DNA from: a virus
Direction: 5' to 3' (one strand)
DNA length: 31,637 bases
Virus record (IMG/VR): IMGVR_UViG_3300017917_001270
Span: 1-31,637 of that record
The first letter of the stretch is position 1; each line of letters opens with the position of its first letter. Both the position numbers and the translations under genes were made by a program. Under the pieces are notes generated by a model that made no database searches, had not been told where the DNA came from, and was given only the letters and a program-made list of their open reading frames with translations. Positions 1 to 31,637 of the stretch are shown in pieces.

Positions 1-2
1 GT

Positions 3-2813
3 TCATTATATGTAACAAACGCAACAATAGTAAACTTAACAACGGTTTACGAAACTTCTTCTGTAATTTATAGTAGTGGTAGTAACCAATTAGGAGATGC
101 ATTGAATGATGTACAAATCTTAAGTGGTAGTGTGTTCATTGTAGGTAGTGGTAGTGTTAATGGTAGTAGAATAATAACTTCAGCAGATACAGCATCTATG
201 GCAGTTAGTTCTTCTACATACGCAATTACATCATCATACGCATTAAACGCACAAACAGCTAGTGAAGCAAGAAATGTAGTAGTAATAGCAAGAAATGGTA
301 ATCAATCTACATTAGCGGCAGGAACAGTAGTACACATTACTTCAGCAGTTGGAGATAATCCTATTTTCAATACAGCATCTTATGATGTTGAAGCACTTTC
401 TTCAAATACATTAGGTATCTTAAGAACTACAACAACGAGTGGAGCAGATTGTGAAGTTGTAGTTAATGGTATTGTAACAGGTGTAAACACAGATCCAATA
501 AACGGATATGCAGCTGGACAATTGATTTACTTATCTTCATCTGGTCAGTTTACAAATGTTCAACCACAAGCACCTAATCAAATAGTAACATTAGGACAGG
601 TATTAAGAGCACAACAAAATAATGGTTCACTTTATGTTTCTATTAACAATGGTTGGGAGTTAAACGAATTACATAATGTATTAATTACAAATCCACAACA
701 AAACGATATTTTAAGTTATGTAAGTGGAGCATATGGTTTATGGGAAAATAAATCTATTAGTTCATTAGGATTAGCAACTACTTCATCTGTAAATGATTTA
801 AGTGGAGCAGTATATACATTATCTCAATCAGTAGATAGTAGATTAGATAGTTTAGAATCATTTACATCATCAATATCTACATCAGTAGGAACTTTACAAA
901 CAGAAGTAAATGGATTAACATCACAAACTTCTTCATACGCAATTAGTAGTAGTGTTAAGAGTGTAACTGATGGTTTACAAAATGAAATAAATGGTTTAAC
1001 AACAACATCATCATTTAATTCATTTACTCAATCATATCAAACAGATAGTGCATCATTTAATAGTAGAATTAATGCAATAACAAGTAGTGGTGGAAATATT
1101 TCAGTTCAAGATGAAGGAACTATATTAGGAAACGCAACATCATTTAATTTTATAGGAGCAGGTGTAACTGCATCAATTAATTCAGGCACTGCATCAATAA
1201 CAATAGCAGGTGGTGGTGGTACAATAGATACTTCATCATTCGCAACAACAGGTTCTAATACCTTCGTTGGAAATCAAACAATAAGTGGTAGTATAGTAAC
1301 AGATAATAGTGTTGGAATATTTAGTCAATATGCATTCTTAGCATTGCAAGAAAATGTAGAAGGTAGCGGTTCTCAATATCCATTTGCACAGATTACATTA
1401 GATTCGGCAAAATATACTGCAGATGGTTCGATTGGTGGATATTTAGTTCAAGACCCTTCAACATCTCAAAGTGTAGCATTGGGTATTAATAGTTATACTT
1501 CTGTTTATGGTTTTCCTAATGCAACTCCAGTAATTTATGGACAAGGTGGATTAAGAGCAGGTGATGATACCTTAATTGGTTTTCCTGTAAATAGAATTGA
1601 TTTATGGAGAAATACAAATGTAAGTGGTAGTTTGAATGTAACTGGTAGTGCAATATTTACTGAATTGACTGGTAGTTTAGGAGCATTTAGTGCATCAGTT
1701 AATAGTAGATTAAATAGTGGTGGTGGAGGAACGGGAAGTGTACCTGCGGGAACAATAAGTTCTTCAGCTCAGATAGCAGCATTCGGATATGCAACAACAG
1801 GAAGTAATGTATTCACCGGTGCTAATTCATTTACGCAAGTAACTGCATTTAGTGCAAGTGTTAGAGTAAGTGGAAGTGGTACAGAATTTAGATTCCTTAA
1901 TCCTGGTAATAGTGGTATTTACTTTACATCATCATCTATTACTCAAGATAATTTCTTAAACTTTAGAGCATTTAGATGTGGTGTTGATTTCCAAGTATCA
2001 GATGATTTAGGTATTGGTGGTAATAATATTAATTTTAGAAACACATCATTAAACGGTGGTGTGCAATTTACTGCTGATAGTGGAAGTATTTCTTTAACAT
2101 CAAAAAACAATACAGTAACAATAACTGGTAGTGCAGTTAATATTAATGGTGTAAACTTTACTTCATTTAGTTCTTCTGTTAATAGTAGAATTAATGCAAT
2201 AACAGGTAGTTCAATTAACACAGGTAGTTTTGCGACAACAGGTAGTAATACTTTTGTTGGTAATCAAACTTTCAATACACCTGGTAATGGTGGAATATCT
2301 GTACTTAATGGTAAAATTCAAGCATTAGATAATGCAGTTCAAGCAGCAGGACTTAACTTATGGGGTCAATTTGCAGGATTACAAATAGCAGGTAATTCAG
2401 CAAGTTCAGGAGCACAATATCCTATATCTTACATATTAGTAGATCCTATAACATATTCAACTGATGGTGTATTTGGTGGATATCAAGTTCAATATGTAGA
2501 TCCAACAGGAAGTGCATTAACATTTGCTGAAATGGCTGCAAACTCATACACTCCTGAGTATGGTCCTGAAACGGTTGGGTATTTTGGTGGTGGTGGATTT
2601 AACACAAATGGTAGTAACACTGCAATTATATTTAGAACTGGTAGTGCGAATATGGAAGTATTCAAACCAACTGAATTTAATTACAAAGTTAGTATAAAGG
2701 ATGTAATGAATTTAGAACCACAAAACCCACTACCAACAGGAACAATAGGTGATTTGGCAGTGAGTGGTAGTAGTTTATATTTCTACAACGGAGCATGGAC
2801 ATTAGTGGTATAA
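3..2813 (+). CDS. Large tail fibre protein, 3' part (5' end outside window)
   Basis: The frame is open from base 3, before the first possible internal start (TTG at 102), so the gene enters from outside the window and 936 residues are visible. The region after GSNQLGDALNDVQ begins a domain with ARNGNQSTLAAGTVVHIT, AAGQLIYLSSSGQF and NGWELNELHNVL, which I recognise from many phage fibre and tail proteins. Ser/Thr/Gly/Asn-rich repeats follow: SVNSRI-type segments that look like trimeric coiled coil, and ATTGSNxFxGNQ units near 1242, 1791 and 2232. A module of about 75 residues occurs twice (near 1330-1550 and 2340-2600). The C-terminus (TGTIGDLAVSG, LYFYNGAW) is a typical fibre end. Probable role: host recognition at the tail tip or side fibres. 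The missing N-terminus is probably the ORF starting at 30563. Confidence 0.85.
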   Translation, partial: SLYVTNATIVNLTTVYETSSVIYSSGSNQLGDALNDVQILSGSVFIVGSGSVNGSRIITSADTASMAVSSSTYAITSSYALNAQTASEARNVVVIARNGNQSTLAAGTVVHITSAVGDNPIFNTASYDVEALSSNTLGILRTTTTSGADCEVVVNGIVTGVNTDPINGYAAGQLIYLSSSGQFTNVQPQAPNQIVTLGQVLRAQQNNGSLYVSINNGWELNELHNVLITNPQQNDILSYVSGAYGLWENKSISSLGLATTSSVNDLSGAVYTLSQSVDSRLDSLESFTSSISTSVGTLQTEVNGLTSQTSSYAISSSVKSVTDGLQNEINGLTTTSSFNSFTQSYQTDSASFNSRINAITSSGGNISVQDEGTILGNATSFNFIGAGVTASINSGTASITIAGGGGTIDTSSFATTGSNTFVGNQTISGSIVTDNSVGIFSQYAFLALQENVEGSGSQYPFAQITLDSAKYTADGSIGGYLVQDPSTSQSVALGINSYTSVYGFPNATPVIYGQGGLRAGDDTLIGFPVNRIDLWRNTNVSGSLNVTGSAIFTELTGSLGAFSASVNSRLNSGGGGTGSVPAGTISSSAQIAAFGYATTGSNVFTGANSFTQVTAFSASVRVSGSGTEFRFLNPGNSGIYFTSSSITQDNFLNFRAFRCGVDFQVSDDLGIGGNNINFRNTSLNGGVQFTADSGSISLTSKNNTVTITGSAVNINGVNFTSFSSSVNSRINAITGSSINTGSFATTGSNTFVGNQTFNTPGNGGISVLNGKIQALDNAVQAAGLNLWGQFAGLQIAGNSASSGAQYPISYILVDPITYSTDGVFGGYQVQYVDPTGSALTFAEMAANSYTPEYGPETVGYFGGGGFNTNGSNTAIIFRTGSANMEVFKPTEFNYKVSIKDVMNLEPQNPLPTGTIGDLAVSGSSLYFYNGAWTLVV

Positions 2814-2814
2814 T

Positions 2815-2991
2815 ATGAATGAGAATACTGCAATATTAGAAGTAATGTTAGAATTAGCAGAGGATGAAAATTCAGAATTGAAAGCTGAAAACGATGCTCT
2901 ATGGAACTATGTTCAGTATTTACAAAAGAAAAACAACGAATTATTAAAAGAATATAATTATTTATTAAACCCGGATAACAGAAAAAACTAA
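2815..2991 (+). CDS. Small acidic coiled-coil protein (58 aa)
   Basis: A 58-codon ORF starts one base after the fibre stop in the TAATATG arrangement seen at many junctions here. The protein reads MNENTAILEVMLELAED and then a Leu/Glu/Lys heptad-like stretch to the end, so it is probably one long helix. I do not recognise the family. The tight coupling to the fibre gene suggests a co-translated accessory such as a fibre assembly chaperone or adaptor, but that is inferred from position only. It resembles the coiled-coil ORF at 29245 in size and character. Confidence 0.6.
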   Translation: MNENTAILEVMLELAEDENSELKAENDALWNYVQYLQKKNNELLKEYNYLLNPDNRKN

Positions 2992-3004
2992 AAAATAATT
3001 TTCA

Positions 3005-3020
3005 TTTGTTATCTATATTA
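3005..3020 (+). promoter_or_regulatory. Candidate phage late promoter (copy A)
   Basis: TTTGTTATCTATATTA lies 14 bases before the ATG of the scaffold gene. The same sequence, with few changes, precedes other late gene groups at 5492, 13134, 16881, 27772 and 30246. No TTTG lies at the right distance upstream for a host vegetative promoter. The upstream flank is A-rich. Confidence 0.6.
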
Positions 3021-3034
3021 AATCAACAAAGAAT

Positions 3035-3772
3035 ATGAACTCAAAACACGTATTAGGTAAAATAATGGCTTTGTTATCTATGGATAAAGAAGAAGTATTA
3101 TTTACAGATGCAAAAACAGCAGACGGGACAATTTTACAATCTCCTACATTTGATTTAGGTGAGAAAGTAGAAGTAGTATCAGAAGATGGTACTAAAACTC
3201 CAGCACCAGATGGCGAACATGAAATCGCATTAAAAGATTCAGAAGGTAACGAAGTTGTTATCAGAATCGAAACTAAAGATGGTGTTATCACAGAAAGAGA
3301 AAATGTAGAAGAAAAAGAAACAGAAGCTCCTGAAGAAAGTGAATCAGAAGTTGAAACTGAAATGGAAGGTGAAATGCCAGCAGATACAATGATGGCAGCA
3401 GATTATGTTAAAGCACCTAAAGGTTTAGAAACTGATGAAGCAAAATCATTACCAAACACAACTGATGAAGATCCTAGAAACAGATTAGGTTCTGATGCAG
3501 ATGATAAGAAAGATCCAATCATCGCATTAACTTACAGAATCACAGAATTAGAAGATGCAATTGCAGAATTGAAAGCTAAGTTCGGTGAAGCTAAAGTAGA
3601 AGAAGTAGTTAAGAAAGAAGAAGATGTTAAATTAGAAGAAGTAGATGTACCTAAATTAGATGGTGCACCTGTTGAAGAATTTAACAGAGTAAACTTAAGT
3701 GGTATTCACACTCCTAAAACAAATAAGATAGCAAACTCTCAAAACAGTTTCTTATCTAAATTATATAACTAA
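3035..3772 (+). CDS. Putative capsid scaffold protein
   Basis: This 245-residue, strongly acidic protein is encoded directly upstream of the major capsid gene, the usual place for a scaffold or prohead core protein. The N-terminal ~85 residues could form a small beta domain (TADGTILQSPTFDLGEKVEV). The middle (about 95-170) is Glu/Asp-rich and probably disordered. A predicted coiled coil follows (ITELEDAIAELKAKFGEAK, about 170-200), then a short conserved-looking tail ending NSFLSKLYN. A coiled coil with a short C-terminal capsid-binding tail is the scaffold design. The sequence is not diagnostic by itself. A minor capsid or decoration protein remains possible. The candidate promoter at 3005-3020 fixes the start at 3035. 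Confidence 0.6.
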   Translation: MNSKHVLGKIMALLSMDKEEVLFTDAKTADGTILQSPTFDLGEKVEVVSEDGTKTPAPDGEHEIALKDSEGNEVVIRIETKDGVITERENVEEKETEAPEESESEVETEMEGEMPADTMMAADYVKAPKGLETDEAKSLPNTTDEDPRNRLGSDADDKKDPIIALTYRITELEDAIAELKAKFGEAKVEEVVKKEEDVKLEEVDVPKLDGAPVEEFNRVNLSGIHTPKTNKIANSQNSFLSKLYN

Positions 3773-3798
3773 TTTATAAACAAAAAAATATTTTCACA

Positions 3799-4785
3799 AT
3801 GAAAAAATTACAAAAGTTCGCAGGTGAACAACCAGTAATCACAACTACCTACGCAGGTGAGTTCGCTGGTCAGTACATCGCAGCAGCATTATTAAGTGCT
3901 AAAACTTTGGATAACAAATATGTGACTATCATGCCAAACGTGAAGTACAGAGAAGTAATCCAAAAAATCGCAGTTGCAAACATCGTTAACGATGCATCTT
4001 GTGACTTCACAACTTCAGGTTCAGTAGCATTATCTGAAAGATTAATCACTCCAAAAGAATTACAAGTTAACTTACAATTATGTAAGCAAAACTTCGTACA
4101 ATCTTGGGAAGCATTACAATTAGGATATTCTGCATTTGACGAAATTCCAAAATCATTCACAGATTATTTAATCTCTTATGTTGGTGGTAATGTAGCTCAA
4201 GCAACAGAAATTTCTATTTGGCAAGGTAACAACGGAACTAACGGTCAATTCGGTGGTTTCATTCCAGCATTCTCTTCTTCAGTAGCATTTGATACAGCAG
4301 GTACAAAAGTATTGCAAGCTAAAGCTAGTGGAAGTGGTGCAGTTATCTCTGGTTCAGTAGATGCAACTAATGTATTAGGTAAATTAAACGATGTAGTAGC
4401 AACTATTCCTAACACAGTTTATGGTAAGGAAGATTTGTTATTGTATGTTTCTACAAATGTAGCAAAAGCTTACCAACAAGCATTAGCTGGTGGTGCAATT
4501 GGTGCTAACGGTTGGAACAACCAAATGAACGTGGGTGATAAACCTTTCAACTTCAATGGTATTGAAATCGTAATGTGTCCAGGTATGCCAGATTCTAACA
4601 TCGTAGCAGCACAAAAATCTAACTTATTCTTTGGCACGGGCCTTTTAAGTGATTATAATGAGGTTAAGGTATTAGATATGAGTGATATCGATGGTTCTCA
4701 AAACTTCAGAATCATTATGAGATACACTGCAGGAACTCAATTCGGTATCGGTCAAGATATCGTTTGGTACGCAGCAACTTACTAA
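3799..4785 (+). CDS. Major capsid protein, HK97-fold type
   Basis: The 328-residue protein follows the scaffold gene by 26 bases. The pattern fits the capsid proteins of Bacteroidetes phages: an N-terminal arm (MKKLQKFAGEQPVITTTYAG), a helical region with LQLCKQNFVQSWEALQLG (spine-helix-like), a central A-domain-like part and a C-terminal part with FNGIEIVMCPGMPDSNIVAA, SNLFFGTGLLSD and FRIIMRYTAGTQFGIGQDIVWY. It uses many C-ending codons (AAC, TTC, ATC, TAC), unlike the fibre genes, as expected for the most abundant virion protein. A GC-rich hairpin follows the stop. I infer the HK97 fold from length, order and these segments, not from a structure comparison. Confidence 0.8.
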   Translation: MKKLQKFAGEQPVITTTYAGEFAGQYIAAALLSAKTLDNKYVTIMPNVKYREVIQKIAVANIVNDASCDFTTSGSVALSERLITPKELQVNLQLCKQNFVQSWEALQLGYSAFDEIPKSFTDYLISYVGGNVAQATEISIWQGNNGTNGQFGGFIPAFSSSVAFDTAGTKVLQAKASGSGAVISGSVDATNVLGKLNDVVATIPNTVYGKEDLLLYVSTNVAKAYQQALAGGAIGANGWNNQMNVGDKPFNFNGIEIVMCPGMPDSNIVAAQKSNLFFGTGLLSDYNEVKVLDMSDIDGSQNFRIIMRYTAGTQFGIGQDIVWYAATY

Positions 4786-4801
4786 AAATAACTAATAGGT
4801 C

Positions 4802-4821
4802 GGTGGGGGTAAAACCTCACC
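4802..4821 (+). promoter_or_regulatory. GC-rich hairpin after the capsid gene
   Basis: GGTGGGG (4802-4808) pairs with CCTCACC (4815-4821), one G-T pair included, around a GTAAAA loop. Only a short T stretch follows, so it is a weak terminator at best. It may be an attenuator or a 3' RNA-stabilising hairpin that keeps capsid mRNA above the downstream mRNA. Confidence 0.5.
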
Positions 4822-4857
4822 ACTTATTTTAACTAACAAAAATTAAAACAAAATACT

Positions 4858-5394
4858 ATGGCTTGTAATTTATCTCAAGGTAGACAAGAAGTTTGTAAAG
4901 AAAGTATTGGTGGTTTGCAAGGTGTATACTTCGTAAACTATACAACAGGTTCTTTTACAAAAAATGCTAATGGTGAAGTAACCGCTTTACCTTCTGGCTC
5001 AACTGTGTACTACTATCAATTGAAAGGTTCAAGTGCATATACTGAAACTGTTACTACTTCAAGAACGAATGGTACAACTTTCTTTAACCAAGCATTAACG
5101 CTAAACTTAAAGAAGTTGACTAACGAAATGACTACTCAATTAAAGTTGATGGCATACGGTAGACCTCAAATCATCGCTTGGACAAATAACGGTGATGCAT
5201 TGTTAGTTGGTGAAAAATTAGGTGCTGATGTTACAGCAGGTACAATTCAAACAGGTGGAGCATTGGGTGACCTTTATGGTTATTCAATAACTTTGACTGG
5301 TATGGAACAATTACCAGCGGCATTCTTAAGTGGATCAACTACAACTAATCCATTTGCAGGTTTAACTTCTCAACCAACAATCGTTTATAACTAA
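4858..5394 (+). CDS. Probable major tail tube protein
   Basis: This 178-residue protein starts MACNLSQGRQEVCKESIGGL and contains ITLTGMEQLPA near its end. I recall this type of protein as common beside the capsid gene in Bacteroidetes phages. Its size, likely all-beta character, Thr/Ser/Gly content and place as last gene of the capsid operon fit a tail tube subunit, which a phage with a tape measure must encode. No other gene here is a better candidate. The N-terminal Cys pair (C3, C13) recurs in proteins of this kind that I remember. A capsid decoration protein is the main alternative. A strong terminator follows 26 bases after the stop. Confidence 0.5.
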   Translation: MACNLSQGRQEVCKESIGGLQGVYFVNYTTGSFTKNANGEVTALPSGSTVYYYQLKGSSAYTETVTTSRTNGTTFFNQALTLNLKKLTNEMTTQLKLMAYGRPQIIAWTNNGDALLVGEKLGADVTAGTIQTGGALGDLYGYSITLTGMEQLPAAFLSGSTTTNPFAGLTSQPTIVYN

Positions 5395-5420
5395 TTCAGT
5401 ATAAACACAACAACATATTA

Positions 5421-5456
5421 AATACTCTATCATTTATTTGGTAGAGTATTTTTTTT
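5421..5456 (+). terminator. Intrinsic terminator after the capsid/tail-tube operon
   Basis: AATACTCTATC (5421-5431) pairs with GGTAGAGTATT (5440-5450) over 11 bp including one T-G wobble, around an 8-base loop. It runs into eight T residues (5449-5456). It separates the capsid operon from the portal operon, which has its own candidate promoter 36 bases later. Confidence 0.9.
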
Positions 5457-5491
5457 GTCGTATATTAATGATAAGTAAAATTAATTCCGTA

Positions 5492-5507
5492 TTTGTTATC
5501 TATATAC
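5492..5507 (+). promoter_or_regulatory. Candidate phage late promoter (copy B)
   Basis: TTTGTTATCTATATAC matches copy A in its first 14 bases. It stands between a strong terminator (5421-5456) and the first gene of the portal operon (5535), exactly where a promoter is needed. Confidence 0.65.
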
Positions 5508-5534
5508 AACTAAAGACGAGATAAAGACAAGATA

Positions 5535-5900
5535 ATGTTAGCATATTACATTTCACAGAGCAATAATTACACAATTAGAACACAAAATACATCTTCAAAC
5601 GAATACACAATGAGTTTGCAGGATATGTATCAATTAACTAATACTACAATGAGTTTAGAATCTGCCTCTTTTATGGCATACGAAAACTTATTCTCATTTA
5701 CGGGTAGTATTGATTCTTCTATTGTTGGTGGTGAATATAGAGCAACATTATATAGTAGTGGTAGTTCTGAACCAATATGGAACGGTTCTATACAAGTTTA
5801 TATGAGTCAATCAATAGATAAAACAGATTACGAAAATCAAATTACTCAATATGTTTCGCATGAATCACCTAATGAGTACAAAGAATACATTATACAATAA
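5535..5900 (+). CDS. Unknown structural-operon protein upstream of portal
   Basis: The 121-residue protein reads as mostly beta strand and polar (ESASFMAYENLFSFTGS, GGEYRATLYSSGSS, IWNGSIQVYMSQS). It ends in NEYKEYIIQ, a terminal pattern I associate with short proteins in Bacteroidetes phage structural operons. It has no cysteine, signal peptide or membrane segment. It is the first gene after candidate promoter B and lies 6 bases before the portal gene, so it is probably a virion or head-assembly protein. I do not know its function. Confidence 0.7.
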   Translation: MLAYYISQSNNYTIRTQNTSSNEYTMSLQDMYQLTNTTMSLESASFMAYENLFSFTGSIDSSIVGGEYRATLYSSGSSEPIWNGSIQVYMSQSIDKTDYENQITQYVSHESPNEYKEYIIQ

Positions 5901-5906
5901 GATAAT

Positions 5907-7202
5907 ATGGATAAAAGTAAATTTATACAAAACTTTTCAATAGTAAATCTAGCACAGCAGGATGTTCCTTTTGTGAATGAAGATGTTAAAAGTAGAACTC
6001 AATGGGTACAAGTTGGATTAAAACATACAGATGATTTTTTCTTTATGTTGAATGCAGCATACAATACATCTACAACAAATGCAGCGTGTATTGAAGGTAT
6101 CTCTGATTTAATCTATGGTAAAGGTTTATATACAAAGAACGAAGGTTTCGCAGAAGCATTAAAAAAGATTGTACCGCAAGAATGTTTGAAGAAAGCAATC
6201 TTTGATTTGAAATTGTTTGGTAATGCAACACTGCAAGTAGTTTGGAATAAAGAACATACAAAGATTGTAAAGTTCTATCACGCTCCTGTTCAAAACTTTA
6301 GAGCAGAGAAGTTAAGAGGTATTCCAAAGATTGAAAATTATTACTATTGTACAGATTGGTTTGATGCAAAGGCACAAAGACATAAAGTTAAAGTTCCTGC
6401 ATTTGGAACATCTAACGAACAAACAGAATTACTTTGGATTAAGAATTATTCTCCAGGTTATTTCTATTACTCATTACCTGATTGGTTCTCAGCATTACAA
6501 TTTAGTGAAGTAGAAGCAGAATTGAGTAACTTACATATTAACAATATCCAAAATGGTTTCTTACCAATGGTTATGGTGAACTTTAATAATGGTACACCTG
6601 GTCCTGAAGAAAGACAAACTATTGAAGGATTGATTGGTGCTAAGTTTACCGGAACGAGAAACGCTGGTAGATTTATGACAACATTCAACGATGATCCAGC
6701 AACTAAACCAACAGTTGATGTAATTCAAATTGATAATCTACATGAAAAATTCAAATATGTTGCAGAATACGCACAAGATAGAATCCTTGTAGCACATAGA
6801 GTTACTTCACCTTTATTATTTGGTATTAGAACAGAAAATAATGGATTTAGTTCTCAAAGTGAAGAAATGATGACGGCGTATTCAATCTTACAAACAATGA
6901 CAATCTCTCCATTCCAAAACTTAATCTTAAATTCTTTAGAAGAAGCCTTAAGTGAAGGTGGTTGGGAAGATACACAATTATACTTTGACCAATTAACTCC
7001 ATTGGCATTACTTTCACAGCAAGCAGAAGATACAGATAAATCAGTTGAAGAAGTAGCAGATGAAACTAATAAACAATTAGAAAATCCTTCTACAACAGAT
7101 ATGAATCAGGATGAAGAAACTATGGAATCAGATGTTCATCCTAATGTATCAATGAGTTCAGCATTTTTTGAAAGAGAATACGAAATTATAAAACAAAAAT
7201 AG
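5907..7202 (+). CDS. Portal protein
   Basis: This 431-residue protein has the plan of a phage portal: an N-terminal region with LNAAYNTSTTNAACIEGISDLIYGKGL, a wing-like region (LFGNATLQVVWNK, IVKFYHAPVQNFR), then FTGTRNAGRFM and the helical HRVTSPLLFGIRTENNGFSSQSEEM stem region. The Gln/Glu-rich C-terminus is probably flexible. Twelve copies would form the ring through which the terminase (28092) packages DNA and to which the connector (7206) binds. The length fits the family. The gene lies far from the terminase genes in this linear view. A circular map keeps them apart too, with the fibre and capsid genes between them. Confidence 0.88.
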   Translation: MDKSKFIQNFSIVNLAQQDVPFVNEDVKSRTQWVQVGLKHTDDFFFMLNAAYNTSTTNAACIEGISDLIYGKGLYTKNEGFAEALKKIVPQECLKKAIFDLKLFGNATLQVVWNKEHTKIVKFYHAPVQNFRAEKLRGIPKIENYYYCTDWFDAKAQRHKVKVPAFGTSNEQTELLWIKNYSPGYFYYSLPDWFSALQFSEVEAELSNLHINNIQNGFLPMVMVNFNNGTPGPEERQTIEGLIGAKFTGTRNAGRFMTTFNDDPATKPTVDVIQIDNLHEKFKYVAEYAQDRILVAHRVTSPLLFGIRTENNGFSSQSEEMMTAYSILQTMTISPFQNLILNSLEEALSEGGWEDTQLYFDQLTPLALLSQQAEDTDKSVEEVADETNKQLENPSTTDMNQDEETMESDVHPNVSMSSAFFEREYEIIKQK

Positions 7203-7205
7203 AAT

Positions 7206-7724
7206 ATGGCTTACGCATTATTTATAACAAGAAACGATATCATAAAGAATACACCTTTGCAGGGAGCAATTGATGCTGATGCTTTATTACCATTCGTTAG
7301 AACAGCACAGGATAAATACTTAAAAAATCTTTTAGGAACGGTGTTATTTGAGTATTTACAAGTACACATTTTAGCAAATGATGTTAATACATTATCTGTT
7401 TATTATCAAGACCTTTTAGATGACCATATTAAAAATACTTTGATATGGTATGCATGTGTAGAATATATTCCATTCAGTTCAATTCAATTCAAATCTAATG
7501 GAGCAGTTAAATTCGCATCAGACCAGGGTTCAGCACCTTCAACAACTGATGTAAACTTCTTATTAGAAAAAGCTAGAAATAACGCAGATTATTACGCATT
7601 GAGATTACAAAACTATTTGATTGCATATAGTAATCAATTACCTCAATACTTAGCAACAGTTGGAAACGCAACACAAATCTATCCTGACCAAAGTAACCAA
7701 TACTTCGGTGGAATAAACTTATAA
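7206..7724 (+). CDS. Head-tail connector / adaptor protein
   Basis: This 172-residue, helix-rich protein follows the portal by 3 bases. The opening region (ITRNDIIKNTPLQGAIDADALLPFVRTAQDKYLKNLLG) has the pattern of Bacteroidetes phage adaptor proteins (DUF6712-like): a short strand, then a helix with AQDKYLKNLLG, meaning the protein binds as a ring below the portal. It ends in a polar tail (QSNQYFGGINL). The order portal, adaptor, tail-completion protein supports this role. The family assignment is from memory of similar sequences. Confidence 0.65.
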   Translation: MAYALFITRNDIIKNTPLQGAIDADALLPFVRTAQDKYLKNLLGTVLFEYLQVHILANDVNTLSVYYQDLLDDHIKNTLIWYACVEYIPFSSIQFKSNGAVKFASDQGSAPSTTDVNFLLEKARNNADYYALRLQNYLIAYSNQLPQYLATVGNATQIYPDQSNQYFGGINL

Positions 7725-7728
7725 TAAT

Positions 7729-8595
7729 ATGAGTCAAAGTTTAGTAAATAACGCTGGTGTAAATTATACTCTGTATTATAATATCTTAAATTACTTTAAG
7801 ACAATTATGAACAATCATCCTGGGTTGGCAAATGTTACTTATGGTGATATGCCAAATATGGATAATAAAGAGTTTGAATTTTATCCATTTGGAAATCTAT
7901 TGATAACTGATACTACATTTGGTACTTCAACTACCAATTATACAATTCAGTTGACAGTAGCAGATAAAATTAAAAATAAAAATAACGAAAGTGAAGGTAG
8001 AACAAACTATCAATCAATTCCTTTTTATGGTGTTGATGATATGGTTGATATTCACGCTAACACTTTAGGAATCTTAAACGATTTAACTTCTTTCACACAG
8101 AGAGGAGTAGTGGGGTTTGAGATAGATGGGGATATAGAGTGTGTACCCTTTGCCGAACAGTTCAATAATGGATTGGCCGGTTGGGTGGCCACTTTTAACC
8201 TAACTACTCATAACAACAAAGATCGTTGTCTTTTTTTTTTAGTTAACCCGTCGGGAAGTGGATATGTAATTGAAGAGTGTATAAGTGGTGATAGATATAA
8301 GGCAGTATTAAATGAAAGTGGTAGTATAGGACAAGTATTTAGTAGTAAATACTTTTTGGATTCAAATAATGGAACAACTTCGTATGATAACTTAAAGTGT
8401 TATACGATTATAGAACAGATAGATAATACAAACGATTGGGATTATGTTAATATGAAAGTATTAGCATTACCTTTTGATAACTACGGAACGTGTGAAGTTT
8501 GTGAATTGTGGATTACACCAAAGATATGGAGTACTACACCACAGACATGGAATTATGGAGTTAATGTAGTAACGAGGACCTGGTCACAAAACTAA
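7729..8595 (+). CDS. Putative tail terminator / completion protein with C-terminal extension
   Basis: The 288-residue protein seems to have two parts. Residues 1-167 resemble small tail completion proteins: an N-terminal helix (YNILNYFKTIMNNHPG), strands, a YGVDDMVDIHANTLGILNDL helix and a strand ending GLAGWVATFNLTTHNNKDRC. The part after about residue 170 (GYVIEECISGDRYKAVLNES, SIGQVFSSKYF, KCYTIIEQ) looks like a beta domain I associate with fibre-like proteins of Bacteroidetes phages. The junction falls on a run of ten T bases at 8231-8240. Slippage there would give a short form ending right after the first domain. Codon use around 8100-8270 (GGG, CCC, GCC) differs from its surroundings. 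Confidence 0.6.
   Translation: MSQSLVNNAGVNYTLYYNILNYFKTIMNNHPGLANVTYGDMPNMDNKEFEFYPFGNLLITDTTFGTSTTNYTIQLTVADKIKNKNNESEGRTNYQSIPFYGVDDMVDIHANTLGILNDLTSFTQRGVVGFEIDGDIECVPFAEQFNNGLAGWVATFNLTTHNNKDRCLFFLVNPSGSGYVIEECISGDRYKAVLNESGSIGQVFSSKYFLDSNNGTTSYDNLKCYTIIEQIDNTNDWDYVNMKVLALPFDNYGTCEVCELWITPKIWSTTPQTWNYGVNVVTRTWSQN
8231..8240 (+). other. T10 run at a domain junction, possible slippage site
   Basis: Ten consecutive T bases encode part of Leu-Phe-Phe-Leu at residues 168-171 of the tail completion protein. In the -1 frame a TAA follows at 8244-8246; in the +1 frame a TAG follows at 8240-8242. Either shift would end translation just after the N-terminal domain. Confidence 0.35.
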
Positions 8596-8616
8596 AAATA
8601 TAAAAAACGAATATAA

Positions 8617-10320
8617 ATGGGTAATTTAAGTAATTTATACATATCACAGAGTTATATATCTCTAATTCATTTAGGAAGTGATAACACTGCAAGTATTAGT
8701 ATGACTGAACTACAAGATGGTTTAGGAAATGGTATTGGTATATCTGTTAATACTGAAGGTGCAATTAGTGCTAGTGGTATTAGTTTGAATGATACAATTG
8801 TTTCACATAGAGGATTAGAAGCGAGTGGAACAATTAGATTTAATACTTCTTATACATCATCTACTCCTTCATATGTAAATAGTGGTAATCAATTTACAGA
8901 TAATATTATTAGAATTACCGGTTCATATAGTAGTGGAAGTTTATCTAATCCTACTTTATACGAAGTAACTAATGGTTGGATAGCAAACGGACCAGGAATT
9001 AATAACGCAGTTGTAATAGACCACGATTATGTTCCAGCTACAGGTTGGAGATTTACAATAGACCAAAATACAGCAGTTTGGTTTGGAGAATATATATTTA
9101 CTAATCCTGTAAAAAATTATGAAAATTTAAGTATAAGTGGAAGTGAAGATATCACAGGTTCACTTTGGGTAAGAGATACATTAAGTGTAACAGATATTAG
9201 TGCAAGTGGAAATATAAGTGCGAGTAATTTATGGGTTAAAGGAAGAATACACGCATATGAAATGGATGTAACTATTATTAGTTCATCAATCGTATTCACT
9301 TCAGGTTCAAATATAATTGGTGATAATGCAAATGAAGATACTCAAAAATTAGAAGGTAGAGTAATTGTAACAGGTTCGTTTGAAGTAACAGGAAGTAGTA
9401 GATTTGATGGTAATATAGATTCAACTGGCTCATTAAAAGTAACTTCTGATATTTCTTCTTCAACTTTGAGTGGTGTTGGTAATGTAACTTTATATTCTCA
9501 ATCAGTAGATAGCAGATTAGATGTAGTAGAAGCAACTGCTAGTTTATATGTACCATTTAGTACTTCTGTTAATAGTAGATTAGTATTAGAGGAAGCAACT
9601 TCATCTTTTTTAAGAAACACATTTAGTGCATCTCAATACAAAGCAGATAGTAGTTCTTTTGATAGTAGAGTTGATTCATTAGAAGCATTTAGTTCTTCAT
9701 TAGTTGCTACCTTTGCAACAGTAGCACAATTAAATGCAAGTTCTTCTACATTACAATCTAATATTAATAATAGTTCATCAGTATTACAATCTAATATTAA
9801 TACTAAATTAGATACTGCATCGTTTACTACATATAGTTCTTCTGTTAACAGTAGAATAAATACAATAGTAACAACTTATGCAACAACAGGTAGTAATACA
9901 TTTGTAGGTAATCAAGTTATAACAGGTAGTTTAATACTTTCTTCATCAGCAACAACTGAATTAACAGTAATAGGTGGTACAGTTTATACTGGTTCTGTTA
10001 GAGGTAATGTAACTAATATTTCAATTGTATCAAACACAGCAAGTTTAGATTGTAGTAGAGGTTCATTCTTTAGATTAACATTACCTGGTGGTGGAGCAAA
10101 TACAAGATTAGAAGCAACAAATATATTACCGGGTGAAACTATTTCACTTTTAGTAACATGTGCAGCAACAACATCTTCTATAAGTTATCCAACATATATT
10201 AAGTTTCCTAAATTTTCAGCTTATACAGCATCATTAGTACCTAACGCAGTTGATGTGGTTACATTTGTTACTTTTGATTCTACTAATTTATACGGTGTTA
10301 ATGTTAAAAATATGATTTAA
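8617..10320 (+). CDS. Tail fibre protein with coiled-coil repeats
   Basis: The 567-residue protein is Ser/Thr-rich and built from fibre repeats like those of the large fibre at the window edges. It has an N-terminal attachment-like region (NLYISQSYISLIHLG), a beta part, and DISASGNISASNLWVKG and ITGSLWVRDTLSVTD beta-helix-like units. About 290-430 is a coiled-coil series (SQSVDSRLDVVEA, SSFDSRVDSLEAF, SSSVNSRINT). Then comes ATTGSNTFVGNQVITGS and a C-terminal beta domain (GSFFRLTLPGGGANTRLEA). It lies after the tail completion gene and one base before the lectin-like gene, so the two may form one adsorption structure. Confidence 0.75.
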   Translation: MGNLSNLYISQSYISLIHLGSDNTASISMTELQDGLGNGIGISVNTEGAISASGISLNDTIVSHRGLEASGTIRFNTSYTSSTPSYVNSGNQFTDNIIRITGSYSSGSLSNPTLYEVTNGWIANGPGINNAVVIDHDYVPATGWRFTIDQNTAVWFGEYIFTNPVKNYENLSISGSEDITGSLWVRDTLSVTDISASGNISASNLWVKGRIHAYEMDVTIISSSIVFTSGSNIIGDNANEDTQKLEGRVIVTGSFEVTGSSRFDGNIDSTGSLKVTSDISSSTLSGVGNVTLYSQSVDSRLDVVEATASLYVPFSTSVNSRLVLEEATSSFLRNTFSASQYKADSSSFDSRVDSLEAFSSSLVATFATVAQLNASSSTLQSNINNSSSVLQSNINTKLDTASFTTYSSSVNSRINTIVTTYATTGSNTFVGNQVITGSLILSSSATTELTVIGGTVYTGSVRGNVTNISIVSNTASLDCSRGSFFRLTLPGGGANTRLEATNILPGETISLLVTCAATTSSISYPTYIKFPKFSAYTASLVPNAVDVVTFVTFDSTNLYGVNVKNMI

Positions 10321-10321
10321 T

Positions 10322-12745
10322 ATGAATGGAATACCATTTGCTTATTGGGGTGCAGGAAATTGTACCGATTTTCTTCCAGCTACAAGTTCTTTAATGGTTT
10401 ACTATAATGTAAATCAACCTTCTTGTTATACTGTTGGTTCTAATGTATTGTATAATATAGCACCAAACTTTACACAATATACTGGCTCTACTACTGCACA
10501 ATATGATTATAATGAATCTGCATTAGATTGTAGAAATAATTTTATTAGTGCATCGTATCCATTTAGTATGTATAGTGGTGGTGTTGGTAAAACTATAATG
10601 TTTAGAGCGAAGTTAGATTCTGCATCTGAACAATATTTTCTTTTTAGGAATGTAGCAAATCAGGATGAAGGTGCTAGAGCATTTAGTGCAAATGGATTTA
10701 ATGGTGGAGGATTAGGATTTCAAAGAGGAGTTTATGATTGTAGAAATATTTTACCAACATCTTCAATACCTAATTTTAATAGTGATTTTGTAACGATAGC
10801 AATTCAAACAAATGGTAGTGGTGTAGGTGCATACTTTAGTTCAATTGATAATTACACAACTCCATTTTTTGTTAGTGGTAGTGGTATATCATGTACTACT
10901 ATTAATGATTATGACATAATAATGGAAAATGCAGGATATCTACAAAGTTGGGCAGTTTGGCAAAAACAACTTTCTACATTAGAAATGCAAAGTGCTAGTA
11001 TAGCATTAGGATGTAATGCGTTATATGATCCATTTATAAATCCAGATTCAGATGCATTAGTTACAAATGGTTTAGTTTCTTTTTTAAGTTGTGATAGTTT
11101 TAGTGGAACAACATGGACAGATAAAAGTGGAAATGGTAACAATGCAACAATGTATGGTATATCAACTAACCAAATAAGTGGTGGTGTTTATTTTAATGGA
11201 TTTACATACGATGCTACTAAAATGAATTACTTACAATTTCCAAATCCACTAACAAATACACCAACTAATAATGCAACATTAATAATGCAAGGTGTATTTG
11301 ATACAGAATTTACTCAATTCTTATTTAGAAAAGGATGGCAAAGATTTGGATATTTAAGTGGAAGTTTTGGATGGGATACTGTTTGGGATAATACAAATCA
11401 ATTATTTGATTTTAGAGCATCAGAAGCACTAGCTGATAATTATTTTAATTTAGATTATACACCAAATACATCTAAAGTTTATGTATTAACATTAAATTCT
11501 GGTTCTGCTAATAATATTGTATTTACTAAACCAAAAACATATTTGTTACCTGATGTTGATTCTGCACCATTTGGAGCAACTGGAGTTACTACATTTACAG
11601 GTAGTGGATATTCTGCAACTATACCGTTAACATTTGGAAATTCAGATTTAGTAGGACAAAATTGTAATTTAGTTAGATTTGATTCAACAACAGGAAATAG
11701 TAGAGAATATACTTATATTAATCAAAATGGAGTACAGGCATATGCAAGTAGTGGTGGTGGAGCAGATGTTGATGTTATTGTTTATCCAAATACAACTCCA
11801 TACAAATACGCAGATAATCAGGGTAATACATTAGGTTCACTAATAACATTTTTAGGTGAATCAACAGTAACAGCATCTGTTACGCAAAGTTTATTACAAG
11901 CTAATGTTATGAATGGATTAAGTCAATTTCCATTCAAAGGACAAATTAGTAATTTATTAATTTACAATAGAGCATTAACTCCTGTTGAAATATTTTCTAA
12001 TTATAATTATTTAGCAAATAATACTGTTTGTTCAAATGGAAGTATACCAATTTCTCCATTACCAGTAACATTTCCTGTAAGTGATTTATCAGTTTGGAAT
12101 AATTGTAAATCAGTTAGTGGAAGTATATGGTATGATATAAGTGGAAATAATAATAATGGAACAATATATGGTTCTGCATTAACTTTAAGTGGAAGTTTAG
12201 GTTGGAGTTTTAATGGAACAGATAACTATGTTGTTTATAGTAAAGGATTAAATGCAATGCCTAGTAGTAGTTGGACAATGCAAACATATACAACATTATT
12301 TAATGATAATACAAATAGAGTATTATTTAGTAAAGGGTGGAATGCAAATGGATGGATTACTACATTTATGAATAGTGGTAGTAACGCGGCAAATAAAGGA
12401 ATTAATTTCACTTCATTTAATACAAGTAAAGGTGTAGGTAATTATTTATATCCAACCGCATCTAAAGTATTACTTACAATATCAGCAAATACAAGTACCA
12501 ATATTATTAAATTCTATGCAAACGAAAATCTAATTGGAAGTTCTTCTGGTGTAACTGATGTTAGTGGATTTAATGAAGGAGCTGGTGCTAGTGGTAATAG
12601 TTTTGTATTTGGATACAATCCAGTATCTTATTTAAGTGCAGGTTTATTCAAAGGAGCTGTTAGTGATATTTTAATATATAGTAAGGAATTAACTCTTAAT
12701 GAAGTTTCACAATCATACGCATTTTTACAAACACAAGGGTGTTAA
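10322..12745 (+). CDS. Receptor-binding protein candidate with three LamG/concanavalin A-like domains
   Basis: In this 807-residue protein I see three copies of the concanavalin A-like (LamG) plan, about 15-235, 245-575 and 595-807. Each ends in the typical last strand and turn: AVWQKQLSTLEM (~205), LLIYNRALTPVEI (~541) and ILIYSKELTLNEV (~780). Copies 2 and 3 also carry the entry motif WTDKSGNGNNATMYG (~265) and WYDISGNNNNGTIYG (~600). Such domains bind glycans, so it probably contacts host polysaccharide. No catalytic motif is visible. Its start is coupled to the fibre gene (TAATATG). The first copy has the weakest match. Confidence 0.75.
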   Translation: MNGIPFAYWGAGNCTDFLPATSSLMVYYNVNQPSCYTVGSNVLYNIAPNFTQYTGSTTAQYDYNESALDCRNNFISASYPFSMYSGGVGKTIMFRAKLDSASEQYFLFRNVANQDEGARAFSANGFNGGGLGFQRGVYDCRNILPTSSIPNFNSDFVTIAIQTNGSGVGAYFSSIDNYTTPFFVSGSGISCTTINDYDIIMENAGYLQSWAVWQKQLSTLEMQSASIALGCNALYDPFINPDSDALVTNGLVSFLSCDSFSGTTWTDKSGNGNNATMYGISTNQISGGVYFNGFTYDATKMNYLQFPNPLTNTPTNNATLIMQGVFDTEFTQFLFRKGWQRFGYLSGSFGWDTVWDNTNQLFDFRASEALADNYFNLDYTPNTSKVYVLTLNSGSANNIVFTKPKTYLLPDVDSAPFGATGVTTFTGSGYSATIPLTFGNSDLVGQNCNLVRFDSTTGNSREYTYINQNGVQAYASSGGGADVDVIVYPNTTPYKYADNQGNTLGSLITFLGESTVTASVTQSLLQANVMNGLSQFPFKGQISNLLIYNRALTPVEIFSNYNYLANNTVCSNGSIPISPLPVTFPVSDLSVWNNCKSVSGSIWYDISGNNNNGTIYGSALTLSGSLGWSFNGTDNYVVYSKGLNAMPSSSWTMQTYTTLFNDNTNRVLFSKGWNANGWITTFMNSGSNAANKGINFTSFNTSKGVGNYLYPTASKVLLTISANTSTNIIKFYANENLIGSSSGVTDVSGFNEGAGASGNSFVFGYNPVSYLSAGLFKGAVSDILIYSKELTLNEVSQSYAFLQTQGC

Positions 12746-12748
12746 TAT

Positions 12749-13108
12749 ATGGCAAAACAACCTACATTAAGAGATATAGCACAACAATTTGAATCTTTAG
12801 CTAAACTAAACATCTCAAGGGCTCCTAATAGAGCAATTAAGACGGGTAGGTTAAGAGATTCTATTAAAGTTAAACAAACACGCACAAACAAAGCAGGTGG
12901 TGCCATTTTCGACCTAGATACGGTTTATTACGGTGTATTTGTTGAAGAGGGAACTTCTAAAATGAAAGCTAGACCATTCGCAGCACAGGCAGCGAATTCT
13001 GATCAATTTAGAAGTATGGTTGATGATTATATGAAATCGATTGTAGAAGTTACTTTAATGGAAGGTGTTAAGAAAACAGATAAAACATTAAAGAAGTATT
13101 ATAAGTAG
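12749..13108 (+). CDS. HK97 gp10-like head-tail connector / tail completion protein
   Basis: The 119-residue protein has the HK97 gp10 signature: an N-terminal helix, TGRLRDSIKV, then YYGVFVEEGTSKMKARPFAAQA, followed by a long C-terminal helix. In that family the protein sits between the head adaptor ring and the tail and is needed to join them. It is odd that it comes after the fibre and lectin genes and not next to the adaptor at 7206. This suggests that the fibre block was inserted into a head-tail joining operon. The length is normal for the family, and the gene closes its operon before candidate promoter C. Confidence 0.8.
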   Translation: MAKQPTLRDIAQQFESLAKLNISRAPNRAIKTGRLRDSIKVKQTRTNKAGGAIFDLDTVYYGVFVEEGTSKMKARPFAAQAANSDQFRSMVDDYMKSIVEVTLMEGVKKTDKTLKKYYK

Positions 13109-13133
13109 TACATTCAATAATTTTCTTTTTGAG

Positions 13134-13149
13134 TTGGTTATCTATATTA
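13134..13149 (+). promoter_or_regulatory. Candidate phage late promoter (copy C)
   Basis: TTGGTTATCTATATTA differs from copy A at one base and lies 12 bases before the ATG at 13162, the first gene of the tail-tip operon. The 53-base gap contains little else. Confidence 0.62.
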
Positions 13150-13161
13150 AACACAATATAG

Positions 13162-14325
13162 ATGGCTTTAAGTATTACACAAACGCCGGCGGCAGTATCA
13201 TTAGCACAATCTCCTATCATATTTACGGTAGCAGAAAGTAATGGTGCATTAATTACTTCATCTTCATTTCAATATGTTGGTGAATTATATTATTGGACTG
13301 GGTCTGCAAGTAGTAGTGGTAGTGCAGATTACACAATTACAAAATTTCCTAACTCTTCTAATGTTGGTATTTTTGATTTGAATAGAATCATTAACTCAAC
13401 ACTTACAGATTTAGCAATAGCAAATACCTCAAATGTAGTATTTTTTAATGTATATTTTTATACACAATACTACAATGGTACAGCATATGTAACGGGTACA
13501 CCTGTTAAATCTTCTACATATAAAGCATTAGATGGTTATGGTTTATTTCCTGAAGCAATAGGACAACAAATATATGATAAGAGTATTCACTTTCCTTTAT
13601 TAACTGATGCACCTACAACACAAAGTGTATTAATTGAAGATGGTGGATTTAGTGGTTTATATATTGGTGATAATGGTAGTGGTATAGTTCCAACAAAATT
13701 AGTTTATACTTCTAATTTAGGAACAGCAGAAACTTATTTTACAGCATCTACTGCAACATCTGGTCAGATAGCAACTTATGGAAATGCACCAACATCTGGT
13801 CAATTTCCTACTTCAATATATGGTCCTAATTTAGAATGGTATACAATTCAGGCATATGCAGGTACAACTCCTTTAAGTATACCTACGAGATATGAAGTTG
13901 TTTGTAAACAAAAATATCCAAATGTAAGAATTAGTTGGAAAAATAGATATGGACAATTTGATTGGTATTCATTCTACATGGTGAATAGAAAATCATTCAG
14001 TACAAATAAGAAAACATATTCTCCACAATTAGGTAGTTGGGAAGGTTCAACATTTGCGTATAATTCATATGATAGTTCTAACTTAAACTATATTGTAGAT
14101 AGTTCACAAACTCTTCAAGTAAATAGTTGGTGGTTAACTGATGATTATAATGATTTCTTCAAACAATTATTAGTTAGTGATGAAATATATTATTGGGAAA
14201 ATGCACAGGCTAGACCAATAACAATTGCAACTTCAAATATACAATTTAAGACAGGTGTGAATGATAAGGTATTCCAATACCAATTTGATTTCAACCTAGG
14301 TCAGAACTATAAACTTATAATGTAA
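13162..14325 (+). CDS. Putative distal tail / tail-tip protein
   Basis: The 387-residue protein starts MALSITQTPAAVSLAQSPIIFTV, a beginning I associate with tail-tip proteins of Bacteroidetes phages, and looks all-beta: NRIINSTLTDLAIAN, an aromatic middle (SWKNRYGQFDWYSFYMVNRKSF), then a C-terminal half ending FDFNLGQNYKLIM. The string KQKYPNVRISWKNRYGQFDW is a plausible conserved core. It is first in a run of three tightly packed genes (1 to 11 bases apart) before the tape measure, so it is probably a baseplate or tail-tip component. No sequence motif gives an exact role. Confidence 0.55.
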   Translation: MALSITQTPAAVSLAQSPIIFTVAESNGALITSSSFQYVGELYYWTGSASSSGSADYTITKFPNSSNVGIFDLNRIINSTLTDLAIANTSNVVFFNVYFYTQYYNGTAYVTGTPVKSSTYKALDGYGLFPEAIGQQIYDKSIHFPLLTDAPTTQSVLIEDGGFSGLYIGDNGSGIVPTKLVYTSNLGTAETYFTASTATSGQIATYGNAPTSGQFPTSIYGPNLEWYTIQAYAGTTPLSIPTRYEVVCKQKYPNVRISWKNRYGQFDWYSFYMVNRKSFSTNKKTYSPQLGSWEGSTFAYNSYDSSNLNYIVDSSQTLQVNSWWLTDDYNDFFKQLLVSDEIYYWENAQARPITIATSNIQFKTGVNDKVFQYQFDFNLGQNYKLIM

Positions 14326-14326
14326 T

Positions 14327-16333
14327 ATGGGTATAATATCTACTCAATCGTTTACTTTTAGGTTAATAGCCGAAGGAGTACAATTAGATTTATTTCAGGA
14401 TGAGGATATTCAATTATCCAATAATGTAACGGGTTTATTCGATATCGGTTTACAACCTGCAGATTTTACTCGTCAAATAACAATACCTGGTACTAAAAAG
14501 AATAATGCATTCTTTGAACACTATTATGATATCAGTATTGATTCTCCATTCTTATTCTCAACTTCAACTAAAGTTCAGGCATACTTTGAGTTTGATTCAT
14601 TGTATCTTTCAAACGGATATATCCAATTAAACAAAGTAAACTTATTAGAAAATAAATTTATTGAAAGTTATGAGATTACCTTATATGGTACAATCTCTTC
14701 ATTCGGTAGAGATATTAATAAATTATACTTAACAGATTTAGGAACTTTACAAAAATACAATCATACTGCATCTTACGATAATATTAAAGCAAGTTGGAGT
14801 GGTAGTTTATTTAGTGGTGATATTGTTTATCCATGGTGTGATTATGGACAAGGATGGCAATATACTAGTGGTGATGATTTCTTTGGTGTAGATGATAACT
14901 ATTCATCTTTATCAGTTCAAGATTTCAAACCTGCAATTAGGGTTAAAAAAGTTTGGGATGCTATATTTGAACAGACAGGATATACATATTCATCTTCTTT
15001 TTGGAACGAAAGTTTCTTAAATAATGTGTATATGATTTGTAATAATCAATTAAGATATCCTGTATTTAATGATGTTAATTTAGAAACATTTGGAGTTGGT
15101 AAAATTAGTGCGATTAGTGGAAGTGGTGTAACTGATTTGAATTTACCTGATAACACATGGGTTACTTTACCATGGGCAAATATATTAGATAATCCAGGTG
15201 GATTCTTTAATAATGGAGCATATACGGTTACTAAACCAACAAACTTAACAGCTGCATTTAATTTGAATATAAATGTTAGTTCTTCTAATGGAAATGTACC
15301 TGGTCAATTCTTTTTAAGAATGGTACAGACTGGTAGTGGTACTCCATATGGTGAAAACACAATTGTTTCATTCAATCAATATTTTTCACAATATGCACAA
15401 AGTAGAAGTAGTACACAAAGTTTGAATCAATCTTTTGAATTAGCAGCACCTATTCCATTTACACAAATACCTGTTGGAACTTATTATTTCCAAATTAAAC
15501 AAACAGCATATTATGTAGCAACACCTGCAACAGTTACATTAGATCCAGGTGGAACAAATAAATCTTATTTACAAATTAAGAAATCAAATACAGCAGCAGA
15601 TGGTAGAATAATCGATATTCCTTCTAATATGCCTTATGGTACTAAAGGAATTAGATTAGTAGATTTCATTACTTCATTACAAAGAAAGTTTAATTTAGTA
15701 ATGTATCCTGATAGAACTAAACCAAATGCATTTATCGTAGAAACATTTAATAATTGGTATAATAGAGGAAATGTTTTAGATTTTAATAAATACATTAATG
15801 TTCATTCACCAATTGAAGTAATACCTGCGAATAACTTAGCTGTTAATAACTTAAACTTTGGTGATACATTAGATACAGATTATGTTTCACAACAATTCTT
15901 CAAAGGTGCAAATAGAGAGTTTGGTAAATCTTATTATGTAGATACACAAAACTTTTTTTCACAAGGTCAATTAGAAGTACAAACCTCATTCGCAAGTTCT
16001 CCATTACTTAAATTAGCAGGAACAGGATTGAGTGGTAGTGTTGGTGGATTAGCACCTGTACCTAATAAATTCTCAGCAGGAACATTTAAGGTTTCATATG
16101 TATCGGGTGCAAGTTTAGTATGTGGAAACTTTACGCAAGCAGCATTCTATCAATTATATACAGATGATGGAACATTTGCACAAAATAAGATTATGTACTA
16201 TGATGAATATGGAAATAATCCTGTAACTGGATACACTTATATTGTTAAGAATACAGGTGGTGGTGGTAATCCAATTTATAATCTAAATTCATCAACTGGT
16301 CAAGTAGGTTCAACAACTGGATTTACATGTTAA
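14327..16333 (+). CDS. Putative baseplate / tail-tip protein
   Basis: The 668-residue protein has the N-terminal signature TRQITIPGTKKNNAFFEHYY after LFDIGLQPADF. I know this signature from large Bacteroidetes phage tail proteins. It continues with strands and a helical segment (TKGIRLVDFITSLQRKFNLVMYPDRTKPNAFIVETFNNWY, about 440-480) like a tail-associated hub domain, then a DTDYVSQQFFKGANREFG segment. It is Gly/Ser-rich near the C-terminus. It probably forms the tail hub or tip with its neighbours at 13162 and 16345. I see no lysozyme or peptidase motif. Confidence 0.55.
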   Translation: MGIISTQSFTFRLIAEGVQLDLFQDEDIQLSNNVTGLFDIGLQPADFTRQITIPGTKKNNAFFEHYYDISIDSPFLFSTSTKVQAYFEFDSLYLSNGYIQLNKVNLLENKFIESYEITLYGTISSFGRDINKLYLTDLGTLQKYNHTASYDNIKASWSGSLFSGDIVYPWCDYGQGWQYTSGDDFFGVDDNYSSLSVQDFKPAIRVKKVWDAIFEQTGYTYSSSFWNESFLNNVYMICNNQLRYPVFNDVNLETFGVGKISAISGSGVTDLNLPDNTWVTLPWANILDNPGGFFNNGAYTVTKPTNLTAAFNLNINVSSSNGNVPGQFFLRMVQTGSGTPYGENTIVSFNQYFSQYAQSRSSTQSLNQSFELAAPIPFTQIPVGTYYFQIKQTAYYVATPATVTLDPGGTNKSYLQIKKSNTAADGRIIDIPSNMPYGTKGIRLVDFITSLQRKFNLVMYPDRTKPNAFIVETFNNWYNRGNVLDFNKYINVHSPIEVIPANNLAVNNLNFGDTLDTDYVSQQFFKGANREFGKSYYVDTQNFFSQGQLEVQTSFASSPLLKLAGTGLSGSVGGLAPVPNKFSAGTFKVSYVSGASLVCGNFTQAAFYQLYTDDGTFAQNKIMYYDEYGNNPVTGYTYIVKNTGGGGNPIYNLNSSTGQVGSTTGFTC

Positions 16334-16344
16334 AATAAATAATT

Positions 16345-16866
16345 ATGGCTCAAAGAATACCAATATACATACCAACTTATATTAATAACGCAGAATACGA
16401 ACCAGCAAGAGTTCAACCTCGTTTATTATTTTTTAATGGTACTTTAGAATGTGAACGATATTTTTTTGAAAGTGGTAGTTTAACACAACCTGGTGTTTCT
16501 ATGCAACAATTTGCATTTCCTTATTTTGATAACTACAATGTAGTAAGTGGTAGTTTCCCTACCACAAATAGTAAATCATTACTATTTAATAATGAAGGAG
16601 CATCTTATGGTTCAACACCAATAAATAATTTATATACAGATTATTGGAGTACATATATTACTTTACTTTACAATCCTAAAACAAGATTGATAAATTGTAA
16701 GGCGATTATTCCATTAGCAGATTATTTTAAGATGAGTTTGAATGATGTAGTAAACTTCAGAGGAAACTATTATCATTTAAGAGCAATTAATAATTATTCA
16801 TTGAAGACTGGTGATTGTGATATACAATTATTAGGTCCAATAATTCCAGATGCATTGAGTTCATAA
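16345..16866 (+). CDS. Putative tail-tip protein, companion of the 14327 product
   Basis: The 173-residue protein ends with YWSTYITLLYNPKTRLINCKAIIPL, YFKMSLNDVVNFRGNYYHLRAINNYSLKTGDCDIQLLG. I recall this pattern as the C-terminal part of single large tail proteins in other Bacteroidetes phages, whose N-terminal part resembles the 14327 product. Here the two are separate genes 11 bases apart, so this may be a natural split of one tail-tip protein. It is likely all-beta. It precedes candidate promoter D and the tape measure. Confidence 0.55.
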   Translation: MAQRIPIYIPTYINNAEYEPARVQPRLLFFNGTLECERYFFESGSLTQPGVSMQQFAFPYFDNYNVVSGSFPTTNSKSLLFNNEGASYGSTPINNLYTDYWSTYITLLYNPKTRLINCKAIIPLADYFKMSLNDVVNFRGNYYHLRAINNYSLKTGDCDIQLLGPIIPDALSS

Positions 16867-16880
16867 TTAAAAACTGTTAA

Positions 16881-16896
16881 ATTGTTATCCATATAT
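16881..16896 (+). promoter_or_regulatory. Candidate phage late promoter (copy D)
   Basis: ATTGTTATCCATATAT matches the motif at 13 of 16 positions and lies just after the stop of the 16345 gene. It overlaps the first ATG of the next small ORF (16895), so transcripts from it would more naturally serve the tape measure at 17044. Confidence 0.5.
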
Positions 16897-17044
16897 GATT
16901 AAAAATATTTTAGATTTACTTTCGTTAGAAAACTACTATGGTGTATCAAAGAATATTGATATAGCAAAAGGGTATTACGCAATTCCTAAATCATTTTCAG
17001 ATGGTAAAAAACAATTAAAAAGAGTAATCAAATCTAAAAAGTAA
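16895..17044 (+). CDS. Small basic protein upstream of tape measure (49 aa)
   Basis: A 49-codon ORF, MIKNILDLLSLENYYGVSKN to a basic end (QLKRVIKSKK), overlaps the tape measure start by one base (TAATG). Gene packing supports translation. The family is unknown to me. Candidate promoter D overlaps its ATG, so if transcription starts there the ORF would have almost no leader, and translation may depend on a transcript from farther upstream. Its role could be a small tail assembly factor, inferred from position only. Confidence 0.5.
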   Translation: MIKNILDLLSLENYYGVSKNIDIAKGYYAIPKSFSDGKKQLKRVIKSKK

Positions 17045-18648
17045 TGGCAGAGAATACAACTACATATAAAGCCGTAATTGAGACCGAAGTAAAAGGTACG
17101 AAAGAAATCGATGAGATGAATAAAAAAGCCGAAGAAGGTGGTGAAAAATTCAAATCATTGCGTTCTCAAATTAGAGAAACTACTGTCAAATTACAAGAAT
17201 TAGCAGATGCGGGTAAAACAGGAACAAAGGAGTTCAAAGAATTATCTAATCAGTTAGATGATTTAGGTGATCAACAAAAGAAAGTTGCATTCCAATCAGG
17301 TCAAATTGAAGATAAGTTAGCGGCATTACCTGGCCCTGTTGGACAATTAGGTAAAGGTTTTGCATCGGCAAAAGAAGCAGTAGATACATTTGGTACAGGA
17401 TTAGCAGTTGCAACGGGTGGTTTAACACTTATCATTGGTGCAATTGTGGCAATGAAAGAAGCATTATCTAAAACTGCGGAAGGTCAACAAACATTAAATA
17501 GAGTTAATGAAGCATTCAGTAAGATAATGGCTCCGTTATTTGCATTGTTTGAGAAAGTTGGTATTCCAATTTTTGAAAAGTTTGCAGATACAGTAAGTTG
17601 GGTTGGTGATAAAATAAATAAAGTTGTAACTCTAATGGGTGTATCTCAAAAGAAAGTACAAGAGATTGCAACTGAAGGTAATAAAGCATTCTATGATGCA
17701 GCACAGAAAGATTTAGAGAATATGAAAACTGTGTTGGATATGCAGAAGGCTGCAGATGAGAAAGCTAAACAACAGGCTGCAGAAAGAAATAGAAAATATT
17801 TAGAAAAGAAAGCAGAACAAGAAAGGGAAGCGTGGGAAGCAGAGAAGAAGTTAGTTGATGATCAGATAAAGTATTACGAAGCGCAAAAGAAGAAGAGAGA
17901 GAAATTAGTTGCAGAACCAATCGGTACTGATGGCATGACACCAACAGAAAGAGAGAAGGCATTAAAAGCAGAAGAAGCTAGAAAGAAATATTTTGTTGAA
18001 AAGTTTGCAAAGAGTAAAGAAGAATTAGAGAAGAAGTTATCAAATGGTACTATTAAGATTGCACAATCAACTGCATTAGCAGAAGAAGCAGCAACTAAAA
18101 AATCTGTTGATAATAGAACTAAATTAGAAAAATTCTTAACTTCAGAAAAGAAGAAACAATTAGATGCACAATTAGTAGCAGCAAAAGCAGCATTAGAATT
18201 AAGTGCAGCATTGGTTGATGAACATAGTGCAGCTGGTAAAGCAATTGCAGTAACATTAGCAATCATTAACACTTATCAAGGTGCAACGGCTGCATTGGCA
18301 TCACTTCCTCCTCCATTTAGTTATATAGCAGCAGCGGCAACAGTAGCAGCAGGTTTATTGAATGTAAATAAAATTCTTACAACACAAATTCCTTCAGCAA
18401 AAGGTGGTGGAGCAGTAGCAACGGGTGGTGGAGTAAGTACACCTGATATAGCAGCACCAACATTACCAACGATTGCAGCACCTGAAGTAAATGTGACTGG
18501 TGGACAAAATCCATCATCATCAATACAAAATAGTATTAATGCAGCTAGACAACCAATCAAAGCATATGTTGTAAGTACTGAAGTTTCTTCACAACAGGCA
18601 TTAGATAGAAGAACAAATAGAGCAGCTACCTTAAGTGGTGGGTATTAA
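17044..18648 (+). CDS. Tail tape measure protein
   Basis: This 534-residue protein begins with a charged coiled-coil region (KEIDEMNKKAEEGGEKFKSL, TVKLQELADAGKTGTKEFKEL), a plan common in tape measure proteins. A hydrophobic stretch at about 115-137 (GLAVATGGLTLIIGAIVAM) and another at about 396-442 (AIAVTLAIINTYQGATAALASL) flank a long Lys/Glu/Ala coiled coil (about 215-395). The end is Gly/Ala/Pro-rich and flexible. At roughly 1.5 Angstrom per residue the tail would be near 80 nm, a short siphovirus tail; this estimate uses the general rule only. I see no enzymatic domain. Confidence 0.85.
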   Translation: MAENTTTYKAVIETEVKGTKEIDEMNKKAEEGGEKFKSLRSQIRETTVKLQELADAGKTGTKEFKELSNQLDDLGDQQKKVAFQSGQIEDKLAALPGPVGQLGKGFASAKEAVDTFGTGLAVATGGLTLIIGAIVAMKEALSKTAEGQQTLNRVNEAFSKIMAPLFALFEKVGIPIFEKFADTVSWVGDKINKVVTLMGVSQKKVQEIATEGNKAFYDAAQKDLENMKTVLDMQKAADEKAKQQAAERNRKYLEKKAEQEREAWEAEKKLVDDQIKYYEAQKKKREKLVAEPIGTDGMTPTEREKALKAEEARKKYFVEKFAKSKEELEKKLSNGTIKIAQSTALAEEAATKKSVDNRTKLEKFLTSEKKKQLDAQLVAAKAALELSAALVDEHSAAGKAIAVTLAIINTYQGATAALASLPPPFSYIAAAATVAAGLLNVNKILTTQIPSAKGGGAVATGGGVSTPDIAAPTLPTIAAPEVNVTGGQNPSSSIQNSINAARQPIKAYVVSTEVSSQQALDRRTNRAATLSGGY

Positions 18649-18661
18649 AAAATAATTTGAA

Positions 18662-18677
18662 ATTGTTAATATTGTAT
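18662..18677 (+). promoter_or_regulatory. Weak match to the late promoter motif (copy F)
   Basis: ATTGTTAATATTGTAT lies at the ATG (18676) of the protease gene. It keeps TTGTTA but loses TATCTATA, so it may be chance or a degenerate promoter. Because it touches the start codon, a transcript from it would have no leader. Confidence 0.25.
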
Positions 18678-19422
18678 GGATAATTTATATCAATTAGTAG
18701 TTCAAGACGAAGAAGATGAAGTATTCGCCGTATCATTCGTAGCAGATCCCGCTATTGAAAGAGATTTCGTATATATGAGTAAGGCAGAAATTAAGTTTCA
18801 ATCAATCGATGATGAGAAACATTTAGTTGCCGGTCCATTATTAATACCTGATAAAAAGATATTAAGATTAGATGATAAGAATCAACCTTATCACGTATAC
18901 TTTACAGCAGATACTATATCTAAAATATCTCAAAAGTATATGATGAAGAACTACAACAATGAAGTAACATACGAACATAGTACACCTATCAAAGATGTTT
19001 CATTAGTTGAAAGTTGGATAGTTGAACATCCTACAAAAGATAAATCAAATTTATATCATTTCGCATTACCAAAAGGTACATGGTTCGGTGTATTCAAAGT
19101 GAATAACCCTACATTGTGGAAAGATATTAAAGATGGTAAAGTGAAAGGATTCTCTATTGAGGGAATGTTTGAACATAAGCAAGTTAAAGCAAGTAAAACA
19201 AAGATAGATTTAGCAAACATTTCAGAAGAAGAAGCTAAAAAGATTCTATCAAAGATTAAACATATTATCAAATCTGACCAAAGATATAAGAAAGGTCAGA
19301 GAATTGATATGGTAGATTTAGAAGGTGAACCAACAATTGTAAGTTCTTATCCTGGTCAATGGGGTACTAAAAAGAAGAAAGGTACAATGATTCATCCAGC
19401 ATTAATAAAAACAAAAGATTAA
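18676..19422 (+). CDS. XkdF-like prohead serine protease
   Basis: This 248-residue protein matches the XkdF-type phage protease pattern: an N-terminal FAVSFVADPAIERDFVYM, then HLVAGPLLIPDKKILR, a VTYEHSTPIKDVSLVESWIV segment holding the likely catalytic His (H101), and KGFSIEGMF holding the likely catalytic Ser (S160). A positively charged, Lys-rich tail follows. Proteases of this family cut scaffold and capsid proteins during head maturation, so the substrates are probably the 3035 and 3799 products. It is unusual that the gene lies about 14 kb from them, after the tape measure. Confidence 0.78.
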   Translation: MDNLYQLVVQDEEDEVFAVSFVADPAIERDFVYMSKAEIKFQSIDDEKHLVAGPLLIPDKKILRLDDKNQPYHVYFTADTISKISQKYMMKNYNNEVTYEHSTPIKDVSLVESWIVEHPTKDKSNLYHFALPKGTWFGVFKVNNPTLWKDIKDGKVKGFSIEGMFEHKQVKASKTKIDLANISEEEAKKILSKIKHIIKSDQRYKKGQRIDMVDLEGEPTIVSSYPGQWGTKKKKGTMIHPALIKTKD

Positions 19423-19432
19423 AAATAATATT

Positions 19433-19801
19433 ATGGCAACATTCGTAGAATTTCTTAGCGTATTAAATTCGGCAAAACAACAAAGTATATTTTGGCATAA
19501 TCAAACAGAAGTTTATTCAGAACATAAAACTCTTAATGGTTTTTATGAAAGTATTGAAGACCTTTTAGATGGTTTAGTAGAAAGTACTGCTGGTATATAT
19601 GGTAGACCTAAAGGATATGAATCTTATGATTTTGTAGATTGGACATCAACTGATGATACAATTGCATATTTCAAAGAATTATATTTGTATGTTGAGAAAG
19701 AAAGAACTTCATTATATAAAGAAACATGGTTTCAAAATCAAGTAGATGAAATTTCAGCTTTATTAGCACAAACTATTTACTTACTTACCTTAAAGAAATA
19801 A
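19433..19801 (+). CDS. Dps/ferritin-like small protein (DUF5856-like)
   Basis: The 122-residue, all-helical protein contains FWHNQTEVYSEHKTLNGFYE and SIEDLLDGLVES. Residues H22, H31, D46 and E50 resemble the Dps ferroxidase set (His, His, Asp, Glu): the D-to-E spacing of 4 and second-His-to-D spacing of 15 equal those in Listeria Dps, while the first His is 9 and not 12 residues away. It is shorter than a full Dps (about 150-160), so a complete shell is uncertain. The sequence also resembles small phage proteins of the DUF5856 type. Possible roles are metal or DNA protection in the infected cell, or a virion protein. It lies among small genes after the protease. Confidence 0.55.
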   Translation: MATFVEFLSVLNSAKQQSIFWHNQTEVYSEHKTLNGFYESIEDLLDGLVESTAGIYGRPKGYESYDFVDWTSTDDTIAYFKELYLYVEKERTSLYKETWFQNQVDEISALLAQTIYLLTLKK

Positions 19802-19802
19802 T

Positions 19803-20219
19803 ATGTTAGGTAATCAAACTTTATTAAAAAAATTAAAAGGTATTCGTTTAGCAACTTGTCCTACTGCAACTAAAGATATTCCTACTAACTTAAAGAATAG
19901 ACAAAGATGTATTGATGAAGCTAACTACGGTCCTTTGAATCCAAATGAACCTAACGAAGATTATTGGATTGCAAAAGCAAAAGTATTCGGTGGTGAAGAT
20001 GTAGAAAGTGCAAAGAAAGCACTTTGTGGAAATTGTTCTTTCTTCGTTCAAACCAAAGCAATATTAGATTGTATTGCAGAAGGTATTGGTGGTGATGTAA
20101 AAGATGAGTGGGATACAATCGAAGCAGGTGATTTAGGTTATTGTGAAGCATTTGATTTTAAGTGTGCAGCAAAAAGAACATGTGATGCATGGGTAACAGG
20201 CGGACCAATTGTAGATTAA
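19803..20219 (+). CDS. Cysteine-rich phage protein, possible metal-binding domain
   Basis: The 138-residue protein has a Cys cluster in its C-terminal half: C75-x2-C78, C90, C114, C121 and C127, in the setting CGNCSFF, DLGYCEAF, FKCAAKRTCDAW. I recall this pattern from conserved marine phage proteins, where Cys residues suggest a metal or Fe-S site, but the ligand is not shown here. Upstream Cys at 19 and 36 are less regular. Its start follows the Dps-like gene by one base. Probably expressed with the capsid maturation set. Confidence 0.65.
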   Translation: MLGNQTLLKKLKGIRLATCPTATKDIPTNLKNRQRCIDEANYGPLNPNEPNEDYWIAKAKVFGGEDVESAKKALCGNCSFFVQTKAILDCIAEGIGGDVKDEWDTIEAGDLGYCEAFDFKCAAKRTCDAWVTGGPIVD

Positions 20220-20220
20220 T

Positions 20221-20679
20221 ATGGAAGCAAACAAAGTACATAGAAAAATTTATTTTGATATTGAACCTAACCCATGTTGGAAAGGTTATGAACCAATTGG
20301 ATTAAAGCCGGATGGTTCTCCTAATTGTGTTCCAATAAAATTAACAGAAGAATTAGCAGAGAAATCATTTTCTGATTATCCTGAAGGTGTTAGAAATAAT
20401 GCAAAGAGAGCATTAGAATGGGCAGATAAAAATGGTTGGGGAAGTTGTGGAACACCTGTTGGTAAACAAAGAGCAAATCAATTAGCAAAGGGTGAACCTA
20501 TTTCAATAGAAACAATTAAAAGAATGTATTCTTATGTTAGTAGACATGAGAAAGATTTAGAAACATCAAAATCATATTCAGATGGATGTGGTAAATTAAT
20601 GATGGATAGTTGGGGTGGATTAGGAGCGGGAAGTTGGGCACATAATAAATTAAAAGAATTGGGTTTGATAAATGAATAG
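20221..20679 (+). CDS. Conserved phage protein with W-G-rich helical domain
   Basis: This 152-residue protein carries a domain I recognise in phage head-maturation and portal-associated proteins, with YPEGVRNNAKRALEWADKNGW, GTPVGKQRANQLAKGEPIS, TIKRMYSYVSRHEKDL and CGKLMMDSWGGL. Its function is unknown to me. Two short Cys-containing parts (PNPCWKGYEPIGLKPDGSPNC) precede it. It is coupled to the genes on both sides (one base after the Cys-rich gene, 8-base overlap with the next). The context suggests a head-maturation accessory or a virion protein. Confidence 0.65.
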   Translation: MEANKVHRKIYFDIEPNPCWKGYEPIGLKPDGSPNCVPIKLTEELAEKSFSDYPEGVRNNAKRALEWADKNGWGSCGTPVGKQRANQLAKGEPISIETIKRMYSYVSRHEKDLETSKSYSDGCGKLMMDSWGGLGAGSWAHNKLKELGLINE

Positions 20680-20995
20680 TAATTCAGTACATAGTAAACT
20701 ACAAAAGTTCGCAATACCTTCAGTATCGTTTAATGAATTTATGAGTATGTTACAAAGTACAAATTCACGCAATACTATGTTTGTTAAATGGAGAACAGCA
20801 GTTCCACCAACACATAGAGCATCTTATGAAATGTATTGGGGACCGTTTTATTCAAATTCAGATCAATCAGTAACAAAGGAAGAAGAAGGTATGGTTAATT
20901 TAGTTGCACCAACAACAAAAGAAGGTTGGAGAACATTAACATACGATAATATAAGTTCATTTAAGTACCAGGGTAAAACCTATCAAATTATATAA
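20672..20995 (+). CDS. Small protein of unknown function (107 aa)
   Basis: The start overlaps the preceding stop by 8 bases, and the ORF ends one base before the next. The protein reads NEFMSMLQSTNSRNTMFVKW, YEMYWGPFYSN, then EGWRTLTYDNISSFKYQGKTYQII, a strand-rich end. I do not recognise the family. Aromatic and polar content suggests a small soluble beta protein. Overlapping starts support co-translation with the 20221 gene. Confidence 0.6.
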   Translation: MNSNSVHSKLQKFAIPSVSFNEFMSMLQSTNSRNTMFVKWRTAVPPTHRASYEMYWGPFYSNSDQSVTKEEEGMVNLVAPTTKEGWRTLTYDNISSFKYQGKTYQII

Positions 20996-20996
20996 T

Positions 20997-21074
20997 ATGC
21001 AAACAATATACGAAAACGAAACTGTTAAGATTGTTAGAAACGATGATGGAACAGTAACTAAAATAAATAAATAA
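20997..21074 (+). CDS. Very small ORF (25 aa) in a coupled operon
   Basis: A 25-codon ORF, MQTIYENETVKIVRNDDGTV and a Lys-rich end, lies one base after the previous stop and one base before the next start in the TAATATG pattern. The perfect spacing on both sides is the only evidence that it is translated. It could simply pass ribosomes from one gene to the next. Confidence 0.4.
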   Translation: MQTIYENETVKIVRNDDGTVTKINK

Positions 21075-21075
21075 T

Positions 21076-21642
21076 ATGCCAGTAAAACCAACAGCAGGAG
21101 AAAACGAACAAGATTTCATTGGTCGTTGTATGAGTGAAGAGAAGGATTCATTTCCTGATAACATTCAAAGATATGCAGTGTGTAAATCTAAATGGGATAA
21201 CGCAGAGTTTGAAGCAGTAGAGATGGGTAAAATTCCAATTGAAATAGTGGGTGATAATGAAGAGAAAGTTTTAGAATACTTACCTTCAGTTAAACCAAAT
21301 GAAGCAGAGCATGATTACTTAGCTAGATGCGTAATTGTATTATATCCTGAATATACCGATGAACAAAAAGGTTATTCATTATGTGCAGATAAATATCAAA
21401 GAGTAATTACTGTTTCTGATAAAAGAAGAGAAACAAATCTTAAATCAATGAAAGCAGAAAAGATGAGTGCATTTGAAAGAAATCAATTAGAATTTCAAGC
21501 AGCAGTTATCAAGGCAGAAAAAGGAATTGATTTAGCAGATTATCCATGGGAACAATGTATAATTGAACAAACGGATAAGTATGGTGATAAAGCTACAGCT
21601 GAAAAAGTTTGTGGTTATATTAAATCAAAATATGGTAAATAG
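21076..21642 (+). CDS. Three-module Cys-pair phage protein
   Basis: The 188-residue protein has a module with one Cys pair three times. Module 1 (1-40) is PTAGENEQDFIGRCMSEEKDSF to AVCKSKW. Module 2 (about 69-107) is KPNEAEHDYLARCVIVLYPE to SLCADKY. Module 3 (about 154-188) is DYPWEQCIIEQTDKYGD to KVCGYIKSKYG. Short helical pieces like these, with a Cys near each end, are known to me from the C-terminal parts of phage maturation proteins. The central stretch (FERNQLEFQAAVIKAEKG) is a helix. The function is unknown. The gene lies in the same coupled set as the protease. Confidence 0.6.
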   Translation: MPVKPTAGENEQDFIGRCMSEEKDSFPDNIQRYAVCKSKWDNAEFEAVEMGKIPIEIVGDNEEKVLEYLPSVKPNEAEHDYLARCVIVLYPEYTDEQKGYSLCADKYQRVITVSDKRRETNLKSMKAEKMSAFERNQLEFQAAVIKAEKGIDLADYPWEQCIIEQTDKYGDKATAEKVCGYIKSKYGK

Positions 21643-21644
21643 AA

Positions 21645-21830
21645 ATGATGCACATGTTTCGTAAAGATAAGTTTGACTCTAATCTTTATGATTTGGAGTT
21701 GAAATTAGAAAATCAACAAAAACAAATTGATGATTTAAGAAAGATGATATTAGAATTATCAGCTCAAATAAACACATTAACAATAGAAATTAATTATTTA
21801 TCAACAAACAAATATGGCAAAAGCATCTAA
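21645..21830 (+). CDS. Small coiled-coil protein (61 aa)
   Basis: The protein is a Leu/Ile-rich coiled coil (YDLELKLENQQKQIDDLRKM, ILELSAQINTLTIEINYL) with a short N-terminal tail. It starts with MMHM, so the exact start could be either Met. Its last 17 bases overlap the next small ORF. I do not recognise it. A small oligomeric virion or lysis-related helper is possible, but no membrane segment is present. Confidence 0.55.
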   Translation: MMHMFRKDKFDSNLYDLELKLENQQKQIDDLRKMILELSAQINTLTIEINYLSTNKYGKSI

Positions 21831-21939
21831 ACAAACAAATAATAAAACCTCATTCGGAAAAAGAAAAGGTGGAAGTGCTCAAAAGAGCTATAATAAACAT
21901 ACCCCTAAACCAAAAACATATAGAGGACAAGGTAGGTAA
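21814..21939 (+). CDS. Small basic protein (41 aa)
   Basis: The 41-residue ORF (MAKASKQTNNKTSFGKRKGG, ending KPKTYRGQGR) is highly basic. I have seen similar short basic proteins in phages of this kind. It could bind DNA or RNA, or belong to the virion. It overlaps the coiled-coil ORF by 17 bases and is the last gene before the 22015 terminator. Confidence 0.55.
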   Translation: MAKASKQTNNKTSFGKRKGGSAQKSYNKHTPKPKTYRGQGR

Positions 21940-22014
21940 AATAGGTTACTACCTAATTTTAGCATAGCAAATTTCAAAGATAAACTCTAAATAAGGTATA
22001 ACTACCAAAACTAC

Positions 22015-22042
22015 AAAAAACCCCTTAAAAAAGGGTTTTTTT
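22015..22042 (+). terminator. Intrinsic terminator after the protease/small-gene operon
   Basis: An A6C4 tract (22015-22024) pairs with GGG and the T7 tract (22033-22042) in a stem of about 9 bp with an A-rich loop. The sequence AACCCCTTAAAAAAGGGTT ends in T residues. It closes the operon ending at 21939. Confidence 0.85.
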
Positions 22043-22053
22043 ATGTCCATTTA

Positions 22054-22148
22054 TCAATGAGTTATATATATGAATATTTGTATATATGTTAAAAAAGTGT
22101 TAAAAAGTGGGGTTTTATGAGTAAAAATTACTATGCGTAACTCATTGA
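22054..22148. repeat. 11-base inverted repeat in the early upstream region
   Basis: TCAATGAGTTA (22054-22064) and TAACTCATTGA (22138-22148) are perfect reverse complements, separated by 73 bases that hold shorter repeats. A third related sequence (ATGAGTA, near 22118) lies between them. Spaced dyads like this fit operator or origin sites. Confidence 0.6.
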
Positions 22149-22192
22149 CTATCAATTTGAATAGTAAAAATGGGGTTTTTTTCTATTTTTTG

Positions 22193-22224
22193 TTTGGTAA
22201 TGTCATATGTTTTTCGTATCTTTG
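22193..22224 (+). promoter_or_regulatory. Host-type (Bacteroidetes) promoter for the early operon
   Basis: TTTG (22193-22196), 20 bases, then TATCTTTG (22217-22224) match the Bacteroidetes vegetative consensus TTTG/TAnnTTTG. It lies 24 bases before the ATG at 22249. The match is strong at the -7 site. Confidence 0.75.
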
Positions 22225-22248
22225 ATATATAAACAAACATTAAAAAAT

Positions 22249-22518
22249 ATGGCACAATTTACACAAACTGAATTAAAGTATCTTATTACAAAGTTAAGAG
22301 AACTTAAATCGGATTACTACAAAAAACACGAAGAAGGATTTATTCCTAAACAAAACAATCGTAGATTAACACAAAAAGATATGTGGAGTATAATCCATTA
22401 CGGAAATTATATTAATGTACAAATGTTGTTGGAATGGGTAGATAGTTTACAAAAACCTAAAAGTAAACCATTACCATTTGCACCTAAAAAATTAGCTAAA
22501 AGAAAATCTAAAAAATAA
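22249..22518 (+). CDS. Early protein of unknown function (89 aa)
   Basis: I start this ORF at ATG 22249 (MAQFTQTELKYLITKLREL), not at the earlier ATG 22207, because the host-type promoter (-7 at 22217-22224) lies inside that longer form. The 89-residue protein is helical and basic, with a Lys-rich end (KKLAKRKSKK). It is the first gene of the early block, where phages often encode host-takeover proteins. I do not recognise it and cannot assign a function. Confidence 0.65.
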   Translation: MAQFTQTELKYLITKLRELKSDYYKKHEEGFIPKQNNRRLTQKDMWSIIHYGNYINVQMLLEWVDSLQKPKSKPLPFAPKKLAKRKSKK

Positions 22519-22524
22519 ACAAAT

Positions 22525-22770
22525 ATGAAAAAGAAAGTAATTACAAAAAATGAGATAATGAAAGTGTACGCATTAACAATAGATACACAACCATTTTATT
22601 CAACAATGGGTTCTTCTCATAATGAAAGAATGATTAGATGGTTTGAAAGAGAAGGATATAATATTACAGAAAAATCTATCAATAATATTAACAGTTATAT
22701 TAAAAGAAGAAAAGAAATAATGGAAGAACTAATGGAATTATCTTTAATGAATTTGAAAAATAATAAATAA
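22525..22770 (+). CDS. Early protein of unknown function (81 aa)
   Basis: An 81-residue, mostly helical protein with a basic start (MKKKVITKNEIMKVYALTID) and helix-rich middle (NERMIRWFEREGYNITEKSI). It may contain a small DNA-binding fold, but no clear helix-turn-helix can be named. It sits between early genes with a 6-base gap upstream and 1 base downstream. Confidence 0.5.
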   Translation: MKKKVITKNEIMKVYALTIDTQPFYSTMGSSHNERMIRWFEREGYNITEKSINNINSYIKRRKEIMEELMELSLMNLKNNK

Positions 22771-22771
22771 T

Positions 22772-23098
22772 ATGAAAACAATAGAAGAAAGATTAACGGA
22801 TTTAGAAAGGAGATTTCGTCCTATTGAGTATGTATTATACCGAAGTGACTTTGAGCCCCTTATTGAGAAAGCTAAGGGTGTAGAATTAAATTCTAAAGGT
22901 AATACCTACATAGTATCAGTAACCTTTGAAACTGATAAAGGAACTTACACTAAAGAGTTTGAACAAAAAGCGTATACAAACAAACAGGCAGAGTTCTTAT
23001 GTGAGAGGGATATAATGCATCCTAATTTGGGTAACCTAAAAAAAGCTCGTAAGATAAGATGGTATCGTATATTAAGTAAACAATCAAAATTAAAATAA
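22772..23098 (+). CDS. Early protein of unknown function (108 aa)
   Basis: The 108-residue protein reads IEERLTDLERRFRPIEYVLY, then a beta region (NTYIVSVTFETDKGTYTKEF) and a helical C-terminus with KARKIRWYRIL. No family is recognised. It directly precedes the AAA ATPase gene (5-base gap), so the two may act together. Confidence 0.5.
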   Translation: MKTIEERLTDLERRFRPIEYVLYRSDFEPLIEKAKGVELNSKGNTYIVSVTFETDKGTYTKEFEQKAYTNKQAEFLCERDIMHPNLGNLKKARKIRWYRILSKQSKLK

Positions 23099-23103
23099 AA
23101 GTT

Positions 23104-24006
23104 ATGATAAAATTCAAATCAGAAGAATTAAATTTATTAGTACAGGCTGGTAAATTAGTTGATAATAATAGTAGAGAATTTATTAAAAGTGCATTAGGTT
23201 TAACTAAAAAGAAAGTAGAAGCATCGAGACACACAATTCTTTCAGGTCCTCCTGGTGTTGGTAAAACCTATGGTACACAAGATGAATGTAATAAGGGTAA
23301 TGTAAAGTATATTAAAATAGAACCAGGATCATCTGATGTTAATATTGCAATAAAACTAGCAGTTGCAGTTTATAAATTAAAAAAGAATGAAGAATTAATT
23401 GTTCTATTAGATGATGCAGATGATTTAGTTTTTAGTGATTATACAACATTGAATAAATGGAAAATTGCAATGGCTGATACTGATTACGAACAAGGTATTA
23501 TTCCAACCTTTAATCATTCGGTATCTATGACAAACACACTATCTAATTTAGAAAAACAAATAGCTGGTGGTGATAAAGATAAAAAAATTGTTGTTGATGC
23601 AATTAAACATTTTACACCAACTGATAGTTTAGGATTATCTATTCCAACGGATAGAGTTAGATTTATAGTATTATGTAATTTAGATTTGGAAGATGCTAAA
23701 GTATTTAGAAGTGGAAAAATGAAATCAGCAGTTGCTCCTGTAATTGATAGAAATGAATATAAAAGAATTAATGTAAGTTGGGAAAAACAATGGGGTTGGA
23801 CTGCATATGTGTTAGGTGAAACTCAACCATTTGATACATACAAACTTAATATGGAACAAAAAGTAGAATTAATGAATTGGATGTATAGTAAATGGGATAA
23901 ATTGAGAAGTACATCATATAGGACAGTTAGAAGATTAGCTGCAGCTATGATTAATGAACCAGACACTTATTTAGATAAATGGCAGGAACAATTAAAAGGA
24001 CATTAA
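23104..24006 (+). CDS. AAA+ family ATPase
   Basis: The 300-residue protein has a Walker A motif GPPGVGKT at residues 48-55, Walker B LIVLLDDAD at about 98-106, and a sensor-like strand FIVLCNLDLED later. Such motifs show ATP binding and hydrolysis by an AAA+ domain. The C-terminal half has a helical lid region (SKWDKLRSTSYRTVRRLAAAM) with arginines that could be sensor 2. Phage AAA+ proteins in early operons often load helicases or remodel DNA complexes. Because no replicative helicase or primase is present here, recruiting host enzymes is possible. I cannot say which partner it has. Confidence 0.75.
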   Translation: MIKFKSEELNLLVQAGKLVDNNSREFIKSALGLTKKKVEASRHTILSGPPGVGKTYGTQDECNKGNVKYIKIEPGSSDVNIAIKLAVAVYKLKKNEELIVLLDDADDLVFSDYTTLNKWKIAMADTDYEQGIIPTFNHSVSMTNTLSNLEKQIAGGDKDKKIVVDAIKHFTPTDSLGLSIPTDRVRFIVLCNLDLEDAKVFRSGKMKSAVAPVIDRNEYKRINVSWEKQWGWTAYVLGETQPFDTYKLNMEQKVELMNWMYSKWDKLRSTSYRTVRRLAAAMINEPDTYLDKWQEQLKGH

Positions 24007-24007
24007 T

Positions 24008-24631
24008 ATGAAAAAGAAAAACTTAAATGATACTTTAGATGATTTATTATCAAATATAAATTTACCAACTGATGATGAAATCAAAGAAGAAACTAAAGCT
24101 GCTAAAGTTAGTTTAGCACATAAAGGTAGAACTCATAGTGAAAAAACTAAACTAATATGGTCTCAAAAAAAGATAGGACATAAAAGAGATAAACAATCAG
24201 TTAAAAAAAGTATTGAAGGTACTAAAAAAACTAAATGGATACAATTATTAGAAAAATATACTAAAAAAAATGTATTAACTGCAATTAAAAATAATGGAAA
24301 TCATCAAACAAATATTTGTAAAGAATTGGGGTGTAATTCACCTACATTAAAAAAACTCTGCAAACATTATCAGATTATTATTCCAAAAAAATCTAATATT
24401 GAAAGAACTGAATATGCTAAAACTAAACAATCAAATCCAATATTAGTTTGGAAGTGTAGTAAAAGAGAACCATATAAAGCTATTGGTAAACCAACTGAAT
24501 ATTATAGTGTAAGTGAATGTATTAGACAATTTCAATTAAACGGAATTAATCTACACAAAGGTAATTTATTAAGAAATGAAAAAAATAATACACCTTACAA
24601 CGGATATTTTTTCGAAAAAGTTAAAAAATAA
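24008..24631 (+). CDS. NUMOD-like DNA-binding protein without a nuclease domain
   Basis: The 207-residue basic protein contains an N-terminal NUMOD3-like segment (about 37-72: AHKGRTHSEKTKLIWSQKKI), a Fis-type helix-turn-helix (about 84-120: VLTAIKNNGNHQTNICKELG, NSPTLKKLCKHYQI) and a C-terminal NUMOD1-like segment (about 150-205: EYYSVSECIRQF and PYNGYFFEKV). These are the DNA-binding modules of homing endonucleases, yet I find no HNH or GIY-YIG catalytic motif. It could be a homing-endonuclease remnant now used as a regulator or replication protein. It follows the AAA ATPase by one base. Confidence 0.6.
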   Translation: MKKKNLNDTLDDLLSNINLPTDDEIKEETKAAKVSLAHKGRTHSEKTKLIWSQKKIGHKRDKQSVKKSIEGTKKTKWIQLLEKYTKKNVLTAIKNNGNHQTNICKELGCNSPTLKKLCKHYQIIIPKKSNIERTEYAKTKQSNPILVWKCSKREPYKAIGKPTEYYSVSECIRQFQLNGINLHKGNLLRNEKNNTPYNGYFFEKVKK

Positions 24632-24632
24632 T

Positions 24633-24663
24633 TTTGATAATACTTATATTAGTAGTATCTTTA
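24633..24663 (+). promoter_or_regulatory. Host-type promoter before the replication gene
   Basis: TTTG (24633-24636), 19 bases, then TATCTTTA (24656-24663) match the Bacteroidetes consensus except for the last base. The gene at 24714 then starts with a good Shine-Dalgarno AAAGGAG (24699-24705), rare in this window. Confidence 0.6.
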
Positions 24664-24713
24664 AGATATGATACACATATTATAAACACAAACAAAACAA
24701 AGGAGAAAAAATT

Positions 24714-25202
24714 ATGGCAAAAGATCCAGCAGTGTTATTCTACACACAAGATTTTTTAGTAGGAACACTAACAATGACTGATGAACAAATGGGTAGGTAT
24801 ATTTACTTACTATGTTTACAACATCAAAAAGGTAAACTAACTTTATCTGACCTAAAATCTAAACTGAAAGAAGATGATATAGAAGTAGCAGAGAAGTTTC
24901 CTCTACAAGCTGATGGTTATTACTATAACTTAAGAATGTATGAAGAAGCAATTAAAAGAAAAAATTATACTGAAAGTAGAAGAAATAATAGAAAAAAGAA
25001 AGATGATGTAGATGTTCAGCTACTTAAACAATCATATGTTAATCGTATGGAAAATGAAAATGAAGATGTAAATGTAAATGTAAATGATATTGTAAATAAA
25101 AATGTAAATAGAAATGAAGTATTAACTAAAGTTATAAGCGAAGCGATGAAACAAAAACCAAAACAATCAGAAATAAATGAATTAGATAATTTGGTTAAGT
25201 AA
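24714..25202 (+). CDS. DUF1376-like phage replication (replisome organiser-like) protein
   Basis: The N-terminus (MAKDPAVLFYTQDFLVGTLT, MTDEQMGRYIYLLCLQHQKG) matches the winged-helix start of DUF1376-type replication proteins, found in many phages and related to initiators that bind an origin and load a helicase. YESRRNNR-like basic residues follow. The C-terminal half is low-complexity Asn/Val/Glu/Asp (ENENEDVNVNVN) encoded by a hexanucleotide repeat (25048-25119). The start has a true Shine-Dalgarno 8 bases upstream. It probably works with the AAA ATPase to start replication through host enzymes. Confidence 0.7.
   Translation: MAKDPAVLFYTQDFLVGTLTMTDEQMGRYIYLLCLQHQKGKLTLSDLKSKLKEDDIEVAEKFPLQADGYYYNLRMYEEAIKRKNYTESRRNNRKKKDDVDVQLLKQSYVNRMENENEDVNVNVNDIVNKNVNRNEVLTKVISEAMKQKPKQSEINELDNLVK
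25048..25119 (+). repeat. Hexanucleotide repeat tract in the replication gene
   Basis: Units like AATGAA, AATGTA and GTAAAT repeat in a 6-base register. The encoded stretch is a hydrophilic linker. In lambda and some other phages the origin lies inside the initiator gene as iterons, so this AT-rich tract is an origin candidate. The units are short, so simple linker expansion is equally possible. Confidence 0.5.
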
Positions 25203-25217
25203 AAAAAATAAATTATA

Positions 25218-25233
25218 TTTGTTATATATGGTA
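25218..25233 (+). promoter_or_regulatory. Motif copy upstream of the candidate small RNA (copy H)
   Basis: TTTGTTATATATGGTA matches the late motif at its first eight bases and in the TATAT core. No coding start follows closely; a structured element and terminator follow instead. Confidence 0.4.
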
Positions 25234-25332
25234 GAAGCTGGTCCTAGTGCCATTGGACTCGGATTCTCCTTATAATATTGAGAGGAAAATAATACTCTCC
25301 CTTCCCCTATCGGTTCTCGGTAGGGGTTTTTT
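25234..25332 (+). ncRNA. Candidate structured small RNA ending in a terminator
   Basis: The gap between the replication gene and the GIY-YIG gene holds about 100 bases of hairpins: AGAA (25233-25236) with TTCT (25264-25267) around an inner GTCC/GGAC pair (25241-25244 and 25255-25258), then GAGAG (25280-25284) with CTCTC (25295-25299), then a strong terminator (25304-25332). No ORF of useful size lies inside. A promoter-like motif (25218-25233) precedes it. This arrangement of promoter, structure and terminator fits a small RNA of about 95 nt. I cannot assign it to a known family; the exact 5' end is inferred. Confidence 0.5.
25304..25332 (+). terminator. Intrinsic terminator
   Basis: CCCCTATCG (25304-25312) pairs with CGGTAGGGG (25318-25326) over 9 bp, one T-G pair, around GTTCT, and runs into six T bases (25327-25332). 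Very GC-rich for this genome. Confidence 0.92.
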
Positions 25333-25343
25333 ATTTCAAAATA

Positions 25344-25375
25344 TTTGTTCGTTTGGAAAATTTGGAGTATATTTA
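25344..25375 (+). promoter_or_regulatory. Possible host-type promoter for the GIY-YIG gene
   Basis: TTTG (25344-25347), 20 bases, then TATATTTA (25368-25375), a fair match to TAnnTTTG. It lies after the terminator and 34 bases before the ATG at 25410. Another TTTGG-like element nearby makes the -33 choice uncertain. Confidence 0.45.
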
Positions 25376-25409
25376 TATACATACACTAACTAAATAAAAT
25401 GGCACAATT

Positions 25410-25913
25410 ATGAAAAGATGTACTAAATGTTCGGAAATAAAACCCTACGAACAATTCTCCAAAAACAGAGCAGCAAAGGATGGATTACAATGGCATTGTA
25501 AAACATGCAATAACAAAGATAATCAAAGGTTCAGAGATGAAATAGATCCTGAATATATGAGTAGATGGTTTTCTAAACACAGAAATCATTGGAGAGAATA
25601 TATGAATGATTATAGTAGAGTTGGTAATACAAATACTATCTACGCAATCACAGCTCCTAATGGTGATGTATATATTGGATTTACACAAAGAAAGAAATAC
25701 TTTAGATTAAACGAACATAAGAAATATTATAGAATAGGAAGTAAAAATAAATTACCCTTACTTTGGGAATCGTTTGATAGATACGGAATAGATAATCATA
25801 AATTTGAAGTTCTAAAACAATTTGAAGGAACTAAAAGTGAAGGTATGGAAATAGAAACTAATTTAATTCAGTTCTATAAATCTATCAACAAATCATTAAA
25901 TGTAAAAGATTAA
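25410..25913 (+). CDS. GIY-YIG endonuclease with N-terminal zinc finger
   Basis: The 167-residue protein joins a Cys4 zinc finger (C4-x2-C7 and C30-x2-C33) to a GIY-YIG domain: TIYAIT (I77, Y78; the usual first Gly is Thr), VYIG (87-90) and R99/H103 in RLNEHKK, then a helix with EIETNLIQFYKSIN that should carry the metal-binding Glu. Such enzymes are free-standing homing endonucleases in many phages. A four-codon ORF (ATG at 25399, MAQL) overlaps the start as ATGA, so translation is probably coupled to it. The enzyme probably arrived as a mobile cassette and cuts related phages lacking it. Confidence 0.72.
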   Translation: MKRCTKCSEIKPYEQFSKNRAAKDGLQWHCKTCNNKDNQRFRDEIDPEYMSRWFSKHRNHWREYMNDYSRVGNTNTIYAITAPNGDVYIGFTQRKKYFRLNEHKKYYRIGSKNKLPLLWESFDRYGIDNHKFEVLKQFEGTKSEGMEIETNLIQFYKSINKSLNVKD

Positions 25914-25914
25914 T

Positions 25915-26100
25915 ATGTGCATAATTAAATTAGGAAACATTGTAGAAGGATTAATCAATGTAGTGACATTAGGTTGGGGAAAAGAATTGGCAACTAAAAT
26001 AGCTCATAAACTAGGTTATGAAGATTGCGGATGTGAAAAACGCCGCATCTTCCTTAACCGAATTGTTGGGTGTAAAGAAATAAAGATAAAATTGTTTTAA
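25915..26100 (+). CDS. Conserved small phage protein with CGC motif (61 aa)
   Basis: The protein has an N-terminal helical part (IVEGLINVVTLGWGKELATK), then AHKLGYEDCGCEKRRIFLN and a terminal GCKEIKIKLF. I recall similar short proteins (theme GxGKxxAxxxAxxLGYxDCxCxxR) in phages. The Cys pair could bind metal or join a partner. The function is unknown. It is coupled to the GIY-YIG gene (1 base) and to the next (1-base overlap). Confidence 0.6.
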   Translation: MCIIKLGNIVEGLINVVTLGWGKELATKIAHKLGYEDCGCEKRRIFLNRIVGCKEIKIKLF

Positions 26101-26465
26101 TGGCGTATCAAAAGGAATTAAGTACTGAATGTAAAAATTGTGGGGTTAAATGGAATAAAGATTTAAGTAACAAATATCCGAAAAGAGCAATTTGTTATCC
26201 TTGCAAACAATTAGAATATGATGATAGAAAGGAACAATATAAAAACAATAGATTCAAAAGGGGTATGAATCGATTTGAAAAACATAAACCATTTAAGATT
26301 GAAAACCGAAAACATATCCATAAAGCAGTAAATGCAGAATTAAGACCGTTAAAAGATAGAAGTGAGATAAGAGAGTTCTTAAGAAAAAGATTTGATGAAT
26401 TACTATTAGATACGGCATTGTGGGATTATATAAATGATACAGATATAGAAAATAAAAACAAATAA
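26100..26465 (+). CDS. Small zinc-finger protein (121 aa)
   Basis: An N-terminal zinc ribbon is seen: C11-x2-C14 and C32-x2-C35, with a 17-residue spacer. The middle is highly basic (RFKRGMNRFEKHKPFKIENR), followed by a helical acidic C-terminus. A zinc ribbon plus basic region fits a nucleic-acid binding protein, possibly a regulator. It starts on the last base of the preceding stop. Confidence 0.6.
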   Translation: MAYQKELSTECKNCGVKWNKDLSNKYPKRAICYPCKQLEYDDRKEQYKNNRFKRGMNRFEKHKPFKIENRKHIHKAVNAELRPLKDRSEIREFLRKRFDELLLDTALWDYINDTDIENKNK

Positions 26466-26466
26466 T

Positions 26467-26754
26467 ATGATAGAAGTACAAAGTACATTAGACGGAACAG
26501 TCAAAGAAATCGAAGTAAACAAAGCTTATGTAGTAGATTTCACAAAATTAAATTCGGTAAATGATTTAATGTTAGTTTTAAGTGGATTAGGAATAACTTA
26601 TCCAGGTAATCATCCATTAATCCAACATCTTAAACCATTTCTTAATTTGGATAATCCTATTGATTTACAACCTCAACCTCAACCAAAGAAAGCAGAATTT
26701 ATTCCATTAAAGAAAACTGATATAGGAGATAGAGTATTTAATAAGGAGAAATAA
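26467..26754 (+). CDS. Unknown protein (95 aa)
   Basis: The 95-residue protein has an acidic/beta N-terminus (MIEVQSTLDGTVKEIEVNKA), a helix (VNDLMLVLSGLGIT), then a Pro/Gln stretch (LQPQPQPKKAEF). No family is recognised. It ends one base before the next gene, whose start follows an AAGGAG-like sequence inside this gene. Confidence 0.55.
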   Translation: MIEVQSTLDGTVKEIEVNKAYVVDFTKLNSVNDLMLVLSGLGITYPGNHPLIQHLKPFLNLDNPIDLQPQPQPKKAEFIPLKKTDIGDRVFNKEK

Positions 26755-26755
26755 T

Positions 26756-26992
26756 ATGAGAGAGAATATTATAGTACCATTAACAGATGAAGAATACAAA
26801 CAACTAAAAGAGACAGTTGATAGTATTGAAAGTTATTTACCTGAAAACAAAGCACCTTATGTTTGGGATATGTTCAATAGATTAAGAGGTGAGAATGAGA
26901 ATAGACCTTGTACATGTGGAAGTGCAGGAGCACATTGGGCAAGAGCGGTAACTTATTTAAGAGAATATATTAAGGAGAAAGAGGGTGTTTAA
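26756..26992 (+). CDS. Small conserved-looking protein with CTCGSAG motif (78 aa)
   Basis: The protein is helical with a single CxC pair, RPCTCGSAGAHWARAV, in the C-terminal half, then TYLREYIKEK. I recall the theme CxCGSxGxHWxxAV in short phage proteins, function unknown. AAGGAG in the preceding gene gives it a Shine-Dalgarno. Its end overlaps the possible GTG start of the sigma-like gene. Confidence 0.5.
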   Translation: MRENIIVPLTDEEYKQLKETVDSIESYLPENKAPYVWDMFNRLRGENENRPCTCGSAGAHWARAVTYLREYIKEKEGV

Positions 26993-27002
26993 TAGCGGTA
27001 GT

Positions 27003-27533
27003 ATGGAAGAAAACAAAGAGAGATTAGAAGTTCTCTATACCAAACACCATAAGTTATTTATGGGTACAGCATATAATATCACAAAGAATGAAGTAATAGC
27101 AGAAGATTTAGTTGGTGATTTATATGTGTATTTAGGAGAGAAGATAAGAGAGAAGTTATGGTATAAGGATAGTTTTAATTTACTTTATTGTATTAATTTC
27201 CTACAAACTCGTTGGTTAAACAAAGTAAAGAGAGATAAAAAAATTAGATATACTTCGGAGATTAATGATAATATAAGTGATACAGAATATAATATAGATT
27301 TTGATGAAAAGTTAGATAGAGCATATGAAGAAGTAGTAGAAGAAGTAAAGAGATTACAAACTACGAATATGTGGACATCAGCTAAATTATATTCTCTTTT
27401 TTGGATAGAAAACCCAAATATGACATTAAAAGAATTATCAGAAACTATCGGTATATCTAATTCAACCTCTTTCATACACATTAAGAAAGTAAAAGAGCAT
27501 CTAAAGAAAAACATTAATAATCCATTCAAATGA
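27003..27533 (+). CDS. Phage sigma factor-like protein (sigma-70 family, ECF-size)
   Basis: Residues about 8-45 resemble sigma region 2 (LYTKHHKLFMGTAYNITKNE, VIAEDLVGDLYVYLGEKI). About 55-80 (NFLQTRWLNKVKRDKKIRY) could be the DNA-melting part. Residues about 140-170 resemble region 4, a helix-turn-helix (TLKELSETIGISNSTSFIHI). Length 176 fits an ECF-type factor. The ATG at 27003 is my choice; a GTG at 26985 gives 6 more residues and has AAGGAG at a good distance, so either may be used. It probably directs host RNA polymerase to the repeated late motif. Confidence 0.68.
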   Translation: MEENKERLEVLYTKHHKLFMGTAYNITKNEVIAEDLVGDLYVYLGEKIREKLWYKDSFNLLYCINFLQTRWLNKVKRDKKIRYTSEINDNISDTEYNIDFDEKLDRAYEEVVEEVKRLQTTNMWTSAKLYSLFWIENPNMTLKELSETIGISNSTSFIHIKKVKEHLKKNINNPFK

Positions 27534-27679
27534 CAAACGAAGAACAAATTAAATCTATTGTAGAGCAAATCAAAGCTAATTTAAGTATTGAAGAATTAGA
27601 TGATTTAGAAAGACAATACAATGAGATGTTAAAAAGAATTAAAGAGAACGAAGAGAATAAAAATAAAAAAGAAGAATAA
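27530..27679 (+). CDS. Small coiled-coil protein coupled to the sigma-like gene (49 aa)
   Basis: The start overlaps the sigma-like stop as ATGA. The 49-residue protein is one charged helix (LSIEELDDLERQYNEMLKRI) with a Lys/Asn/Glu tail. ATGA coupling suggests a partner such as an anti-sigma or co-activator, inferred from position only. It ends 6 bases before the tRNA. Confidence 0.5.
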   Translation: MTNEEQIKSIVEQIKANLSIEELDDLERQYNEMLKRIKENEENKNKKEE

Positions 27680-27685
27680 TCCCAA

Positions 27686-27757
27686 TGTTGAATAGTGTAA
27701 CGGTCAGCACCACAGATTTTGATTCTGTTAGTTATGGTTCGAATCCATATTCAACTA
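27686..27757 (+). tRNA. tRNA-Gln (anticodon TTG)
   Basis: A full cloverleaf is seen: acceptor TGTTGAA/TTCAACT (T1-T72 mismatch at the end, as the first pair is weak in many tRNA-Gln), D stem GTGT/GCAC, anticodon stem ACAGA/TCTGT with loop TTTTGAT (anticodon TTG at 27719-27721), T stem TATGG/CCATA with loop TTCGAAT. No CCA is encoded. It reads CAA, which the Gln-rich fibre and early genes use almost always. Confidence 0.92.
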
Positions 27758-27771
27758 CAAAATCCATTTCG

Positions 27772-27787
27772 TTGGTTATATATGTAT
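27772..27787 (+). promoter_or_regulatory. Candidate phage late promoter before the terminase genes (copy G)
   Basis: TTGGTTATATATGTAT is a weaker match (TTGGTTAT conserved, later bases changed), 24 bases before the small terminase ATG (27812) and just after the tRNA. Confidence 0.45.
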
Positions 27788-27811
27788 ATACCAATAAAAT
27801 AATGAAATAAA

Positions 27812-28108
27812 ATGGCAAAGTTTGAGAAAGGACATCAATTGAGTAAGGGAAGACCGGTGGGTGCATTGAATAGGTCTACCGAACAAATGAAATTAACATT
27901 GGCTAGAGCAGCAAATAAAACTTTAGATACAATTGGTGAAGATTTAGAAAAGATAAGAAAAGAGAATCCTGAAAAGGCAATTGAACTATCTCTAAAGTTA
28001 ATGGAGTATGTAATGCCGAAGTTAAGTAGAACTGAAATGAAAGCAGAGATAGAACAAAGGGTACAACAAATATCAGTAAACATAACACGCAGTGGAAGTA
28101 ACGATTAA
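27812..28108 (+). CDS. terS: Terminase small subunit
   Basis: The 98-residue protein starts with FEKGHQLSKGRPVGALNRST, a basic N-terminus typical of small terminase-related proteins (DUF5681-like), then a helical region (DTIGEDLEKIRKENPEKAI) and a C-terminal helical tail. It lies directly before the large terminase gene, overlapping it by 17 bases. Small terminases bind the packaging site and guide the large subunit. It is short for the family, so the assignment rests mainly on position. Confidence 0.68.
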   Translation: MAKFEKGHQLSKGRPVGALNRSTEQMKLTLARAANKTLDTIGEDLEKIRKENPEKAIELSLKLMEYVMPKLSRTEMKAEIEQRVQQISVNITRSGSND

Positions 28109-29243
28109 TACAACGATAACTTACGAACACCTATTAGATGCGGAAAGTAGAATAACACAGCACATTGGTGGAACGAGAAGTGGTAAAACATACGCGATAC
28201 TTCAATACTTAATCACAGAAGCATTCAAAACACCACAAACTATTACTATTGTCCGTAAAACAATTCCTTCCCTCAAAAGGACAGTAATAAAAGATTTCAA
28301 AGATATACTAACGAAATTAAATATTTGGAATGAGAACAGTTTTAACATTACTGATAGGATTTATCAAATTGGTGATAGTAGTGTTCAGTTTATATCTACT
28401 GATGATGCTGATAAGTTACGTGGTATCAAAAGTGATATCCTTTTTATTGATGAAGCCAGTGAGATTGATGAAGAAAGTTATTTTCAGTTATCTATCAGAA
28501 CTACTGGCCGTATCATACTCGCATACAACCCTACCGTCTCACCCTATCATTGGCTTAGACAAATGCAAGATTGTGAAAGATTTGTAACAACATATAAAGA
28601 TAATGTGTATTTGGAAAAATCAGTTGTTAAAGCAATTGAGGAATTAGAAACTAAAAACCCTAAATATTGGAAGATATATGGTAAAGGAGAATTTGCACCG
28701 AATGATAGAGCAATCTTTCAATTCGATATTGTTGATGAGTTTGAAGGTGAGTTTGTGGCAATGGGAATGGACTTTGGTTTTGCTTCTGACCCAACTACAT
28801 TAGTGGCAGTATTTAAGAATGGTGATGATTTGTATTTAGAAGAAATGTTATATGAGAAAGGATTGGTAACATCAGATATAGTAAACAAATTAAAATCATT
28901 AGGTATTGATAAAGAAGAAATATGGTGTGATAGTGCAGAACCGAGATTAGTAGAGGAATTGTATAGAAGTGGATTAAATACAAAGCCAGTTAAGAAAGGA
29001 CCTGATAGTATTAAGTTTGGTATTGGTGTATTACAGAATTATAGAATACACTTAACTAAAAGGTCACAAAATCTTATCAATGAGTTCTATGGTTATCAAT
29101 GGGCAGTAGATAAACACAATTACGCAACTGATACACCCGAAGGAGGATTAGACCACTTAATAGATGCGGTTAGATATGTTGCAATGATGAGATTATCACA
29201 AAAAGCAGTAAACAAAGGTAAGTACACAATTAATATATTTTAA
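28092..29243 (+). CDS. terL: Terminase large subunit
   Basis: This 383-residue protein has both terminase domains. ATPase: Walker A GGTRSGKT (residues 26-33) and Walker B ILFIDEA (D120, E121). Nuclease: GMDFGFASDP (D227), IWCDSAEP (D281) and GGLDHLIDAVRY (D355, D359), the acidic residues expected to bind metal. It cuts concatemeric DNA and drives it into the head through the portal (5907). The start is GTG at 28092, inside the terS end; the first residues (VTINTTITYEHLL) agree with family starts. No insertion or truncation is seen. Confidence 0.93.
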   Translation: MEVTINTTITYEHLLDAESRITQHIGGTRSGKTYAILQYLITEAFKTPQTITIVRKTIPSLKRTVIKDFKDILTKLNIWNENSFNITDRIYQIGDSSVQFISTDDADKLRGIKSDILFIDEASEIDEESYFQLSIRTTGRIILAYNPTVSPYHWLRQMQDCERFVTTYKDNVYLEKSVVKAIEELETKNPKYWKIYGKGEFAPNDRAIFQFDIVDEFEGEFVAMGMDFGFASDPTTLVAVFKNGDDLYLEEMLYEKGLVTSDIVNKLKSLGIDKEEIWCDSAEPRLVEELYRSGLNTKPVKKGPDSIKFGIGVLQNYRIHLTKRSQNLINEFYGYQWAVDKHNYATDTPEGGLDHLIDAVRYVAMMRLSQKAVNKGKYTINIF

Positions 29244-29244
29244 T

Positions 29245-29457
29245 ATGATAAACATAGATGGAAAAGATTATACAATAAATGAGATACAGCAAGTATTTGA
29301 TTTATGTAGAGAACTACTCAAAGATAATTCTGATTTGAATGCAAAGATGATAGCAATGAACGCAAAATTAGAAAACGAAGAAAAGAAAGTAAAGAAGTTA
29401 CAACAACAATTATTTTTCTATTCACAAGCATTTACAAACAATACATACAACGCATAA
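29245..29457 (+). CDS. Small coiled-coil protein after terminase (70 aa)
   Basis: The 70-residue protein is a charged helix (VFDLCRELLKDNSDLNAKMI, AKLENEEKKVKKLQQQL) after a short beta start (MINIDGKDYTINEI). It lies one base after terL and one before the chaperone gene. The family is unknown to me. Position suggests a packaging or tail-assembly accessory. Confidence 0.55.
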   Translation: MINIDGKDYTINEIQQVFDLCRELLKDNSDLNAKMIAMNAKLENEEKKVKKLQQQLFFYSQAFTNNTYNA

Positions 29458-29458
29458 T

Positions 29459-30088
29459 ATGAAAAAGCAAATAACAATAGAAGTTCCCAACGATTGGTCA
29501 GCAGTTACTCTAACAAAGTATCTCGCAATGCATGAAGATTTGAAAGCATATATAGATGAGCCAGAAGCAATCACTGCAACTATGTTCTATCATTTATGTG
29601 GTATAACGCCTGAAGTAATGCAGAAGATAGATACTGAAACATTTATACAAATTAAAAATCACTTAAATCAATTCGTAAGTAATACAGAAGTACCTTTAGT
29701 AAAATCTTTTTTCCGTAATGGTGTTGAGTATGGATTTCACCCTAACTTATCAAAGATTGAGTATGGTGCGTATATAGATATATGCAAATATACAGCAGAG
29801 GGAATTACAAAGGATTGGGCAAAGGTTATGGCAATTCTTTACCGTCCAATCACAAAAAGAGTAGGTAAGTTATATGAGGTTGCTAGTTACACAGGCGAAG
29901 AAGAGTGGGAATGGTTTAATGAAGTAGGAATGGATGTTCATTTAGGAGCATGGTTTTTTTTTATCAATTTGTCAATGGACTTATTGAAAGATACCCTGAA
30001 CTCTTTGGCGAAGACAACGGATTTGCCTCTGAACATCAAGCAAGATTTGGAAAAAAGTGGGGAAGCTATACAGCAATTGTTTCCTTAG
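29459..30088 (+). CDS. Tail assembly chaperone, short (G-like) product
   Basis: The 209-residue protein has a pattern I know from Bacteroidetes and marine phages: an N-terminal VPNDWSAVTLTKYLAMHEDL, the middle VEYGFHPNLSKIEYGAYIDI, KVMAILYRPITKRVGKLYEV and GAWFFFINLSMDLLKDTLNS. The first ~167 residues could form the G-like domain that escorts the tape measure. At 29954-29962 nine T bases allow a -1 shift into the ORF at 29962-30231, giving a GT-like product of about 257 residues. The gene is oddly far from the tape measure (17044), and the assignment is by pattern and this frameshift. Confidence 0.6.
   Translation: MKKQITIEVPNDWSAVTLTKYLAMHEDLKAYIDEPEAITATMFYHLCGITPEVMQKIDTETFIQIKNHLNQFVSNTEVPLVKSFFRNGVEYGFHPNLSKIEYGAYIDICKYTAEGITKDWAKVMAILYRPITKRVGKLYEVASYTGEEEWEWFNEVGMDVHLGAWFFFINLSMDLLKDTLNSLAKTTDLPLNIKQDLEKSGEAIQQLFP
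29954..29962 (+). other. T9 run, candidate -1 frameshift site
   Basis: Nine T bases encode Phe-Phe-Phe in the zero frame (codons at 29954, 29957 and 29960). Slipping back one base continues with TAT-CAA into the ORF that ends at 30231. Such U-runs are known slippery sites for -1 shifts in tail chaperone genes. Confidence 0.6.
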
Positions 30089-30231
30089 CGAATGATGATA
30101 TAACGAAGATAGAAGAAGTAGAGAACCAACCATTAGAGAAGTGTTTATTATTATTAGCATATAGAGCTGATACACAGGTGTTAGAAAATTTAATTCAAAC
30201 AGAAGCATTAGCAAAGATTAAAGCTTCATAA
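29962..30231 (+). CDS. Tail assembly chaperone, T-like extension reached by -1 frameshift
   Basis: In the -1 frame the ORF encodes 89 residues after the T9 run: YQFVNGLIERYPELFGEDNG, then RFGKKWGSYTAIVSLANDDI and PLEKCLLLLAYRADTQVLEN. I recall a similar domain (KWGWY...LAxGDI...CLxxLxY) after tail chaperones in related phages, so it is a real coding sequence. The in-frame ATG at 29950 could in theory start it alone, but it has no good leader there. Alternatively the T9 count could be a sequencing error, which would make one ORF of the whole gene. Confidence 0.6.
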   Translation, partial: YQFVNGLIERYPELFGEDNGFASEHQARFGKKWGSYTAIVSLANDDITKIEEVENQPLEKCLLLLAYRADTQVLENLIQTEALAKIKAS

Positions 30232-30245
30232 AATTTGTTTAGGTG

Positions 30246-30261
30246 TTTGTTATCTATTACA
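30246..30261 (+). promoter_or_regulatory. Candidate phage late promoter (copy E)
   Basis: TTTGTTATCTATTACA matches the motif in its first 12 bases and lies 11 bases before the ATG at 30273. It begins 14 bases after the chaperone stop. Confidence 0.55.
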
Positions 30262-30272
30262 AACAGATACAA

Positions 30273-30548
30273 ATGTCAATAGATTGGAGTACAATTAGGG
30301 GTAAAGGAGCAGGAGCACTAATCAATAGTGGTATCTATATAGGTCCTACTCAGGGTTTAAGTTCACCTAAAAACGATAGAAGAGGATGTCTTTGTTTACA
30401 TTCAAACACTTACAGCAGAAAATGTTGTAATGGTGCATTAATGGCACAAGGTATTGGTGTTATTCAAGGTACACCTCCAATTCAATTAGGTGGATTTAGT
30501 ATAGGTTTCTCCGATGGTTTCAATGTTGACAGTCCGTTAAATCCTTAA
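30273..30548 (+). CDS. Small Cys-rich phage protein (91 aa)
   Basis: I start at ATG 30273 (MSIDWSTIRGKGAGALINSG), not at 30243, because promoter E covers the longer form. The centre RRGCLCLHSNTYSRKCCNGA has four Cys (CxC and CC) of a type I recall in conserved short phage proteins, followed by LMAQGIGVIQG and a Gly-rich end. The cysteines may bind metal or form disulfides. It precedes the fibre gene by 14 bases, so a role in fibre attachment is possible. Confidence 0.65.
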   Translation: MSIDWSTIRGKGAGALINSGIYIGPTQGLSSPKNDRRGCLCLHSNTYSRKCCNGALMAQGIGVIQGTPPIQLGGFSIGFSDGFNVDSPLNP

Positions 30549-30562
30549 ACAAATATTATACG

Positions 30563-31637
30563 ATGGCTTTAAGTAAAGTACAATTAGAACAAGTAAATCA
30601 GACAAACTTTCCTGATAATACCCAACAATTAATTACACCACAGTTATTAAGAGAATTTAATACTGATATGATTGTGTCATTAGTTGATGAGAATACATAC
30701 AACGCAGATAGTGCAAGTTGGAACGCACAGATTGCTTATTTAGATCCATCTGGCTCAATCATAGCATTAAACGCATTAGAAGCATTTACAGCATCAGCGG
30801 AAATAAGATTAACTGCATTAGAACAAACTTCTCAATCACTTAATCAATTCACAGCATCACAGGCAGTGAGTAATTCTTATTTTGCAACAACAGGTTCAAA
30901 TACTTTTACTGGCAATCAAACAATAGCAAAAGAATTTCATATCAACACTAATGGTATCTATTGGAATGATAGTACAGTTGGTTATAATAATTTAGAAATA
31001 ATCAATAGTGGATATGGTAATGTAGATATAGCGGCATTAAATGGTAGAGTAAGAATAGTTAATTCACCTTTAACATTGACGGGTAGTGCATTAACTTCTT
31101 CTAACGATATTTCTACATCAGCAAATATATATGCAGCAAACTTATTAGATACTGCATCTTTTAATACATTTAGTTCTTCAGTATCAACACAATTTAGTGC
31201 GAGTACATTCTTTAGTGGAACTCAATACAAAGCAGATAGTGCATCTTTCAGTAGCAGAATAGTAGCAGCAGAAAATACTGGCTATGTAACAACTGCATCA
31301 TTTAACTCTTATACACAATCAGTAGCAAACACAATAGCAACATTAGCAACTACTGCAAGTGTAACAACATTAAGTGCGAGTATATTCCAAACAGATGCAA
31401 CACAGAGTAACGCAATAACAAATAATAGTTCTTCATTCGCAACTTCTATTAGTGCAAGTAATTTTAATATTACAAACAATAGTGCGAGTGTAGCGGTAAC
31501 AATAAATAATTTAAGTAGTAGTATCTATCAAACAGATACAACTCAAAGTAATCAAATCTCAGCATTAAGTGCAAGTAACGCATTTGACCATAGTAGATTT
31601 GCAACAACTGGCTCTAATACATTTAATGGTAATCAAA
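30563..31637 (+). CDS. Tail fibre protein, 5' part (runs off the window end)
   Basis: The ORF starts MALSKVQLEQVNQTNFPDNT, then QQLITPQLLREFNTDMIVSL, a fibre N-terminus that I recognise in phages of this type. It continues with coiled-coil repeats (SAEIRLTALEQTSQSLNQF, SVTTLSASIF-like) and ATTGSNTFTGNQ at 30884-30919 and ATTGSNTFNGNQ at 31601-31636. The window stops one base into the next codon. Joining that base to bases 1-2 gives AGT (Ser) and continues in frame as SLYVTNATIVNL, so this is probably the missing N-terminal part of the gene at 3-2813 (1,295 residues in all). Confidence 0.8.
   Translation, partial: MALSKVQLEQVNQTNFPDNTQQLITPQLLREFNTDMIVSLVDENTYNADSASWNAQIAYLDPSGSIIALNALEAFTASAEIRLTALEQTSQSLNQFTASQAVSNSYFATTGSNTFTGNQTIAKEFHINTNGIYWNDSTVGYNNLEIINSGYGNVDIAALNGRVRIVNSPLTLTGSALTSSNDISTSANIYAANLLDTASFNTFSSSVSTQFSASTFFSGTQYKADSASFSSRIVAAENTGYVTTASFNSYTQSVANTIATLATTASVTTLSASIFQTDATQSNAITNNSSSFATSISASNFNITNNSASVAVTINNLSSSIYQTDTTQSNQISALSASNAFDHSRFATTGSNTFNGNQ

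Follow-up and report, generated by a model that had tools for sequence, protein, structure and literature searches.

Gene content and setting of the window

The window studied here, by which we mean the whole stretch of DNA that was analysed, is a single virus record of 31,637 bases (IMGVR_UViG_3300017917_001270), in which one strand carries nearly all genes. Since the contigs related to it are 20-35 kb long, and one of them, of 32,093 bases, appears to be cut within the terminase gene, each end carrying part of TerL, the window probably represents a nearly full genome. The closest TerL matches are found in Flavobacterium and Bacteroidales phages (35-38% identity), the early promoters are of the Bacteroidetes sigmaA form, and the record is that of an uncultured virus of Bacteroidetes-type bacteria. 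A search of INPHARED yielded no cultured phage relative and a single weak match, MT835631. This entry was deposited as a bacteriophage; its inspected stretch (L122:5827-13393) looks bacterial, in that consecutive genes encode an ECF sigma, a FecR-like protein and a TonB-dependent receptor, adjoined by a sensor kinase.

Along the window lie a major-capsid candidate at 3799, the portal gene at 5907, a tail-completion gene at 12749, a conserved ORF of 49 codons at 16895 that stands before the tape measure at 17044, a head-maturation protease (Peptidase_S78_2) at 18676, the likely small terminase at 27812, TerL at 28092 and a long ORF at 30563. The gene under study, at 27003-27533 on the plus strand, is assigned by profile match and fold to an ECF-type sigma factor of 176 amino acids with regions 2 and 4. 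Small uncharacterised genes adjoin it (25915-26992 and 27530), and the operon that contains it is led by an endonuclease gene (25410-25913), whose product resembles HNH/endonuclease VII in its N-terminal part and GIY-YIG enzymes in its C-terminal part.

A divergent ECF-type sigma factor and its family

A sequence-only reading of the window had taken this ORF to encode a sigma-70-like protein with regions 2 and 4, and the profile search and the fold agree with it. Over residues of about 8-171 the ORF matches TIGR02937 with E=8.2e-7 (28.8 against a curated cut-off of 42.9), so that homology to sigma factors is present, and it matches the Bacteroidetes ECF model TIGR02985 over residues 8-171 with E=2.4e-6, also below the curated cut-off; Pfam Sigma70_r2 gave 16.5 bits, under its gathering cut-off of 24 bits. 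Having missed the curated Pfam and NCBIfam cut-offs, which are an annotation convention and no defining trait of the sigma-70 superfamily, the protein is, as judged from its sequence, a divergent member of the ECF group. Searches of Pfam and PDB returned no significant sigma match from sequence alone, and the best PDB profile match, an MHC chain at E=0.01, was judged spurious.

An AlphaFold2 model built from 16 relatives reached a pLDDT of 81, and a fold search of the PDB with it returned ECF sigmas (H, L and E) as the top matches, families absent from that list not being counted as excluded. VIA-align of the model with M. tuberculosis SigH gave a Z of about 9.9, and modelled region 4 superimposed on region 4 of E. 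coli SigE with 69 residues aligned at 2.5 A. A free hinge linking the two modelled domains is the best explanation for the high rmsd of the whole alignment. Regions 2 and 4 are present and regions 1.1 and 3 absent, as the ECF group demands. On the predicted fold and the full-length profile match, the ORF is assigned to the ECF group of the sigma-70 superfamily. Strong conservation among relatives is found for SFN..Y...F and NKVKRDKK of region 2, and the recognition helix of region 4 (SKSTxF...K) is nearly constant in sigmas of about 50% identity. No anti-sigma gene was recognised next to the sigma gene, and in a scan that covered part of the ORFs of the window the sigma alone showed homology to transcription initiation factors.

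Two scans returned 80 viral contigs with relatives of the sigma at 37-83% identity, and none of the GTDB genomes searched encodes one. A related TerL is encoded by 27 of the 28 sigma-bearing contigs searched, and wherever both genes were located the sigma lies directly upstream of TerL. Distant homologues also occur in 24 of 80 FpV9-like terminase outgroup loci with E from 5e-11 to 2e-4 (L165, L171, L186, L192, L208 and 19 more), upstream of TerL where inspected. No repeated (family) motif was found in these outgroup loci, whose fragments are short, and so such a sigma does not always accompany many promoters.

A two-box promoter motif

Sites resembling TTTGTTATCTATATTA lie at 3005, 5492, 13134 and 30246, a variant, TTGTTATCCATATATG, at 16882, and TGGTTATATATG at 27773, all of them intergenic and in the sense orientation. 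With at most three mismatches the literal 16-mer has 8 matches against 3.6 expected, a count reached in 4 of 100 shuffles; by itself this is modestly above chance, and what is decisive is the position of the sites, a second box and conservation. De novo EM applied to each genome gave clear motifs of the TTGTTAAA type in several relatives, unlike the TTGTTATCTATA of the window, and start-codon context or noise elsewhere, for which reason the sites were anchored on TTGTTA instead. Collecting the intergenic T(T/G)GTTA of 25 genomes, with near-duplicates removed and starts nearer than +9 filtered out, we obtained 101 sites.

These sites share a second box, tTnAnTA(C/T)A, at positions -22 to -14, which is at a fixed spacing upstream of TTGTTA. 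The A at -16 occurs in 97 of the 101 sites (96%) versus 263 of 793 TTGTTA controls (33%; 331 coding and 462 antisense), with P~6e-37. Further conservation is seen at +6 to +8 and as T/A at +12/+13, and the controls lack it as they lack the second box; the motif is not equally common inside genes, where copies of TTGTTA come without the second box. The -10 box consists of T(T/G)GTTA and a genome-specific 3' half, which is TCTAT here and mostly AAAT in the relatives. The 16-base motif that the earlier reading treated as a unit is thus real, but it makes up only the downstream half of the promoter, which has a second, upstream box that was overlooked. The sites precede gene groups only, in strict sense orientation, and do not stand before every gene. 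A search for consensus E. coli sigma70 promoters gave 133 matches, below the shuffle counts, and was disregarded.

Seven predicted late promoters

The two-box sites of the window lie at 3006, 5493, 13135, 16882, 18663, 27773 and 30247, all on the plus strand, and orthologous genes share the promoter in 6-23 genomes per class. The host TAnnTTTG element is absent from all seven, and the sequence-only reading was also right that the phage sites are without the host -33 TTTG. Behind these predicted late promoters lie the genes of packaging, portal, capsid, tail, protease and the tape-measure region, while the early genes are without the motif.

Five of them bear out the earlier placement of the motif before 3035, 5535, 13162, 27812 and 30273. 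The promoter at 2984..3019 (-35-like box 2984-2992, -10 box 3006-3014, predicted start 3019) precedes 3035 and the major-capsid candidate and is kept in 22 genomes; that at 5471..5506 (boxes 5471-5479 and 5493-5501, predicted start 5506) follows a terminator-like hairpin at 5420-5451, precedes 5535 and the portal gene, and is kept in 18. The one at 13113..13148 (boxes 13113-13121 and 13135-13143) lies after the tail-completion gene and before 13162, 14327 and 16345, with 12 genomes in its class, and that at 30225..30260 (boxes 30225-30233 and 30247-30255) precedes 30273 and the long ORF and is kept in 23. Before the likely small terminase and TerL stands the promoter at 27751..27786, with the -35-like box AACTACA and the -10 box TGGTTATAT at 27773. 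This -35-like box overlaps the 3' end of a tRNA-Gln (27686-27786 region); among the 25 genomes a tRNA was seen beyond the window in one relative only (G016), where it is also Gln.

The remaining two abut start codons. The motif said to precede 17044 is a real site (16860..16895; boxes 16860-16868 and 16882-16890), but it directly adjoins the conserved 49-codon ORF, whose ATG lies 13 nt downstream and coincides with the predicted start, 16895. The earlier list of sites was also incomplete, and we add a candidate at 18641..18676 (boxes 18641-18649 and 18663-18671) with a weaker -10 box, TTGTTAATA, in which the 5' core TTGTTA is present and the TCTATA half is missing. Its predicted start falls at 18676, on the ATG of the protease gene. 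The promoter is present before the orthologues in 13 relatives, and an orthologous site is found in 14 genomes, with the ATG at +13 in 9 of the 14 and at +13 to +16 in 13.

Over the 101 sites an A stands at +13 in 84%, so that transcription likely starts at the A located 13 nt past the first T of the -10 box. Start codons after the site are commonest at exactly +13 (11/101) and at +25 to +27, with few at +17 to +21. If +13 is the start, the protease gene and the ORF at 16895 would be leaderless; in F. psychrophilum, leaderless mRNAs make up 5.5% (PMC9723704).

Host-type promoters and a small RNA in the early region

A pattern search of the window for TTTG-N18-21-TA(H)(H)TTT(G/A) gave four sense matches (22193, 24633, 25190 and 25344) and two antisense ones, and the four sense promoters, recognised by consensus only, are confined to the early region 22193-25375. 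Host-type promoters before early genes had been noticed previously, though three rather than four. They are TTTG-N20-TATCTTTG (22193..22224) before the early operon from 22249, TTTG-N19-TATCTTTA (24633..24663) before 24714, TTTG-N20-TATATTTG (25190..25221), which belongs to a small RNA and is kept in relatives, and TTTG-N20-TATATTTA (25344..25375) before 25410, which heads the gene run 25410-27679 containing the sigma gene; all are on the plus strand. TAnnTTTG occurs at 22217 and 25214, and the final base is A instead at 24656 and 25368, in agreement with the published sigmaA -7 element TAnnTTTG at -12 to -5 (PMC9723704, PMC6847099).

The small structured RNA (25226..25333, plus strand; fold z=-2.3) ends in an intrinsic terminator (25304-25326) and shows in 7 relatives a covarying stem enclosing an invariant GCCATT loop, together with a second stem; it has no Rfam match at gathering scores. 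Homologues were located at L027:8235, L043:3356, L049:3891, L050:8336, L056:3136 and L058:7721. The sequence-only reading had placed a copy of the phage motif before this RNA, put at 25234. That site, at 25218, is a chance overlap, and with its host promoter at 25190-25221 the RNA is ruled out as a member of the late class.

Specificity and concerted drift of the motif

A family PWM gave 145 sense versus 14 antisense matches over 811 kb of family loci, and 8 sense versus 3 antisense in 501 kb from 56 terminase-related loci in which no sigma was detected; the motif is thus at background in terminase relatives lacking this sigma, as it is in six phages and a bacterial contig, the seven further records used for comparison. 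As the PWM was partly trained on genomes of the family loci, the leave-one-genome-out scan provides the unbiased figure, and there the matches are mostly intergenic and sense, with few antisense. Only 2 of the intergenic sites of the window score above 12 bits, because its TCTATA half of the -10 box is a minority variant.

The 3' half of the -10 box, which is TCTATA in the window, TTA in relative G010, TATATT in relative G011 and AAAT in most genomes, follows the genome and not the gene class. Across gene classes the similarity of this half is 3.34/6 within a lineage versus 2.74/6 between lineages, and the within-lineage value was reached in 0 of 2000 class-preserving permutations. Such concerted drift within a genome is predicted by one trans-acting phage factor touching the -10 box, and it could in principle reflect a host factor that differs between hosts.

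A probable phage sigma for late transcription and its alternatives

We consider it highly probable that the phage ECF-type sigma redirects the host RNA polymerase to dedicated two-box late promoters. A dedicated phage sigma with a matching late promoter, as proposed in the sequence-only reading, is the best-supported account, in which we infer the contact between the two from the sequences. Host sigmaA would transcribe the early region through TTTG-N19/20-TAnnTTT(G/A), including the operon from 25410 to 27679, in the late part of which the sigma gene sits. The sigma would then join the host core enzyme and read the two-box promoter, region 4 contacting the -35-like box tTnAnTA(C/T)A and region 2 the -10-like box. 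Its first target would be the adjoining small terminase gene at 27812, and further targets would be the head, portal, tail, tape-measure, protease and fibre-region units, giving a cascade from host sigmaA through the early operon with the sigma to the late operons. The pairing of sigma and promoter is kept in dozens of related viruses and is probably the switch for late particle assembly.

That the motif is read by a host sigma, either sigmaA or a host ECF sigma, while the sigma-like protein does other work, is improbable to us. The spacing of the boxes does resemble that of ordinary bacterial promoters, and hosts of this type have several ECF sigmas, seven in F. psychrophilum (PMC9723704); however, the sites are without the TAnnTTTG that defines host sigmaA promoters, while clear sigmaA promoters stand elsewhere in the same phages, the -10 half drifts in concert genome by genome, and the motif falls to background in the sigma-less terminase relatives and the seven comparison records. 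We give slightly less weight still to an activation of host sigmaA by another phage DNA-binding protein or a sigma-appropriation pair, with the sigma-like protein an accessory at most. T4-type activators act through the host sigma in the manner of sigma appropriation, and the small uncharacterised genes beside the sigma gene might encode such factors; against this, both boxes are at sigma-like positions, the variable part falls in the -10 box, where region 2 would make contact, and the partial scan of the ORFs revealed no second initiation-factor homologue. It is hardly credible that the repeats are signals for translation, replication or packaging and not promoters, for although 13-60 nt separate them from the start codons that follow and the leaders are A-rich, as is typical of hosts without Shine-Dalgarno sequences (PMC6847099), the second box at a fixed spacing, the sense-only orientation and the placement before gene groups alone speak for promoters.

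Relation to known phage and bacterial systems

A late-gene switch by a small phage relative of sigma is represented by T4 gp55, whose late promoters consist of a -10 element only and require gp33 and the sliding clamp. The proposed system resembles it in the late switch by a small sigma relative and differs in that the promoter of the window has two boxes. In phage phiEco32, phi32_gp36 with the host core enzyme drives middle and late genes (PMC8948821). It shares with our proposal a phage sigma using the host core enzyme, but its promoter is one element (tAATGTAtA) and gp36 is without region 4 homology, whereas the window has two boxes and a region 4 fold. The nearest in kind is SaPh711_gp47 of Salmonella phage 7-11, a sigma that reads bipartite late promoters (PMC8948821). 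In both, a phage sigma goes with one bipartite promoter repeated ahead of late gene groups, and in the window the early and sigma genes lie behind host-type promoters, by consensus only, as in the gp47 type; consensus, host phylum and phage type differ, and the two are likened by function.

Bacteroidetes ECF sigmas (TIGR02985), which are among the best family-level matches, share the two-domain build without regions 1 and 3. They use promoters with a CGT-type -10, for example SM6 of F. psychrophilum (PMC9723704). The DNA motif of the window differs, its GTTA core appearing to sit where ECF promoters have CGT/GTC, and its sigma is phage-encoded beside the terminase. The kind of system is already known from phage 7-11, while the family and the promoter class are new, and for Bacteroidetes phages the literature searched yielded no case in which a phage sigma had been linked to its promoter.

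Implications

The predicted regulon is complete, with sigma, consensus, targets and early/late split, across dozens of uncultured phages. Somewhat short of an even chance, in our estimate, is the further proposal that the sigma and the full set of late promoters have undergone repeated joint rewiring, with a constant -35-like box and all -10 boxes of a genome moving in step, and that transcription by the sigma begins precisely on the AUG of the protease gene and on that of the ORF before the tape measure. If true, this would mean that leaderless late mRNAs are conserved in hosts that otherwise have few mRNAs of this kind. The natural series of sigma and -10 variants lets one ask how region 2 changes its specificity, and the system would give an orthogonal pair of sigma and promoter for laboratory Bacteroidetes strains. 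The promoter regulons of phages can be read from metagenomic sequences alone.
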